In this document: one piece after another, positions 1 through 64,000 of the stretch
How the letters are laid out: the number at the start of each line of letters is the position of its first letter
How positions within the stretch are numbered: position 1 is the first letter of the stretch
Source of the DNA: Gilvimarinus chinensis DSM 19667
Lineage (GTDB): Bacteria; Pseudomonadota; Gammaproteobacteria; Pseudomonadales; Cellvibrionaceae
Direction: 5' to 3'
NCBI RefSeq assembly: GCF_000377745.1
Contig: NZ_KB898708.1
Location: 186,001-250,000 of the forward strand
DNA length: 64,000 nt
Made by a program: the position numbers and the translations under genes
The notes under the pieces: generated by a model
What the model was told of the DNA's origin: nothing
The model's database searches: none
What the model saw: only the letters and a program-made list of their open reading frames with translations

Positions 1-78
1 CCCCAGGTGGACGAGGATGGCTTACTACCCGAAAAAGACGATTACACGATGTCTGTTGGTGTGACCTGGAATTATTAG
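1..78 (+). CDS. 3' end of an outer-membrane beta-barrel-like protein (partial)
   Basis: Frame 1 is open from the first base and stops at TAG 76-78. The 25 visible residues end in alternating polar/hydrophobic residues with a terminal aromatic (YTMSVGVTWNY), which is how the last strand of many outer-membrane beta-barrels ends and is recognised by BamA. The family cannot be named from so short a tail. It could instead be the end of another beta-rich exported protein. Confidence 0.45.
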   Translation, partial: PQVDEDGLLPEKDDYTMSVGVTWNY

Positions 79-153
79 CACCAGATTTTGTACCCGTGTA
101 GGCTAAAGCAAAACCACCACCCGGTTTCAAATCGGTCAGGTTTTTCAGGCAAT

Positions 154-186
154 AAAAAAGCCTACCAGCCGCAGCGGGTAGGCTTT
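154..186 (-). terminator. Rho-independent terminator of the DAHP synthase gene
   Basis: An inverted repeat, AAAGCCTACC at 157-166 and GGTAGGCTTT at 177-186, flanks a 10-base loop. On the minus strand it is followed by a T run (A154-A159 on the plus strand). It lies just after the stop of the minus-strand DAHP synthase. The trailing TTT on the plus side may let it also end the short plus-strand gene at the left edge. Confidence 0.8.
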
Positions 187-208
187 GCAGCCAATAAGCT
201 GTTAACGC

Positions 209-1294
209 TTAAGGGTAGCGTTTTTCCAGCATTGGCTTTATTTTTTCGCGCATAGAGCGAAGCGCTTTTTCGGTAGCGGCCCAATCGATGCAGGCGTCGG
301 TGACTGACACCCCGTATTCTAACTGACTTAAATCTTCTGGAATTTTCTGATTGCCGGCGCCAATGTTACTTTCAACCATTAAACCAATAATGGACTTATT
401 GCCTTCTACGATTTGATTGGCAACATTATCCATAACCAGGGTTTGCAGGTTGTGGTCTTTGTTGGAGTTGGCGTGACTGCAGTCCACCATAATGTTCGGC
501 AAGATCTTCGATTTTTCCAGCTCGTCTTCGCACATGGCAACGCTTACCGAATCGTAATTGGGCTTGCCGTTACCGCCGCGCAAAACCACATGGCCGTAAC
601 TGTTGCCGCGGGTGTGGATAATAGACACTTGACCGTCTGAATTAATGCCCAGAAAACGGTGTGGTTTAGAGACCGATTGCAGGGCGTTAATGGCAACTGT
701 CAGGCTGCCGTCTGTGCCGTTTTTAAACCCTACAGCAGAAGACAAACCACTGGCCATTTCACGGTGAGTTTGCGATTCTGTCGTACGAGCACCAATGGCA
801 GACCAACTGATCAAGTCCTGCAGGTACTGTGGCGAAATAGGGTCCAGCGCCTCAGTGGCGGTGGGCAAGCCCAGTTCGGCAATATCCAGCAAGAGTTTAC
901 GACCAATATGTAATCCTTCTTGAATCTTAAACGAGTCATTCAAATACGGGTCGTTAATCAGGCCTTTCCAGCCAACGGTGGTACGAGGTTTTTCAAAATA
1001 AACGCGCATGACAACATAGATAGTATCACTGACTTCTTCGGCCAGCTTTTTCAGTCGGGCTGCATAGTCCTTGGCGGCCTCAACGTCGTGAATAGAGCAG
1101 GGGCCTATCACTACAAAAATACGGGGGTCTTTGCGATCAAGAATATTGCGAATGGTGGCGCGACCTTCGGTAATTACCGTACGTGCGCTATCGGTCAGCG
1201 GCAGCTCGCGTTTGAGCTCAGCCGGCGAAATGAGCAGCTCTTGAGAGACGACGTTGATATCGTCTACCGCTGCATCTTGAGTATCGTGTGACAT
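209..1294 (-). CDS. aroG: 3-deoxy-D-arabino-heptulosonate 7-phosphate (DAHP) synthase, class I
   Basis: Cytoplasmic enzyme condensing phosphoenolpyruvate and erythrose 4-phosphate, the first step of the shikimate pathway. The 361 residues match the class I AroF/AroG/AroH length (about 350). Visible signatures include the GPCSIHD strand (about residues 64-70), the phosphate-binding RTTESQTHREMASGLS stretch (about 169-184), GFKNGTDG, and the metal-ligand region DCSHANSNK. The ATG at 1292-1294 has an AGGAAA ribosome site 12 bases upstream. Which amino acid inhibits the enzyme cannot be read by eye, so the symbol stands for the family and not for the Phe-sensitive isozyme. The gene is alone, with a strong terminator behind it. 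Confidence 0.9.
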   Translation of the reverse strand: MSHDTQDAAVDDINVVSQELLISPAELKRELPLTDSARTVITEGRATIRNILDRKDPRIFVVIGPCSIHDVEAAKDYAARLKKLAEEVSDTIYVVMRVYFEKPRTTVGWKGLINDPYLNDSFKIQEGLHIGRKLLLDIAELGLPTATEALDPISPQYLQDLISWSAIGARTTESQTHREMASGLSSAVGFKNGTDGSLTVAINALQSVSKPHRFLGINSDGQVSIIHTRGNSYGHVVLRGGNGKPNYDSVSVAMCEDELEKSKILPNIMVDCSHANSNKDHNLQTLVMDNVANQIVEGNKSIIGLMVESNIGAGNQKIPEDLSQLEYGVSVTDACIDWAATEKALRSMREKIKPMLEKRYP

Positions 1295-1437
1295 TGTCTT
1301 TACAGATTTCCTATGTTGTCGTAGTTGCGCGTCTGAAAATCATCAGACACGCTTATTCTACTGAATTTCAATGGCTTTTTGGTGATGATTTTGCCAATTA
1401 CAGGAATATTTGAAATCTATCATAAAGAGATGTGTGA

Positions 1438-4400
1438 TTAAATCTCCAAGAAGTCCAACGGGGCCGTTAACATTGGACAGTAAATCGCTAGCTTCAAAGG
1501 GTAGGACTCTTGCGAAAACAAGGAAGCATAGCGCTGAAGCTGACCGGTATAGGCTTCTCGTAACCGAGCCGCTACTTCCGCTTCCGACTCCCCTGCCAAC
1601 AGCTCTGCCGTTTTATAATCAATAATCCAGCGCTGCCCGTTGCAGACGAAAGTTCGGTCGATCACATGACGTTTGTAGTTAACGGCCGATTGCCCAGATG
1701 CTGTGACATAGGTCGCTTCAATCGCACTGTGCGGATGACTATTGTCCAGTATCCAGCGACCGCGTTCCGAACCCAGTGCATTCCTGATGCATAACTCTAT
1801 TCTGGCTGTAGCTTTAGAGAGCTGTGGCGGTAGAACTCCTGCGGCAGTGAGCAGGCTTCGCCAGAGGGCTTTCTGAGAAGCAATATAGTCTTCGGGCTCT
1901 GATGGAAGAGGGCTGGCTGCTAGAGCTTCAAATATTCGGTGCACAACGGTGCCTGTGAGTCGCGCCAGACGTGCATCCATAGTTTCCGTTTCAGGCAGAT
2001 TAACATCATCTGCGGTAAATTCTCTTCCGCGCAGAGCCGCCAAGTGCGGGTTGTCAATGGGCGCGGGGGGGCACCACTGAGGGGCTAAACGTCTCAACGG
2101 TTCTGCCATCTGTTCTTGTTGCTTTTCATTACTTTGAGTATTAGCGCTGGCCCGTCTAATCGTGGCTTGTTGATACATATAAGGCCACAATGTGCTTAGC
2201 TGGCCAGTGGGCTTAATAGCTTCGGGCGGTTGGTCCGCCGCATGTTTGATACAGGCGGTTAAGTAAAGATTATTAATGGCACGGGTGCAGCCTACGTAGA
2301 GCAGGCGGGTTGCTTCAAAATCGGCTTGTATCTTTTGTTCAGCACGTAGATACGTGTAAATTGGCCCCTGGCTCTGTCCTTCGGGGGCAAGCGGCCCTAG
2401 CAGTAATTGAGTCTGGCCCGTGCTTGACAATCTTTCCCGCCATAAAAACAGTGATTTATCATCGCCGCGGGTGCGCCGATCTAAGCCAGGAATAATAACC
2501 GTATCAAACTCCAGCCCTTTGGATTTATGCATGGTCATAACCTGGACTCGAGCCCCGGGGTTGTTGGACACGGCATACAAAGACTCGATGGCACGGTTGA
2601 ATCCATCCCAGTCGCCAATTTTGCCTGATTCGTCGTATTGATCTAATAAGTCAAAGTATTGGGCGGCTACTGCGTGGTCATCATCCGCTAATAAAGTGGC
2701 GGGAGCCCCCAGCGCTAACCAGACACCATAGACCCATGAGCGCAGAGATTTACGTTGTTTTTGCTCAAAGGCTAACCGCAAAACCGAGTCAAGGCGGCGA
2801 CAGTTTGTTTGCCCTGTATTACTAAGCCCCTGCAAGGCTTCAGCGTTACACAGTCTTGCCCAAACAAACTCCAACCCACGACGCTCGGCAAGCGTATTGT
2901 CTGAATCAGCGTTACCCACCAGCAAAGTCAGATCGTGCAAGTCCAGGCCAACCCAGGGAGTGCGCAATACACAGAGCCAGGCCGTCCGGTCTTCAGGTCG
3001 CAACAGGGCTCGGGTTAGGCTCATTAAGTCAGTGATCACCATGCGGCTGGCGAGTGAATCCATATCTTGAGCCTGGAACTCAATGCCCTGACGATTTAGC
3101 GTTTCGATGATTTGACTAAGGTGGCGACGATTGCGCCCCAACACGGCAATGCTTTCATCTGGTTTTTGTGTAAGCGTGCTTTCTATGAGCTGAACAATGC
3201 TCTGGGCTTCACTGGCTCGAGCATCATCAATGCACTGACCTTGGTCTTCATCGTAACCAAAAGCAAGAAGCTGAACACCCGAGTCTGCTGTAGAAGACTT
3301 GAATGCCTCCGACGGGCTGTAGGTTACCGCTCCGCGAGAAATGTCGTCATTAGCAGGAAAGGCTTGCTGAAAAACGTCGTTTACCCAATTCACTACCGGC
3401 GCGCGTGAACGAAAATTGACCGTCAAATCTAATGGAGTGAGAGAAACGCTACCAATACCGTGGCTTCTCGCTTGCAGGAAAAGGCCAACATTAGCGTTGC
3501 GGAAACCGTAACACGATTGCATCCCGTCACCGACGATAAACAAGGTTCGTCCGTCCCCAGGCTCCCAGCCAGCAGTAAGCTTTTCCAGCAGTTGCAGCTG
3601 GGGCTGTGAAGTATCTTGAAACTCATCCACTAAAATATGACGGATTCGATAATCAAGCTTCAGGGCAATATCACTGGGTGAGTCTTCTTCCCCCAAAGCC
3701 TGAAGCGCCGCGAGGGTGACTTCGGTGAAATCTGTGGCCCCTAGCTCTGCAAAGCATAACCAAAGCTCTGCTGCCAGGCGGGGCAGGCAGCGGGTTAGGC
3801 ACTGTAGAATATCCCATTCATCATCATGATAATGAGCGCTTGGTAAAGTGCGAAGCTCGTGGAGCTTAACAGCCATATCCGGGCTCTCAGATTGCAACGC
3901 TGCCACAATATGACTAAAAAGTGCTTTTGATTCTTTCCCCGCTGCCCCAGCGGGAATGCCTTGGTTTTTATTCAGACTCTTTCGAAAGCTGCCCGCCGTG
4001 GTGAGTAAAAAGTCGGCCAGCAGCTGCCACATTTCCAGCTGTTGAACCTCTGTTTCGGGCAGCTCAGTGATACCCGAGAACTCGACAAAAGAGTTGTCGG
4101 GCTGCTGTTCGCTTAAGAAAGAGCCAGCCCGGTCTAGCAGTTCACATAATTCACTGGCTATTGGTAAAAGCTGTTTTTTTACGGTGCATAAATGCTCTTG
4201 AATAACGCTATTGAGAACAGACTCAAAGTAGTCTCTTGCGTGTTCATCAGAGGCTGACATAATTAGGCCGAGCCACTGTTCACGTTTGCTGAGCAAGTCT
4301 ACAAACAAGTCTGTCAGGTTCTCTAGACGATTATCCAGATGCCTACAAAGCTCTACCAGTGCACTCCCATGCGGGGTGTTATTGCCCGTGCTTTTCAGTA

Positions 4401-4887
4401 GACGGTAGGCCGCTTCACGATAGACGGCCTGTGAGTCTTCCAGCGTGTCAGGTAATTCACCCATACCGCTGTGAAAGGGTAATTGCGCCACAATTGAGCG
4501 GCACAGTCCGTCAATTGTCTGAACCCTTAGGCGGCTTGGGTTTTTTAATAGCTGCCAGTTATTGGCTTTATCATGCTCTAATAAAGCGCGAGCGCTGTGC
4601 CAAAGGGCTTTTTCATGCTCCGCGGATGGCTCAGGGGTGTTGGCGGCATGATCAAGCGCGTTGATGATTCTTTCGCGCATTTCACTGGCAGCTTTATTCG
4701 TAAACGTGATTGCCAGCACTTGCTCAGGGGCGTCAACGCTTAACAACAGCTTAAGTACGCGATGGGTGAGCAACCCGGTTTTTCCTGACCCTGCCGGAGC
4801 ACTAACGGCAAACGACTCGGTCGGATCTAAAGCTCGGGTTCGCGCGGAACTATCCGCAGGCGTTGAATTGGCAGTTAGCTGTGTCAC
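1438..4887 (-). CDS. UvrD/RecB-type helicase with C-terminal nuclease domain (AddA-like)
   Basis: ATP-dependent DNA helicase/exonuclease, probably acting at double-strand breaks as a heterodimer with the upstream gene. The 1149 residues carry the SF1 helicase motifs in order: Walker A APAGSGKT (30-37), motif Ia [11 protein letters not shown], motif [13 protein letters not shown], motif [15 protein letters not shown], motif IV NFRS, motif [13 protein letters not shown], and motif [11 protein letters not shown]. The C-terminus has the RecB/AddA-type PD-(D/E)XK nuclease signature ([11 protein letters not shown], then WIIDYKTAE and GQLQRYA). The start is GTG at 4885-4887 and overlaps the stop of the AddB-like gene by four bases (GTGA), a sign of translational coupling. 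Such pairs stand in for or complement RecBCD in many beta- and gammaproteobacteria. No Chi-recognition inference is possible here. Confidence 0.88.
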
Positions 4888-7580
4888 AAGGTGCCCTCAT
4901 TCTGGCTTAGCCAGCGTTGGAGCTGGGCGTTTTCATTAGTACGAGATAACGGCTCTAACCAAGAGTCGTAGCGCTTAGCGTCAAGGCTGCGATAGGTCGT
5001 ACTGGCGTACCCTTGTTGTAATTCCGAGGCAAGCTCCTGAAGTTTCTCCTGCCAGGTATCCAGCTGTTGCGGCCAACTACCCGCCTCAGGAGGCCCAATA
5101 CCCTCAATGACCTGGGTCGCTTCATCCCCCCAGCCAGACAACTCCGTTGCTTTGGCACTAATGCTGACCAAAGCGATAGCAGCGATATTCAGATTGCCTA
5201 GAGCGCAGGCATAAAGAGGCAGCTGAGGGTCGGTAAATCTTGTTTCTTTCCAGCCGCTGGTGCTTGAGCTGCCGGTTTTGTAGTCAATGACCAGTCGCTC
5301 GCCTGAGCTTAGCGTGTCTACTCTGTCGAGACGGACATCAAACTCCAGGCCTGCGAACTGCGCGCTGACCTTTTCTTCCAGCCAGTGAACCGTAAAATCC
5401 GGGCGCTGCTTTTCAAGCTCTAACCACTCCAGTATTTGCTGGCTAAGCCTTTCGCTTTCTAATGCGATCAAGGCAGCGGTGAGTTCAGGGCGCTTGCGAG
5501 AGGCGTTAGCTACGGCCTCCTGTGCAAGCTTATTGACCCGCTGGCTCAGCGCCTCTGCGCTTGAGGCAAGCAGGGCACTTTGTGTTTGTATCTCCTGCCA
5601 GAAGTTGGCGAGAATACTATGCAATATATTTCCGCGCTCTGCGGCCGAAAAACCGAATCTCGGTGCCTCAATCTGGTAAGCACCTAATCGATAATTAGCA
5701 AAGGCCGCAAATGGACATCGAGCCTGCGCCGTAAATATGCCGCTACCACCAGGAAGCGAATTGAGAAGCAGCGGAGGTCCGAACTCACAATCAACCCATT
5801 CAAGAGCCTGACTTGCTGCAACCTTGTGGTAATTAATTTGCGAAAGAGTTTGTGAATTTTCCGTGAGAAGGGGAGTATCAAGCTTCGGTATATCTTGAAT
5901 TAATGCACTGGGCAATAATTGCCTGTCACCCTCGGCCCTGGGGTAGCTGAAAATAACCATAGGGGCACAGTGGCGTAAACGCTGAGTTAACTGCTCTGCG
6001 TAAACGAGTTCTCGTTCCGCACTTGCGCGAGGCATTTTCCATTCACGCTGAAGCCCTATCGGCAATAGTGGATTGGGACTTGCGGCGGGTGGCCACGCCT
6101 GATGGTGCATACCCATCACCCAGGCGTGAGTAAAATTAAGCCCCGATGCTTCAAGTAATCCCAGCACCTGAATAGGGGAGTCCGGTGTTTGTGGTTGGAA
6201 AGGTGTGCGATCAAGTTGCTTTTTAAGTAAGTTAAGCGTGTCACCAAGTGTCAGAGGTGTTTGCACTCGAGAGAGTTGTGAGAGCTCAATGAGTGTATCA
6301 TTCCAAAGCGAGACTTGCTGATACTCCACACTATCCAAACGGCGTTCGCCGGGCCAGCCGAGTTGAGCCAGCAAGCTGGATATTTTTTCGACCCATTCGC
6401 CCAGGTTCAATTTAAAATGTGCTTGACGCTCAACATCCTGAGTGACTTCTAAACGCTTGGCAAAGCCGGCCTCACTGCCTGAACGTTCGATTAATTCTCG
6501 ACAAAGCTTACGTATTTCAGAGCTTTTAAGTTGATACTTTGCTCGGCTTCTTAAGGTGGCAATAGCTTTTGTGCGCAAAAGCTTTTCAGCTTCGTATTCA
6601 CCCCAAAAAATAGAATCAAGAACGCTTACCGCCAAGTCTGTTTGACAGGGGCGACAATGGAAGGTGATCAACTCCAAAGCCGAGTTGATAATGGGAGTTC
6701 GCCCGAGAGGCGTACCGGTAGAAAAGTTAAACGGGGCGACCTGTCGGGGCTGGTTTGGCAGAGGCGATAGAGGAGTAAATACTTCGCTAAATATGCGTTC
6801 TACTTGATCGCGCTGCCGTCCCAACTCAGGAACAATAATACCGATCACCGCTTTCGGGTTCTTATCCAGTATTTCATCTGCCCATAATGCAGCCCGCCGT
6901 ATTTCATGCTCGGAGTCAGCTTCGCTGGTAACACTTAGTAAGCCTTCAGAGGTGGCGTCATCAATAATCTGCGCATCAGGGAGAGCCGTCTCTAGCAAAA
7001 CTTCGATCAGGGGTGGGATATCATCAAACCCATAAATACTGGCGTTATACGTTTGGGGCAGCTGTCCGTTATTGAGGGCAATAATGAGCTGCTCTTGAGC
7101 GTCTTCACTGGTGATAAGGTCAAGCGCATTAAGGCGACCATGGAATGCGTCATACCACTGGCTAAACGGCTCCTGGGCCGCGGGCCAGCTGGCAACCTCT
7201 TGAATAGGGCATCGCCATGCTTGCAGAGCAACGCGAGCAGCCTCTGCTTTAGCGGCTAATTGGCTTGCTTGCAAGAGCTGTTGTGCGCCTAGCTGATCCG
7301 AAATCACCTGCTCCCAGATCAAGCTGGTTTGCCAGCGGTTAATGATGACCTTGGGTTGTGCCTGAGGGGTAAATAAATAGCGATTCCATTGGTGCTCCAA
7401 CCACTGGTTTAAGGCATAAACCTGCGGCTCTGGCCAGCTTACTTGGCCACCTTGTCTATGCTGAAAGTCGTGGTAAGCGCGCAAGATTTGATTTCTTTGG
7501 CGGTTATTGGCAGTTATAAACAACCGACCATCTTTTAGGCGCTCCAACAGAGGCTCGATAGCAAATAATACCGCCGACAT
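4884..7580 (-). CDS. PD-(D/E)XK nuclease family DNA repair protein (AddB-like)
   Basis: Partner of the AddA-like helicase. About 898 residues form an inactivated-helicase-like body followed by a C-terminal nuclease fold: [13 protein letters not shown], then the metal-binding core [20 protein letters not shown] and [11 protein letters not shown]. This layout matches the beta/gammaproteobacterial 'probable DNA repair protein' family found next to UvrD-like helicases. The reading frame is open to 7697, but I choose the internal ATG at 7578-7580 because AAGGAG lies 8 bases before it and the upstream residues look non-coding. No Walker A motif is visible, so ATP hydrolysis probably belongs to the partner. 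The cysteine clusters of an AddB iron-sulfur site were not obvious by eye. Confidence 0.82.
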
Positions 7581-7748
7581 ATTTCTCTCCTTATGATGGT
7601 CGTCGAAGTGTACGGTTATACCAAGCGGTGGAGCAAGATCTCGAGCATCAGTTGGCTGCAGTTCAGCGGAGCAGCGTGCCCACAGCTTCGGCGCCACAGG
7701 ATTATTTACCGGTAAAAGATTATGGCCAGGTGAGGGCGCTAAACACCG

Positions 7749-8642
7749 TTAAGGAATGAGATGATTAGCGAATAACGGTGCAGGTTTAGGCACCTCTGCG
7801 CTGAGAGTCAAGACGCTATAGCTTTCAATGCCAAACTGTTCTAGACCTGGCTTCAACTCGTTAAGCTTATCGTCTTGCAGAGTAAAAAAAGCATTGGACT
7901 TATGTGGCTGAGCGTTGTTACTCAATATGAACCCCAGCTCATGTATCCAGTAAGCCACCCGACGAGCGATCGCGTCTCCAGAGTCCATCAGCATTACTTG
8001 CGGGCCTAACACACGGGCTATTTCCTCCTTAAGTAAAGGAAAGTGCGTACAGGCCAAAACCAGGCAGTCTAACGCCGCAGGGTAAGGGTTGGCAGGGCTT
8101 ACAGAGACGAATTTTTTTAAACAAGATGCCAGTAATAATTCTGGCACTGTTTCGCCGCGGAGTTTAGCCTCTGCAAGATGAACCAACTGTGTCGATCCAC
8201 TGGTGACAACGTGGCATGAGGAGGCAAAGCTTTGAATCAGGTGGCGCGTGTAATCTCGGTTAATGGTTCCGGGGGTTGCCAGAACACCCATGTACTTATT
8301 GTTCGATGCATTAGCTGCGGGCTTAATAGCGGGTACAACACCAACAACCGGCTGCGTCAAACGCTGTCGCAGGTGCGGCAATGCGAGGGTGCTGGCTGTA
8401 TTGCAGGCAATCACAATGACATCAGGTTTATTTGAAGATTGCTGCAGGTATTGCTCAATCACACCTGCACAGCGGCTGATCAAAAAACGTTCTTCTTTGT
8501 CCCCATAAGGAAAGCCTCCGTTGTCAGACAAATAACTTAGCTGCGCTTGAGGAATATGCAGGCGGATATGCTGGTACACACTCAGGCCACCAACACCCGA
8601 ATCAAAAATTAAGATATGAGGCGTACGATACGGTTTAGTCAT
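7749..8642 (-). CDS. murI: Glutamate racemase
   Basis: Cytoplasmic, cofactor-independent interconversion of L- and D-glutamate, supplying D-Glu for peptidoglycan. The 297 residues carry the family hallmarks: FDSGVGGLSV near the N-terminus, the first catalytic cysteine in ACNTAST (Cys80), and the second in LACTHFPLL. Its ATG overlaps the end of the upstream TPR gene by eight bases, so the two are probably co-transcribed. The addB-like gene follows after 168 bases and may have its own promoter. Confidence 0.93.
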   Translation of the reverse strand: MTKPYRTPHILIFDSGVGGLSVYQHIRLHIPQAQLSYLSDNGGFPYGDKEERFLISRCAGVIEQYLQQSSNKPDVIVIACNTASTLALPHLRQRLTQPVVGVVPAIKPAANASNNKYMGVLATPGTINRDYTRHLIQSFASSCHVVTSGSTQLVHLAEAKLRGETVPELLLASCLKKFVSVSPANPYPAALDCLVLACTHFPLLKEEIARVLGPQVMLMDSGDAIARRVAYWIHELGFILSNNAQPHKSNAFFTLQDDKLNELKPGLEQFGIESYSVLTLSAEVPKPAPLFANHLIP

Positions 8643-9057
8643 GCGGCTTAATTAAGTCGGCGATGGCGTTGCTATAGCAAGGGGCTTCGTTATCAAAAAG
8701 GCTGGGTGAAGCCTGGTAAGCATGCAATAAATACTTTCTTGCTTCAGGGATTCGCCCGAGCTCATGCAGGCACTGCCCAAGCCGTAACTGCAAAAAAGGA
8801 CTCTTTTCTGAGTCGGGACAATAAAGAGCCGAGGTTAGGGATTCGGCCCCCTGCTCAAATTGCTGTAATTTAAAATAAGTGTCGCCAATAGCCGTTAGCA
8901 CCCAATTGGCTTCTGTATACTCGGTTTGGGGCTTGGGTATCAAAAGCCAAGCTTGGTAGAATGAGCGTAACGCCAATCGGTACTCTTTGCTGTCATATAA
9001 ACGATAACCGTCGGCACAAAGGCGGCGTACCTGTAACGTCAGATCTGGCTTGCCCAT
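8635..9057 (-). CDS. TPR-repeat protein
   Basis: Small soluble protein, about 140 residues, built from tetratricopeptide-like helix pairs, for example YRLYDSKEYRLALRSFYQAW, AIGDTYFKLQQFEQGAESLTSAL and RLGQCLHELGRIPEARKYLLHA. Such repeats usually bind other proteins; the partner is unknown. The frame extends to a GTG at 9123, but the first 22 residues are not TPR-like, so I take the ATG at 9055-9057. It overlaps murI by eight bases. No signal peptide is seen. Confidence 0.75.
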   Translation of the reverse strand: MGKPDLTLQVRRLCADGYRLYDSKEYRLALRSFYQAWLLIPKPQTEYTEANWVLTAIGDTYFKLQQFEQGAESLTSALYCPDSEKSPFLQLRLGQCLHELGRIPEARKYLLHAYQASPSLFDNEAPCYSNAIADLIKPHD

Positions 9058-9192
9058 ACTGCTGCTATGTCTCTGATGGTTGGATATTAGCCCCGGCCTC
9101 AGACAAACCTCGGCCTGTGGCACAGCCAGTATTTGATTCTAGTATATTGGCACTGTGACAGCCAAGTGAAACACCCTACAACTGGAAACTGA

Positions 9193-10698
9193 ATGATTGA
9201 AGAGCTAGCCAATATATCAACACCTTTATTGCTGTCAGCGATTGGCGCAGGGGTATTTGTGGGCGCTGTGTTGGTTTACCTTTTATCTTCAAGTAAATTT
9301 AGGCGGCTCGAAGCCAGCTTAATAGACCAACTTAACGAGCAAACCCATCAAAGTCAGTTAAAACAAGCCCATCTGCAATCGCAACTTGAATACAGCGAGA
9401 GCGAGCTGTTAGAGCAAAAAACAGTCAGCCATCAATTAGAACTTGCCCGAGAAGAGTTAAGCCGCAAGTTGTCTGAGCAAAGTTCACTGGTGTCGGGGCT
9501 CAAAGAGCGTTTAGCGCATTTTGAGACGCTGAAGTCCGAGCAGCAAGCACTAGAGCAGCAAGTGATTCGGCTCAGCGAGCAACGATCACAGTTGACGACA
9601 CAGCTAGAAGCAGAACGAGAGAAACTCAACGCTCAAGAAAGCTTACTGGAAAAAACCAAACAAGAGCTGAAAAAGGAGTTCGAGTTAACCGCAAGCAAGC
9701 TGTTCGATCAAAAAAGTGCGCAATTTAATACCTCTAGTCAAAGCCTGCTTGAAGGAGCGTTATCACCTTTCAGGGCTCAGCTGTCGGATTTTCGTAAGAA
9801 AGTCGAAGATGTCTATGAAAAAGAGAACGCCGAACGAAACCGATTAGCAGGACAGATTCATGAGCTGCAAAAGCAGGCTCATAAAATTGGCGAAGACGCT
9901 GTTAATCTCGCCCAGGCGCTCAAAGGCAACAGCAAAGCCCAGGGAGGCTGGGGTGAAGTGGTGCTAGAGCGACTGCTAGAGCAGTCGGGGCTGCAGAAAG
10001 GACGAGAGTATGAAACGCAGCTTAGCTTTACCAGCGAGAGCGGCGCACGCCGCATGCCCGATGTGGTGGTACGCCTACCCGAAGGGAAAGATATTGTAAT
10101 CGATGCGAAAGTATCTTTGACGGATTACGAACGCTACTGCAATAGCGACAATGACTCTGACCGACAAAAATTTCTTCAGGCTCACATACAATCGGTGCGC
10201 AACCATATTAAAGGCTTAAGTGCCAAAGATTACGAAAACTTACCCGGGCTGCGCGCTTTAGACTTTGTGTTTATTTTTATACCCATTGAAGCGGCGTTTA
10301 TGCTCGCCTTACAGCACGATCCAAACCTGTATAAAGACGCATACGATCGTCAGATTATTCTCGCAAGCCCCACAACCCTGCTGGCCATATTACGCACAGT
10401 AGACAATATTTGGCGTTACGAAAAGCAAAACCGAAACGCAGAGAGAATTGCTAAAGACGCTGGCGGTTTACACGATCAGTTTGTGGGTGTATTAGAAGCA
10501 CTTGATCAGCTGGGGCTGCAGCTGGACAAAGCTCGTGAAGCGTATGACAAAACACATAAACGTCTGCATTCTGGTCGTGGCAATTTGCTGCGCAGAGTGG
10601 ACTCCATTCGTCGTTTAGGCGCAAAGACCAAAAAAACCATTGACCCAGCTCTACTAGAAGTCAGTGAGGGCGATGGTGAGGAGAGTTTTGATGAGTAA
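9193..10698 (+). CDS. rmuC: DNA recombination protein RmuC
   Basis: RmuC proteins limit recombination at inverted repeats; the mechanism is unsettled, but the fold contains a nuclease-like core. The 501 residues show an N-terminal membrane segment (about 14-31), a long coiled coil (about 35-170, rich in E, Q, L and K), then the conserved RmuC domain with KAQGGWGEVVLERLLEQSGL, MPDVVVRLPEGKDIVIDAK and the LASPTTLLAILRTV stretch. It is divergent from the TPR gene and overlaps the start of the next gene (ATGAGTAA), so the two form an operon. Confidence 0.9.
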   Translation: MIEELANISTPLLLSAIGAGVFVGAVLVYLLSSSKFRRLEASLIDQLNEQTHQSQLKQAHLQSQLEYSESELLEQKTVSHQLELAREELSRKLSEQSSLVSGLKERLAHFETLKSEQQALEQQVIRLSEQRSQLTTQLEAEREKLNAQESLLEKTKQELKKEFELTASKLFDQKSAQFNTSSQSLLEGALSPFRAQLSDFRKKVEDVYEKENAERNRLAGQIHELQKQAHKIGEDAVNLAQALKGNSKAQGGWGEVVLERLLEQSGLQKGREYETQLSFTSESGARRMPDVVVRLPEGKDIVIDAKVSLTDYERYCNSDNDSDRQKFLQAHIQSVRNHIKGLSAKDYENLPGLRALDFVFIFIPIEAAFMLALQHDPNLYKDAYDRQIILASPTTLLAILRTVDNIWRYEKQNRNAERIAKDAGGLHDQFVGVLEALDQLGLQLDKAREAYDKTHKRLHSGRGNLLRRVDSIRRLGAKTKKTIDPALLEVSEGDGEESFDE

Positions 10699-11155
10699 TG
10701 TAATGGCCGTATTACTTGGGCTGGCCACTTTGGTGATACTTATATTGTGCGGGGTGGCCGTTTATTATCTGCTCCAGCTGCGTCAACTTCGTCGTCGTCA
10801 GAAAAAGCAGATTGAATTACTTGAGCAGCAAGGACTTGAGCAACGTAGCCGTATCAATAACAGCATTCAAGTTATCGCGGCCGCAGCTGAAAAAGATGAG
10901 CTTACCTTAACAGAGGCCAGCATACGACTGTCAGTATTGTTGGATAGCCTAGGTGTCAGTGACTCTGTACGCGAAGAGTTTTCAGCGTTTTATCAATTGC
11001 GCGAGGCTACCGCGCACATCCCCATTCTAGAAGCATGGAAACAATTACCAGCCAAGCAAAAAAAGGCCTTTGACAAAGAGCGTATGCAGCACGAGAAAAC
11101 TTATCGCGAGTTTGTGCTTGATGCGGCTCAGCGCATCAAGCAGCGTAATTTCTAG
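10691..11155 (+). CDS. DUF2489-type membrane-anchored protein
   Basis: About 154 residues: one N-terminal membrane helix (VMAVLLGLATLVILILCGVA), a short basic coiled coil, then a helical cytoplasmic domain matching my memory of the DUF2489 family, which is often found after rmuC. I choose the ATG at 10691 because GAGGAG lies about 8 bases before it and the start overlaps the rmuC stop. The frame itself runs back to 10664. Function is unknown; the overlap suggests a role tied to RmuC. It ends four bases from the convergent trmA stop. Confidence 0.75.
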   Translation: MSNVMAVLLGLATLVILILCGVAVYYLLQLRQLRRRQKKQIELLEQQGLEQRSRINNSIQVIAAAAEKDELTLTEASIRLSVLLDSLGVSDSVREEFSAFYQLREATAHIPILEAWKQLPAKQKKAFDKERMQHEKTYREFVLDAAQRIKQRNF

Positions 11156-11158
11156 GAG

Positions 11159-12244
11159 TTATTTACGCCTTAAGAGAGCACCACACTCAATATGATGGGT
11201 AAAAGGGAACTGATCAAATATGGCAAACGCCTGAATATCGTGACTGCGGCAGAGTTCAGTTAAGTCTCGCTGTAGGGTTTCTGGGTTGCAGGAGATATAC
11301 AATATATTCTCAAAGCGTTTGCAGATATCCGTGGTGTGAGGGTCGAGCCCGGCACGAGGTGGATCAACAAATATAGTACTGAAGTTGTAATCATCCAGAT
11401 CGATATGACGCAAACGACGAAAAGGCCTGACTTTATCCATCGCTTGGGAGAACTCTTCGCTGGACATTCGCGCCAAGGCTACGTTTTCAATGTTGTTCAA
11501 TGCCATATTGTGCTTGGCAGAGTAGACCGAGCTTTTGGCCAGCTCTGTTGCCACAACCCGATTGAAGTTCTTCGATAAGGGCAGGGTAAAATTACCATTA
11601 CCGCAGTAAAGCTCCAATAAGTCTCCGCCTAAATCTTTACTTTTTGCCACCGCCCAGCTCAGCATTTTTTCACAGACACGAGCGTTAGGTTGGGTAAAGC
11701 TGCTTTCAATCTGCTGATAGTGAAATGACTGTTGGTTAACGCTGAGCGTTTCCGTGACGAAATCTTCACTGAGCACAAGCTTTTGTTTTCGGCTGCGCCC
11801 CATAATTTTGATGTTCAGCTGTTGCTGCAGGCTTTCTGCTTGAGCAACCCAAGAGTCATCCAGTTTTTTATGGTAGATCAGGGTTATTAAAGCTTCGCCA
11901 CTTAACGTAGTGAGAAACTCGACTTGGAAAAGCTTACGCCTAAGAAGCTCACTGTTATTGATGGCTTGCAAAAGTAAAGGCATTAGCTTGCCAATAGTTG
12001 CATACCCCTGGGGAAAGTCTTCCACAATATAAGGCTTTTTATACTCTCCCTGACGATACATGGCATAGTGTGCCCGAGTACCCTCGTGCCAAATTTTAAA
12101 TTCGGCACGCATGCGAAAGCCAACAGGTGGAGAGTCATACACCTCAAGATCGGGCAGCTCAAACTGTTTAAATGAAGTTTGTATTTGCTCGACCTTTACT
12201 TGTAACTGTTCTGCGTAAGCCTCGTTGGAAAAAGCTTGTGTCAT
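11159..12244 (-). CDS. trmA: tRNA (uracil-54-C5)-methyltransferase
   Basis: SAM-dependent enzyme making ribothymidine at U54 of the tRNA T-loop. About 361 residues, matching E. coli TrmA (366). Visible are the SAM-binding LLELYCGNGNFTLPL, the PPRAGLD motif, and the catalytic cysteine in YISCNPETLQRDL. It lacks an N-terminal TRAM domain, which favours TrmA over RlmC/RlmD. I start it at the ATG 12242-12244, eight bases after the stop of the lipoprotein gene; the frame extends into that gene without a plausible start. It is last of a three-gene minus-strand operon. Confidence 0.92.
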   Translation of the reverse strand: MTQAFSNEAYAEQLQVKVEQIQTSFKQFELPDLEVYDSPPVGFRMRAEFKIWHEGTRAHYAMYRQGEYKKPYIVEDFPQGYATIGKLMPLLLQAINNSELLRRKLFQVEFLTTLSGEALITLIYHKKLDDSWVAQAESLQQQLNIKIMGRSRKQKLVLSEDFVTETLSVNQQSFHYQQIESSFTQPNARVCEKMLSWAVAKSKDLGGDLLELYCGNGNFTLPLSKNFNRVVATELAKSSVYSAKHNMALNNIENVALARMSSEEFSQAMDKVRPFRRLRHIDLDDYNFSTIFVDPPRAGLDPHTTDICKRFENILYISCNPETLQRDLTELCRSHDIQAFAIFDQFPFTHHIECGALLRRK

Positions 12245-12252
12245 TCGATGTC

Positions 12253-13005
12253 TCAGTTCGCGGGACCGACGGCCTGGCTGGTGCATTCACCCCATTGGCA
12301 TTCGATCAGGGAGATGGGTTTGTCGCCGCAAAAGTAGGCGTAGGCCTCTTCTGGCCAGTGATTTACCAAGGCCATTATACGGGAATTCTCGGTGCATTCG
12401 GTATCGACCGACTGCTTCAAGGTGAAGTAGGTACGTCCAGGCTCTGGCCAGCGACTAAATTGGTCAGAGATTAAGCTAACGTCGGAGATATCCATTTGCT
12501 CAGTAACACTGGCCAGTAAAAATTGACTTAACCTTTGTTCTTTACCGATGTCGGCATAAGAAGTGGTTTCGATTCGTTGCAACTCCCGTTCGCAGGTTGT
12601 TTTTTGGTCGCTCGGAACTCGCTGTGCGAGGTTCAAACGCTGTGCGCGACGAAGGCTTTCGTCTTTAACCAGAGCCAGGCTTGTTAACGAATAAGCTTGT
12701 TGCTGCCAGTGAACGATGTCACTCGTTTGCTGGGCAAGTAGGGTTTCGGCGGCTTTGAGCAGGGAGCTGTTGCTGAAAGTCCAGTTATCGCGTGCTCCAA
12801 CAGCTTTTATTGCGACATCTCCACCTAAGCTGCCACAACGTTGTAAAACGGTTAGGTCAGATACAGCAGCACGTTGTACCTCAACGGCGTAATCGTGCAA
12901 GTCTGCCTCAGTTGGAGGGGCGATTTCTTGAGTTTGGCAGGCACTGAGGAAGGTGCAAACCGTCATAGAAAAGGCGCACAAGCGCAGAGTATTAACCAGT
13001 GGCAT
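12253..13005 (-). CDS. Predicted lipoprotein of unknown function
   Basis: 250 residues beginning with a lipoprotein signal peptide; the lipobox LSAC places the acylated cysteine at about residue 23 (TFLSACQTQE). The mature part is helical and polar, with no family I recognise. It sits between the histidine kinase (19-base gap) and trmA (8-base gap), so it is probably co-transcribed with both. A role as periplasmic sensor partner of the kinase is possible but only inferred from position. Confidence 0.75.
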   Translation of the reverse strand: MPLVNTLRLCAFSMTVCTFLSACQTQEIAPPTEADLHDYAVEVQRAAVSDLTVLQRCGSLGGDVAIKAVGARDNWTFSNSSLLKAAETLLAQQTSDIVHWQQQAYSLTSLALVKDESLRRAQRLNLAQRVPSDQKTTCERELQRIETTSYADIGKEQRLSQFLLASVTEQMDISDVSLISDQFSRWPEPGRTYFTLKQSVDTECTENSRIMALVNHWPEEAYAYFCGDKPISLIECQWGECTSQAVGPAN

Positions 13006-13024
13006 AACAGAGAACCCTATTAAC

Positions 13025-14494
13025 TTAATGAAGTAATGGCGGTGGAGAGGGGGAAGCTGTTGAGCTGGATTGCTTAGGCAGCCTCACCGTAAACCGTGTT
13101 CCTTCACCAGGGTTTGATGATACTTCAATACTCCCCCCGTGGTGCTCCGTCACAATAAAGTAGGATACCGAAAGTCCCAGCCCCGTGCCCTGACCAATGT
13201 CTTTGGTTGTGAAGAAAGGCTCAAATATGTGTCTTGCTACTTCTTCGGCCATCCCGGGGCCACTGTCTTCCACTTCTAAAATGGCATCCAGGTCGTTTTG
13301 ACTCAAGGTGATCTTAATCCAGTCTGTTTGGTCAAACTCTTCACCAATCGCTTGCGCGGCATTGCGAACCAGGTTCAACAACACTTGCTGTATCTCAGCG
13401 GCACTCCCCATGATCTGTGGCACAGTATGGTCTAGCACCATACGAATATCGGGCAACTGAGTCCGCTCGGCTGCCAACAGCTCCACCCCATGTCGAATCA
13501 CGTGGGAAAGGTCAAAAGGTCGCTGGGACTGACCGCTGGAGCGTGAAAAGTCCAACATATTGGTCACAATATCAGCGGATCGCTCTCCGGCCTCTCGAAT
13601 ATCCTCCAGGAACTGGGAAATTTTACGCTCGTCCATATACGCTAGAAGGTTATCAAGGGAAATGCTGTGATTTTGAGCTGCCTCGATATTCGCTGTTAAG
13701 GAAGGAGAGATGCGCCTGTAGATGTTCTGCACGCCATGCAAAATAGTGCTTAACGGGTTGTTGATTTCATGAGCCATACCAGCCGCTAACTCACCTAAAG
13801 ACAACATTTTTTCGTTTTGAATCATCATGTTTTCGACACGCACACGCATGGTGACATCATCAATACGAATTACCGCACCAATGGCTTGTACTGCAATAAG
13901 GGGGTAGATGGTTAAATCGCTGTAGTGCATTTCGCCAGCATAGGTTTCTTGGATGTTTTGGCTGGTATACGGGATGCCAGCCTCGATAGTGTCACTGATT
14001 ATGTCGCCATCTACGGGCAGGCTTGGGTAGACATCCTTTAAATGCTTACTGAGAGCATCAGCAGAGTTAATGCCGGTTTTTTCCGTGGCCGCTGCGTTCC
14101 AATGGGTTATAAAACCTCGGTGGGTGACGCCAATAATCACGGAGGGCATAGAGTTAATAATGCTGTGCAGATACTCCTGGGTTTCTCTTAGTAATAGTTC
14201 GGTAGCCTCATGCCGCCCAATCTCTTGATACAGCTGTTCATTGGTGTTGTGCAAAGTCTCTGTGCGGTCATGGACTTTGGCCTCAAGCTCTTTTTGCGAC
14301 TTAAACAGGGCTTGACGAGCATGCTTTAACTTGAGACGGCTGCGCTGCATTCCAATAATGAGCAGCGATTGCAGCAGTAGCAAAATAATAATGGCTACCC
14401 ACAGCCAATCGCGCTCTGACACCGACGCCGAGTCCGCATAAACCGGTGGGGCCAATACGCTTAAAGTGGTCGTAATCAAGACAGAAAATAGCAT
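13025..14494 (-). CDS. Membrane-bound PAS-domain sensor histidine kinase
   Basis: 489 residues: an N-terminal hydrophobic segment or signal peptide (1-20), a membrane helix (31-49), a coiled coil (55-100), one PAS domain (about 104-220), a HisKA domain with the phospho-acceptor His242 in AHEINNPLST, and a HATPase domain with the N box (NLVRNAAQAIGE), G1 (DSGPGMAE), F and G2 (FFTTKDIGQGTGLGLSV) boxes. The sequence style is that of the NtrB/ZraS-like group. No response regulator lies nearby, so it is an orphan kinase in this window. The periplasmic sensing loop is very short, suggesting a signal from the cytoplasm, the membrane or a partner. Confidence 0.88.
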   Translation of the reverse strand: MLFSVLITTTLSVLAPPVYADSASVSERDWLWVAIIILLLLQSLLIIGMQRSRLKLKHARQALFKSQKELEAKVHDRTETLHNTNEQLYQEIGRHEATELLLRETQEYLHSIINSMPSVIIGVTHRGFITHWNAAATEKTGINSADALSKHLKDVYPSLPVDGDIISDTIEAGIPYTSQNIQETYAGEMHYSDLTIYPLIAVQAIGAVIRIDDVTMRVRVENMMIQNEKMLSLGELAAGMAHEINNPLSTILHGVQNIYRRISPSLTANIEAAQNHSISLDNLLAYMDERKISQFLEDIREAGERSADIVTNMLDFSRSSGQSQRPFDLSHVIRHGVELLAAERTQLPDIRMVLDHTVPQIMGSAAEIQQVLLNLVRNAAQAIGEEFDQTDWIKITLSQNDLDAILEVEDSGPGMAEEVARHIFEPFFTTKDIGQGTGLGLSVSYFIVTEHHGGSIEVSSNPGEGTRFTVRLPKQSSSTASPSPPPLLH

Positions 14495-14671
14495 TCAATC
14501 ATCACGTCGAGAAACCTAAGGCGTCAAAGTCTAGCATCGATATCCGACATTAGAGAACTGAATACCTCTCACACGACTCATCGGCACCGTTTAGCCACTG
14601 AACAACTTGGCCAAGTTTTACAATAAACGTATACAAGTTAAACACTTAGCCAAAAAAATTCGAAATAGTGT

Positions 14672-14699
14672 TTGACAGCTGAAAGCTTTTGGGTAGAAT
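14672..14699 (+). promoter_or_regulatory. Sigma70-type promoter of the tRNA pair
   Basis: TTGACA at 14672-14677 and TAGAAT at 14694-14699 are separated by 16 bases and lie 17 bases before the first tRNA. Position and consensus match fit a strong stable-RNA promoter. Confidence 0.75.
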
Positions 14700-14716
14700 G
14701 CGTTCCACCTGATCGG

Positions 14717-14792
14717 GGGTGGTTAGCTCAGCTGGGAGAGCATCGCCCTTACAAGGCGAGGGTCACAGGTTCGATCCCTGTACCACCCACCA
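14717..14792 (+). tRNA. tRNA-Val (anticodon TAC)
   Basis: A 76-base cloverleaf. The acceptor arm GGGTGGT pairs with ACCACCC, the D arm contains AGCTCAGCTGGGAGAGC, the anticodon stem is TCGCC/GGCGA with loop CTTACAA (anticodon at 14750-14752), the T arm contains GGTTCGATCC, and the 3' CCA is encoded. Confidence 0.97.
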
Positions 14793-14804
14793 AATCAGGA
14801 ATGC

Positions 14805-14881
14805 GGACCGGTAGTTCAGCTGGTTAGAATGCCGGCCTGTCACGCCGGAGGTCGCGGGTTCGAGTCCCGTCCGGTCCGCCA
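14805..14881 (+). tRNA. tRNA-Asp (anticodon GTC)
   Basis: A 77-base cloverleaf. The acceptor GGACCGG pairs with CCGGTCC, the discriminator is G14878 and CCA is encoded. The anticodon stem is CCGGC/GCCGG with loop CTGTCAC (anticodon at 14839-14841). It is 12 bases after tRNA-Val and shares its promoter and terminator. Confidence 0.97.
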
Positions 14882-14889
14882 CATTACCT

Positions 14890-14918
14890 AAAGGCCCTCG
14901 CTTTTGCGAGGGCCTTTT
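14890..14918 (+). terminator. Rho-independent terminator of the tRNA operon
   Basis: AAAGGCCCTCGC at 14890-14901, a TTTT loop, and GCGAGGGCC followed by TTTT (14906-14918). The stem is long and GC-rich and begins nine bases after tRNA-Asp. Confidence 0.9.
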
Positions 14919-15113
14919 CGTATCTGCTTAAGCCTGCTTTAACTCCCGGAATCAGATTTACCCGCCCCTTATCGTGTATCGGCAGGTCTGCCCCTTTGCG
15001 CGGTACTGCCTGCAATTTTCAAGGTGTCGCTACCTGCGCAATATGTTGCTAGTGAGCAGGGCTGTGAAATGACGCTGGAAGAGCCGGTTGTTGACGGCAG
15101 CCCATTAGCAGAC

Positions 15114-15143
15114 TTGGTCAGGCCGTTATTTTTTGCGTATGAT
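15114..15143 (+). promoter_or_regulatory. Likely promoter of the LpxO-like gene
   Basis: TTGGTC at 15114-15119 and TATGAT at 15138-15143 with an 18-base spacer, 43 bases before the start codon. The rest of the interval 14919-15185 shows no gene. Confidence 0.45.
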
Positions 15144-15185
15144 ACGCGCCCAGATGCGACATGATTAAAAAGAGGTCATCAGGTT

Positions 15186-16091
15186 ATGGGGGCAATCCTT
15201 ACCTGTATTGCAATATACATTGGCTGCATAGCCTTCGTTCGCACCCGCAACCGGGTCACTTTTCCACTCAGCCGTCAAATGACGGACTTTTCGACTTTTA
15301 TGGTGCCCTTTAACTTGCCGGCTTATGGTTTGAGTAAGGTTCCAACCACTCCTAGAGTTTCTAAAGAGCACTTTCCTGAGCTTCAAATCATCGAGGATAA
15401 CTGGGAGGTTATTCGCGATGAGGCGTTAGCCCTTTACCAGGGGGGGAAGATCACCGCAAAAGACGACTTGCCTGCCAGCAGCTTTTATAAAGATAACCGC
15501 TGGACCAGCTTTTATTTAAAGCTTTATGATCACGAAATTCCGTCTGCCCACGAGCTTGCGCCAAAAACTATGGCGCTGCTTGAACAGGTGCCTTATTTAA
15601 ATTTGGCACTGTTCGCGGTACTCAACCCGGGCAAGAAGCTTAATCAGCATCATGACCCTTTTGCATACACGCTGCGTTACTCGCTAGGGTTGAGCACGCC
15701 TAACAGTGAAAAATGTGGGTTGCAAATCGATGATTTTCATTACCCCTGGCGTGATGGCGACAGCATCATATTTGACGAAACCTACCTGCACAGTGCCTAC
15801 AATGACACGGACACCCCGCGTGTTATTTTAATGACGGATATTGATCGCCCATTGAAACTCGGTTTTGTGCAAAAGGGTTATTGGTACTTTGGACGGTTTT
15901 TTAATCGTCTCTTTATGATTGATAATGTCGACTCGTCACACTCAGGCATTGGCAATAAGCTAGGGCAGGGGTTGCTGGGCTACCAAAAATTCCTCAAGTC
16001 GGTTAAAACGAAAAACCGCCGGTTTTATTACGCGGCAAAGTGGATCATTATTGGCGGCTTACTGCTGTTCATCGCCAGCAAGCTCGTCTAA
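15186..16091 (+). CDS. lpxO: Aspartyl/asparaginyl beta-hydroxylase family protein, LpxO-like lipid A hydroxylase
   Basis: Iron(II)/2-oxoglutarate dioxygenase of the family that includes LpxO, which 2-hydroxylates an acyl chain of lipid A at the inner membrane. 301 residues: an N-terminal membrane helix, the double-stranded beta-helix with metal ligands in HHDPFAYTLRYSLGL and later HSAYNDTDTPRVIL (His plus the 2-oxoglutarate-binding Arg), and a C-terminal membrane helix (WIIIGGLLLFIASKLV). Two terminal anchors are typical of LpxO. It overlaps the convergent pabB by 33 bases. A hydroxylase acting on a peptide or another lipid cannot be excluded. Confidence 0.75.
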   Translation: MGAILTCIAIYIGCIAFVRTRNRVTFPLSRQMTDFSTFMVPFNLPAYGLSKVPTTPRVSKEHFPELQIIEDNWEVIRDEALALYQGGKITAKDDLPASSFYKDNRWTSFYLKLYDHEIPSAHELAPKTMALLEQVPYLNLALFAVLNPGKKLNQHHDPFAYTLRYSLGLSTPNSEKCGLQIDDFHYPWRDGDSIIFDETYLHSAYNDTDTPRVILMTDIDRPLKLGFVQKGYWYFGRFFNRLFMIDNVDSSHSGIGNKLGQGLLGYQKFLKSVKTKNRRFYYAAKWIIIGGLLLFIASKLV

Positions 16092-17495
16092 CGGGGCCGC
16101 AAAATTTTTCTCCAAGGTATGCATTAACAGCCTTACCTTGGTGATGCTTTCCTGATATTCCGCTTCGCAGGTGGAGTCCGCAACCACCCCACCGCCTCCC
16201 CAGCACAACAGTCTTTCCTGATCACAACACAGGGTGCGGATGGCGATGTTGCTATCCATTGTGCCACAGGCGCTTATGTAGCCTAAGCTGCCGCAATAGG
16301 GGCCGCGCCTATGAGTTTCTATAGATTCAATAATCTCCATAGCTCGCACTTTGGGGGCGCCAGTGATGGACCCACCGGGAAACGCAGCTCTGAGTAAACT
16401 GATAGGGGACTCGCCGGGCTTCAGCTTCCCGGTGATGGTACTGACTAGGTGATGAACATTGGCGAAAGTCTGCAACTCAAAAAGCTTGGGTACTTTTACT
16501 TCCGTGCAGCAACGACTCAGGTCATTACGAAGTAAATCAACAATCATCAGGTTTTCGGCCTGATCCTTTTCGCTTGCCAGCAGGTTCTGGGCGTTGAGCT
16601 TGTCTTCGGCGGGGTCATCCCCTCGTGGAGCCGTGCCTTTGATGGGGGATGTGGTGGCAATCCCTTTGTCGCAGGCAATAAAACGCTCCGGAGATAAACT
16701 AAGAATGGCATTTCTACCCAATCCAATAAACCCCGCGAAAGGGGCCGGGGAGGCTTGACGCAAACTTAAATAGCCCAGGTAAGGGTCACCCTGATAATCA
16801 GCACTGAACCGCTGGGCGAAATTGATTTGGTAAGCGTTTCCCACGCGAATATGCTTTTGGATTACATCGAAATTTTCAATATAATCCAGTTTATCAGAAC
16901 ATGCTTTAAACTTGTTGATTCTAAAGGGGAAAGTGCTGTTTTCCAGAATTGACTTTAACTTCTCCGATGGCGCTAAAAGCGGCATGATTGGCTTATGGTC
17001 AACACCTGGAAGACTCACAAGAAACGCTTTCCGACGGTGATGATCGACCACCAAAGCCCATGAATAAACCCCTACGTGCATATCCGCCATTTCAAGATCT
17101 GAGGTGGCAATCGTGGGAATTTGCTCAAGCCTGCGGGCCAGGTCATAACTAAAGTACCCCAAAACCCCACCACAAAAAGGCAAGGGTTCACCCTCGAACT
17201 CAGCTGCAGCACATTGTTCAGGCATAAATTGTTGCAGGATGAAAAATGGGTCCAGCTCACTGCTGTGTTCTTCCCAGTGATTCTCACCCTGCTGTTCCCT
17301 AATGAGGGTTTGGTTTCCTCGGGTGATCATCTCTACCGTTGGGGCAGCGGCAATAATGTCGTAACGACCTTGCTGGGAGTAGGGGTGGCAACTGTCCAGC
17401 CAAACGGGCATTGGCTGATAACGAAGACCGTTAAAATAGCTGGACGAGTCAGCCTGGTAAGGAATAGACGTGACTTGAGGCTGTCGTAAACTCAT
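16059..17495 (-). CDS. pabB: Aminodeoxychorismate synthase component I
   Basis: Converts chorismate plus ammonia from PabA to 4-amino-4-deoxychorismate, in the folate pathway. The 478 residues show the chorismate-binding domain with MIVDLLRNDLSRCC, GSITGAPKVRAMEIIE and the terminal GGGVVADSTCEAEYQES, plus the N-terminal half with FCGGVLGYFSYDLARRLE. The PIKGT motif (TTSPIKGTAPR, with the lysine) favours PabB over anthranilate synthase TrpE. Its 3' end overlaps the convergent lpxO-like gene. Confidence 0.9.
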   Translation of the reverse strand: MSLRQPQVTSIPYQADSSSYFNGLRYQPMPVWLDSCHPYSQQGRYDIIAAAPTVEMITRGNQTLIREQQGENHWEEHSSELDPFFILQQFMPEQCAAAEFEGEPLPFCGGVLGYFSYDLARRLEQIPTIATSDLEMADMHVGVYSWALVVDHHRRKAFLVSLPGVDHKPIMPLLAPSEKLKSILENSTFPFRINKFKACSDKLDYIENFDVIQKHIRVGNAYQINFAQRFSADYQGDPYLGYLSLRQASPAPFAGFIGLGRNAILSLSPERFIACDKGIATTSPIKGTAPRGDDPAEDKLNAQNLLASEKDQAENLMIVDLLRNDLSRCCTEVKVPKLFELQTFANVHHLVSTITGKLKPGESPISLLRAAFPGGSITGAPKVRAMEIIESIETHRRGPYCGSLGYISACGTMDSNIAIRTLCCDQERLLCWGGGGVVADSTCEAEYQESITKVRLLMHTLEKNFAAPLDELAGDEQQ

Positions 17496-17571
17496 TAATC
17501 CTACGCGTGTTTACTCAAATGGCTGCGCAGTATACCTATAACAAGCACGGTAAGGTTAGCTCCTTAAGTCA

Positions 17572-20500
17572 CTACAATTCAGTAATATGCTCGTCGCTGA
17601 TTTCAGTAGCATAATGAGCCAGAATCGTGAGAACGGCATTTTGTAACACCGCAGGTGACTGCTGCAGCAATAGATCAAGGTATCGCCCAGCGGTTGGACT
17701 TTGTTTATTTTCATCCGCCCAATTCTGAGCGGCCTCTTCCAGAAGTCGGTTAAAAGCCAGTGGCTGCTCAAAATAAGCATTAGGATGGCGTTGGCAGAAA
17801 ACAGTAAAAGCCTGCAAAGATTCAACCACAGCACTTTTGTAATAGCTGGGGTGCAATGGTTGGGTGAGCTGATCAATCAACTGCGCAAAACTTTCTTCTC
17901 CCGGAGTCATAGAACTTCTTACAAGCTCGCAGTCGATTTTACCGTCGCTATTGCTATCACCGATAATAAGCGTTTTGGCACAGGCTAAACTTTGCCAAAT
18001 AGCGCTTAAAAAGTTGTCGTCAAAGCGCGTGATAAACCCCCTCGCCAGTCGCCACTCGAACCAATCTGCATCCACAGCGTGAGCATTAATAGCATCACTG
18101 CCACTCAATGACTGCGGCTGCTCGACGTTGTGAACAAAGCTACTGGCAATGCCTTGCGAGAACACCTTGCGCTGTGAATCAAACACTTTTCTGAGGCGTT
18201 TATACAAATAAACGGGGGGCTGACTGGCCAGCCACTCTATAGGGGATTCAGTGTTAGATTGGTCAAAGTGGGAGCAGAGCATCATAAAATTATGCAATTG
18301 AATTGAGCGGACACCTTCAAACAAATAGGGTTGTGTACGAAGTAGGGCGCCGACTGCAATAATCACCTCTTGAGCAAGCGAACGCTCTAAGGGGTCATTA
18401 AAAACACCGTCCAGGCCATCCAGAATTTCTTGATTACTTAGGCCCGATTGAATCATTAACTCAGACTCTGCCGTTTCTCCAATGGCTATTTTAAGGTGCC
18501 GAGCCGCCAGCAGCGTTAAGCTGTCGGCAAGATCCTGATGACCGTGACCTAAATACGCAAAACATAATCGACACAGCGCCCAGCGGTTGTTGTGCCGTGC
18601 ATACTGGTAAATATCCTCAAGCACCTCCGCAACCGTGTGCCCCCCACCAGCATCCTCCGATAATTTGCAGGCATCAAGAATGCCAGTAAAACCCTGACGC
18701 AGCTCAGAAGCATTCGCGTTACTAATGGCATAGTCGTGCAACTTTGTGAACTGAGCGTGCAGCGTACCCGTGTCGATACCCGGGTGTGTGAGCACCTGAC
18801 TATGGGTGCTTTTCAGGGGTACAAGAGAAAAGTCAGGCAGGGTGAGTTTGGTAACCCGAGACGCGCGTACAGCTAAACTAGCCGATGCGTTTCCGACATG
18901 CTCATGGGTATTGCGCAGCTGTAAATCGCGCAATGTGCGGAAGAACTTCTCCGCATTTGGAATATTGCAGATACTGGCATTAACCTTCAGGGTGAACACC
19001 GCCACTTCTGCATCGGTCCAATGCTTGCGAATATGAGAGATTTCAGTGATTAATAATTCGCTGAGAAACTCGGAATCATACAGACGATAATCAAATGCTT
19101 CACTCTGCAGCCAGGATAAACATAAACAAGCCTTGCCGTTAATTCGGTAAGTATGAGAGGTTGCCAGACTTTGCAGCCGGCGTCTCGGGCGCCCACTCAA
19201 CCCAAGGGAGGGGTTGGCCCCCACTTGAGTAAAGGCCTCCATCAAATGGGGTGCAGAAATAACATTTATAGGTTTTATATCCTCTAGTGACTCGGTGATT
19301 ACGCCGTTATGCGACAGGGTATTTTTAACGTCTTCATTTTCGGCCAGTACCACCAGTGCAATCTGGGCTTGAGAAAACCGTGTCGAACGCCTGCGAATAT
19401 GCAACGGATCAAGGTCAGTCGTGGTTACATAACCCTCATCCAGTAACAGACCGGTATAAAAGAGGCTTTGTGCCCAGACCAACGGAATATTTTCATTAGG
19501 TACGCGTGCTTGTGAGCGTGGCTTTTTCTTTTCCGCTGCAATGGACTCTTGGGGCAAATAATACAGCTCTGGTATAAGTCCGACACCCCCTTTACGTACC
19601 ATCAAAGCTTCAATTTTGCGCCGATAATGATTGGCCGTAGTGTCCAGTTCATCAAACAGCGCATTGAGGTACAAAAAACAATAAAAGAGCGGCCACTCAG
19701 ATTCAATGTGCTCAAAGGTCGCCAGCTCAGAGTGTTCGTAATAAAGCCTGGAGCTTTCTTCTATCGCCGTTTGGTGTCCATCCCACAAAAATCGTTTGCA
19801 GCCAAAATTACCACCGAGCTTTGACAATATGGTATCGCGGGTTTTGGTGAGCAACTCCTGACGGCCTACGGCAAAAGCAGGAAACCCGATGACAGAGAGT
19901 AAAGCGCTGTCCACTTCTTTCGATAATGACTCTCGGGGCAATAGAGCACCCAGAGTATTGCGGGCCAGGGAAACCGCATCCGGTATTACGTGTATCACCG
20001 CACGACGGCTCGCATTGGGGCCAAACAGATTTAGTCCGTCTAAAGCTTGCATGGCTGCTTTGGCCATCCCTACTGAGCTGGCATTAATTTCGGTTAGACC
20101 ATTGTTGATTTTATTACCTCGCTCCCAAATACCAAAATCAGGAGTACGGTAAGCGCTGGAGATGTAGTAAACCAGGTTTTGTACAAAATCCACCTCACTA
20201 CCAGTACACACAATACGTAGGCCTGAAGCAGACATCTGGGCGAGTAACAACAAAAAGATAGACGTAGCGTCGATTTGCAAATGACCCCAGGCATCATCGG
20301 CAACGACGGGCAACCCGCTCGCGGTATCATATTTGGCGTGCAGGGCGTCAAGGGGCGCTAACGTGTGTTTGAACTTTTCGACTTTATCGGCTTGACGCAT
20401 CATAGATTGAAGCAAGCCGCGCATCAGTTTTATACAAGCCTGATTTAAGAGGTCTTGGCGCTCTTGCTGGCCCGCACGCCCCATGGCAATGCCCAGTGAC

Positions 20501-20673
20501 CACACGCAGATAATCGAATAGACGTTATCCCGCACCCAGGCATCGGTATAATTGCCATGGCTGGTAATGGCTGTGCTTGCAGGCAGCAAGCCGGTTACTG
20601 GATGCTGTCTTTCAAGAACGACTTGTTTTACCTCTTGGTAAATACGCTCCAGAGTATCGTTTTGCCGTTTCAT
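17572..20673 (-). CDS. GH15-like protein closely resembling phosphorylase b kinase alpha/beta subunit
   Basis: 1033 residues. The N-terminal (alpha/alpha)6 GH15-like domain carries stretches almost identical to those of animal phosphorylase kinase alpha: AWVRDNVYSI, KLMRGLL, RQADKVEKFK, LDALHAKYDT, WGHLQIDATS, DFGIWERG and NASSVGMAKAA. The C-terminal half (for example VAEVLEDIYQYARHNNRW, LLRTQPYLFEGVRS) also resembles the regulatory region of that subunit. In animals it regulates glycogen breakdown and may retain glucoamylase-like sites; the bacterial role is unknown. No protein kinase, glycogen phosphorylase or glycogen gene is adjacent. It is a single gene with no signal peptide, so cytoplasmic. 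Automated annotation would probably call it a GH15 glycosidase. Confidence 0.8.
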   Translation of the reverse strand: MKRQNDTLERIYQEVKQVVLERQHPVTGLLPASTAITSHGNYTDAWVRDNVYSIICVWSLGIAMGRAGQQERQDLLNQACIKLMRGLLQSMMRQADKVEKFKHTLAPLDALHAKYDTASGLPVVADDAWGHLQIDATSIFLLLLAQMSASGLRIVCTGSEVDFVQNLVYYISSAYRTPDFGIWERGNKINNGLTEINASSVGMAKAAMQALDGLNLFGPNASRRAVIHVIPDAVSLARNTLGALLPRESLSKEVDSALLSVIGFPAFAVGRQELLTKTRDTILSKLGGNFGCKRFLWDGHQTAIEESSRLYYEHSELATFEHIESEWPLFYCFLYLNALFDELDTTANHYRRKIEALMVRKGGVGLIPELYYLPQESIAAEKKKPRSQARVPNENIPLVWAQSLFYTGLLLDEGYVTTTDLDPLHIRRRSTRFSQAQIALVVLAENEDVKNTLSHNGVITESLEDIKPINVISAPHLMEAFTQVGANPSLGLSGRPRRRLQSLATSHTYRINGKACLCLSWLQSEAFDYRLYDSEFLSELLITEISHIRKHWTDAEVAVFTLKVNASICNIPNAEKFFRTLRDLQLRNTHEHVGNASASLAVRASRVTKLTLPDFSLVPLKSTHSQVLTHPGIDTGTLHAQFTKLHDYAISNANASELRQGFTGILDACKLSEDAGGGHTVAEVLEDIYQYARHNNRWALCRLCFAYLGHGHQDLADSLTLLAARHLKIAIGETAESELMIQSGLSNQEILDGLDGVFNDPLERSLAQEVIIAVGALLRTQPYLFEGVRSIQLHNFMMLCSHFDQSNTESPIEWLASQPPVYLYKRLRKVFDSQRKVFSQGIASSFVHNVEQPQSLSGSDAINAHAVDADWFEWRLARGFITRFDDNFLSAIWQSLACAKTLIIGDSNSDGKIDCELVRSSMTPGEESFAQLIDQLTQPLHPSYYKSAVVESLQAFTVFCQRHPNAYFEQPLAFNRLLEEAAQNWADENKQSPTAGRYLDLLLQQSPAVLQNAVLTILAHYATEISDEHITEL

Positions 20674-21120
20674 AAACCTTCCCTATACACCGCAGAGGCG
20701 TCGGCTTCTACTTTGAGTACCGCTAAGATAAGCTCGGTTGAATGCTGCATAAACCAACGCTTTTCTTAAGCATTAGCCGTGCCGAGCTTCAGTATAGAAA
20801 AGGATTGTTGTTTCTGTATGACAAATTTCCAACAAACAAACACTAAATTCTTACACCCATTAAACACAGGCGTTAATGCTGCCTAACGTTGGTGCGAGGT
20901 GAGCATTGAGCGCGTATTTTCAGTGCATGGCTGAGCTTAGGGTAGGGCCCTGAACGTGGCACTGAAGTGGTGGAAGGAGAAAATGGGGGCATACCAATAG
21001 ACTCGCAGCTGCCAATATTTTAGGGCGTGAAGCTGTCCCCAATCAGGACGGCGTAATGCTCTGGGTAAGCGTTCAGCTAACCGGTTGCCATTTTTAAACT
21101 TGACGATACCTGCGCTTCAC
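20674..21120. other. Intergenic region without a recognisable gene
   Basis: 447 bases between two minus-strand genes. The only item I can point to is a KOPS-like octamer GGGTAGGG at 20940-20947 (plus strand). No good reading frame, tRNA or clear terminator was seen. The first 100 bases next to 20673 presumably hold the promoter of the GH15-like gene. Confidence 0.5.
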
Positions 21121-21606
21121 TTACTGCAAGGTGTGTAGACGTTTTTCTTCTAGTGCCAGCATGAGCTGCATCCAGTAATCCACCTGAGCAATCGGTTTAA
21201 AGGCAACGTCAAGTAACGGGGCCAGCTGTTTTTGGGCGCGGCTTAATGAATAATGGGGTTCTAGTTGCCGCTTCACCACTTCGATTAATTCATCAATATG
21301 AATCGAATGCTGAGCCTTTCGGCACACGTAAATTAATTCAAGAGAGAGCTTCAAATACTGTTCAATATCCGCCGGAGAAACCGTATTTTGCTGAAGCAGG
21401 GTTTCGGTGCTCTCCAAAGCCGTTCCCAAAATCGGAATTGCCTTACTCCACTGGGAGGAACATACTGCCTGGCGACCCTCGAGGTGTAAGCGTTTAACCA
21501 GCGCTCGGCAGCGAGTTGAGTTGTTACACGCCAGAGCCTTGTGTCTGGCGCAAAGAAAGGCGTTTTTGGGGTTATGCGGCGTTGGCACTGGCGTATTCCG
21601 CAACAA
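21121..21606 (-). CDS. Helical protein of unknown function, paralogue of the OrfX-like protein next to fumC
   Basis: Up to 161 residues and highly helical. It aligns by eye along its whole core with the protein at 23174-23623: IEQYLKLSLELIYVCRK versus IERYLRAALELIYAMRK, and LLDVAFKPIAQVDYWMQLML versus LIDVAFSPIRDVDDWVCLLL. The open frame begins at TTG 21604-21606 inside the flavodoxin gene (35-base overlap). The real start is uncertain (GTG at 21586-21588 is another choice) because no ribosome site stands out. Translational coupling to the flavodoxin and a shared iron-stress role are inferred. Confidence 0.65.
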   Translation of the reverse strand: MLRNTPVPTPHNPKNAFLCARHKALACNNSTRCRALVKRLHLEGRQAVCSSQWSKAIPILGTALESTETLLQQNTVSPADIEQYLKLSLELIYVCRKAQHSIHIDELIEVVKRQLEPHYSLSRAQKQLAPLLDVAFKPIAQVDYWMQLMLALEEKRLHTLQ

Positions 21607-22120
21607 CTTGATTAACCCAAGCGTCCACTCGCTCGTCGGTCAACTCAAACTGCTGGTCCTCATCGATACCTAGCCCAACGAAATGCGTACGCGCCTCATT
21701 CAAAGCAAGAGATTCATCAAAATCATAGCCCTTGGTGGGCCAGTACCCAATTACCGAGGCGCCTGCTTTAAGGACGCGCTCATGTAACCAACCTACGGCG
21801 TCTAAAAAATAAAAGCCATAACCACGTTGATCACCTAAACCGTAAAGCGCCACGGTTTTTCCCGATAATTTTGTGGCTAAAATTTGCTCTTCAAATTCTT
21901 CCCAATCTTCCTGTATACCACCAAAATCCCAAGTGGGAATACCCATGATAATAAAGTCAAAACCTTCGATTTCTTCCGCGGAGGTGTCAGTAACATTAAT
22001 CATCTCTACGATAACGCCATGCGCAGCGAGGGCGGTGGTTATTTTTTCACCCACCTCTTCGGTGTTTCCCGTGTCGGTACCAAAAATTAAACCAACGTTG
22101 GCTTCGGTAATATCAGCCAT
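21572..22120 (-). CDS. fldB: Long-chain flavodoxin
   Basis: FMN-binding electron carrier that replaces ferredoxin when iron is short. 182 residues. The phosphate-binding loop is GTDTGNTEEV (14-23), and the flavin-stacking loops are IPTWDFGGIQEDW and YGLGDQRGYGFYF. The wording of these loops and of GYWPTKGYDF is closer to E. coli FldB than FldA, and the long-chain insert is present. A Fur-box-like sequence about 85 bases upstream supports iron regulation. It is first of a two-gene unit with the OrfX paralogue. Confidence 0.88.
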   Translation of the reverse strand: MADITEANVGLIFGTDTGNTEEVGEKITTALAAHGVIVEMINVTDTSAEEIEGFDFIIMGIPTWDFGGIQEDWEEFEEQILATKLSGKTVALYGLGDQRGYGFYFLDAVGWLHERVLKAGASVIGYWPTKGYDFDESLALNEARTHFVGLGIDEDQQFELTDERVDAWVNQVVAEYASANAA

Positions 22121-22204
22121 GCTGAACTCCGTTCTTTCTGTAAACCAATTTTAAAGAGGTAATACTGTCTGCTCAGCACCTCGGTATAGGTTGCGCAGAA
22201 TAGT

Positions 22205-22223
22205 GCAAATGAAAACAATTATC
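22205..22223 (-). promoter_or_regulatory. Fur-box-like site upstream of the flavodoxin
   Basis: Plus-strand GCAAATGAAAACAATTATC. Its reverse complement matches the classic 19-base Fur consensus at 13 positions by my count, with an intact GATAAT half. It is the weakest of the four sites in this region, but its position before an iron-stress gene supports it. Confidence 0.5.
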
Positions 22224-22325
22224 AACTCTGTTTGAGTAAAGTGGAGGGTCATGCCTTTTTAAGGCTGGTTATCAATCTAAAACGTTGAATTTTTGGGGGC
22301 GAGAGCAAGTTCAACTGAGATGGAA

Positions 22326-22368
22326 GCCAGCCCGAGAAGGATTTAAACCCACGGTAGGCTGGCTTTTT
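22326..22368 (+). terminator. Hairpin with T run between the yceI-like gene and the flavodoxin
   Basis: GCCAGCC at 22326-22332 and GGCTGGC at 22357-22363 are followed on the plus strand by TTTTT. No plus-strand gene ends here, so its polarity does not fit the minus-strand neighbours well. It may still stop read-through from yceI as a plain stem-loop. Confidence 0.4.
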
Positions 22369-22378
22369 ACGCGGTTTT

Positions 22379-22966
22379 TCAGTGCTCCACTTTAAATGTC
22401 CAAACGCCGGTTACCGGCACAACAGGCTCAATACTCTTGAGGCCCGCAATGGACTGTAACTGCTGGATACCTTCCAGCAGAGCGAAATCTGAGGCGTTAA
22501 TTAAAATGGGCGATCGGGTGGACACCAAAAGGGAGTGGCTATTTAGCTTGGTAACGGATAATCGTGCTGGCACCGTCTGACTTTCACCGTGCAGGGTTAT
22601 ATTCAGCTCAAGGTCTAACGCTTTTGGCTCATCGATGGTCAGCTCATCCAAAAAATCCGCCCCGAGTTGTGCACTCAGGAGGGCTGTAGGAAATTGCTCG
22701 GTTGAAAAAAAAATGTCACGAAGGCGCTGATCACGGAGTTCAATTAAGGTGTCGACACTGCTCAAGTCTACCGTTATATCGACCTTGCCTTTGTCGTCTA
22801 CGTTGGCCGAAAAGCGGGTAAATTGGCTGGTTTCGGCAATTACATCATTTTTTACGCTGACAAAGTGTAAGTCAGATTGTTCAGACACCAAAGACCAGTG
22901 TGCCAATGCTGGAAGGCTGGCGACAGATAATAAGACAAGGGTTGAAAGAGCTTTCGCGGCACGCAT
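22379..22966 (-). CDS. YceI family periplasmic lipid-binding-like protein
   Basis: 195 residues with a cleavable signal peptide ending near LPALAHW, then a lipocalin-like beta-barrel of the YceI type (WSLVSEQSDLHFVSVKND, VDITVDLSSVDTLIELRDQRLRDIFF, VTGVWTFKVEH). Family members bind polyisoprenoid or similar lipids in the periplasm; the ligand here is unknown. The gene is single. A near-palindromic Fur-box-like site lies about 55 bases before the start, which would make it iron-regulated along with its neighbours. Confidence 0.85.
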   Translation of the reverse strand: MRAAKALSTLVLLSVASLPALAHWSLVSEQSDLHFVSVKNDVIAETSQFTRFSANVDDKGKVDITVDLSSVDTLIELRDQRLRDIFFSTEQFPTALLSAQLGADFLDELTIDEPKALDLELNITLHGESQTVPARLSVTKLNSHSLLVSTRSPILINASDFALLEGIQQLQSIAGLKSIEPVVPVTGVWTFKVEH

Positions 22967-23019
22967 AGTTAAGGCCTCTTTGAATATTGCGCGGTTAGGG
23001 ATCGGGCTATCCTAGTTCT

Positions 23020-23038
23020 AATGATAACCCTTATCAAG
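23020..23038 (-). promoter_or_regulatory. Fur-box-like site upstream of the yceI-like gene
   Basis: TGATAACCCTTATCA at 23022-23036 is a 7-1-7 dyad with one mismatched pair. It matches the TGATAATnATTATCA form of the Fur box at all but a few positions. The rest of 22967-23173 holds no gene. Confidence 0.6.
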
Positions 23039-23173
23039 CCGCCGTTAGTGCACCGGTTATTGAATAAACAGTCAACCCTACACTGGCCCGGCAGGTGGCT
23101 TTTAAAACGGTTGCGGTTGTTCACCCCGACGCCTTGTGTCGCTATAAAAGCTGCCATAGGGATCAGTTAAATG

Positions 23174-23623
23174 TTAATGGGGCATACTCTGGCCTGAGTT
23201 TTCGTAACTGAGCAACAGGCAGACCCAATCGTCCACATCGCGGATAGGTGAAAAGGCAACGTCAATCAAGGGTGCTATAACGGCCTCGGCAGGCATCGGC
23301 GCTAACAATGGCTGCAATCGCTGCTTGATGGTGTCGATAAGCTGGCTTACATCCGTTTCCGGTTTGTACTTACGCATAGCGTAAATCAATTCAAGAGCCG
23401 CACGTAAATAACGCTCAATGGCAAACTTTTGCGTGGCTGGGTCCATTAACATGGTGTCGGCAACCTCCAGCGCCGTGGCATAGTCTTTCACCGCCAGCCC
23501 CCACTGTTGCGCTTGTAAATGCTTACGTGCTTTTGTTTGTAACCGGCAGCCGAGTACACCCGCCTCTAAGGGCTGCTGCCAGTAGGCTTGTGAAGACGAG
23601 TGTGTTGTTGTTGATTTATCCAT
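23174..23623 (-). CDS. OrfX-like protein encoded after fumC
   Basis: 149 residues, all-helical, with no signal peptide or membrane segment. It follows fumC by nine bases, so it is co-transcribed. In Pseudomonas the iron-regulated fagA-fumC-orfX-sodA operon has a small protein of unknown function in the same place, and I infer equivalence from context only. It is a paralogue of the protein at 21121-21606: the C-terminal core LIDVAFSPIRDVDDWVCLLL and the helix IERYLRAALELIYAMRK are shared. No sodA follows here. Confidence 0.75.
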   Translation of the reverse strand: MDKSTTTHSSSQAYWQQPLEAGVLGCRLQTKARKHLQAQQWGLAVKDYATALEVADTMLMDPATQKFAIERYLRAALELIYAMRKYKPETDVSQLIDTIKQRLQPLLAPMPAEAVIAPLIDVAFSPIRDVDDWVCLLLSYENSGQSMPH

Positions 23624-23632
23624 GGCGAAGAC

Positions 23633-25003
23633 CTAATCGGTTAATTTTTTTGGATCCAATAATTGAGACAACTTCTCTTTACTCAAATCTGTCATTTCAG
23701 CTGCCACATCAACAATAGGGCGGCCACTTGCGTAAGCCGCTTTTGCGATTTCAGCCGCCTTTAAATAACCGACGATCGGGTTAAGCGCGGTCACCAAGAT
23801 AGGATTGCGAGTCACAGACTCTTGTAGTCGTTGCTCGTTTACCTTGAAGCCAGTGATGGCCTTATCGGCCAACAGGGCACTTATGTTGCTCAACATGGTG
23901 AGGCTATTGATAAGGTTGTGAGCGATGAGTGGCAGTGCAACATTGAGCTCAAAATTGCCGGACTGACCGCCAAGGCTAATGGCTGCGTCATTACCAATCA
24001 CCTGGTAACCCACCATTACAGCTGCCTCTGGAATTACAGGATTGACTTTACCCGGCATAATAGAAGAGCCGGGCTGTAACGCTTGCAGCTCTATTTCACC
24101 TAACCCTGCCAAGGGCCCTGAGTTCATCCAGCGCAAATCATTGGCAATCTTAATCACACTGACGGCTACGCCTTTAAGCTGGCCCGATAAAGCCACCGCC
24201 GTATCCTGACTGCTTATATGAGCAAAAAAATTCTCTGCAGGGGTAAAGTTAAGCCCCGTAACACGGCTTAAGTGAGAGCAGAAACTCGAGGCAAATAGCG
24301 GTGGTGCGTTTACCCCGGTACCGACTGCTGTACCTCCTTGGGCAAGGCTTTGCAGCTGAGGTTGTAGAGCCGTCAAATTGCTAATGTGCTGCTCTATTTG
24401 CCCTGCCCAGGCATTAATTGGCTGGCTCATGCGCACAGGCATGGCATCCATCAGGTGGGTACGGCCAGTCTTGACGTGCTGCTCCACCTGCTGCGCTTTA
24501 CGGCGACAACTGTCTGCCAGATGCTTTAGGGCGGGCAAAAGGTCAGAGACAAGCAACATTGCCGCACTGAGGTGAATGGCGGTCGGAATGACATCATTAC
24601 TGCTTTGACTGCAATTGACATGGTCATTCGGGCTAACGCTTTTACCACAGCTTTTGCTCGCCAAGGTGGCCAGCACTTCGTTGGCATTCATATTACTGCT
24701 GGTTCCCGAGCCAGTTTGAAACACATCAACCGGAAAGTGGTGTAGTAGGGAAGGGTCTGTTTGCAGTTTGTCAGCCGCATCTACAATTGCATTAGCGATA
24801 TCATTGTCGAGGGTGCCCAGCTCGGCATTGGCTTTCGCCGCTGAGCTTTTAATAAAGAGTAGGCCGCGAATAAAGGCCTCTGGAAGTCCCTGACCGCTAA
24901 CGGGAAAGTTATTGACTGCGCGCTGCGTCTGAGCCCCGTACAGAGCGTCGAGGGGAACCTCCAAATCACCCATGCTGTCGGTCTCGATGCGAGTATGGCT
25001 CAT
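23633..25003 (-). CDS. fumC: Class II (iron-independent) fumarate hydratase
   Basis: Fumarate to L-malate in the TCA cycle, without the iron-sulfur cluster of class I fumarases, so useful under iron limitation or oxidative stress. 456 residues, close to E. coli FumC (467), with the superfamily signature GSSIMPGKVNP and the active-site stretches SGTSSNMNANEV and KTGRTHLMDAMPV. Unusually for a fumarase, the usual TGRTHLQDA-like segment reads LMDA. A perfectly palindromic Fur-box-like site lies about 100 bases upstream. Confidence 0.93.
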   Translation of the reverse strand: MSHTRIETDSMGDLEVPLDALYGAQTQRAVNNFPVSGQGLPEAFIRGLLFIKSSAAKANAELGTLDNDIANAIVDAADKLQTDPSLLHHFPVDVFQTGSGTSSNMNANEVLATLASKSCGKSVSPNDHVNCSQSSNDVIPTAIHLSAAMLLVSDLLPALKHLADSCRRKAQQVEQHVKTGRTHLMDAMPVRMSQPINAWAGQIEQHISNLTALQPQLQSLAQGGTAVGTGVNAPPLFASSFCSHLSRVTGLNFTPAENFFAHISSQDTAVALSGQLKGVAVSVIKIANDLRWMNSGPLAGLGEIELQALQPGSSIMPGKVNPVIPEAAVMVGYQVIGNDAAISLGGQSGNFELNVALPLIAHNLINSLTMLSNISALLADKAITGFKVNEQRLQESVTRNPILVTALNPIVGYLKAAEIAKAAYASGRPIVDVAAEMTDLSKEKLSQLLDPKKLTD

Positions 25004-25099
25004 GGTGTTACCTCTGATGACATTGAAATTATTTCGATCCGTATACCGAGGTTGCTACATTGTGCTCTGTTGTCAAGCACATGACTGCATGCTCACACA

Positions 25100-25118
25100 A
25101 ATGATAACGGTTATCAAT
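25100..25118 (-). promoter_or_regulatory. Fur-box-like site upstream of fumC
   Basis: TGATAACGGTTATCA at 25102-25116 is a perfect 7-1-7 palindrome (TGATAAC / GTTATCA) in the divergent intergenic region, on the fumC side. Confidence 0.7.
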
Positions 25119-25188
25119 ACTATTTTTGGGGATTGAGACCCAACCTGCTTTACAGTGTAAAAATATTGCGAAGATTCAGCCCAGCCAA

Positions 25189-25207
25189 TAAAATGAGAAT
25201 CATTATC
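25189..25207 (+). promoter_or_regulatory. Fur-box-like site upstream of the PepSY operon
   Basis: TAAAATGAGAATCATTATC matches the 19-base Fur consensus at 16 positions by my count. It is the strongest site in the window and lies 48-60 bases before the first gene of the plus-strand iron operon. Confidence 0.8.
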
Positions 25208-25254
25208 GAGATTCCTGTTAATCTCAAATAACGCAATCAAGAATCAAATTAAGC

Positions 25255-25860
25255 TTGGGGGTTGAATTGAGTTTTGGAAGCCTGCGCCAGTGGCATTGGG
25301 TCAGCTCGGCCATTTGCCTGGTGGGAATGCTGTTGTTTGCCGTAACAGGTATCACGCTCAATCATGCCCATCAAATTCCCGCGCAAAAGACGTCTACCAA
25401 TCTTGAAGGCACCCTCGACGCCGAAATACTTAACCACCTGGTGCAGCCAGAAACCGATAGCGGCCCTTTGCCTCGTGAACTCAGGTTAGAAATTCGCCGT
25501 ACTATAGGCGTCTATATCTCCAACGCCGTTGAAGCTGAGTGGTATGAGGACGAGATCTACGTCCCTTTGCCTCGTCCAGGTGGAGACGCCTGGATGAGTG
25601 TTGATCTGGAAACGGGCGATGTTGTCTATGAGGAAACCAGCCGAGGTGTTATCGCGTATCTCAATGACCTTCATAAAGGGCGCAATACTGGCGTAGCCTG
25701 GAGCTGGTTTATTGATGTTTTTGCGGTGGCTTGCGTGGTGTTCTCGGTCACGGGCCTGTGGCTCTTGATTCGACTACAGAAAACACGCCCCGGCACATGG
25801 CCTGCCGTTGCCTTTGGCGTATTGGCTCCACTGATTATTATTATTTTATTTGTTCACTGA
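25255..25860 (+). CDS. PepSY-associated transmembrane protein, first gene of an iron-uptake operon
   Basis: About 200 residues: an N-terminal membrane helix with WHWVSSAICLVGMLLFAVTGITLNHAHQI (the H-W and N-H residues are typical of PepSY_TM proteins), a periplasmic PepSY-like domain (DAWMSVDLETGDVVYEETSRG), then two more helices (AWSWFIDVFAVACVVFSVTGLWLL and the C-terminal LLAPLIIIILF-type segment). Such proteins accompany TonB siderophore receptors and are thought to reduce ferric chelates. No ATG is present; TTG at 25255 or, more likely, TTG at 25267 (five bases after a GGGGG run) starts it. Confidence 0.75.
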   Translation: MGVELSFGSLRQWHWVSSAICLVGMLLFAVTGITLNHAHQIPAQKTSTNLEGTLDAEILNHLVQPETDSGPLPRELRLEIRRTIGVYISNAVEAEWYEDEIYVPLPRPGGDAWMSVDLETGDVVYEETSRGVIAYLNDLHKGRNTGVAWSWFIDVFAVACVVFSVTGLWLLIRLQKTRPGTWPAVAFGVLAPLIIIILFVH

Positions 25861-25884
25861 ATGGCAAAAGGACGCTGTACCCTT

Positions 25885-26394
25885 ATGAACCTAAGTAAAC
25901 GTTTTTTCCCTTTGGCTTTATTAACTGGCGCTTGTGCCCCGTTAATGGCCACTGAATTGACAGTTGATATCGAAATTCCAGAAATGGATGTTGCCGAATA
26001 CCACCGCCCTTATGTGGCGATTTGGCTGCAGAACAAAGACAGTAAAGCCGTCACCAACGGCGCTGTTTGGTATCAGATTGACGACGACGGTGAAGGCGAA
26101 AAATGGCTGAAAGACATGCGCTTGTGGTGGCGTCGAAGCGGTCGTTCGCTGGAAATGCCCATCGATGGCGTCACCGGCCCGACTCGTAAGCCCGGCATCT
26201 ACCAAGTCGACCTCAGCCACCTGACCGAGGAGCTAGAGCCAGGACAATACGAGCTCTATATAGAGGCCTCTCGCGAGGTGGGCGGCCGCGAGCTTTTGAA
26301 TGTTGATTTTGATTGGCCGGTAAAAAAAGCGCAGACGTTAAGTGCGCAAGGCGAAACAGAACTGGGCAAATTAACTGTTACTTTTAACCCTTAA
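25885..26394 (+). CDS. DUF2271 domain exported protein
   Basis: About 169 residues. The ATG at 25885 gives a clean signal peptide (MNLSKRFFPLALLTGACAPLMATE); the frame also holds an ATG at 25861 directly after the previous stop, which would add eight non-signal-like residues. The mature part is beta-rich with YVAIWLQNKDSKAVTNGAVWYQ and RLWWRRSGR, matching DUF2271 as I remember it. DUF2271 genes recur between PepSY and DUF4198 genes in iron-uptake clusters; the biochemical role is unknown, and a periplasmic location is inferred from the signal peptide. Confidence 0.75.
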   Translation: MNLSKRFFPLALLTGACAPLMATELTVDIEIPEMDVAEYHRPYVAIWLQNKDSKAVTNGAVWYQIDDDGEGEKWLKDMRLWWRRSGRSLEMPIDGVTGPTRKPGIYQVDLSHLTEELEPGQYELYIEASREVGGRELLNVDFDWPVKKAQTLSAQGETELGKLTVTFNP

Positions 26395-26413
26395 TAAACC
26401 ACAGGAGTTGGTT

Positions 26414-27235
26414 ATGAAATTTAAAAAATCACTGGCTATTCTCATGGCATTAGCCTTACCCATGGCGGCCGAAGCGCACCGTTTTTGGGTTTTGCCTGCC
26501 GCAACCGTTTTGTCTGGTGACGACCCTTGGGTGACAGTGGATGCTGCGGTCTCGAACGATATTTTCTACTTCAACCATTTTCCTCTTAAGGCTCATTTTT
26601 TGACCGTTGTTAAGCCTGGCAGATCAAACGGCGAAATGCTGAATGTGAGCGAAGGCAAACACCGCACGACCTTTGATTTAAACTTGACGGAAGAGGGCAC
26701 CTATAAGGTGTTAATGGATTCCAGTGGTTTGCGTGCCAGCTGGGAAACCGAAGACGGTCAACGCAAATTCTGGCCCGGCCGTGGCGAGAAGCCCGAGCCA
26801 GGTGACTTTGAAAAGAAAGTACCTAAGCAAGCCAAAAACTTAAAGGTGAGCCACTCATCCACCAAGCTTGAAGCCTTTATTACCGCCGGCAAGCCCACCG
26901 ATACCGTGCTGGCCTTGAACAATCAAGGCCTCGAGATGAAAGCCTCAATTCACCCTAACGATTTATTTACCGGCGAAGCGGTAGAGCTGCAATTTTTCAT
27001 GGATGGTGATGCCGTAGAAGGCGTTGAGCTGGTGATTATTCCTGACGGCATGCGTTACCGTGACTCGCAAGAGGCCATTGAGCTGACCACAGACTCCAAC
27101 GGCAAAGTAAGCGTTGAATGGCCTCACGCGGGCCGCTATTGGTTAGAAGCTGAGTACGAGGACGACAAAGCCAAAGCGCCGGCCACAACGCGTAGCGGCA
27201 AATACATTGCTACTTTAGAAGTTCTTCCCCAGTAA
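26414..27235 (+). CDS. DUF4198 domain periplasmic protein
   Basis: 273 residues. A signal peptide ends at AAEAHRFW, so the mature protein begins with His. The body is Ig-like beta-rich (PWVTVDAAVSNDIFYFNHFPL, GRYWLEAEYEDD). DUF4198 proteins are often linked with metal uptake, and the N-terminal His could be a metal ligand. The ATG at 26414 follows ACAGGAG by six bases; the in-frame TTG at 26408 is less likely. It is third in the operon (19-base gap upstream, 4-base gap downstream). Confidence 0.78.
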   Translation: MKFKKSLAILMALALPMAAEAHRFWVLPAATVLSGDDPWVTVDAAVSNDIFYFNHFPLKAHFLTVVKPGRSNGEMLNVSEGKHRTTFDLNLTEEGTYKVLMDSSGLRASWETEDGQRKFWPGRGEKPEPGDFEKKVPKQAKNLKVSHSSTKLEAFITAGKPTDTVLALNNQGLEMKASIHPNDLFTGEAVELQFFMDGDAVEGVELVIIPDGMRYRDSQEAIELTTDSNGKVSVEWPHAGRYWLEAEYEDDKAKAPATTRSGKYIATLEVLPQ

Positions 27236-27239
27236 GCGA

Positions 27240-28760
27240 ATGGCTGAGTTAGAACGCATAGCGCTGGCAGTAATGCTGGCGCTTTTGTTTTTATTATTCA
27301 CCTGGTTTTCGTTTCACCGCCATCACAAGCGCAATGGCGCGCCTGATAGCAAAACCATGGGTGATCTTGTAGTGGCCTACGCCAGTCAAAGTGGGCGGGC
27401 TCACGCCTTGGCCGAGCAGTGTGCTAACGGCTTTTCTGGTAAGGCCAGCCTTCTCAGTCTTAACCAATTAACACCACAGCATTTATCGCAAATAAAAACG
27501 CTGTTGGTTTTTGCCAGCACTTACGGCGAGGGCGAGGCGCCGGATAACGGAGCATTATTCGAAAAGGCCTTGCAACCCAAAAGCGGCAAAGAGTTTGATA
27601 TAAAGCCCTTTCAGTTTGCGGTGATTGCGTTAGGCGATTCTTATTACACGGATTTCTGTTCGTTTGGTTATAGAATTCACAGCGAGCTGGAAAAACGTTT
27701 AGCCAAGCCATTAATGGAATGCATCACACTAGATGCCAGCGCCCCTGAACAAGAACATACAGCTTTGCTGCAGGTGCAGAAATTAGTGCAAGACCTGGGC
27801 GGAGAATTTTATGCTGACAAGGCCGAAAAAAACGTTATCGCTAAGCGCTACACGGTTAGTTTACAGTCGCGTAAACACCTAAATAAAAACAGTCCGGGCG
27901 CGGGGTTGTACTGGTTAGAACTTAGCAGTACAAACGCTTTGCACTACAGTGCGGGAGACATTGCTGAGGTTTTTCCTCGACAGAATCTTTCCGCTTGCCA
28001 CGCGCAGCTGACGGCAATGGGTATTACTGTAAAAAAACGTGTCACCGTTAACGGTCAGTCACTGCCAGTATTGAACTGGCTGGCATCACGTCAGTGGCCG
28101 CTGCCCGAAAAACCAGAACAGTCAACGGTGCAGCAATGGTTGCAGAGTCTGCCTGAAGTTGCGCCCCGTCAATACACCATCGCCAACGCCTTTAAAAAAG
28201 GCAGCCTAGAATTAGTCGTGCGGCAAAACATTAATGAGCAAGGCGAGCTGGGTTTGGCGTCCGGTTGGTTAACCGAACAGCTGGAAGAGGGTGCAGAGTT
28301 GGATATTGCCATCCGCGACAATCAGGAGTTTCATACCCCACCTGCAGAACAGCCATTGATTTTAATCGGCAATGGTTCAGGTATCGCCGGGTTGCGCGCT
28401 CATTTGCAGCACCGCTCAAACACCGGAGGTGAACCTTGCTGGTTGCTTTATGGCGAGCGCAACGCTAAGGCAGACCGTCCATTCGCTAAGGAAGTAACCG
28501 AGCTGCAGACGTACGGCGTTATTCAGCAGCTGGATTTGGTGTTCTCGCGCAATGGTGAGCAATCGGAATACGTGCAGGATCGTTTGCGTCAGCGCAGCGA
28601 TTTACTGCTGCAGTGGCTAGAACGCAATGCGTGTATTTATGTCTGCGGAAGCCGCAAGGGTATGGGCCAGGGCGTTCACGATGCATTGCAAGCTCTGGTT
28701 GGTGAAGAGCGCTTGCAGCAGTTGCAAGCTCAAGGTCGTTACCGGCGCGATGTCTATTAG
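27240..28760 (+). CDS. Membrane-anchored FMN/FAD flavoprotein reductase (sulfite reductase flavoprotein / CPR type)
   Basis: 506 residues: one N-terminal membrane helix (IALAVMLALLFLLFTWF), a flavodoxin domain (YASQSGRAHALAEQC and STYGEGEAPDN bind FMN), an FAD domain (RQYTIANAF is the FAD-binding RxYS/T-type motif), and an NAD(P)H domain (LILIGNGSGIAGLRAHL, YVCGSRKGMGQGV), ending in an aromatic residue (Tyr). It would carry electrons from NADPH through FAD and FMN, presumably to the PepSY protein or a ferric siderophore at the membrane. No sulfite reductase hemoprotein gene is near, so sulfite reduction is unlikely. Confidence 0.82.
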   Translation: MAELERIALAVMLALLFLLFTWFSFHRHHKRNGAPDSKTMGDLVVAYASQSGRAHALAEQCANGFSGKASLLSLNQLTPQHLSQIKTLLVFASTYGEGEAPDNGALFEKALQPKSGKEFDIKPFQFAVIALGDSYYTDFCSFGYRIHSELEKRLAKPLMECITLDASAPEQEHTALLQVQKLVQDLGGEFYADKAEKNVIAKRYTVSLQSRKHLNKNSPGAGLYWLELSSTNALHYSAGDIAEVFPRQNLSACHAQLTAMGITVKKRVTVNGQSLPVLNWLASRQWPLPEKPEQSTVQQWLQSLPEVAPRQYTIANAFKKGSLELVVRQNINEQGELGLASGWLTEQLEEGAELDIAIRDNQEFHTPPAEQPLILIGNGSGIAGLRAHLQHRSNTGGEPCWLLYGERNAKADRPFAKEVTELQTYGVIQQLDLVFSRNGEQSEYVQDRLRQRSDLLLQWLERNACIYVCGSRKGMGQGVHDALQALVGEERLQQLQAQGRYRRDVY

Positions 28761-28784
28761 GGCCAGTATGGCTAAGAGGTTGTT

Positions 28785-29744
28785 ATGAATCTTCAAAAGA
28801 AGCGCAGACAACTTCTTCGCACAGGTTTATGCTGCTTTTGGGCGGGGCTTGGTGCACTAAGCGCTCCTAAGGCGTTGGTGCAGCCGAGCCAGACCATCGA
28901 AAAAGACAGTGTGTTTATTACAGGTTCAGAGTATTACCACACCAAAGAGTTTACGTTCCCGGGCCCAGAAGGTCAGGCTGCGTACAAGGTAAGTGTGGCT
29001 TGGCCTAAAGGTGATGTGCCCGAGGGCGGTTTTGCATCTGTGTACGCTCTGGATGGTATTGCCGTGGCTGGGATTTTGTCTGAGCCATTGTTAAAAGTCT
29101 TGGCCGAAGCTGGCGGTCCCGCCATTGTTGCGCTAGGTCACGATGTGAATAAACGCTTTGCTTCCATAGAGCGGACTTACGATTACACCCCACCGAACGC
29201 GGAACAACAACCGGTTGCGGACCCTATGGGGCGAGCGGGGGGGCATGCGCCCGAATACTACCGTTTGCTGGTGAACACATTCATTCCCAAGATTGAAAAA
29301 ATCGCACCGCTTAACTCTCAGCAGCGAACGTTATGGGGGCACTCGTATGGTGGCTTATTTGCCTTGTGGAGTGCATTTTTCGGCACCGATGCATTTAACC
29401 GAGTAGTGGCTGCAAGCCCTGCGCTTTGGTGGAACAGTGGTGAATTTTTAAGCCAGCTTAATACTCAACTGACTACAGGGGTAACACCTAACGTACAGTT
29501 GGATGTCCACTATGGCAGTGCCGAACGAGAAGAGTCCAGCAAACACAAAAAGCGCAGTAACAATGCGGCAGTAAACAACATGATTCGCGTGCGCGAGAGT
29601 GTACCTGCCAGTGCCTATACGGAGTTTTTACAACACTTAAGAACCGTCGGCGTGACAGGCAAGAACTTGGTGTTTGACGGCTTGAGCCACGGGGCGACTT
29701 TTCCACACTCATTTACATTGGTGGTCAAAGGGAATAACGAGTAG
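28785..29744 (+). CDS. Exported alpha/beta-hydrolase, Fes/IroE-like esterase
   Basis: 319 residues with an N-terminal twin-arginine-like region (KKRRQLLRTGL followed by a hydrophobic stretch), suggesting Tat export. The nucleophile elbow is GHSYGGLFALW, and the C-terminal GLSHGATFPHS supplies the histidine; these fit the esterase D family that includes trilactone siderophore esterases Fes, IroD and IroE. In this operon it most plausibly hydrolyses a ferric siderophore taken up through TonB. The substrate is not shown by sequence. No terminator was seen after it. Confidence 0.78.
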   Translation: MNLQKKRRQLLRTGLCCFWAGLGALSAPKALVQPSQTIEKDSVFITGSEYYHTKEFTFPGPEGQAAYKVSVAWPKGDVPEGGFASVYALDGIAVAGILSEPLLKVLAEAGGPAIVALGHDVNKRFASIERTYDYTPPNAEQQPVADPMGRAGGHAPEYYRLLVNTFIPKIEKIAPLNSQQRTLWGHSYGGLFALWSAFFGTDAFNRVVAASPALWWNSGEFLSQLNTQLTTGVTPNVQLDVHYGSAEREESSKHKKRSNNAAVNNMIRVRESVPASAYTEFLQHLRTVGVTGKNLVFDGLSHGATFPHSFTLVVKGNNE

Positions 29745-29849
29745 CGCCACTAACTGCGACACAAATAAGGGCTTTCACTCTGTATAATTAGCAGCACCAT
29801 AACGCTTTGACGGTGAAGTGCCTTAAGATACGAATTAAGCTGTATTGCC

Positions 29850-30022
29850 TTAGCTTGACCATTCAATCGGGCAGGGCAGAAGGCAATAGCCTGTATGGGG
29901 CGGTACCATTAAGAGACAGCCGGGTGTAATACCGCTGATTTTTAAGCGCTCGTCCACCGCCTGCTGACAAAGCAACTCGTCTCTGCAGGCAGTGTGGTTC
30001 GCGCAATAAAATTTAAGTGTCG
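29850..30022 (-). other. Possible small Cys-rich reading frame after purK, no canonical start
   Basis: On the minus strand, in the +1 frame relative to the purK end, about 56 codons are open to TAA 29850-29852. They encode a Cys-rich, protein-like sequence (for example FYCANHTACRDELLCQQ and PPHTGYCLLPCPIEW). No ATG or GTG gives the full length; a TTG in the middle gives about 39 residues. It may be a small protein with an unusual start, a decayed gene, or chance. The rest of 29745-30012 shows no gene apart from a KOPS-like octamer. Confidence 0.25.
29869..29876 (+). other. KOPS-like octamer GGGCAGGG pointing toward dif
   Basis: Matches the FtsK-orienting consensus GGGNAGGG on the plus strand, the orientation expected to the left of dif. 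Others to the left are at 11579-11586, 15963-15970, 20940-20947 and 24748-24755. Confidence 0.4.
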
Positions 30023-31134
30023 TAAACCTGATCTTTCAACGACAACACGCGAGCTTGAACGGCCTCGGAGGTATCATCGGTAATCACCAAGTGGCCCAAC
30101 TTACGACCAGGTCGAACCGATTTGTTGTACCAGTCCAGTGCCGCATTATCTTTTAACTGCGACATTTGATTAAGCTCTACACCCAACAGATTCAGCATGC
30201 CCGCAGCGCCCTTTAATTGCGTTGCACCCAAAGGCCAACCGGCGATGGCTCGCATGTGATTCTGAAACTGACTGGCAACGCCGCAGTGCATAGTCCAGTG
30301 GCCGCTGTTGTGAACACGTGGCGCCAGTTCGTTTACCCATAGCTCATCTTTGGTCACAAAACATTCCATGGCCAGCACACCCACGTAATCAAGCTTTTCC
30401 AAAATTCGTTGAATGCTGGACTGCCCCAATTCCGTAAGCGCTTGAGATAGGTTCGGGGCAGGGGATACCGAGTGCAACAAGATGCCATTGTCGTGCACAT
30501 TTTCAGTGGCCGGATAAAAACGCACTTCGCCGTTTCGGGCGCGTGCCGCAATAAAAGAAACCTCGCGGTCGAACTTCATAAACGGCTCGGCCACATAAGG
30601 CACAGCACCATCCGACTGAGGTTCAAAATGCGCGTTTTTTATAAACTTTTTTACATCTTCGTCGTTGTATAAACGCCACTGGGCTTTGCCGTCATAGCCT
30701 TGCTCGGTGTGTTTTAACACCATGGGGAAGCCTAGCTCAGTTACCGCTGTTTGCAGATCTTCTGCCGCGCCCACACTTACAAACGGTGTGTGCGATACCT
30801 CGCAATCAATCAGCAGTTGCTTTTCACGGCGGCGGTTTTGACAATGGTAAATTGCAGTCGGGTTAGGGTGCACACTGCAATGTTCGGCCAATTTTGTTAA
30901 CGGCTCTAAGGAACACTGCTCACGCTCTACCGTGACCACATCCGGCTCACCTGCGGCCTTGAATAAAGCATCGGCGGTTGAGTAATCTTCCACCGCTATT
31001 ATGTTGCCCAGCCCGGTTACCGGGGCCGTATCCTCATTGTTCTCCGATAAAAAGCTGAAGCTCATGCCCATGGGGATACCCGCCAGGGCCATCATCCTTG
31101 CCAGCTGGCCACAGCCAAGAATGGCAACGTGCAT
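30013..31134 (-). CDS. purK: N5-carboxyaminoimidazole ribonucleotide synthase
   Basis: ATP-grasp enzyme carboxylating aminoimidazole ribonucleotide in purine synthesis. 373 residues from the ATG at 31132-31134, beginning [19 protein letters not shown], the typical PurK N-terminus. The ATP-grasp core is visible (FPMVLKHTEQGYDGKAQWR, FDREVSFIAAR, ECFVTKDELWVNELAPRVHNSGHWT). The start overlaps the purE stop by one base (TAATG) and uses a GGAGG site inside the end of purE. The longer frame (to 31179) lies within purE and is not needed. Confidence 0.93.
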   Translation of the reverse strand: MHVAILGCGQLARMMALAGIPMGMSFSFLSENNEDTAPVTGLGNIIAVEDYSTADALFKAAGEPDVVTVEREQCSLEPLTKLAEHCSVHPNPTAIYHCQNRRREKQLLIDCEVSHTPFVSVGAAEDLQTAVTELGFPMVLKHTEQGYDGKAQWRLYNDEDVKKFIKNAHFEPQSDGAVPYVAEPFMKFDREVSFIAARARNGEVRFYPATENVHDNGILLHSVSPAPNLSQALTELGQSSIQRILEKLDYVGVLAMECFVTKDELWVNELAPRVHNSGHWTMHCGVASQFQNHMRAIAGWPLGATQLKGAAGMLNLLGVELNQMSQLKDNAALDWYNKSVRPGRKLGHLVITDDTSEAVQARVLSLKDQVYDT

Positions 31135-31616
31135 TATTCTACCTCCACCGGAACAGAGTCCGTTTGGCGCTCGCGCCACGCAATAAAACGCTTGCTCAGC
31201 TCGGCATCTCCCAAAGCTAGAATTTGCGCTGCCATAACACCGGCATTAGCGGCGCCAGCCTCACCAATAGCCTGAGTGGCAACCGCAACACCCTTGGGCA
31301 TTTGCACAATAGAGAGCAGGCTGTCTAAACCTTTTAACTGGCGACTAGACACAGGCACAGCCACAACAGGAATATGCGTCATTGCAGCCGTCATACCGGG
31401 CAGATGGGCTGCACCGCCAGCACCAGCAATAATCACCTGGATTCCGCGGTCGGGCGCTTGCTCGGCGAATTCACACAGGCGCTGTGGTGTGCGGTGCGCA
31501 GAAACCACACGGGTTTCGTAAGCAACGCCCAGCTCATCCAATACTTCGGCGGCCAAACGCATAGTCGGCCAGTCGGAACGGGAGCCCATAATGATGCTGA
31601 CAACGGGATCTTGCAT
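31134..31616 (-). CDS. purE: N5-carboxyaminoimidazole ribonucleotide mutase
   Basis: Moves the carboxylate of N5-CAIR to give CAIR in purine synthesis. 160 residues from the ATG at 31614-31616 (GAGGT seven bases upstream). The class I PurE hallmarks are present: [11 protein letters not shown] at the N-terminus, [18 protein letters not shown] and the [10 protein letters not shown] stretch. It is translationally coupled to purK. Confidence 0.95.
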
Positions 31617-31795
31617 ATATAACCTCGAAATGGCGAGAAACTGTAACAATAAGAAAAACCGCGCATTTTACCGGAATACGTACAGATAATCCTAATTTTT
31701 CGCCGAAAGCTCATACCATCTAGACTCGGTAAACGGGTAGAACACTGTCATAACAATATAGGCAGGCTCAAAAAAGGATTGTGCCCAATAACTTT

Positions 31796-31823
31796 ATTTA
31801 ACATAATATACATTATGCGCATA
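31796..31823 (+). other. dif: dif site (XerC/XerD chromosome-dimer resolution site)
   Basis: Read on the plus strand, the 11-base XerD arm is ATTTAACATAA (31796-31806), the 6-base centre is TATACA (31807-31812), and the XerC arm is TTATGCGCATA (31813-31823). Compared with the reverse complement of E. coli dif as I remember it, 26 of 28 bases agree; only the outer two bases of the XerC arm differ. KOPS-like octamers point toward it from both sides. This marks the replication terminus, where FtsK activates XerCD. A second copy within the window was looked for and not found. Confidence 0.85.
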
Positions 31824-32146
31824 TTGCATTTAGCCGTATGCTAGCGTCAATGGTGCTTTATGTACTCCAGAAATCGCCGACAATTTTCTTAGGTTGGGTT
31901 GCGCAAGGCTTCGGCGATTCACTTGAGCTCGACAACGCACAGCCGGTTCTACTCTCCAAAAGTCCCATCAAGTTCAGGTTTTACTTCCCAATAAATAATA
32001 TCGTCTCCGCTTCCGCGTTCATTTTTGTAATTCGTTGTAATTGGTAACCACCGGATACAGGTTGAAACTGGCTTCGAGGGATATGCATAACCTATGCGTT
32101 ATCCTCGCTCAATGAATTTTAATGGATATCCAACGAGGGAATACAA
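31824..32146. other. Intergenic region right of dif, no gene supported
   Basis: 323 bases of lower GC. A 69-codon plus-strand frame at 31838-32047 has no ribosome site and a composition unlike a protein, so I do not call it. The last 30 bases contain AACGAGGG before the ATG at 32147, a plausible ribosome site. Confidence 0.45.
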
Positions 32147-33271
32147 ATGCAACTGATGGATCATAAAAACGCCAATCCAAAAGATGTTTGCTTAGACATC
32201 GTATCTCGCTTAGATCAACACTGGAACGTTGACTTAGCTGCCATTCTGTCAAATGAGGCCATGAGTGAAACGGAACGACTGAAAAGATTGCGAGCGGTTA
32301 TGCTGGAAGCTGCGCTCTCACATGTTGATCTTTTTAAGTCAGAGGCTGGAGTGCCCCTAGATTCTAAGGACTACGATAATTTAACCAATAAGATTTTAGC
32401 GGAAGATGATATAGAGCTAGAGCCAAATGTCAGCGTTACCAGAAAAAATTTCGATATTATTCGCGGTTACGAAGGACAGAAAGTTTACGATTATGTCTTT
32501 ACTCTTAGTAAACGGCTCGAAGCAATGTCGAAATCTACCACCCCAGGACAACTGGCGGTAGAAACCGTATCGAGTTCATTATTCACGGTGGGAACGGCTT
32601 GGGGAAAGTTAACCTGGAATGCTTGGCGAGGTGGAGAAACTCTACTTCAAGCCACTCGTACAGGAATTACATCACTTGGAATGAAAACAGCTATCACGGT
32701 AATTATCATTGTTCTGGCGGCTGTTCTTTTGTATTTATTTTTACAGAACCCTAAAAAAATCCTTGGTGTAATTTACAACGACACTGATGATATGCTCGAA
32801 GTAAAAAACTGGGCCAGCAAATCTGGCAACCTACATATGGAGCATGGAGAAATGAAAAACTTCATGTCTGATTATGCAACAGGAGACCTAGATTCACCCA
32901 AGGTTCAGATTAGAAGTCGAAATTCGTTTTCACCCGGCAGCCCAGACCCTGATGACGTAATCTGGGGAGGGCTTTACTTTGCGGACCGAAATTTCGGATT
33001 GCGAGGTTCTGAAGGTGTTATGGTTTTCAGCTCTACTACGTCCCCATTGATGATTGCGCATCAATTTGCCGTTCCATATGTCAACGACAACGGTACCTAC
33101 ATGCAAGTTCTTGATAATCAACCTGCCGACCTTAGTCGTCTTTTTCGAGAGATGTATGATAAGCGCCAGACTCGTTTTGACCAAACATCCAGCGGGTTAC
33201 GCATGACCTCTACTGTAAATGACGCCAGAGGCGGTGTTGTAGCTGCAATAGGAACTTTTAGCAAGGCTTAA
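32147..33271 (+). CDS. Membrane-anchored protein with an actinoporin-like C-terminal domain
   Basis: 374 residues in three parts. Residues 1-140 are helical and soluble. A short amphipathic region follows, then one strong membrane helix (about 181-200, TAITVIIIVLAAVLLYLFLQ). Residues 203-374 form a beta-rich domain of about 172 residues, the size of a sea-anemone actinoporin. By eye it follows the equinatoxin order: KKILGVIYNDT near the start, GSEGVMVF, the VPY turn in HQFAVPYVND, RLFREMYDK, and a C-terminal ...FSKA ending like the toxin's VSKA. In actinoporins the pore-forming helix precedes the beta-sandwich; here a full membrane helix takes that place. There is no signal peptide. The resemblance is from memory and needs a profile search. 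Confidence 0.55.
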   Translation: MQLMDHKNANPKDVCLDIVSRLDQHWNVDLAAILSNEAMSETERLKRLRAVMLEAALSHVDLFKSEAGVPLDSKDYDNLTNKILAEDDIELEPNVSVTRKNFDIIRGYEGQKVYDYVFTLSKRLEAMSKSTTPGQLAVETVSSSLFTVGTAWGKLTWNAWRGGETLLQATRTGITSLGMKTAITVIIIVLAAVLLYLFLQNPKKILGVIYNDTDDMLEVKNWASKSGNLHMEHGEMKNFMSDYATGDLDSPKVQIRSRNSFSPGSPDPDDVIWGGLYFADRNFGLRGSEGVMVFSSTTSPLMIAHQFAVPYVNDNGTYMQVLDNQPADLSRLFREMYDKRQTRFDQTSSGLRMTSTVNDARGGVVAAIGTFSKA

Positions 33272-33290
33272 CTCTGCCGTCAAAGACGAC

Positions 33291-33330
33291 AGCACACACC
33301 CCCTTTTTTAAGAGGTTGTGTGCTATTTTC
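33291..33330 (+). terminator. Stem-loop terminator after the actinoporin-like gene
   Basis: AGCACACA at 33291-33298 pairs with TGTGTGCT at 33317-33324, followed by ATTTTC. It lies 20 bases past the stop codon. The loop is long (18 bases) and the T run short, so strength is uncertain. Confidence 0.55.
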
Positions 33331-33500
33331 TGAAGCAAATAGAATAGGGACTTTTGAGTAAGAAATATTAGCATTGAGGTCGTTATCACAGAATAACAGT
33401 ACACTTCTGACAGCCAAAAAATCCGTCTAATTAACATGATTACGGATTGCTTTTCCCCTACCTTCAGGTGTGCAATGCCTTAATCAGGACAGGCTCGGTG

Positions 33501-33512
33501 CCCCCCCCCCCC
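33501..33512 (+). repeat. Homopolymeric C12 tract
   Basis: Twelve consecutive C residues in non-coding DNA. Such tracts can vary in length by slippage. No gene or promoter around it would obviously be switched, and sequencing error in the count is possible. Confidence 0.8.
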
Positions 33513-33557
33513 ATTTTAAACAGCTGTAAAAGTAGAGGGTTGTGCGGCCTGTGGTAG

Positions 33558-33683
33558 CCACCTTGCAAGAGTTTATGGTCTATTTTTCGGTATAACCGTA
33601 TTGCAGTGCGAGTGCCCTTCCATACCATTAAGTTAATTGAATATCTCAACGACGCCACGGCCTTACTTCAGGAGAGGGGCTAA
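33558..33683 (+). pseudogene. Decayed reading frame (gene remnant)
   Basis: An open stretch of 41 codons ending at TAA 33681-33683 with protein-like content (KSLWSIFRYNRIAVRV, then TIKLIEYLNDATALLQERG). A stop sits directly before it, and a different frame upstream also looks coding (VEGCAACGSHLARVYG), as if frameshifted. I cannot name the family; a transposase or similar mobile-gene tail is possible. The remainder of 33331-33820 shows no gene. Confidence 0.3.
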
Positions 33684-33820
33684 ATTGTGCTCATTACTTA
33701 ACTTAACCCTACAGTAATTGACCTGTTGTAAACGACTGCATAGCCTTTCACTACGCTAGGCGGGACACTTAACCTGCGATAACCATTCTATAAACAAGAT
33801 TTTAAGAATAAGGAAAATAA

Positions 33821-34669
33821 ATGTTAGCCATTATCCGAAATGCGTCTGCTATCACGCTCTTAATGTACTTTACTTTGAGCTCTGCATTGGCCGTTGCCGC
33901 GACAGAGCCAGATTTTGACATAGAGTCGGACCTGTTGCTGTTGCAATTTGACAGTAAAACTGATGTGGACGACCTGCACACCATTGCGGCTGTTGCCAGC
34001 GTATTGAGATTACCGCAATTCGATTCCATCCAATACCATGCTGTCGCGGGCGCTTATGGTGATCAAAATGGACTCTATGTCCCCTCCCCTGAACTGTTTA
34101 AGGCCGCTTTCGCCGACCAATGGTCAGATGCACACAATCAATATGAAAAGACACTGCAGCATGTGACAAGCTTGGTGTCAGAAACCTTAAATGCCGGCGG
34201 TGACGTTTGGGTTGTTGAAGCCGGGCAATCAAACTTTTCGGCTGATTGGGTCGCTAATGTCGCCCCTGAAGCAGCCAAAAACCGAGTGCATGTTATTCAG
34301 CACAGCAATTGGAATGAAGAGCAAACCAACCCTGCAGATTTAGCTTTTGTGAAAAAACAGACGGATTATCAGAAAATCCCTGATGGTAATGCAGTGGGTA
34401 ACGGTACACCGGGATTCAAATCGAACAATATGCCGGATATTTCGCGTTTTATTACCAGCCCTGAGTTACGCAAGGTGTGGGATATCGCCATAGAAAAGGC
34501 AAACTATTATAACGGGTTAAATGGCCGCTACGACAATGATGCCATATCGGCAGGAGGGTTGGATTTTTCTGATACCGTCGAGCTTTGCTGGATTCTTGGG
34601 TTACCAAAACAAATGGATGTTGAATCATTTTTCTTGATGTTTAGTGATAGTAAATCCGACGCTCAATAG
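33821..34669 (+). CDS. Exported nucleoside-hydrolase-like protein
   Basis: 282 residues with a signal peptide (cleavage near ALAVAATE). The first strand and loop of the mature protein read LLLLQFDSKTDVDDLHTIAA, resembling the DxDxxxDD calcium-binding loop of inosine-uridine nucleoside hydrolases and related glycan-hydrolase-like proteins. Further on, VWVVEAGQSNFSADW and a C-terminal YDNDAISAGGLDFSDT could supply more of the active site. The usual DTDPGxDD motif is altered, so the substrate is open. AAGGA lies 8-9 bases before the ATG. It has no operon partners and sits in the accessory patch right of dif. Confidence 0.6.
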   Translation: MLAIIRNASAITLLMYFTLSSALAVAATEPDFDIESDLLLLQFDSKTDVDDLHTIAAVASVLRLPQFDSIQYHAVAGAYGDQNGLYVPSPELFKAAFADQWSDAHNQYEKTLQHVTSLVSETLNAGGDVWVVEAGQSNFSADWVANVAPEAAKNRVHVIQHSNWNEEQTNPADLAFVKKQTDYQKIPDGNAVGNGTPGFKSNNMPDISRFITSPELRKVWDIAIEKANYYNGLNGRYDNDAISAGGLDFSDTVELCWILGLPKQMDVESFFLMFSDSKSDAQ

Positions 34670-34717
34670 CCAATACAGTCGAGCGATTATTAGTAAACAA
34701 CCCCACTTTCAAAGCAG

Positions 34718-34734
34718 CAAACCCTACTGGTTTG
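34718..34734 (+). promoter_or_regulatory. Inverted repeat upstream of the metal-efflux operon
   Basis: CAAACC (34718-34723) and GGTTTG (34729-34734) around a 5-base loop, 27 bases before the leader-peptide ATG. A second imperfect dyad (ACCCT 34721-34725 / AGGGT 34742-34746) overlaps it. It may be an operator for a metal-responsive regulator encoded elsewhere. Confidence 0.4.
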
Positions 34735-34760
34735 AACTTTGAGGGTGGTACAGTAGAATT

Positions 34761-34805
34761 ATGCATGCTAAATTATTGATCTTACTTGTTTTTATGCTGG
34801 TGTAA
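34761..34805 (+). CDS. 14-residue hydrophobic leader peptide, coupled to the next gene
   Basis: ATG 34761 to TAA 34803-34805 encodes a very short hydrophobic peptide (MHAKLLILLVFMLV). GAGGGTGG lies about 12 bases upstream. Its stop overlaps the next start by one base (TAATG), and the next gene has no ribosome site of its own, so translation of the leader probably delivers ribosomes to it. A purely chance frame is possible. Confidence 0.5.
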   Translation: MHAKLLILLVFMLV

Positions 34806-35134
34806 TGAAGCGCTTAAAGCTGTTGCTAATTCTCATCTCTTTTCTCGCGCCGCTGGTTTCAGCGGCGCCCGACGTTGGCACGCCAACAGAAAACCACCAT
34901 CCACTTGAAACTCATAGTCAGACACTCACGAGCGAATACAACACCATTGATCGGCACATAGATCAGCATATAGATCAGTGCGACCAGTGCTGTCACGGTC
35001 ACTGCTCACACTTAACACCTATCGCATATACCTTTTCACTGCCTGAGCGCAGCACCAAAAGCGTCTTTTCCTCTCTGCTTATTGGCGTATTGTCACGAAT
35101 CCCCTACCCCATAGATCGCCCCCCTATTGCTTAA
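34805..35134 (+). CDS. Exported His/Cys-rich metal-binding-like protein at the head of the efflux operon
   Basis: 109 residues: a signal peptide (MKRLKLLLILISFLAPLVSAAP), then a His-rich mature region with HHPLETH, HIDQHIDQCDQCCHGHCSH (about residues 51-69), and a hydrophobic tail. The clustered His and Cys residues look like a metal-binding site in the periplasm. Similar small proteins (CzcI-like) precede czcCBA operons and are thought to modulate or sense metal. It is 70 bases before the outer-membrane factor gene. Confidence 0.7.
   Translation: MKRLKLLLILISFLAPLVSAAPDVGTPTENHHPLETHSQTLTSEYNTIDRHIDQHIDQCDQCCHGHCSHLTPIAYTFSLPERSTKSVFSSLLIGVLSRIPYPIDRPPIA
35102..35109 (-). other. KOPS-like octamer (CCCTACCC on the plus strand) pointing toward dif
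   Basis: Reverse complement of GGGTAGGG, the orientation expected to the right of dif. Others to the right are at 41199-41206, 46095-46102 and 61609-61616. It overlaps the coding end of the His/Cys-rich gene. Confidence 0.35.
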
Positions 35135-35204
35135 TCCTTAAATTGCTCAATTTAACGGCACTACTCGAGCAGTAGCGCTAGACAAGCAAGAAAGGATTAA
35201 TTCT

Positions 35205-36491
35205 ATGAAGAAGTACTGCTTTATTTCGGCAGGCCGCTTAAGCAGCCTGCTGGGTTTTATTATGGCCATAGTAAGCGGGGTGCCAACCGTACAAGCCCTG
35301 ACCTTGGCCGAAGCAAGTGAAAAAGCCTTACGGGCTAATCCAGATTTACAGGTATTTGAATACCGAAATAAACACGCCATGGCGCAAGCCGAAACTGCCA
35401 GCTTGAGACCCGCGTACAACATTGGCCTGGAGGCTGAAAACTTTGCCGGAACTGGAGAGTTTTCAGGCTTTGATGGGGGCGAATACACGTTAAGTTTAAG
35501 CTCAACTATTGAGCTTGGAGGTAAAAGAGACGCCCGCCTACAAGCGGCAGACAGCCGTATTGCACAGCTGCAATACCAGCGTCAGGCTCAATCTCTAGCG
35601 TTATTAGGCGAAGTAAATCGAGCGTTTATTCAACTCTTAGCGTTACAAGAGAAGCAAAAAATCAACTTGCAAAAGGTAGATTTGGCTGAAGCTTCGCAGG
35701 CTTTAGTCAGTCGTCGAGTCAATAGCGGCGCCGCTCCTGAAGCTGAAAGACTACGTGCACAAGCTGTATTGGCCGAGGCACGGCTCCAGGTTGAAGCAAC
35801 GAACGCCGCACTGGAGCGTCAGCAGTTTTTTTTAGCGAACTTCTGGGGCGGTACAGCCGATGAAGTGGGAGACGTAAGCGGCCAGCTGTATCAATTCGCT
35901 CAACCAGAAAACTTTGTAGAACTTTGGAAACAACTTGAATCCGCTCCTGTTGGCCAACAATTAGCTGCAAACATACGCTGGCAGGAAGCTGAACTGGCAC
36001 GAGCAAAAAGTAACGCCAGTAGCGACCTAAACTGGACTCTGGGTGTTAAACAAATGCCAGTCAGTGACGATACCGCATTAGTGGCAGGGATTTCTATGCC
36101 GCTGTTCAGCGCTAGTCGAGCTAAAAGCTCAATTAACGCTGCCCTGGCGGCAAGAGATATTGCGGGCAGCGAACAGAGTAGCGCCCTCTTACAGCTCCGG
36201 CAACGCCTCTATTCTGCCTGGAGCCAACAGCGAGAGTACTCCAAACGTGCGACAACTTTACGCCAGCAAATAATTCCCGCGCTGAAGGAAGCCGCTAAGC
36301 AAACAAAACAGGCCTATCAAAGTGGCCGTTATAGCTATGTTGACTGGGTGAGCTCTCAGCGAGAACTCTATTACGCCGAAATAAATGCGATAGACGCGGC
36401 TGCAGAAGCGCTGGCCAATCAGATTCTCATTGAGCAGCTGACCGCACAAACCTACGCCAGCCCATCAACTTCGAACAAAACAAAGGATTAA
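35205..36491 (+). CDS. czcC: Outer-membrane factor of a heavy-metal RND efflux system (CzcC-like)
   Basis: 428 residues of the TolC superfamily: a signal peptide ending near VQALTL, then two repeats of the long-helix/beta pattern (LTLAEASEKALRANPDLQVFEY typical of OMF repeats, SLSSTIELGGKRDARLQAADSRI, YQSGRYSYVDWVSSQRELYYAEINAIDA). It would form the outer-membrane channel for the CzcBA complex. The gene is three bases before the adaptor gene. Specific metals cannot be told from this subunit. Confidence 0.85.
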   Translation: MKKYCFISAGRLSSLLGFIMAIVSGVPTVQALTLAEASEKALRANPDLQVFEYRNKHAMAQAETASLRPAYNIGLEAENFAGTGEFSGFDGGEYTLSLSSTIELGGKRDARLQAADSRIAQLQYQRQAQSLALLGEVNRAFIQLLALQEKQKINLQKVDLAEASQALVSRRVNSGAAPEAERLRAQAVLAEARLQVEATNAALERQQFFLANFWGGTADEVGDVSGQLYQFAQPENFVELWKQLESAPVGQQLAANIRWQEAELARAKSNASSDLNWTLGVKQMPVSDDTALVAGISMPLFSASRAKSSINAALAARDIAGSEQSSALLQLRQRLYSAWSQQREYSKRATTLRQQIIPALKEAAKQTKQAYQSGRYSYVDWVSSQRELYYAEINAIDAAAEALANQILIEQLTAQTYASPSTSNKTKD

Positions 36492-36494
36492 GCT

Positions 36495-40512
<4,018 letters not shown>

Positions 40513-40533
40513 AGGGCATAACTGATATCAAAG

Positions 40534-40556
40534 CTGGTGCAGCTTGGCTGCACCAG
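40534..40556. terminator. Stem-loop between convergent czcA and the HD-GYP gene
   Basis: CTGGTGCAG at 40534-40542 and CTGCACCAG at 40548-40556 form a perfect 9-bp stem with loop CTTGG. There is no strong T run on either side, so it may act in both directions with help, or as a transcript-end protector. Confidence 0.6.
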
Positions 40557-40593
40557 TGAACGCCTACTCCTTCATTAACATCCGCCATTTTGG

Positions 40594-43500
40594 TCAGGCT
40601 GGCTCACAAAGGCTGTCAGAATCCAAATATTTCCGTACATCAACCCTATCAATTTGCTCTGGAGGCAAAAACCGTTTTGCGTACTCCACGTACACGCCAC
40701 TGGTTAAAAACAGCTCAAACGTATCTTTGTCCACATGCCTGTCTTGCACCATTTTAAATAAAATATCCATCGCAACGCTGACAGTTTTCGCCTTTTTATA
40801 GGGACGGTCCGAGGCCGTGAGCGCCTCAAAGATATCAGCAACAATCAATATTTTATCAGGAACGGTTAACTCCTCAGCGCGTAAACCTCGGGGGTACCCC
40901 TCACCATTCATTGCTTCGTGATGGGTTGATGCGTAGCGCGGTACTCGTTTTAATTCTGGCGGGAAAGGCAGTCGATCCAGCATTCTAATTGTACTGATGA
41001 TGTGCTCATTTATTTTGAATCGATCCTCAGCATTTAACGTTCCTCGAGATACCGACAGATTATAAATTTCACCTAAATTATAGAGATTTTCCGGAACTTG
41101 CATGGTGATACCAAAGTGGGCCGGGTATTCGGTTTTCCGAGCACGAGGAATGATATGTTCTATTTTGTCCGCCAACAGTTTTTCAAGGACTGGAAGCTCC
41201 CTTCCCTCACGTGGGGTCAATTGGTTTAACCTACGCTCTTCAGCGGGTGACAAGCCCAGCCGGTCATCAAAATGCCTCAGCCAATTAGCAGCACCAATAC
41301 GTTTTATACGATCAACCGCCGAGCGGTCTAAATACTCGCCGCCCACATTACATTGCGCAATAAACCTAAAGTCTTCTTGTAGGGTATTTTGACTCTTTAT
41401 AAGCTCTGCTTTTAATTTTACTTCATCTTGTGGCGCTACCTTCAACTTACGTTCGTAGTTCAGCTCTGCATCGCGCCAAAGCACTTCAAAACGCATTCTC
41501 ACTTCATGGATACGGTTGTAAATCGTTTCGAGTTTACTGCCTTTGTCTACAATATGCTCAGGTGTGGTGATTTTCCCGCAATCATGAAGCCAGGCGGCTA
41601 TTTTAAACTCTCGATGCTCATCTTCATTATTGAAGCGAAAACGTTCAAACGCCGGGTGATTAGAGCGATGAGCCGCATCAGCCAACATCAAACCTAACTC
41701 CGGTACACGAGCACAATGCCCTCCTGTATAAGGGGACTTTTCGTCGATCGCTTCTGCAATCAACTGGATAAAAGAGTCCATCAAAGAGCGCTGCTGCTCT
41801 TCGTGCTTCTGAATAGCCTCTGCCATATCCACCATTGACTGGGACAACTCATGCAGCTCGTTAATGCGCGAGGGGCAATAGCTCACTTGATCATATTGAC
41901 GCTGCTTTACTTTTTCGCTTTTATCAAATAACTGACGTATAGGGCGTACGACGGGGATTGAACTGAACCAACAGGCCGGCAGCAGTAGCAGTAGAAATAA
42001 ACCCGTCACCAGCAATGAAATTTTGATTCTACTTAAGCTTCCCTGGAGAATTTCCCGAGCCGGGATAACCGCCGCAAAATAGTCAGTGTCATCTTCTTGA
42101 GGGAGAAGCTTGTCAACAAATACAAAATGTCGCTCCCCTTTTAGGTGTACTGATTGCATAGTTCCAAGTTGCTGGGGCGCGCCGAGCATGTCAAGCAAAA
42201 CTTTGTAGGGCACCACGGATAAATTTCGTTCACTGTCATCCGCTTTAAACCAACGATTTTCAAGCTGAGCGAGATGCTCAGGGGTTAAGCTATCCAGAGC
42301 TCGGTTAAGAAGCGGAACGAGGGGCTCTAATCGTGGCGAGGCCAGCAAATGTAAGCTTTCAGATATTGTGTGGCCCGAGGCTGGTAACGTCGGACCAATC
42401 TGTATGTTTTCAATAAAGTGTTCACGAGCGTTATAGCGCAATATCACTTGCGCATCTATAGTCGCATAGACGCGCTTCTCACTCACCGCCCTCAAGGCCT
42501 CTTTGGTGGAAGCCACGTCCACCAATATAATTTCAGGGTGGTGTTGAGAGAGCACATCATACAACGACCAGCCCTCAGGTATTGCTACGGTTTTTCCAGC
42601 TAGCTGAGCCAGCGACATCACGGGAGGATTCTCTACATGGGACACGGCGCTGTATGGAATCTTGAGTAATGCTTTGCTCCTTGGCCCGAGCTGACGATTA
42701 CTTTCGCTCCCTTGTAAGGGTTGAATCAGATCTATCTCCCCCTCTTTAAATTTACCCATAAGTTCAGGCCAGGAATAACCATTAATAAACTGAATAGGCA
42801 AATCAAGGCTCTTTGCCATTAAACGAATAATGTCCACAGCATAGCCTTTGGGCTCACCCGCAACCGAAAAATCAATAGGTGGCCAATCCGTTTCATTAGA
42901 CACTTTTAGTGCGCCTAGCGAACGAATGTATTCACGCTCATCGTTCGTTAACGGTAAAGGAGTAATATTTAGGTCTTCTCGATAGTAGTCGGCCAGTTGA
43001 TTTGATGCGATAACCGTTCCCTGATTATCGTAGACAAAGACTTCACTGCCTTTGCCCAGTGAGTTTTCTTTCAGGTAGGTGGAAAAAGACTGCAGTGTTA
43101 CGTCGATACCAAGCACGGCCTCACTGTTAGGTATTTTTATAGAAAATGTATTACCTGGATCTTGAGTGTATTGAAACATATACGGAGCGGAACGTTGGGC
43201 CTGATGCTTAGCGTTAGTGAACCACATTCTCTGGCGTACATCGTAGCTAGTGGACTCTGTGCGAGAGTGGCGAGTTCGAAGATTTTGGTCTACAAACTCC
43301 AGCCTTCTAACTCTTTTGCCTTGCTGCTCAAAAACCCGATTTATGACCCAGCGGTCTTCGGCTTGAGCTTGTAGCTGACTACGGATTTTAGGGCTGTTAT
43401 TCAGATTGATAACTTCATAAAAGTCTCCGCTGGGAAACCCTACATAAATGCTGAAAAAAATGTTGTTACTCAACATCACTTCAGCAAATAAGTCGCGCAT

Positions 43501-43779
43501 ACTCACCTGATCGGTCTCGGGCTCCAACAAGGCCGGGTACCGCGAGATCAGACGGGTTAGCTGAATACCCCGACGCTCTTCCTCCTCAATGAACTGGCTC
43601 GTGCTTAGAGCGGCAAGTTGATACTTATTTACTGTGGCCTCAATAGCCATGGTACGAGTAAAGTAATATTGCAGCACAATCGCCAAAAACGCCGTTAACA
43701 GCATCGTCATAGCGACGGTAGATACCACAAGAGTACGTATAGAGATACGAAAAGGTTTATGAGTCGGGTCGTGGGGCAC
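40594..43779 (-). CDS. Membrane sensor with solute-binding domain and HD-GYP phosphodiesterase
   Basis: 1061 residues. N-terminal membrane helix (about 15-38), a dCache-like extracellular domain (40-270), a type 3 periplasmic solute-binding-like domain (about 280-510, from LGALKVSNETDWPPIDF), a second membrane helix (about 590-610), HAMP-like linker, coiled coil, then HD-GYP: GHCARVPEL, HDCGKI, and HHEAMNGEGYPRG with the GYP motif intact, then DIFEALTASDRPYK. HD-GYP domains hydrolyse c-di-GMP. A long insertion (about 170 residues) separates the HD motif from the HHE..GYP part. It would sense a small solute outside and lower c-di-GMP inside. It is transcribed alone. Confidence 0.85.
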   Translation of the reverse strand: MPHDPTHKPFRISIRTLVVSTVAMTMLLTAFLAIVLQYYFTRTMAIEATVNKYQLAALSTSQFIEEEERRGIQLTRLISRYPALLEPETDQVSMRDLFAEVMLSNNIFFSIYVGFPSGDFYEVINLNNSPKIRSQLQAQAEDRWVINRVFEQQGKRVRRLEFVDQNLRTRHSRTESTSYDVRQRMWFTNAKHQAQRSAPYMFQYTQDPGNTFSIKIPNSEAVLGIDVTLQSFSTYLKENSLGKGSEVFVYDNQGTVIASNQLADYYREDLNITPLPLTNDEREYIRSLGALKVSNETDWPPIDFSVAGEPKGYAVDIIRLMAKSLDLPIQFINGYSWPELMGKFKEGEIDLIQPLQGSESNRQLGPRSKALLKIPYSAVSHVENPPVMSLAQLAGKTVAIPEGWSLYDVLSQHHPEIILVDVASTKEALRAVSEKRVYATIDAQVILRYNAREHFIENIQIGPTLPASGHTISESLHLLASPRLEPLVPLLNRALDSLTPEHLAQLENRWFKADDSERNLSVVPYKVLLDMLGAPQQLGTMQSVHLKGERHFVFVDKLLPQEDDTDYFAAVIPAREILQGSLSRIKISLLVTGLFLLLLLPACWFSSIPVVRPIRQLFDKSEKVKQRQYDQVSYCPSRINELHELSQSMVDMAEAIQKHEEQQRSLMDSFIQLIAEAIDEKSPYTGGHCARVPELGLMLADAAHRSNHPAFERFRFNNEDEHREFKIAAWLHDCGKITTPEHIVDKGSKLETIYNRIHEVRMRFEVLWRDAELNYERKLKVAPQDEVKLKAELIKSQNTLQEDFRFIAQCNVGGEYLDRSAVDRIKRIGAANWLRHFDDRLGLSPAEERRLNQLTPREGRELPVLEKLLADKIEHIIPRARKTEYPAHFGITMQVPENLYNLGEIYNLSVSRGTLNAEDRFKINEHIISTIRMLDRLPFPPELKRVPRYASTHHEAMNGEGYPRGLRAEELTVPDKILIVADIFEALTASDRPYKKAKTVSVAMDILFKMVQDRHVDKDTFELFLTSGVYVEYAKRFLPPEQIDRVDVRKYLDSDSLCEPA

Positions 43780-44445
43780 GGCGGGTGTCCTTTTTGGCCG
43801 TTGTTTAACCTCAGACTATATACCCTGCGGATATAGATGCCAAATAGAGCCCTCTAATTAACCCCCTCAATGAAATAGTACCCAAGTTACCGCTGCAGAT
43901 ATTTCCGATGCCAAAGGCCCACTACATTGTGCCCTCAATCAGGAGCTACAGATTTTGTTATCGATAAAAAATAGCGCATAGAAGTGACCTTTTCATCCAT
44001 AAAAATATGAGAACGTTAAAGCCTTCAATCGCAACTTAATAATACACGCGTGTTTTTGCTATGCAGGCTGCCCCGAAACAACGCCATTGAAATGCTCCCA
44101 GGGCTCTGAAAACCACTAACACCTTGAAACAAGCGCTGCTTCATTTTTGTTATTAGCACAAAGTTTATAATTTCAATTCGTAAAAAATGCGATCAAAGCA
44201 ACCATTTTTTGTGATCACATTCGCTTTATTTTCCGTCCTGGCACCTCACCCGAAAACGCCCCCTCGATATACTTTTTAGTGCTGTATCGAATCTCGTTTG
44301 ACTGAAACAATCACAATAAAAGCAAACGCCTCAGCTCGGTACCATCCCGGTCAAAACTGTTTGTGCAGCAAAAAAACCAGCGGGCAAATGATTGCCTGGT
44401 GTCTGGTGAACGTCAAAAATAAATGAAATAAGGAGACAACGCCAA
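43780..44445. other. Long upstream region of the cellulase gene
   Basis: 666 bases, AT-rich near the middle, no gene supported. Palindromes ACACGCGTGT (44044-44053) and TGTGATCACA (44210-44219) could be regulator sites. Ribosome site AAGGAGA lies 10 bases before the ATG at 44446. The left end should hold the promoter of the HD-GYP gene. A long leader or regulated region is usual for secreted glycanase genes. Confidence 0.45.
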
Positions 44446-45957
44446 ATGAAGTTTTCAACAATGAAAAAGCTCAGCGCAGTGGCGGTGCTGGGCGCGAGCC
44501 TGAGTTACTTACCTTTGACCAATGCCCAAACGGCCAGTTGTACCTATGCCGTTACCAACGACTGGGGCGCGGGTGCAACGGCGAATATCGTCATCACCAA
44601 TACGGGTACCACATCCATTAACGGGTGGAATGTAAGCTGGGAGTATCAGTCAAACACCGTGAGCAATCTGTGGAATGCGAGTTTGAGTGGCTCTAACCCC
44701 TACTCGGCGTCTAATTTAAGCTGGAACAGCAGTATTCAGCCTGGCCAGAGCATAAGTTTTGGGATGCAGGTTAATGCCCCCAATGGGGTAGAAACCGTTG
44801 CGGTGACGGGCGATATCTGCGACGCGGCAAGCTCATCGTCCAGCAGCTCTTCGGTATCCAGCTCCAGTAGTTCGTCCGTAAGCTCCAGCAGCTCATCAAG
44901 CTCAAGCAGTTCAAGCAGCGGCAATAGTTTAACCGCCGTTGAGCTGACCGGTGAAATGGGTGTGGGGTGGAACCTGGGCAATACCCTGGACGCCATTGGC
45001 GGTGAGACGGCCTGGGGCAACCCGGAAACCACACAGGCATTGATTGATTCGGTGGCGAACGCCGGCTTTAAAACCATTCGCGTGCCTGTGGCCTGGAGTA
45101 AGTTTTCCGACCCTGCAAATTTTGTGATCGAGCAAAGCTGGATGAATCGCGTAGAAGAAGTGGTGAACTACGCGCTCAATGCCGACTTGTATGTGGTTAT
45201 GAACATTCATTGGGATGAGGGCTGGATGCAACCCACCTACGCCCAACAAGAGTATGTGAATAATCGCCTGGCCATTATGTGGGAGCAAATTGCGACCCAT
45301 TTTGAGGGTTACGATGATCGCCTGCTATTTGCTGGTACCAATGAAGTGATGGTCGAGGGCGATTATGGCACGCCCACCGAGGAGTATTACACCGTACAAA
45401 ATAGCTTTAACCAAACGTTTGTGGATACAGTGCGGGCAACCGGTGGTAATAACGCTGACCGTTATATTGTGGTTCAGGGGTTTAACACCAATATTGATCA
45501 CACGATCAATTTTGCCGAGATCCCCACCGACCCGACGACGGATCGCTTGTTGATGGAAGTGCATTACTACGACCCTTACAATTTCACCTTAAACCAAAGC
45601 AGCAACATCACCCAGTGGGGCTCAATTGCCACTGACCCGAATGCGACTGAAACCTGGGCTAACGAATCATTCGTTGATTATCAGTTCAGCCGCATGCAAA
45701 CACACTTTGTGAATCAAGGTATTGGCGTTATTTTGGGTGAATACGGGGTAATCTCCCGCCAGAATGTGTCGGGCCACGAGGTGTATCGCAATTACTGGAA
45801 CGAGTACATTACCCAGTCGGCGGTAGACCACCAGTTGGTACCTGTGTATTGGGATAACGGCTACGCCGGTAACGGCGGTTTTGCGCTGTTTGATCGCTAC
45901 AGTGGCGCCGAGATAGAGCCAGATTTGATCGACGCCATCACCAGCGCGATCGAATAA
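44446..45957 (+). CDS. Secreted GH5 endoglucanase with CBM2 and poly-serine linker
   Basis: 503 residues: signal peptide (to about 28, TNAQTA), a CBM2-type cellulose-binding module (about 30-123, ASCTYAVTNDWGAGATANIVI to VTGDIC with two Cys at the ends), a serine-rich linker of about 30 residues, then a GH5 catalytic domain (from GWNLGNTLDAIG). Catalytic acid/base Glu300 (AGTNEVM) and nucleophile Glu432 (LGEYGV) are in place; WNLGNTLDA and ETAWGNP recall GH5 subfamily 4. Acid/base context TNEVM replaces the common NEP. The enzyme would cut beta-1,4-glucans outside the cell. A hairpin follows the stop. Poly-Ser linkers are typical of Cellvibrionales glycanases. Confidence 0.92.
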   Translation: MKFSTMKKLSAVAVLGASLSYLPLTNAQTASCTYAVTNDWGAGATANIVITNTGTTSINGWNVSWEYQSNTVSNLWNASLSGSNPYSASNLSWNSSIQPGQSISFGMQVNAPNGVETVAVTGDICDAASSSSSSSSVSSSSSSSVSSSSSSSSSSSSSGNSLTAVELTGEMGVGWNLGNTLDAIGGETAWGNPETTQALIDSVANAGFKTIRVPVAWSKFSDPANFVIEQSWMNRVEEVVNYALNADLYVVMNIHWDEGWMQPTYAQQEYVNNRLAIMWEQIATHFEGYDDRLLFAGTNEVMVEGDYGTPTEEYYTVQNSFNQTFVDTVRATGGNNADRYIVVQGFNTNIDHTINFAEIPTDPTTDRLLMEVHYYDPYNFTLNQSSNITQWGSIATDPNATETWANESFVDYQFSRMQTHFVNQGIGVILGEYGVISRQNVSGHEVYRNYWNEYITQSAVDHQLVPVYWDNGYAGNGGFALFDRYSGAEIEPDLIDAITSAIE

Positions 45958-45964
45958 TTACGTT

Positions 45965-45994
45965 CACTGCGGGCGGCGTAACGCTGCCCGCAGT
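45965..45994 (+). terminator. Stem-loop after the cellulase gene
   Basis: CACTGCGGGC (45965-45974) and GCCCGCAGTG (45985-45994) form a perfect 10-bp stem six bases after the stop. No T run follows. The remainder up to 46178 has no gene. Confidence 0.55.
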
Positions 45995-46178
45995 GTCGAA
46001 ACATAAAACTTTCTTAATCGTTTTAGACGTTGACTTAATGGCTTTGCCCTAAGTGGATAGCGACCAAAGGGGCAGACTTTTGATTGACCATACCCCCTAC
46101 CCGCTGCCCCTCGCTTACAAAAATGCGCTCAGCTCCCCTGAGTTAGCTTTTTATAGGCGCGATCCTCGTTGAAAGTCG

Positions 46179-46892
46179 TTAGCTTTCAGGACCATTAATC
46201 GCCTGACGGAGAGTTTGGATAATCGCATCGCTTTCGCTGTAGGCACCAAAAATCCCGCCCTCGTGGCTTAGGCTGCTTAATGTATTCTGGTGCAGCTGTT
46301 CGTTGGCCGCGCCGCAGCAGTCGTTCAGCAGCAGGCAGTCAAAGCCCCTGTCATTGGCTTCGCGCATCGTCGATGATACGCAGACATCCGTAGTAACCCC
46401 CAACAGAATCAAATGACGAACTTGTCGCGTGCGTAAAATATGCTCGAAATCGGTGGCATAAAATGCGCTGTTGCCAGGCTTATCGACAACAATTTCGCCC
46501 GGCTGTGGCGTAAAACCTGGGTAAAAGTCGCAGCCCTTTTCACCGCGTACCAGCAGGCGGCCCAGTGGTCCGGCTTTACCCACGGGTGAGTCTTGCCGCA
46601 GCCCCTTGCGGCGCTTGTTGTCTTGCAGGTCCAACAACTCCGGGCGATGACTTTCACGGGTGTGAATAATTAAAAATGGGTGCTGCCGCGCTGCGCGCAA
46701 AAAATCTTGCGCCGGCTCAATGGCTTGGCGCAGATGACTCACATCCTCACCTAGACTGGCAAAATAACCCTCTTCAGCGAGAAAATCCCGCTGCATATCA
46801 ATCACGACAATCGCTGTATTTTCAGGGCCCCAAGACCCCGACAGGGGCCAAGGGTAAGGTATCGTTTGCGCCACAGAAGCAAACGTACTCAT
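46179..46892 (-). CDS. Isochorismatase-family cysteine hydrolase (amidase-like)
   Basis: 237 residues. Catalytic triad positions are visible: Asp in VVIDMQRDF, Lys in the middle (KPGNSAFYATDF region), and Cys in GVTTDVCVSSTMREANDRGFD. Family members hydrolyse ureido or amide bonds (biuret, ureidoacrylate, nicotinamide). With the substrate-binding protein just upstream (4-base ATGA overlap), a nitrogen compound such as biuret, urea derivative or similar is the best guess. The start ATG at 46890-46892 has AGGAGA eight bases upstream; the frame runs further into the upstream gene. Confidence 0.82.
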   Translation of the reverse strand: MSTFASVAQTIPYPWPLSGSWGPENTAIVVIDMQRDFLAEEGYFASLGEDVSHLRQAIEPAQDFLRAARQHPFLIIHTRESHRPELLDLQDNKRRKGLRQDSPVGKAGPLGRLLVRGEKGCDFYPGFTPQPGEIVVDKPGNSAFYATDFEHILRTRQVRHLILLGVTTDVCVSSTMREANDRGFDCLLLNDCCGAANEQLHQNTLSSLSHEGGIFGAYSESDAIIQTLRQAINGPES

Positions 46893-47944
46893 GGCTGAAT
46901 CTCCTGCATCCATTGAGTAGAAAAGCGCAGCTTGACATTTTCCTCGCTGCCTATCACTGAGCCAGTACCCGTTTCTATGCCTATAAAGTCAGCACTAGGT
47001 GCTCCATCTCCAAGCAGCCCGTGGGCAAAAGCAAAGTCAGCGATTCTTTCCATCGTTACAGTGAAGCTGTCAGAGGTTACATAGCTCAGTCCTTCCTGAG
47101 CGTTAAAGAACTCTATCGTGGCCAACTGTGAATTTAGGTCCTCAGCCGTGGTGTTAAGTTGCTCGGCCATGTATTGAACAAATTGAGTGTGCTCGGGATG
47201 ATCGGGGTCAAGCATGGCGGTGGTTTCATACCATGCACCGGCAAGTGCTTTACCTAAATTGGGCTCACGCGCCAGAGTCTCGGTGTGGACAATAAGGCCG
47301 TCGACAATTTCCCCGTGAATATCAGATGAATCAAATACTAATGAAGTGTCATCGAATTGATTAAGAATTTGACTTAATTGTGGTTTCCAGGTGGCAACAA
47401 CTTCCGTGGAAGAGTCAGTGAAAATCGAGCCAATATCCGCATCAGAGGTATTGACAACAGTGATGTCCTGTTCGCTCAACCCTACACTGTCGAGGGCTCT
47501 CGCAAGCATATAATGAGAACCTGATAATTCAACCAAATTAACGCGCTTTCCCTTAATGGATTCTAAACTTACCTCTTTACCGCGCATGACTATGCCATCA
47601 CTGCCTGCTGAAGTACTCATGGGCAAAACAACGGTGGTATCAACCCCAGAAGCAGCAGGAATAGTTAACGCATCGAGTGTAATCGCAACAGAACCGTCGA
47701 AGGTGCCAGCGGCAAACTGTGTTTGAGCCTCGATATAATCATTGAGTTGCACCGCTTGTAGACCAAAGCCATATTTCTGGCCCCACTTTTGTAAAATTCC
47801 ATGATCTTGCGCATAACCCAAAGGCATAGTTCCGGCATAAATGGTCCATGCTATTTTGTACTGATCTTCGGCTTGCGCCAGCGAAGCGCTGGCAGCTAAA
47901 CCAAGAGCAAAAAAAGAGATGGGCCGGGCGAGCTTATTCAACAT
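46889..47944 (-). CDS. ABC transporter substrate-binding protein (NitT/TauT or urea-carboxylase-associated type)
   Basis: 351 residues: signal peptide (ASLAQAEDQ), then a type 2 solute-binding fold (YKIAWTIYAGTMPLGYAQDHGILQKWG; FAAGTFDGSVAITLDALTI). It resembles the putative urea/amide-region binding proteins and NrtA/TauA relatives. No permease or ATPase gene is in the window, so either the transporter is encoded elsewhere or the protein acts with a different partner. It overlaps the hydrolase by ATGA. Confidence 0.75.
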   Translation of the reverse strand: MLNKLARPISFFALGLAASASLAQAEDQYKIAWTIYAGTMPLGYAQDHGILQKWGQKYGFGLQAVQLNDYIEAQTQFAAGTFDGSVAITLDALTIPAASGVDTTVVLPMSTSAGSDGIVMRGKEVSLESIKGKRVNLVELSGSHYMLARALDSVGLSEQDITVVNTSDADIGSIFTDSSTEVVATWKPQLSQILNQFDDTSLVFDSSDIHGEIVDGLIVHTETLAREPNLGKALAGAWYETTAMLDPDHPEHTQFVQYMAEQLNTTAEDLNSQLATIEFFNAQEGLSYVTSDSFTVTMERIADFAFAHGLLGDGAPSADFIGIETGTGSVIGSEENVKLRFSTQWMQEIQP

Positions 47945-48021
47945 CGTATAACTCCTGCTGAGTGACTGTAGACTCAGATTAACCCGATATTTTGGCGCTT
48001 AAAATGACCATATATGCCAGC

Positions 48022-48957
48022 CTACTTGTTATTTTTCGCAAGTTTTGATTTTGTCAATAAACTCAGTGACTTACCTATTACAGGGCGGTTCTTATCTTCC
48101 ATTTTACGGTATGCAAAACTCATAACAGAAGTTCTTTTGATCTGTTTTGCAAGAATGCTGGTTAACCTTCCCTGAGCCACAAGGGGCGCAGCGTACTGGG
48201 CGGGCATAAAACCAACATAACGTCCCGACAAAATCAAAAACGCGATCGCCTCAAGGTTGGCTGTATAACTCACATCTGCCAGCAAGTCGTAGCCCAGACA
48301 CTCAATATCAGCTTCGTTTAAAAAATTCCGAGCCGCAAAATTCTGATACTTTAAAGTCTCGATCAGCTGACCGTCTGTCACTCCCTGTGAGTGGAGTATG
48401 GCAGCAGGGTTATTTGGAGCCGCGTATAAATAGTCAACCTCTTCATAGAGGGGGCGATACTGCAAAGCATCGTGATACCTTTCAAAAATTCCGAGAGCGA
48501 TATCAATTCGTTTGTCCAATAAGTACTTTTCTAATTCGTAGGGGTTTTTTATATACAGATCTATGTGCAGCTCACCGTCAAAATAATTACTTAACTCGGA
48601 AATTGCCTGATCCAAACTAAAGCGGGTTTCGCCAATAATGTTATCAATTACCCCTATCGCCACCCTGCCAGACCCGCGCCCTCCCAAGCTATCCATTCGA
48701 TTCTCGAACGATCGAAATGAAGAAAAAAGTTTGATTGCCTCTTCTGCCACCTGCCGCCCCTCATCGGTAAGACGAAACCCTTGTCGGCCTCGCTCGCACA
48801 ACACCAAACCCAAGCGGGTTTCAAGCGCACTTAAACTTCGACTTATCACCGAGGTATCTTTGTTGAGCAAAGTTTGGGCGTTGGACACACCATTTGCCTC
48901 AATAACGGCTAAGAAAATTTCCAGTCCCTTTATTACCCCACTATCCACCTTCATCAT
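48022..48957 (-). CDS. LysR-family transcriptional regulator
   Basis: 311 residues: N-terminal winged helix (GLEIFLAVIEANGVSNAQTLLNKDTSVISRSLSALETRLGL), then an effector-binding periplasmic-type domain. It is 77 bases upstream of the substrate-binding protein gene in the same direction, so it probably regulates that gene and itself. The HTH is less typical in wording (NAQTLLNKDTSVISRSL) than most LysR proteins but clear. Ligand unknown. Confidence 0.85.
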   Translation of the reverse strand: MMKVDSGVIKGLEIFLAVIEANGVSNAQTLLNKDTSVISRSLSALETRLGLVLCERGRQGFRLTDEGRQVAEEAIKLFSSFRSFENRMDSLGGRGSGRVAIGVIDNIIGETRFSLDQAISELSNYFDGELHIDLYIKNPYELEKYLLDKRIDIALGIFERYHDALQYRPLYEEVDYLYAAPNNPAAILHSQGVTDGQLIETLKYQNFAARNFLNEADIECLGYDLLADVSYTANLEAIAFLILSGRYVGFMPAQYAAPLVAQGRLTSILAKQIKRTSVMSFAYRKMEDKNRPVIGKSLSLLTKSKLAKNNK

Positions 48958-49153
48958 AGCTGCAACCCTTTTGAACTTAACATTCAGTTTTTACCGCCAC
49001 CAGAATACGCACACAGCTTTCAAAATCGAAACACAGAAAAGTTTTGTAATCTCCTGTAATTCTTTTTTTACAAACAGCCGAATATCATCTTCATCTTAAA
49101 ACAGACCAAACACTTAAAAACCAACCACTATAACCCAAGGGCTTTACTGCTTC

Positions 49154-50041
49154 ATGAAAAATATTCGACTCTCAAAAATATTCATCATGTCGCTCACTCT
49201 ATTAACGGCTACAGCCACTGAAAGTTACGCAGAACCATTAACACCCGAAGAAAAAGACACTATTCAGAACCAATTAATGGAAGCGAAAAGCACTCTAAGT
49301 GAGCTTGACCATCGTTTAGAGTGCTATGAGATAACTGACCAAAAACTTCAAACACAAAGCCTATCGTTACAAGAAAATTCAGCAAACTTACGCCGCAAAG
49401 AGCAACAACTAAATCAAGAAATAAGCGTGACACAGAACACTTTAAGCAACCTTACCGATCAGAGCGCCGATCTGAAGAATAAACTAACAACTAGCCGTAA
49501 GAGTATTGAAGCATCACTGCGAAGGGTTAAATCCATTCAAAGTCAAATTGCCTCATGCAAAAAAGATTTGTGGATATTAGGCTTTACATGTGATTGGGCT
49601 AGCGAAATTATGGGGCTAACTAACATAATACGCGAACAAAACCACAACCTTAACGTGATGCTGAAAAAACAAAAAATACTTGAAGGCATCATGAGCAACC
49701 TGAAGCTGCAGTATGACGAGGCCAGCCAGAAGAGCCTTACCTACCAAAAAAATGCCCAAAAAACCTCTGCTCAAATAAAAAAGGTGGAAGCCGGGATTAA
49801 AGAAACCAAAAAAACTTTAGCGCACCTTCGTATTCAAAAGCAAGAATTCGGGCGATCCCTTCAGACGTTAAAGCAGTCTCTGAAAACACTTGACACATTA
49901 GACCCGGAGTCCCAACGCCGGTACTACCAGAACAAACTTAGACGTGAGACAGAAACCCTGAGCTCATCCATGCTGGCAACCCAAAAGACCTTAAAGAACA
50001 ATCATCTGAAACTGCCTGACGGCAACTTTGCCTGCTTGTAA
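49154..50041 (+). CDS. Exported coiled-coil protein of unknown function
   Basis: 295 residues: signal peptide (MKNIRLSKIFIMSLTLLTATATESYAEP) and then nearly all coiled coil, with heptads such as LRRKEQQLNQEISVTQNTL and IKKVEAGIKETKKTLAHL. A hydrophobic break with two Cys (SCKKDLWILGFTCDW, about 135-150) sits in the middle and could be a helical hairpin turn with a disulfide; a third Cys is at CYEI near residue 57 and one at the C-terminus. First gene of an AT-rich three-gene operon; the next follows after 29 bases. I do not recognise a family. Confidence 0.65.
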   Translation: MKNIRLSKIFIMSLTLLTATATESYAEPLTPEEKDTIQNQLMEAKSTLSELDHRLECYEITDQKLQTQSLSLQENSANLRRKEQQLNQEISVTQNTLSNLTDQSADLKNKLTTSRKSIEASLRRVKSIQSQIASCKKDLWILGFTCDWASEIMGLTNIIREQNHNLNVMLKKQKILEGIMSNLKLQYDEASQKSLTYQKNAQKTSAQIKKVEAGIKETKKTLAHLRIQKQEFGRSLQTLKQSLKTLDTLDPESQRRYYQNKLRRETETLSSSMLATQKTLKNNHLKLPDGNFACL

Positions 50042-50070
50042 ACCCATAACCCGAAAAAGAGGACACAGTC

Positions 50071-51897
50071 ATGACAGCACAAGAAAACATAATCTCAGTC
50101 AACTTTGATGTTCGAAAAAGAATCGACGAAGGTTTAGACCGTTTGATTGCTCAACCGAACTTCTCTTTACCTAACTCAGATCACCCATTGGTTAAAGATT
50201 ACGTACGAAAAATAGAAGGAAGCTATGATGTAACCCGCTCTAAGCTGGATACGGATAACGCCATTGATCTTTTATACATAGCGTACAACACAACCCCTCA
50301 AACCAAAAAAAATATAAGAACTCAGCTTGATAAGCTTATGACTCGACTTATATCGGCCCAGCAGCAAAGCGAATTGAAAATGTCTGCCGCCGTCACCAGC
50401 GCTGCAACCATTGAAAAGGATATTCGCGGCACCTTCAAGGACTGGAGCAAGGTTAAAAACAGTACAGACAAGCATTTGCTAGTCCAATTTGTCGGCGAAG
50501 ATTTAGTGGATCTTGCCGAAGACATCAAAAATCGGGCCGAGCGCATATCCCAAGACCTCAATGAAATAGCCGATGTTTACGAAGAGATCATCGAAGATAC
50601 AACAAAGTCCACTCATGACAGCGAAAAAGCGCTAGCGGATGAATTACAGAATAAAGCAGAAATAGAACAAGAACTCGCCGAAAAGGAAGCTGAGCGCCAA
50701 AAGCTGGAAAGTCTTGTCGAAGACTTGAAAACTGATATTAAAAAATACGAAAAAATGGCTAATGAATACAAAACGCAAGCCGAGACCGCCGAAGAGCGAG
50801 CGTTTGTCATGTCCATTGTACAGGTTGGTGCCCAAATGATATCAGCCGCCATTCCTGCAATTACCACTGCCTTAACCGGTGCTGCTACCGGGGGTGCTTC
50901 ATTAGTGGCTGCGTCTGCCATTAATACCACCAGACAATTGACGAATTCAGAAGCAGCCAGCACGGATGATGACGATGCAGCAAAAGCCATTGAGGTAAAA
51001 AAAGAAATTGCCGATAAAAAGTCGGAGGTTGAAACGGCAGAACGAGAGATAAAAGAGTTAGTCGAAAAAAAACAAGCGCTAGAAGATGAAAAAGAAGCAG
51101 TTGCCGATAACGATACTCTTGAAGAGGACGCAAAGGAGGCTGAGGTAGAGTCTATAGAGAAACGGATTGATCAGGTTGAGCAAGATATAAAGAAGAAAAA
51201 TAAAAAGGTTATAGCGGCAAAAGCTGCACTGGAAGGCGCAAAAGAAGCTTTTAAAGCATTAGATAAAGGCATGGGGGACATGGCAAAAAAACAGGAGCAA
51301 CAAGCCACCAGTCTACGTGAATTACAAATGAAAATGCTTGATAAAGTCGAGCTCTATGAAGCTGAGAAACGCACCCAGGCTGCCGAACTGGTTAAAATCA
51401 AAGCGCTGTTAAGCGGAAAAAGAACAAAAGAAGAAACGATAAAACTCGCTATCCAGTCTTTAGGCTTAAGCTTAAAAGCCTTAAAGCGAGCACGAGAGAT
51501 CATCATCGAAATCGCCTTCTTCTTTAATGCTTTTTCCAGTTATATGCACGAAATTATGGAGCAGGCCCAGAATCAGGCCAACACACTTGAGAAAGCCAAA
51601 GATCGAAGCCGCGTAAGTGCCAGAGTAATACGCACCACCAATGACTTTTTTGCCTCGCAATCTGCGCAATGGCAAGCCGTTGAAGTTGTTTCATCTAAGT
51701 TTGAAGAAAATTTTACAGAAGGCTGGAGCAGACTGAACGCGCTAACAGGTCACTATTTAACCGGCGATGAACTCACAGATTACTTACATCAAGCCGCCAA
51801 CCAAATTGATCAAATCGCTCGAGACAGAAAACAAGCCTCATTAGCGCGGACGCTTGAGCTGCAACATTATCGAGACCAAATAAACGCGCAAGGCTAA
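50071..51897 (+). CDS. Large coiled-coil protein with a central hydrophobic hairpin (alpha-pore-forming-toxin-like layout)
   Basis: 608 residues with no signal peptide. Two long coiled-coil arms (about 100-245 and 305-440) flank a hydrophobic segment of about 35 residues near 247-290 (VQVGAQMISAAIPAITTALTG then ATGGASLVAASAINT). This recalls the head/tongue of ClyA, HBL/NHE and XaxA-type alpha-pore-forming toxins: coiled-coil bundle plus a membrane-inserting hairpin. Acidic and lysine-rich arms (ASTDDDDAAKAIEVKKEI) would suit a soluble form. The C-terminal third has another hydrophobic helix (IIIEIAFFFNAFSSYM). No sequence family was recognised; the analogy is structural only. Confidence 0.6.
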   Translation: MTAQENIISVNFDVRKRIDEGLDRLIAQPNFSLPNSDHPLVKDYVRKIEGSYDVTRSKLDTDNAIDLLYIAYNTTPQTKKNIRTQLDKLMTRLISAQQQSELKMSAAVTSAATIEKDIRGTFKDWSKVKNSTDKHLLVQFVGEDLVDLAEDIKNRAERISQDLNEIADVYEEIIEDTTKSTHDSEKALADELQNKAEIEQELAEKEAERQKLESLVEDLKTDIKKYEKMANEYKTQAETAEERAFVMSIVQVGAQMISAAIPAITTALTGAATGGASLVAASAINTTRQLTNSEAASTDDDDAAKAIEVKKEIADKKSEVETAEREIKELVEKKQALEDEKEAVADNDTLEEDAKEAEVESIEKRIDQVEQDIKKKNKKVIAAKAALEGAKEAFKALDKGMGDMAKKQEQQATSLRELQMKMLDKVELYEAEKRTQAAELVKIKALLSGKRTKEETIKLAIQSLGLSLKALKRAREIIIEIAFFFNAFSSYMHEIMEQAQNQANTLEKAKDRSRVSARVIRTTNDFFASQSAQWQAVEVVSSKFEENFTEGWSRLNALTGHYLTGDELTDYLHQAANQIDQIARDRKQASLARTLELQHYRDQINAQG

Positions 51898-51950
51898 TCC
51901 TGTAGCTCACGACTTTAAGCATTCAAATTCATTTAAACCAAAGGCTTCCC

Positions 51951-52202
51951 ATGACAATTAAAGACAACCAATACAACAAAGCTCGCTCCATTCTTGCCAG
52001 AGCAGGCAGTGACTCAGCGAAAAAATCCCACCCAAAACACAATACCAAGGGCGGGTCACCAGACAGGCATGGACAAAACTTAATCAATGAGGCGATTGAA
52101 GATTTTCGGCTCATGGATGCAGGCCAGGCGAACTTGATAAACGGTATGACGGCCGAACATGCTGAAGCCATCCGCAAAGCCGAAAATGAAATGGGCCTTT
52201 AA
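51951..52202 (+). CDS. Small soluble protein, third gene of the coiled-coil operon
   Basis: 83 residues, basic N-terminal half (NKARSILARAGSDSAKKSHPKHN) and helical C-terminal half (LINEAIEDFRLMDAGQANLINGMTAEHAEAIRKAE). No signal peptide or membrane segment. CTTCCC-like sequence precedes the ATG with no clear ribosome site, though AAAGGC lies close by. It may be an immunity, chaperone or adaptor partner, judged by position only. A stem-loop follows. Confidence 0.6.
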   Translation: MTIKDNQYNKARSILARAGSDSAKKSHPKHNTKGGSPDRHGQNLINEAIEDFRLMDAGQANLINGMTAEHAEAIRKAENEMGL

Positions 52203-52209
52203 GCCCCCC

Positions 52210-52228
52210 AGGGAGGCTAGGCCTCCCT
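52210..52228 (+). terminator. Stem-loop ending the coiled-coil operon
   Basis: AGGGAGGC (52210-52217), loop TAG, GCCTCCCT (52221-52228). Perfect 8-bp GC-rich stem eight bases after the stop; no T run. Confidence 0.6.
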
Positions 52229-52293
52229 ACTTCCACCTAACCCCCTGTTGTTTATCCGCTTTATCCCCTTTCCAACCGCCAATAGATCAATAT

Positions 52294-52340
52294 TTGACCT
52301 TAATGTAAACTTACGTAAACTTTCGTGTAACCGTTTACAC
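52294..52340 (+). promoter_or_regulatory. Promoter with downstream palindromic operator before the first TonB receptor
   Basis: Likely -35 TTGACC (52294-52299) and -10 TAAACT (52316-52321), spacer 16. Directly after it lies GTGTAACCGTTTACAC (52325-52340), an imperfect palindrome of the TGTAAACGTTTACA kind used by LacI-type repressors. GTAAAC also repeats twice within the promoter. No LacI-family gene is in the window. The rest of 52229-52509 has no gene. Confidence 0.5.
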
Positions 52341-52509
52341 AAATAGTTAAGGTCTGCTCGCCCGATCTTATTAGAACTACATAAATGGTATCGAGTGTAA
52401 AACTCCCCTGCACTCTTAAAGATAAGCTATTTGCCTTGATTCATACTCAAACAACAGAGAATCAACGGCGCGAAAAACAGTGAATAATCACAACAATGAG
52501 GATGCCCAC

Positions 52510-55500
52510 ATGCCAGTGCAACTGCATAAAAAATTACTATCCTGGTCAATTTCAGCCTTATCTACAGGCTTAATCACATCATCAGCATTTGCTCAAAGTA
52601 GCGATACGCAATCACTTGATCAGTTAGAAGAGATCGTTGTAATTGGTATTCGCGGCTCGCAAAAAGCAGCTGTCGATATCAAACGTGACTCGCAGATTAT
52701 TGTCGATTCTATTGTCGCTGAGGACATTGGCAAGCTGCCAGATGTCACCATCGCCGACTCACTTCAACGTGTAACCGGTGTACAAATTCAGCGTACTGCG
52801 GGTGAAGGCACCAGCCTGAATGTTCGTGGTATGCCCCAGGTGTTAACAACCCTTAACGGTGAGCAGTTCTTAAGCCCCTGGTCAATAACTAACGTTGGCG
52901 CAAATTATTCAGATATTCCGTCGACTATGATTTCCGGCGTAGATGTCTATAAATCGCAAAGTGCAGCCCTTTCAATGGGCGGTATTTCTGGTGTGATTGA
53001 CCTGAAAACTCGCCGTCCACGCAACCTCGAGCAGGGCTGGACTGCTGCTGGCGGTGTCGAAGTGTCTCAGGGATCCATTACCGATGAGGATAATTACAAT
53101 TTCAACGCCTTTGTTGGCTACAACGGCGACCGCTTCGGTTTTACTTTGGGCGGCTTTCAAACCGATTCTAACTCAGCTAACTACCAGATCCGCGAAGATT
53201 TACGCTTAGGCTTTGTTAATCAGGGCGGCGACCCTCTGGATTTGAATGGTAATGGCAACCTGAGCGATCGTTATCTGGTGCCAGGGGCCTATGGTGTTAG
53301 TGCTTTTGTGATGGAGCGCGAGCGCGAAGGTATGTCGGGCTCCTTTCAGTTCGATATTTCAGACAGTCTGCAGCTGACCACTGACGTGTTCTACACCAAA
53401 ATGGATCAGTATGACCGCGGCGTAAAAACCTCCTTTAACGGCAGCAACTCAGACGCCTACGATGTGTTACGCCCCGGTACTGAAACCAGTTTTGAAACCA
53501 CAGTGCCTGCCGAGAGCGATACTCCAGCACGAGATATCAACTCTGTTCAGGTGGCCGTGGTCGAGGCACCAGACTTTCAGGCGACAACCCAGAGCATTCA
53601 AAACCATACAGAGTCAGTTAATGCCAACATTGAGCTGGCGTTTGATAACGGCGGCCCCTTCACCGGCTCCGTGCGTTACATTCACGGCGAAGCAGAAAAA
53701 ACCTACGAAAACGCCACATTCCAGCAGGGAACACCCGAGTGGTACTGGGTGGATGAAGACGGCGATGGCATGGACGATCCGGTTGACCCCTTCTGGGTAA
53801 CCGTTGACTACCGCGAGGACTACCCTACCTTTCAGTTCGAAGATGACCTGTCTAGCATTGATCGCTTGAACCTGTTTCAAGCGTTTGCCGATGGCGTTGA
53901 GCAAGAAGCGACTCTGGACGTGGCTCGGGCAGACGGCTCGTACGAGTTTGACTTTACCAGCTTCACTTCGGTTGATTTCGGCGTACGCTACGGCCGTCGC
54001 GATGTGGACAACGAGCGTTTCATCTACATGACCCCCACAGGTTATTACTCGACCTGGGCCGATCCTAACGTACCTGAAGACTTGTGGTATCAGCCTCTGC
54101 CCGGAGACTACAAGTGGCAGCAGTACCCGGATTGGAACGACTTCGGTGGCAATGCACAGTTGGGTATCGAGCCGTTTGATGAACTGCGCGATATGCTGAT
54201 TTCATACAACGATTTCGGCCCCTTCGGTGGTTGGGGCGAAGGCGTAGCAGCGCTTGACCCACATGTTTTGGACGACCTTGACGGCTTTATGGAGTTTGTA
54301 TACCCAGGCTCTGAGCGCTTTACCGACCCTTCGCGCGCCTACTCGGTAGTTGAGGAAGAAACATCCGGTTATGTGCAGCTGAACTTTGCTAACGAAGACG
54401 GTTTATTTGGTATTCCATTCGACGGGAACTTGGGGGTTCAAGTAGTGGAAACCCAACGCGAAGTTGTAAACGCCGTCTACAACCAGCAAGCGGTACCTGA
54501 AGACGGCACTTACTATGGCGGCGGTTACCCCGCGACCTATGGTCAACCTCAGGGCTGGCAGGTGATGTACAAAACCCTCGGCACCGAAACCACTGAAACT
54601 TCATTTACCGATGTATTGCCTTCGTTCAACATCAACTTCTTCCCTCGCGAAGACGTAATTGTACGTTTAGGTTACGCCGAGACGATGTCTCGTAATGACC
54701 TGACCAACGTCGGTGAAGGCGAATCTCTGTGGTATCAGGAGTATAAGGTTTACACCGAAGACGGAAACCAATCTGACGAAAACGGTAACTACAACGTCGT
54801 TACCAGCCCAGGCGGCGGTAATGATCAGGGTAACCCTTATGTAGAACCTTGGCGCGCCAATAACTACAACCTGTCGACCGAATGGTACTTTGCTGATGGC
54901 GGCATTCTCGGTGCCAGCATTTTCTTAATTGAAGTCGAAAGTGCTACCCAGACTCTGCAAGAGGCCCGTGCTTACCCTGATTCGGATGGTGTGGTACGTC
55001 GCACCGCGAATATCTGGACCACTAAAAACGTGCCAGCATCCGACTTGCAGGGTATCGAGCTGGGCTATAAGCAGGCATTTACCTTCCTGCCGGGGGTGCT
55101 GTCCAATACGGGCATCGAGGCCAACTACACCTATTCCGACAATGATTCGGGCGCTGAAGATTTAGAGGGCAACGCATTCCCATTGCAGTCCAACTCTGAG
55201 CATCAGGCCAACCTAATCTTGTGGTATCAGGGCGATAAACTCAGCTCGCGTATTGCCTACAACTGGCGCAGCGATATCTTCCAGGGTCAGGCGGGTTTGA
55301 ACACCAACGAAGCACCCATTAGCCTGGGCAACTGGAGTGAGCCCGCCGGTTATCTGGATGCCTCTGTGAACTACGACATCAACGATAATTTTACGGTTTA
55401 CCTGCAGGGCACTAACCTGACAGAAACGAATTATCGCAACTACTCGCAGTTTGAAGATTCATTCTACTCGCTGAGCGTACAAGAGCGTCGCGTTGCAGTA

Positions 55501-55521
55501 GGTTTGCGCGCACGCTTGTAA
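52510..55521 (+). CDS. TonB-dependent outer-membrane receptor (carbohydrate-type, large)
   Basis: About 1003 residues: signal peptide to SSAFAQ, TonB-box region EEIVVIGIRGSQKAA, plug domain (DSIVAEDIGKLPDVTIADSLQRVTGVQIQR, LNVRGM), long barrel, C-terminal strand RRVAVGLRARL. The IGIRGSQ opening and 'DIGKLPDVTIADSLQRV' plug are typical of the Xanthomonas/Caulobacter-type receptors for oligosaccharides. I start it at ATG 52510 (TGAGGA 8 bases before) and not at the upstream GTG 52480, because only the former begins with a normal signal peptide. The last residue is Leu, not the usual aromatic. Confidence 0.88.
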   Translation: MPVQLHKKLLSWSISALSTGLITSSAFAQSSDTQSLDQLEEIVVIGIRGSQKAAVDIKRDSQIIVDSIVAEDIGKLPDVTIADSLQRVTGVQIQRTAGEGTSLNVRGMPQVLTTLNGEQFLSPWSITNVGANYSDIPSTMISGVDVYKSQSAALSMGGISGVIDLKTRRPRNLEQGWTAAGGVEVSQGSITDEDNYNFNAFVGYNGDRFGFTLGGFQTDSNSANYQIREDLRLGFVNQGGDPLDLNGNGNLSDRYLVPGAYGVSAFVMEREREGMSGSFQFDISDSLQLTTDVFYTKMDQYDRGVKTSFNGSNSDAYDVLRPGTETSFETTVPAESDTPARDINSVQVAVVEAPDFQATTQSIQNHTESVNANIELAFDNGGPFTGSVRYIHGEAEKTYENATFQQGTPEWYWVDEDGDGMDDPVDPFWVTVDYREDYPTFQFEDDLSSIDRLNLFQAFADGVEQEATLDVARADGSYEFDFTSFTSVDFGVRYGRRDVDNERFIYMTPTGYYSTWADPNVPEDLWYQPLPGDYKWQQYPDWNDFGGNAQLGIEPFDELRDMLISYNDFGPFGGWGEGVAALDPHVLDDLDGFMEFVYPGSERFTDPSRAYSVVEEETSGYVQLNFANEDGLFGIPFDGNLGVQVVETQREVVNAVYNQQAVPEDGTYYGGGYPATYGQPQGWQVMYKTLGTETTETSFTDVLPSFNINFFPREDVIVRLGYAETMSRNDLTNVGEGESLWYQEYKVYTEDGNQSDENGNYNVVTSPGGGNDQGNPYVEPWRANNYNLSTEWYFADGGILGASIFLIEVESATQTLQEARAYPDSDGVVRRTANIWTTKNVPASDLQGIELGYKQAFTFLPGVLSNTGIEANYTYSDNDSGAEDLEGNAFPLQSNSEHQANLILWYQGDKLSSRIAYNWRSDIFQGQAGLNTNEAPISLGNWSEPAGYLDASVNYDINDNFTVYLQGTNLTETNYRNYSQFEDSFYSLSVQERRVAVGLRARL

Positions 55522-55561
55522 TCGCTTTACGTGTTCTGCTCTCCTTTGTAGAACTTACTTT

Positions 55562-55588
55562 GGGGCCAGACTTTCTGGCCCCTTTTTT
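55562..55588 (+). terminator. Rho-independent terminator of the first TonB receptor
   Basis: GGGGCCAGA (55562-55570), loop CTT, TCTGGCCCC (55574-55582), then TTTTTT. A textbook terminator 40 bases after the stop. Confidence 0.93.
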
Positions 55589-55673
55589 ATGCCTGCTAAA
55601 TTCCTGTCATAATTCCCTGATCTTGTTCAGTTAATTTCGCGTATGATGAAGTTTTAGCCAAACGGGAGTGCGC

Positions 55674-57116
55674 GTGGCAGAAACAACACAGCAATGCTTT
55701 TTTCCAGGCCTGGACGGTCCTATCGCCGTTGTGGATATTGAAACCACGGGTGGGAATGTCACCCGTGATCGTATTACAGAAATTGGCATAGTTGAGTTCG
55801 ACCACGATGGCGTTAAGGAATGGAGCACGTTGATCAATCCGGGCATGGCTATCCCCCGTACAGTGCAGGCTTTAACGGGCATTAATAATGATATGGTGGC
55901 AGATGCACCACGCTTTGAGCAGGTGGCCAAACAAATCTGGCAGCGCTTAGAGGGAAAAATATTTGTCGCCCATAATGTGCGTTTTGATTATGGGTTTATT
56001 CGCAACGCCTTCGCTGATTTGGGTTTTAGTATGCAATTGAACCTATTGTGTACCGTAAAACTGTCGCGAGCCCTTTACCCAGAGTATAAACGCCATGGTT
56101 TAGAGGCCATTATTGAGCGCTTTAACATACCCACCTCTGCCAGGCATCGTGCGCTTGAAGATGCCAAAGCCACCTATCATTTTTTAAAGCAAGCCCAGCA
56201 AGACAAAAGCGCTGCCGACTTTATGGCCGCGGTGCAACTGCAAACCAAACGCCCGAGTTTACCACCGGGCTTAGACCCTAGCATTATCGAACAATTGCCA
56301 AACGGCCCCGGTGTTTATTATTTTTACGGCGACAACGACAACCTTTTGTACGTGGGCAAAAGCGTCAATATACGCAAACGTGTGATGTCGCATTTCAGTG
56401 GCGATAAAGCCAGCGCTAAAGCCATGACAATGTGCCAGCAAATACGGGATATTCGCGCTACCGAAACCACCGGAGAACTAAGTGCGCTGCTGCTTGAGTC
56501 AGCAGAAATCAAAAAGCAACAACCCATTTTTAATCGACGCCTACGTCGCTTAAGCACGCTTTACACCATCCAATTACTGGAAGACAGCAAAGGACTATTA
56601 CGCCCCAAGGTAACACCCGTTACCGAAGCCCAACGACACTTAAAAATGTACGGTCTTTTTCCCGCACAAAAAAAAGCCCGCAACGCCTTGCAGGAAACGG
56701 CAAAGGCCACAGGGCTTTGTGATCACGTCATGGTTCCAGGCACCGACCCCCAAAGCCCTTGCATGGGGCGGCAGCTAAAGCGTTGCGAGGGTTTATGTGT
56801 CGGCGAGGTTTCAGTCGTACAGCACAATGTATGGCTAATGGACGCCTTGGCGAAAATCGGTCTCAGTGCATGGCCCTTTGCCGGCCGCGTGTGTCTGGTT
56901 GAGTTCACTCGTTCGGGCGATGACAACGATAAACGCTACACAGCTTTTTTGCTGGATAACTGGTGCCTGCTTGCCAGCCAAGAAGGTGTTGGCGACCCAG
57001 ATATTCAAGAGCTGTCACGCATGGCTTGCGAGCCTATGCTGGATCGCGATTTGTATCGTTATCTGTGTAAAGCGCTGCTCAAACCCGCAAAAGATACTCG
57101 CTTACTGCCACTGTAG
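55674..57116 (+). CDS. Exonuclease / GIY-YIG fusion nuclease (DnaQ-like domain plus Cho/UvrC-N-like domain)
   Basis: About 480 residues: an N-terminal DEDDh 3'-5' exonuclease (Exo I DIETTGG, Exo II AHNVRFDYGFI, Exo III HRALEDAKA), a GIY-YIG nuclease domain (LPNGPGVYYFYGDNDNLLYVGKSVNIRKRV, from about residue 210), and a C-terminal part with several Cys (CMGRQLKRCEGLC). The combination is a known DNA-repair-type fusion in gammaproteobacteria related to Cho; it is expected to nick beside lesions and trim. The frame starts at GTG 55668; I favour GTG 55674, five bases after GGGAG. Single gene following a terminator. Confidence 0.85.
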   Translation: MAETTQQCFFPGLDGPIAVVDIETTGGNVTRDRITEIGIVEFDHDGVKEWSTLINPGMAIPRTVQALTGINNDMVADAPRFEQVAKQIWQRLEGKIFVAHNVRFDYGFIRNAFADLGFSMQLNLLCTVKLSRALYPEYKRHGLEAIIERFNIPTSARHRALEDAKATYHFLKQAQQDKSAADFMAAVQLQTKRPSLPPGLDPSIIEQLPNGPGVYYFYGDNDNLLYVGKSVNIRKRVMSHFSGDKASAKAMTMCQQIRDIRATETTGELSALLLESAEIKKQQPIFNRRLRRLSTLYTIQLLEDSKGLLRPKVTPVTEAQRHLKMYGLFPAQKKARNALQETAKATGLCDHVMVPGTDPQSPCMGRQLKRCEGLCVGEVSVVQHNVWLMDALAKIGLSAWPFAGRVCLVEFTRSGDDNDKRYTAFLLDNWCLLASQEGVGDPDIQELSRMACEPMLDRDLYRYLCKALLKPAKDTRLLPL

Positions 57117-57233
57117 ACAAAGCTCGGAATTTGCCCCGAAATCATCGGTACGATTGGTTGCGCCAAGCAATGACACCGAATATCAGTATTACCCTTTTTA
57201 ACAAATCTCTGTGAAACACCCCTTATAGTCCGG

Positions 57234-57262
57234 TTGACACATACCTCTGGCGGGTCTAGTAT
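57234..57262 (+). promoter_or_regulatory. Consensus sigma70 promoter of the second TonB receptor
   Basis: TTGACA (57234-57239) and TAGTAT (57257-57262) with an ideal 17-base spacer, 111 bases before the start codon. Confidence 0.8.
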
Positions 57263-57276
57263 CGACCCTATCGACA

Positions 57277-57290
57277 ACTTGTATACAAGT
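57277..57290 (+). promoter_or_regulatory. Palindromic GntR-type operator
   Basis: ACTTGTATACAAGT is a perfect 14-bp palindrome just past the predicted transcription start. Its TTGTATACAA core resembles the TTGGTATACCAA operators of the FCD-class GntR repressors UxuR/ExuR. The FCD-class GntR gene at 60357-61073 is the natural candidate to bind it. Confidence 0.65.
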
Positions 57291-57372
57291 GTGTCGCCTC
57301 TGGTTGCGGTGCCTCCAGGCGCCACAGGCAGGTATATAAAAATAAATGCACTGTTAAGAGAGGATCAGATCC

Positions 57373-60210
57373 ATGTCAGCCAAGCCGCAATTTAAGCGCT
57401 CCAAGTTAGGCCTGCTTAGTTTCTTAATCGCCAGTTCGACCACCGCCGTGGCTCAAACATCAAGCTCCCCCGACGCTGAAAACGTTGCCATTGAAGAGGT
57501 GGTGATCACCGGCTATCGTGGCAGCCTGCTGAATTCCACCGAAGCAAAGCGCGATTCCGTCGGGTTTTCAGACGAAGTCTTCTCGGACGATATTGGCAAG
57601 ATGCCCAGCCAGAATCTGGCGGAATCCCTAAGCCGTATTCCCGGGGTAAACATCAACCGTGAGGTTACCGGTGAAGGCCAGCAGATTTCTGTGCGCGGCT
57701 TAGGCCCCTCGTTCACCAAAGTGGTATTAAACGGTAACTCTATGGCGGTCGCCTCTATGGGTGACATGAACCAGAACGGCAGTGATGGTCGCCAGGTGAG
57801 TCTGGATATTTTCCCGCCAGAGCTGTTTAGAAGTTTGGCGGTAAATAAAACCGCGACCGCACAGCAAATTGAAGGCGGGGTTTCCGGCTATGTGAACATG
57901 AAAACTCTGCGCCCATCCGATCTGGGTGAAGGCCATACTTTCAATGTGGGTTTGGATGGCGTGTACAAAGAAGCCACCAGTTCCACAAGCCCGAAAGGCG
58001 CCCTCACCTACAGCTTTTCTAATGACACATTCGGTGTCTTAACCAGCGTTGTGGCTCAGGCGAATGATCACGGCGTTGAAGGTTACGAAGTAATTGGTAA
58101 TGTATTACAGGGCGCGTGTCTTGGTGAAACCGGAACGAACGCGTGTGACGACGGCAGTGGCGATGGCCTGCGCTATTCAAACATTGCCACCGCAGATTAC
58201 GCCGCGGCCCACCCCGGCGTGAATGTGGGTGATGTTATTGACATCAGTGCCAATCAATCCACCTTCGATAGTATGCAACTGCCTTACATTGGCCGAATGG
58301 TATCGACCAATGGTAAAAAAGACAGCATTTCTGCGCTGGTGTCGTTGGAGTACACCCCTAACGACGATATTACCGCCGCTCTAGATATTTTAAGTGCGGA
58401 TACCTCGAACGAATACACCCGCGATGAAATCTCCCATTTTTACCGTCGTAACTATGTCTACCAGCCCATCCCTTCTGACATAGTGCTGGACAGTAAAAAC
58501 CAGGTGGTTTCCGGTACGTTTTACGGTACTTCACCTTGGATCGGTTCGCAGGATTACGACGAAGAAACCACGTTTACCAGTATTATGCCGAGCGTTGACT
58601 GGCAAATTTCTGATTCCTTTTCTATGGCCGCATCGGCCAGCTTTACCGACTCGGAATTCTCTCGTTACAACCCTTATGGTTTGATGTTTGGCGCTAACAC
58701 CACGCTTGAATACGACAATAACGGCATTGTTCCGTATGTCAGCTACGGCAGCACCAACGACTACGCCAACTACACCACACACAATGGCGAAGATCGGATT
58801 CGTGCCAGCCATACCGAGCGCGAGACTTCTACTACGGGCTTCCATGTGGATTTTGAATACGGTGAAGACGCCGATCGCAACGGCTTTAAGTTTGGTATCC
58901 ATCACGATCAAGTTGAGTCTACCCGGCAAACCTTTTTGCCGGTCTTCTCTTTAGAGTACGACGGCAATGCAGACGGCTCTGTCACCATGGCCGAGTACCT
59001 TGAAGGCTCTGGCGCGACGGCCGAGCTGACCAACAATATTCAAAATTATATTCGCACCGTTAATTTTGGCTCTAACATCGATGGCTGGAATGGCGTGCAG
59101 AGTTTTGGTGCGACCGACTGGTCCGCCATGAAAAACCTTATTGGCTTTGACCAGTGGCAGGAAGAGCAGCAAAACCTGACCAATATTGAAGAAGAAGTCA
59201 CCGCCCTGTACGTAGAGTTTAATACCGAGGCTGAAATCGGCGGTCGTATTTTACGTACCAACAGTGGTGTTCGTGCGGTTAAAACCGATCAGTTTGTGGA
59301 AGACCAAACAGGCGCCACCAGCGAAAGCTACGATCGCATTCTGCCTTCGTTTAGTGCGGTGTACGACCTGAGCGACGACATCAAGTTGCGTACCAGTGCG
59401 TCGCGCAGCTTAACCCGTGCGAACCCCAGCGACATGTTTCCGGGTGCTCAGTGGGATGGCTCTGGTATCGATGTAGTACGGGTGGGCAACCCAGGCCTGG
59501 CGCCGTTTGAATCCACCAACCTGGATATTGGCGGTGAGTGGTATTTCAGCGATTTAGGTTACGTGGGTTTAACCTACTACACCAAAGACATTACGGGTTT
59601 CACTTACCAAGATACCATTTTGGAAAATCTGGATAACCTCGGACAGTACGGCGTAGATTTAAACGAGTTAACTCCCACCCAGCTTGAGGCGGAATCCATT
59701 TGTACTCCAAACTGTACCGTACAGGTTATCACCCGCGTGAACAGCCGTGAGGCGAGCACGTTAAAAGGCTTCGAGCTGATTTGGGTTCAGCCTTTGGACT
59801 TTTTGGTTGAAGGCTTAGGCTTTAACGCCAGTGCCAATAAAATCGAAGACGACTCACCCGAGGGCGCCGAAATTACCGGCGTGTCTGACTCTTACAACCT
59901 GACCGGTTACTACGAAAATGATGTGTTCCAGGCGCGCGTTACTCTCTACCATCAGGAAGGCGCCGTAGCGTTTAACTCTTGGGGGCAAGACGTAGAAACC
60001 CGCGATCGTTCTCAAGTGGATGTGTCGGCCAGCTATCGACTGCCGGTCATGCAGGACAACGATCTGACCTTGACGTTCGATGCCTATAATGTGAACAACG
60101 AACCTCTGTCGACCCGCTTCGTGGGCGATGGCGTAGAGGAAGATTCACAGTCGTATAACGTGTATTACCCTGGCGCTACGTACACCATGGGTGTGCGCGC
60201 CTCATTCTAA
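57373..60210 (+). CDS. TonB-dependent outer-membrane receptor, likely for an oligosaccharide
   Basis: 945 residues: signal peptide to TAVAQ, TonB-box region EEVVITGYRGSLLNSTEAKRD, plug (DDIGKMPSQNLAESLSRIPGVNINRE, ISVRGLGPSFTKVVLNGN), a long beta-barrel, terminal strand YTMGVRASF ending in Phe. GAGAGGA lies before the ATG. The promoter and GntR-type operator upstream, and a GntR repressor downstream, suggest induction by a sugar acid or its oligomer (hexuronate is one option). Nothing else in the window would break such a polymer except the cellulase far upstream. Confidence 0.9.
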   Translation: MSAKPQFKRSKLGLLSFLIASSTTAVAQTSSSPDAENVAIEEVVITGYRGSLLNSTEAKRDSVGFSDEVFSDDIGKMPSQNLAESLSRIPGVNINREVTGEGQQISVRGLGPSFTKVVLNGNSMAVASMGDMNQNGSDGRQVSLDIFPPELFRSLAVNKTATAQQIEGGVSGYVNMKTLRPSDLGEGHTFNVGLDGVYKEATSSTSPKGALTYSFSNDTFGVLTSVVAQANDHGVEGYEVIGNVLQGACLGETGTNACDDGSGDGLRYSNIATADYAAAHPGVNVGDVIDISANQSTFDSMQLPYIGRMVSTNGKKDSISALVSLEYTPNDDITAALDILSADTSNEYTRDEISHFYRRNYVYQPIPSDIVLDSKNQVVSGTFYGTSPWIGSQDYDEETTFTSIMPSVDWQISDSFSMAASASFTDSEFSRYNPYGLMFGANTTLEYDNNGIVPYVSYGSTNDYANYTTHNGEDRIRASHTERETSTTGFHVDFEYGEDADRNGFKFGIHHDQVESTRQTFLPVFSLEYDGNADGSVTMAEYLEGSGATAELTNNIQNYIRTVNFGSNIDGWNGVQSFGATDWSAMKNLIGFDQWQEEQQNLTNIEEEVTALYVEFNTEAEIGGRILRTNSGVRAVKTDQFVEDQTGATSESYDRILPSFSAVYDLSDDIKLRTSASRSLTRANPSDMFPGAQWDGSGIDVVRVGNPGLAPFESTNLDIGGEWYFSDLGYVGLTYYTKDITGFTYQDTILENLDNLGQYGVDLNELTPTQLEAESICTPNCTVQVITRVNSREASTLKGFELIWVQPLDFLVEGLGFNASANKIEDDSPEGAEITGVSDSYNLTGYYENDVFQARVTLYHQEGAVAFNSWGQDVETRDRSQVDVSASYRLPVMQDNDLTLTFDAYNVNNEPLSTRFVGDGVEEDSQSYNVYYPGATYTMGVRASF

Positions 60211-60216
60211 AGCGGT

Positions 60217-60237
60217 TAGCGCCGCCTGGCGGCGCTA
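60217..60237 (+). repeat. GC-rich inverted repeat after the TonB receptor
   Basis: TAGCGCCGCC (60217-60226) and GGCGGCGCTA (60228-60237) around one base, six bases after the stop. A strong stem-loop without a T run, maybe protecting the transcript end. Confidence 0.6.
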
Positions 60238-60320
60238 CTGATTAGAGAGTGACTGGACCGCGACGACCGTCAATGGAATTAATGAGTATTTGTTGAACCC
60301 TTAGCATGATGTAGACCTTC

Positions 60321-60344
60321 GCCCCGGTTTTACGGGGCTTTTTT
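60321..60344 (+). terminator. Rho-independent terminator after the second TonB receptor
   Basis: GCCCCG (60321-60326), loop GTTTTA, CGGGGC (60333-60338), then TTTTTT. Its polarity fits the plus strand. Confidence 0.85.
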
Positions 60345-60356
60345 ATGCTTGGGGTT

Positions 60357-61073
60357 TTATTGAAAGTATTCCGGGTGTTCTTTAGGCAGGGTTTCCAGCA
60401 CTTTATACACGCCACGCAGGTGTAGGCTCATGGCGCTTACTGAGTCGCCGACAGAGCCTGATTTCAAAGCCTTGAGAATCGCTTTATGCTGACTGATAAC
60501 ACGCTTATATTGGCCGCTAATGTGTAAGCTCAATGTACGCACCCTGTCCATGTGCGCCTTTTCCTCTTCAATCATTGACGCTACGCGGGTATACCCGGTG
60601 TAACTGGCCAAGAGCTGGTGAAACTTATCATCAAGCTCTCGAAACAAAAGCGCATTGTCAGCGTCTGCGGCGATTTGTTGCTCGGCAATAACGGCTTCAG
60701 CCGCACGTATGCTCTGAGCATCAATATTTTCTGCCAAATGGCTTACCACCGATACCTCTAGCGCCTCTCGAATAAAACGCGCTTCGAGAATCTTTTCCAT
60801 GCTCAGACGAGAAACATAAGTGCCCCGCTGTGGTAATACCTCAACAAACGCCAAATTGGAGAGTTTAATTAACGCTTCACGCACCGGGGTGCGGCTTACG
60901 CCAAACTTGGTCGCCAAAGCCGTTTCTGAAATCAATTGCCCAGGTTCAAGCTCCATACTGACAATCGCATCGCGTATGAAGCCGTATATCTGACCACTGG
61001 CCGGGCGTGAGTAATCCAGCTGCTTGCCGTAAGCCGCAGCTTTGTCTAAAAATTTCAGGGGCTGTTTGCTCAA
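60357..61073 (-). CDS. GntR-family (FCD) transcriptional regulator
   Basis: 238 residues: winged helix (GQLISETALATKFGVSRTPVREALIKLSNLAFVEVLPQRGTYVSRL) and an all-helical FCD ligand domain (KILEARFIREALEVSVVSHLAE, then FRELDDKFHQLL and HKAILKALKSG with metal-ligand His residues). This class often binds sugar acids and represses uptake genes. It is convergent with the TonB receptor that carries a matching operator. No operator-like palindrome was seen before its own start. Confidence 0.88.
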   Translation of the reverse strand: MSKQPLKFLDKAAAYGKQLDYSRPASGQIYGFIRDAIVSMELEPGQLISETALATKFGVSRTPVREALIKLSNLAFVEVLPQRGTYVSRLSMEKILEARFIREALEVSVVSHLAENIDAQSIRAAEAVIAEQQIAADADNALLFRELDDKFHQLLASYTGYTRVASMIEEEKAHMDRVRTLSLHISGQYKRVISQHKAILKALKSGSVGDSVSAMSLHLRGVYKVLETLPKEHPEYFQ

Positions 61074-61218
61074 AAGCGCAAATCCTTCAGGTTGTGAGAG
61101 TTACCTTTATTCTTCTCATACGGTTTATTCTAAAGCATAGCGGTTTGATTTGTCAGCAACTGAAGCCTGCCGACCGAGCTGATATAATCCAAGTCCGTCA
61201 ATGTTTTAGGATCACACC

Positions 61219-61656
61219 ATGGCCAGCGTACACACCCTATGTGCCGGTTGTTTAACTGCCAATCGTATCGATGAAAGCCGTTTGGGCGATATTCCCAAAT
61301 GCGGTAAGTGCGGGGGGAAGGTATTCAGTGGCCAGCCGTTAGCCGCTGATGACAACCAGTTCGCACGCTGGATGGAATACGAACAATTACCGGTGGTGGT
61401 GGATTTTTGGGCACCATGGTGTGGCCCCTGCCAGAGCTTTGCCCCCGGTTACGCGCGAGCCGCCAGTGAGCTTGAGCCCATTGCCCGGTTCGTGAAAGTA
61501 AATACCGAGCAAGCACAAAAAACAGCGGCGCAGTTTTCGATTCGCAGCATTCCAACGCTTATGGTGTTTCGCGGTGGTCAGGTTGTGGCTCAGCAGGCGG
61601 GCGCACTGCCCTACCCGCAATTTCTGCAGTGGTTGCATGGTATTCTGATGGATTGA
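61219..61656 (+). CDS. trxC: Thioredoxin 2
   Basis: Cytoplasmic thiol-disulfide reductant. 145 residues. The N-terminal zinc-binding Cys pairs of TrxC are present (Cys8/Cys11 and Cys28/Cys31), followed by the thioredoxin fold with active site WAPWCGPC (Cys68, Cys71) and the cis-Pro in RSIPTLMVF. Length and the extra zinc domain distinguish it from TrxA. In E. coli trxC is under OxyR control; no such site was sought successfully here. Confidence 0.95.
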   Translation: MASVHTLCAGCLTANRIDESRLGDIPKCGKCGGKVFSGQPLAADDNQFARWMEYEQLPVVVDFWAPWCGPCQSFAPGYARAASELEPIARFVKVNTEQAQKTAAQFSIRSIPTLMVFRGGQVVAQQAGALPYPQFLQWLHGILMD

Positions 61657-61662
61657 TCAGCT

Positions 61663-62835
61663 TTACGAAATGGGTGTGCTTCTTTTTTTGCACCAAATAA
61701 GGACGCCACTTACACTCACCACCGTAATTAACAGACCAAGTAAAGCGACAAAAATTTTAAACGGCATACCCCATAAACTGGCTCTGTGAATTGTGTGCAG
61801 CCAGGTACTGACAGTATTGCCTGCGTATTCTCCTGTGGGAAGGTAACTGAAAATAGGGGCACCTGTACTCGCGTCGATATATACCTCGGTACGCACCTGG
61901 AAGCGGCTTAAATCCCGATCGGATTGCACCCGGTAGCGGTAGGCGTTGTAACCTCGTATGTAATCCAGTGCATTAGCACCTTGTAAAGTCAGTGAATGTT
62001 GTTGCGCAAGTGTTTCTATGGCTGCGTTGGCGTGTTGTTCTGCTTGCTGCCAGCCAAGCGGTGCAAGCCTCGGGCCGGGTTCGCGGTCGGCCAGGTGGAA
62101 CCAGGGCGGGTGAAATTCCATCACACTGCGGGTTGTGTGCAAATACACGCTGTTCCACAAATTCATGTACACCGAACTCCAGGCAAAAATTAACAGCGCA
62201 AGCCAAAGCCATAAGCTGAGCGCCCGGTGTAAATCAAAATTAAAGCGCGCGGCCGAGCGGCCGGTTTTGATTTTCCAGGCCTTTGTCCAGGTTTTAAAAT
62301 AGTCCTTCGAAACGCTTCTTTTTTTTGCTCTGCGGGGAAAGGTGATGATCAAACCGGTAAAGCAGTCAATGGTCCATACAAGCGCAACAATACCCAAGAA
62401 CCACCAGCCGGCGTCACCCAATAGCAAAGTGTAATGCAATTCGTAAATAAACGGCATCAGGTTGTGCCAACCTTCGGCCAATACACCGGGGGTCCGAGTC
62501 CCCAGAACACGGCCATCCGCCGGATGCAGAATCACTTCGGTAAAGTTCGGTAGGTAAGTATCGCTTTTGCTGACCACCGTCACAATCACCCTATCCCGTT
62601 CGGCCAATGACACACCTTTAACCGCAAGCCGGTCATCAAGCTGCACAGCAGCATGAGCATACTCGGCTATGTTCAGCTGCGGTTTGGTGTTTTTAGGCGC
62701 GTACAAATGGGGGGCGCTGGCGCGTTCAAGTTCTGGCATAAATGCCAGCAGGCTACCTGTCAGCGCTGCAATAACCAAAAACAGCGCGATGGCGAGACCG
62801 ACATAGCGGTGCAGTAAACGCAGGTAGTGGCTCAT
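61663..62835 (-). CDS. PepSY-domain membrane protein (ferric reductase-like, siderophore-linked)
   Basis: 390 residues with four main membrane helices: N-terminal YVGLAIALFLVIAALTGSLLAF, WWFLGIVALVWTIDCFTGLI, FNFDLHRALSLWLWLALLIFAWSS, and C-terminal FKIFVALLGLLITVVSVSGVLI. The PepSY_TM signature residues (HRYVGL, DLHRA, IHRASLWG) give paired histidines that could bind haem. These proteins sit next to siderophore receptors and are thought to reduce the ferric complex in the periplasm. It lies 14 bases after the receptor gene in the same direction. Confidence 0.85.
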   Translation of the reverse strand: MSHYLRLLHRYVGLAIALFLVIAALTGSLLAFMPELERASAPHLYAPKNTKPQLNIAEYAHAAVQLDDRLAVKGVSLAERDRVIVTVVSKSDTYLPNFTEVILHPADGRVLGTRTPGVLAEGWHNLMPFIYELHYTLLLGDAGWWFLGIVALVWTIDCFTGLIITFPRRAKKRSVSKDYFKTWTKAWKIKTGRSAARFNFDLHRALSLWLWLALLIFAWSSVYMNLWNSVYLHTTRSVMEFHPPWFHLADREPGPRLAPLGWQQAEQHANAAIETLAQQHSLTLQGANALDYIRGYNAYRYRVQSDRDLSRFQVRTEVYIDASTGAPIFSYLPTGEYAGNTVSTWLHTIHRASLWGMPFKIFVALLGLLITVVSVSGVLIWCKKRSTPIS

Positions 62836-62849
62836 TAACGCAGCAGGCC

Positions 62850-64000
62850 TTAAAAGTCGACGTTAATAGAAGCCACAGCGTTGAATGGCTCGCTGGGCAT
62901 ATTAGACCAACGTGAACGTAAGGTGTAGTAACGCTCATTGGTAATATTGTTTAGGGTCAACCGCGTTTCTACCGGGGTACCGCCCATATTAAAACCGTAA
63001 CTGACAAACGCATCCCAGCGCGTATAGCTGTCGTCCTGGTAACTGTTATCCGTTGTGCCGAACCGCTCGGATACGTATACCGGGCCACCGCCTAGTGCTA
63101 AGCGGTGGCTGCTATAACGAAGCCATAATCCCGCCTGAGTATCAGGGGCGTTAGGCAGCTTGTTGCCCTCAGCACCTTTGTAATCTCGGGTAATCTCAGT
63201 CTCAGTAAGTGCCAGATTCGCCAGTAGAGACCATGCGGGACTTAACTCGCCAACAATATCCAATTCAAGCCCATGGCTTTGTGCTTCGCCAATGGCCACA
63301 GTGCGATTGGGGATTTCGGGGTCTGCGGTGGGTATGTTTTCTTTGCTTAATTCAAACAGGCTTGCCGTTACCGAGACTTTGTCGTTCACCCAATCGCTTT
63401 TAAACCCGACCTCCAGTTGACTTGCGGTCTCTGGATCGTAAAGAGCGCTGGGCAAGTAGTTAAAACCAGGACCAAAAGAGGTGGAGTAACTCACGTACGG
63501 TGAAAAGCCGTTGTCGAACTTATACATCACACCTAGACGACCAGTGGTTTTATCGTCATCGCGCTGGTAGTGTTCCACCGGCGAAAAATAAGACGTATGT
63601 AATTCGCGGCTGGCCGAATCATACCTAAGCCCTGCAAGCACAATCAGTTGATCCGTGAGGTACATTTGATCCTGCAGGTAAAAACCAGTGGTGCGATCGT
63701 TTTGCTGGGTAATGGCATCGTCTTGGGGGAAGCTGTCAAATTCAGCCACATTGATGTACGAATCACCTGCCTGGTAGGTAAGTATGTCGATTTCTTCAAT
63801 AAAAGTAATGGACGCTTTAGCGTCAAAATCGTATGAAAAATCCTGCACCCCAAAGGTCAGGTTATGGCGTACCGCGCCGGTAGTAAACTGGCCATTAACG
63901 CTTGCCCACATACTTTGATAGTCAGCGGCCTCTGGGCCAAACCAGGCAGAGCGGCGCACAATGGTGTTGCCGGGGCTGGGATTGCCAGTGGCATAGATGG
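62850..64000 (-). CDS. TonB-dependent siderophore receptor (C-terminal part, runs off the window)
   Basis: The frame is open from the right edge to TAA 62850-62852. About 383 residues of beta-barrel are visible, including TTGFYLQDQMYLTDQLIVLAGLRYD and FSPYVSYSTSFGPGFNY, typical of ferric hydroxamate/catecholate receptors. The C-terminal strand ends in Phe (VASINVDF). The N-terminal signal peptide, TonB box and plug lie beyond the window. The neighbouring PepSY protein supports iron as the cargo. Which siderophore cannot be told. Confidence 0.85.
   Translation of the reverse strand, partial: IYATGNPSPGNTIVRRSAWFGPEAADYQSMWASVNGQFTTGAVRHNLTFGVQDFSYDFDAKASITFIEEIDILTYQAGDSYINVAEFDSFPQDDAITQQNDRTTGFYLQDQMYLTDQLIVLAGLRYDSASRELHTSYFSPVEHYQRDDDKTTGRLGVMYKFDNGFSPYVSYSTSFGPGFNYLPSALYDPETASQLEVGFKSDWVNDKVSVTASLFELSKENIPTADPEIPNRTVAIGEAQSHGLELDIVGELSPAWSLLANLALTETEITRDYKGAEGNKLPNAPDTQAGLWLRYSSHRLALGGGPVYVSERFGTTDNSYQDDSYTRWDAFVSYGFNMGGTPVETRLTLNNITNERYYTLRSRWSNMPSEPFNAVASINVDF

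Follow-up and report, generated by a model that had tools for sequence, protein, structure and literature searches.

The closest described counterparts of the protein analyzed here are the alpha and beta subunits (PHKA and PHKB) of eukaryotic phosphorylase b kinase. The 2024 cryo-EM paper on these subunits (PMC10978961, used here in excerpt) names Glu185 and Glu371 of PHKA as a catalytic pair, reports that activity of human alpha was undetectable on maltose, isomaltose and glycogen, and leaves the role of the alpha glucoamylase domain for further work, so that the seemingly intact yet inactive domain is an open question in the excerpted text. The same excerpts list R211, Y213, R214 and R274 as ADP contacts of human beta, K588 and Y593 of alpha as contacts to the N-lobe of the kinase, and a CaaX farnesylation motif at the C-terminus of both subunits. 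Among GH15 enzymes, dextran dextrinase forms its subsite -1 with Tyr535, Trp540, Arg542 and Asp543, and a tyrosine in the same loop is also found in other members (PMC12446779, in excerpt). The excerpted portion of a review on archaeal glycogen (PMC11046441) describes GH15 and GH57 enzymes secreted for starch use as well as a glucoamylase mutant whose glycogen phenotype is consistent with a catabolic role; phosphorylase kinase is not mentioned in this portion. For the bacterial family, our literature search, conducted largely outside subscription journals, found no published function, active-site comparison or link to glycogen genes.

The window, i.e. the whole analyzed stretch of 64,000 nucleotides from Gilvimarinus chinensis DSM 19667, harbors a gene whose product had been called very close to the animal alpha subunit in a preliminary description (Table 1). 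We consider it probable that this PHKA-like protein is a GH15 exo-hydrolase that acts in the cytosol on glycogen or maltodextrins and feeds glucokinase. The cytosolic location is a direct reading of the sequence, in which no obvious signal peptide is apparent. The Pfam model Glyco_hydro_15 matches the protein with 237.3 bits (cut-off 22) and is followed in the same chain by KPBB_C, likewise above its cut-off, which is the combination that marks the KPBB family, while NCBIfam yielded no match. The homology as such is thus already visible in public models, as Pfam GH15 and KPBB_C match the bacterial proteins. With 1033 amino acids, the protein is shorter than the human PHKA1 chain record (1223). 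Residues 1..1025 of its predicted structure, which like the family profile was built from 58 of the 96 bacterial rows of our alignment, align to residues 4..1219 of PHKA, so that the model matches the D1-D5 fold at full length. A caveat for the active-site reading is the low confidence of the model (pLDDT below 50) in the stretch 183-192, which includes the predicted catalytic acid.

Table 1. Positions of the PHKA-like gene and of its domains and motifs within the window
Feature	Position	Strand	Remarks
PHKA-like protein, whole gene	17572..20673	minus	ATG start, 1033 aa
D1, GH15-type catalytic domain, residues about 1-420	19414..20673	minus	
Residues 39-46 (H39, G40, Y42, W46), presumed wall of subsite -1	20536..20559	minus	96/96 bacterial rows
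R48-D49, presumed contacts to bound glucose	20527..20532	minus	96/96 bacterial rows; by analogy with PMC12446779 (excerpt)
DFGIWERG, residues 179-186, predicted general acid E184 (= human PHKA Glu185)	20116..20139	minus	E184 in 96/96
LIPELYY, residues 366-372, predicted general base E369 (= human PHKA Glu371; Lys in beta)	19558..19578	minus	E369 in 96/96
NxPLxW motif, residues 395-400	19474..19491	minus	N395, P397, L398, W400 in 96/96 bacterial rows
KPBB_C domain, residues 808-991	17701..18252	minus	Pfam PF19292, 90.5 bits (cut-off 27), E 1.2e-25

Comparison with the sequences of the PDB by phmmer returned PHKA1 (E 6.3e-153) and PHKB (E 2.3e-119) and nothing else at E<=1; a chance match is ruled out by the former value (E 6e-153). 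A profile built from 58 members of the bacterial family scored 1032 bits against PHKA1, which it matched in three stretches reaching the C-terminal region, and 859 bits against PHKB. Ordinary glucoamylases of the PDB were not matched by this profile at E<=1, the GH15 glucoamylases and isomaltose glucohydrolase deposited there (1lf6 and the 5z3 series) being too distant in sequence. Relative to GH15 glucoamylases, the bacterial protein carries about 600 additional residues of the D2-D5 type that can be aligned to the phosphorylase kinase subunits. Hence, the claims of a similarity far beyond ordinary GH15 and of its continuation into the C-terminal region of PHKA both hold, the latter through the KPBB_C match and the structural alignment. 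The outcome named beforehand as speaking against the relationship, namely matches to ordinary glucoamylases only with the C-terminal part uncovered, clearly did not occur. The four quoted PHKA sequence words are present (AWVRDNVYSI at residues 45-54, WGHLQIDATS at 129-138, DFGIWERG at 179-186 and NASSVGMAKAA at 197-207), and their nearly word-for-word agreement is borne out in that three are identical in human PHKA1 and the fourth is one residue off (WGHLQLDATS). Homology over the full length therefore stands, whereas the wording "very close" needs refinement, since the G. chinensis protein belongs to the more diverged members: its identity to PHKA1 is 34.5% when all aligned parts are counted, rising to 50.9% in D1, compared to 47.5% and 65.0% for a cyanobacterial member. 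The latter D1 value exceeds that between PHKA1 and PHKB themselves (47.4%).

Scanning of genome contigs yielded 139 relatives, of which 80 were retained, so that distant members are under-sampled. The retained relatives include Cellvibrionaceae, Alteromonadaceae, Colwellia, Marinomonas, Saccharospirillaceae, Halothiobacillaceae, Campylobacterota, cyanobacteria and a Bacteroidota MAG; the Gilvimarinus proteins from named genomes are 72-82% identical to that of G. chinensis. The occurrence is scattered, with 8 carriers among 398 genomes sampled evenly across the phylum of G. chinensis, 17 among its 58 near relatives, 11 among 377 genomes of the phylum of a Campylobacterales MAG (G496) and one among 14 named controls (Synechococcus elongatus). 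Plasmid (72,556) and phage (50,697) records gave zero matches at E 1e-5, and mobile carriage is therefore not indicated. Recent acquisition from an animal is ruled out, as the gene is part of a deep bacterial family and the G. chinensis protein groups with those of Gilvimarinus and other Cellvibrionaceae in the tree.

A phylogeny including cyanobacterial and proteobacterial copies had been proposed as a check on the relationship. In our trees, human alpha and beta group with five cyanobacterial rows, with an SH-aLRT of 98 in the full-alignment tree (50 bacterial rows) and support of 100/97 in the D1 tree (38 bacterial rows). Human alpha pairs with beta at an SH-aLRT of 99 in the full alignment and at 97/78, under the threshold of the tool, in D1. 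In D1, a topology that sets the five cyanobacterial rows apart from every other row as a clade of their own is rejected (p-AU 0.04), which makes the branching beside the human rows unsure; HsPHKB and one bacterial row (L099) form long branches. Taken together, the sequence trees suggest a bacterial origin of the eukaryotic alpha and beta subunits, at no more than this strength because they are unrooted (a midpoint root serves for drawing only) and contain one eukaryote.

Since the full-length architecture is shared with PHKA and PHKB, the bacterial protein might also lack catalysis and serve, like its animal counterparts, as a sensor of glucan or as a regulator, with glycogen phosphorylase or a different glycogen enzyme as its target and possibly via a kinase encoded at a distance. 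That human D1 alpha is inactive despite both glutamates adds to this explanation and is at the same time an observation against hydrolysis. We nevertheless regard a regulator as quite unlikely, beginning with the active site. The glutamate pair E184 and E369 is identical in 96/96 bacterial rows, as are Y42, W46, R48, D49, W129, W183 and W400 and likewise H39, G40, N395 and L398; these rows represent 93 distinct sequences, three genomes having been reached twice, and Marinomonas is over-represented among them. Near-invariant columns amount to 139/424 in D1 versus 8/183, 4/266 and 8/93 in those later regions that have more than one usable column. Such a concentration in D1 is what a conserved catalytic pocket looks like in an alignment.

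Human alpha retains 123 and human beta 93 of the 138 D1 positions that are near-invariant. Seven of the 15 departures of alpha fall into two groups, and the other eight are scattered. The first group lies in the loop before AWVRDN (T34, H39, G40, Y42), where human PHKA1 lacks six residues directly ahead of the stretch 39-46 and carries Gln39 at the position of Y42, and the second around NxPLxW (N393, N395, L398), where alpha has K397 for N395 and H400 for L398. Both are presumed to lie at the walls of subsite -1. In human beta, a lysine occupies the position of E369 and a glutamine that of R48. The active-site loops are thus intact in the bacterial proteins, whereas human alpha is gapped and substituted there, and conservation of the pocket across bacteria goes beyond what alpha retains, which argues against a purely regulatory role. 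When compared to dextran dextrinase (PMC12446779, in excerpt), W46, R48 and D49 are spaced like Trp540, Arg542 and Asp543, while Y42 precedes the tryptophan by four residues and Tyr535 does so by five; by analogy, Y42 may be the counterpart of Tyr535. We propose that the changes in these two loops may explain why the human domain is dead, and that its bacterial counterpart would be active. The single-chain bacterial homolog thereby offers a direct comparison for the human domain, with the prediction of an active enzyme and two loops named as the possible cause of inactivity.

The C-terminal motif and the kinase-contact residues of the human subunits were compared as well. A CaaX-type cysteine at position -4 is found in 0/96 bacterial rows, the G. 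chinensis protein ending in HITEL, and the positions of K588 and Y593 are not conserved: they are D and N in the G. chinensis protein, mixed in the bacterial rows, and A and I in human beta. Serine/threonine kinase and calmodulin-like families were not detected among the eight neighbors scanned in the window and 30 scanned neighbors of relatives. The absence of the CaaX motif and of the two kinase-contact residues weakens the regulator explanation also outside Gilvimarinus. One observation on its other side comes from four Saccharospirillaceae loci with a DUF4032 protein near the gene; the one copy scanned, that of L050, shows a weak match to the Kdo/APH kinase fold.

To return to the predicted hydrolase, we compared the flanks of 95 loci, comprising G. 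chinensis and 94 relatives (three genomes twice; one relative, L062, omitted as its gene was not closed), with families assigned from representatives and flanks being shorter at contig ends. GlgB, a second GH13/CBM48 gene, probably of the debranching type, MalQ (GH77) or glucokinase occur in the flanks of 48/95 loci. The next gene on the same strand is GlgB in 30 loci, glucokinase in 14 and MalQ in 4. KDPG aldolase, Edd and Zwf are encoded in the flanks of 6, 5 and 4 of the 95 loci, respectively. Among the loci listed, those of Saccharospirillaceae have glucokinase upstream of the gene, and those of Campylobacterota and Halothiobacillaceae have it downstream. The 48 marker-bearing loci comprise 27 named Marinomonas or Maribrevibacterium, two that adjoin these in the tree (L100 and L101) and 19 elsewhere. 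The four marker genes are absent from the flanks of the remaining 47, including all seven Gilvimarinus loci. In the window, a small ORF and a flavodoxin gene lie upstream and pabB downstream; pabB and an LpxO-like gene recur solely in the seven Gilvimarinus loci. The earlier statement that no kinase, calmodulin-like or glycogen gene is adjacent thus applies to the eight neighbors scanned, and the lack of a glucan gene among them is a point against the hydrolase. On the scale of the contig, however, this statement needs amending: the glycogen genes are clustered at a distance of about 56-65 kb, outside the window. One strand of this cluster carries MalQ, a GH57 enzyme and a GlgC-type gene, the other GlgB and GlgA. 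Glucokinase is encoded elsewhere in the genome.

Carriage of the gene coincides with that of glycogen synthase. Among the 58 near relatives, a strong synthase match (E below 1e-40) was present in 17/17 carriers versus 17/41 non-carriers (Fisher 1.6e-5), or 19/41 when two weak matches are counted. Within Gilvimarinus, all six carriers have the synthase and both non-carriers lack it. In the phylum of G496, the synthase was found in 11/11 carriers versus 55/366 non-carriers (377 genomes; Fisher 2e-9); both tests ignore kinship. It was also present in 50 of 52 hand-chosen carriers, a set sharing at least two genomes with the 58, the exceptions being a 1.9 Mb MAG (G492) and G285. In the latter, the gene is located inside a run of glucan genes, and matches to glycogen synthase and phosphorylase are both absent.

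The presence of the synthase in nearly all carriers (17/17, 50/52 and 11/11) and the direct adjacency of GlgB in 30 of the 95 loci could also speak for a role in glycogen synthesis rather than breakdown, e.g. in chain trimming or priming together with GlgB. We hold this to be most improbable, since glucokinase and Entner-Doudoroff genes adjoining in many relatives point to the use of released glucose and since G285 carries the gene without a synthase match. A GH15 enzyme differing in substrate or type of reaction, such as hydrolysis of alpha-1,6 linkages (isomaltose or branches) or of trehalose, or a retaining transglucosidase like dextran dextrinase, appears unlikely as well; the glycogen-type neighborhood (GlgB, MalQ, glucokinase) and the tight co-occurrence with glycogen synthase argue against it, although they do not fix the linkage that would be cleaved.

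The distribution of phosphorylase bears on the choice between hydrolase and regulator. No phosphorylase match (PF00343) was obtained in the genome of G. chinensis, in five other Gilvimarinus carriers or in G412, so that the target of the phosphorylase kinase holoenzyme is not detected in G. chinensis and a regulator of phosphorylase is hard to maintain in this genus. The G. chinensis genome does contain glycogen synthase, GlgB, a GlgC-type gene, MalQ, a GH57 enzyme and glucokinase. Among the 34 synthase-positive near relatives, 7/17 carriers versus 0/17 non-carriers lack a phosphorylase match (Fisher 0.007); as six of the seven belong to one genus, this corresponds to about two independent events. 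The matches are strong in 11 and weak in 6 of the non-carriers, and strong in 8 and weak in 2 of the remaining 10 carriers. Outside Gilvimarinus, most carriers have a phosphorylase-family match, which would suit a regulator: 44 of the 52 hand-chosen carriers, with three Marinomonas, a Saccharospirillum, G158, G285 and two small MAG genomes as the eight exceptions, and 11/11 carriers in the phylum of G496. In that phylum, the pattern of phosphorylase substitution is not repeated, as a match, in most cases a weak and short one, was obtained in 65/66 synthase-positive genomes. MalQ, GH57 and GH13 hits provide further candidate glucan enzymes in G. chinensis, and hence the gene need not be the only glucan route of its genome.

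Since active-site residues are intact, GlgB or glucokinase lies beside the gene in many relatives and phosphorylase is not detectable in the G. chinensis genome, the evidence points to a predicted glucan hydrolase, catalytically active in glycogen metabolism, more than to a regulator of phosphorylase. From these lines we infer catalysis, substrate and physiological role as follows. Branching, debranching or GH57 enzymes and MalQ would shape the glucan, whose non-reducing end would enter the pocket of the D1 barrel. E184 would protonate the glycosidic bond and E369 activate a water molecule, so that glucose is released. Glucokinase, which is encoded together with Entner-Doudoroff genes in several relatives, would convert it to glucose 6-phosphate, and the domains D2-D5 presumably function in assembly or sensing. 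Such predicted hydrolytic breakdown of glycogen resembles that by the archaeal GH15 glucoamylase of Sulfolobus (PMC11046441, in excerpt) and points to a hydrolytic route of glycogen use in bacteria, via glucose to glucose 6-phosphate, for which phosphorylase may not be needed.

Finally, we compared the nucleotide site of human beta. All four ADP-contact residues are present in 42/96 bacterial rows from distant branches, at least 28 of them Marinomonas kin, together with four Saccharospirillaceae, Beggiatoa, a Chromatiaceae MAG, L071, L104 and all five cyanobacteria, a conservation that may have other causes because part of the stretch adjoins a catalytic motif. Human alpha has A, Y, K and H at these positions and the G. 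chinensis protein S, Y, R and L. Should these residues form a nucleotide site, the bacterial proteins unite features that were later divided between alpha and beta. The G. chinensis genome gave a single match, and hence a separate beta-like subunit is not seen. It is conceivable, though rather doubtful, that alpha and beta descend from an ancestor of which the bacterial family is the surviving form, a nucleotide-gated glycogen glucoamylase that was duplicated after its entry into eukaryotes, with alpha retaining most of the pocket while losing two active-site loops and beta keeping the ADP site and losing the pocket. A central signaling complex of animals would then possibly originate from a bacterial storage enzyme. 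On this reading, the sugar pocket of alpha and the ADP site of beta would be united in one chain, and the G. chinensis protein would itself have lost the ADP site.

The carriers of the PHKA-like gene, which encodes a relative of the phosphorylase kinase alpha subunit, were compared with synthase-positive non-carriers of the same phylum, the one that includes the Campylobacterales, with regard to the length of their phosphorylase-family genes. While 15 of the 55 non-carriers possess a longer phosphorylase-family gene of about 700–790 aa, none of the 11 carriers of this phylum does, and the gene found in the latter is of the 546–570 aa kind, although one copy breaks off after 292 aa. The pattern that carriers of the PHKA-like gene lack the longer kind is nevertheless weak, because this kind is present in G491 and G492, two Campylobacterota carriers from a hand-chosen set of 52 carriers.

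The glycogen cluster in the genome of the window contains no phosphorylase, and its GH57 enzyme sits between MalQ and the GlgC-type gene. In another carrier genome (G285, locus L099), the PHKA-like gene is part of a run that also comprises GlgB, a second GH13/CBM48 gene and MalQ; neither a glycogen synthase nor a phosphorylase was matched in this genome, which is given as 100% complete.

Location of the features discussed
Feature	Location	Strand	Remark
PAS-containing two-component histidine kinase	window 13025–14494	-	downstream of pabB
LpxO-like aspartyl/asparaginyl hydroxylase	window 15186–16091	+	downstream of pabB
Small protein, 161 aa	window 21121–21606	-	no Pfam match
Small protein, 149 aa	window 23174–23623	-	no Pfam match
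MalQ, GH57 enzyme, GlgC-type gene	L119:2351–6989 (G000, the window's genome, contig C3)	-	glycogen cluster
PHKA-like locus of L099 (G285)	around 9168–12116 and genes upstream
DUF4032 protein	L050:14889–16280		Saccharospirillaceae, close to PHKA-like gene; counterparts in L041, L043, L045
Hsp33 gene	L080:6859–7797		Halothiobacillaceae, Pfam on L080 only; counterparts in L070, L077

The two small proteins of the window belong to a single similarity cluster, with relatives in three other Gilvimarinus loci, and flank a flavodoxin and a YceI-like gene. Among the four Saccharospirillaceae loci, a MalK-like ABC ATPase accompanies the DUF4032 protein and the PHKA-like gene in three, and the DUF4032 protein weakly matches the Kdo/APH kinase fold (Pfam, L050 copy only). 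In the three Halothiobacillaceae loci, the gene immediately upstream of the PHKA-like one is Hsp33, and a glucokinase is located downstream.
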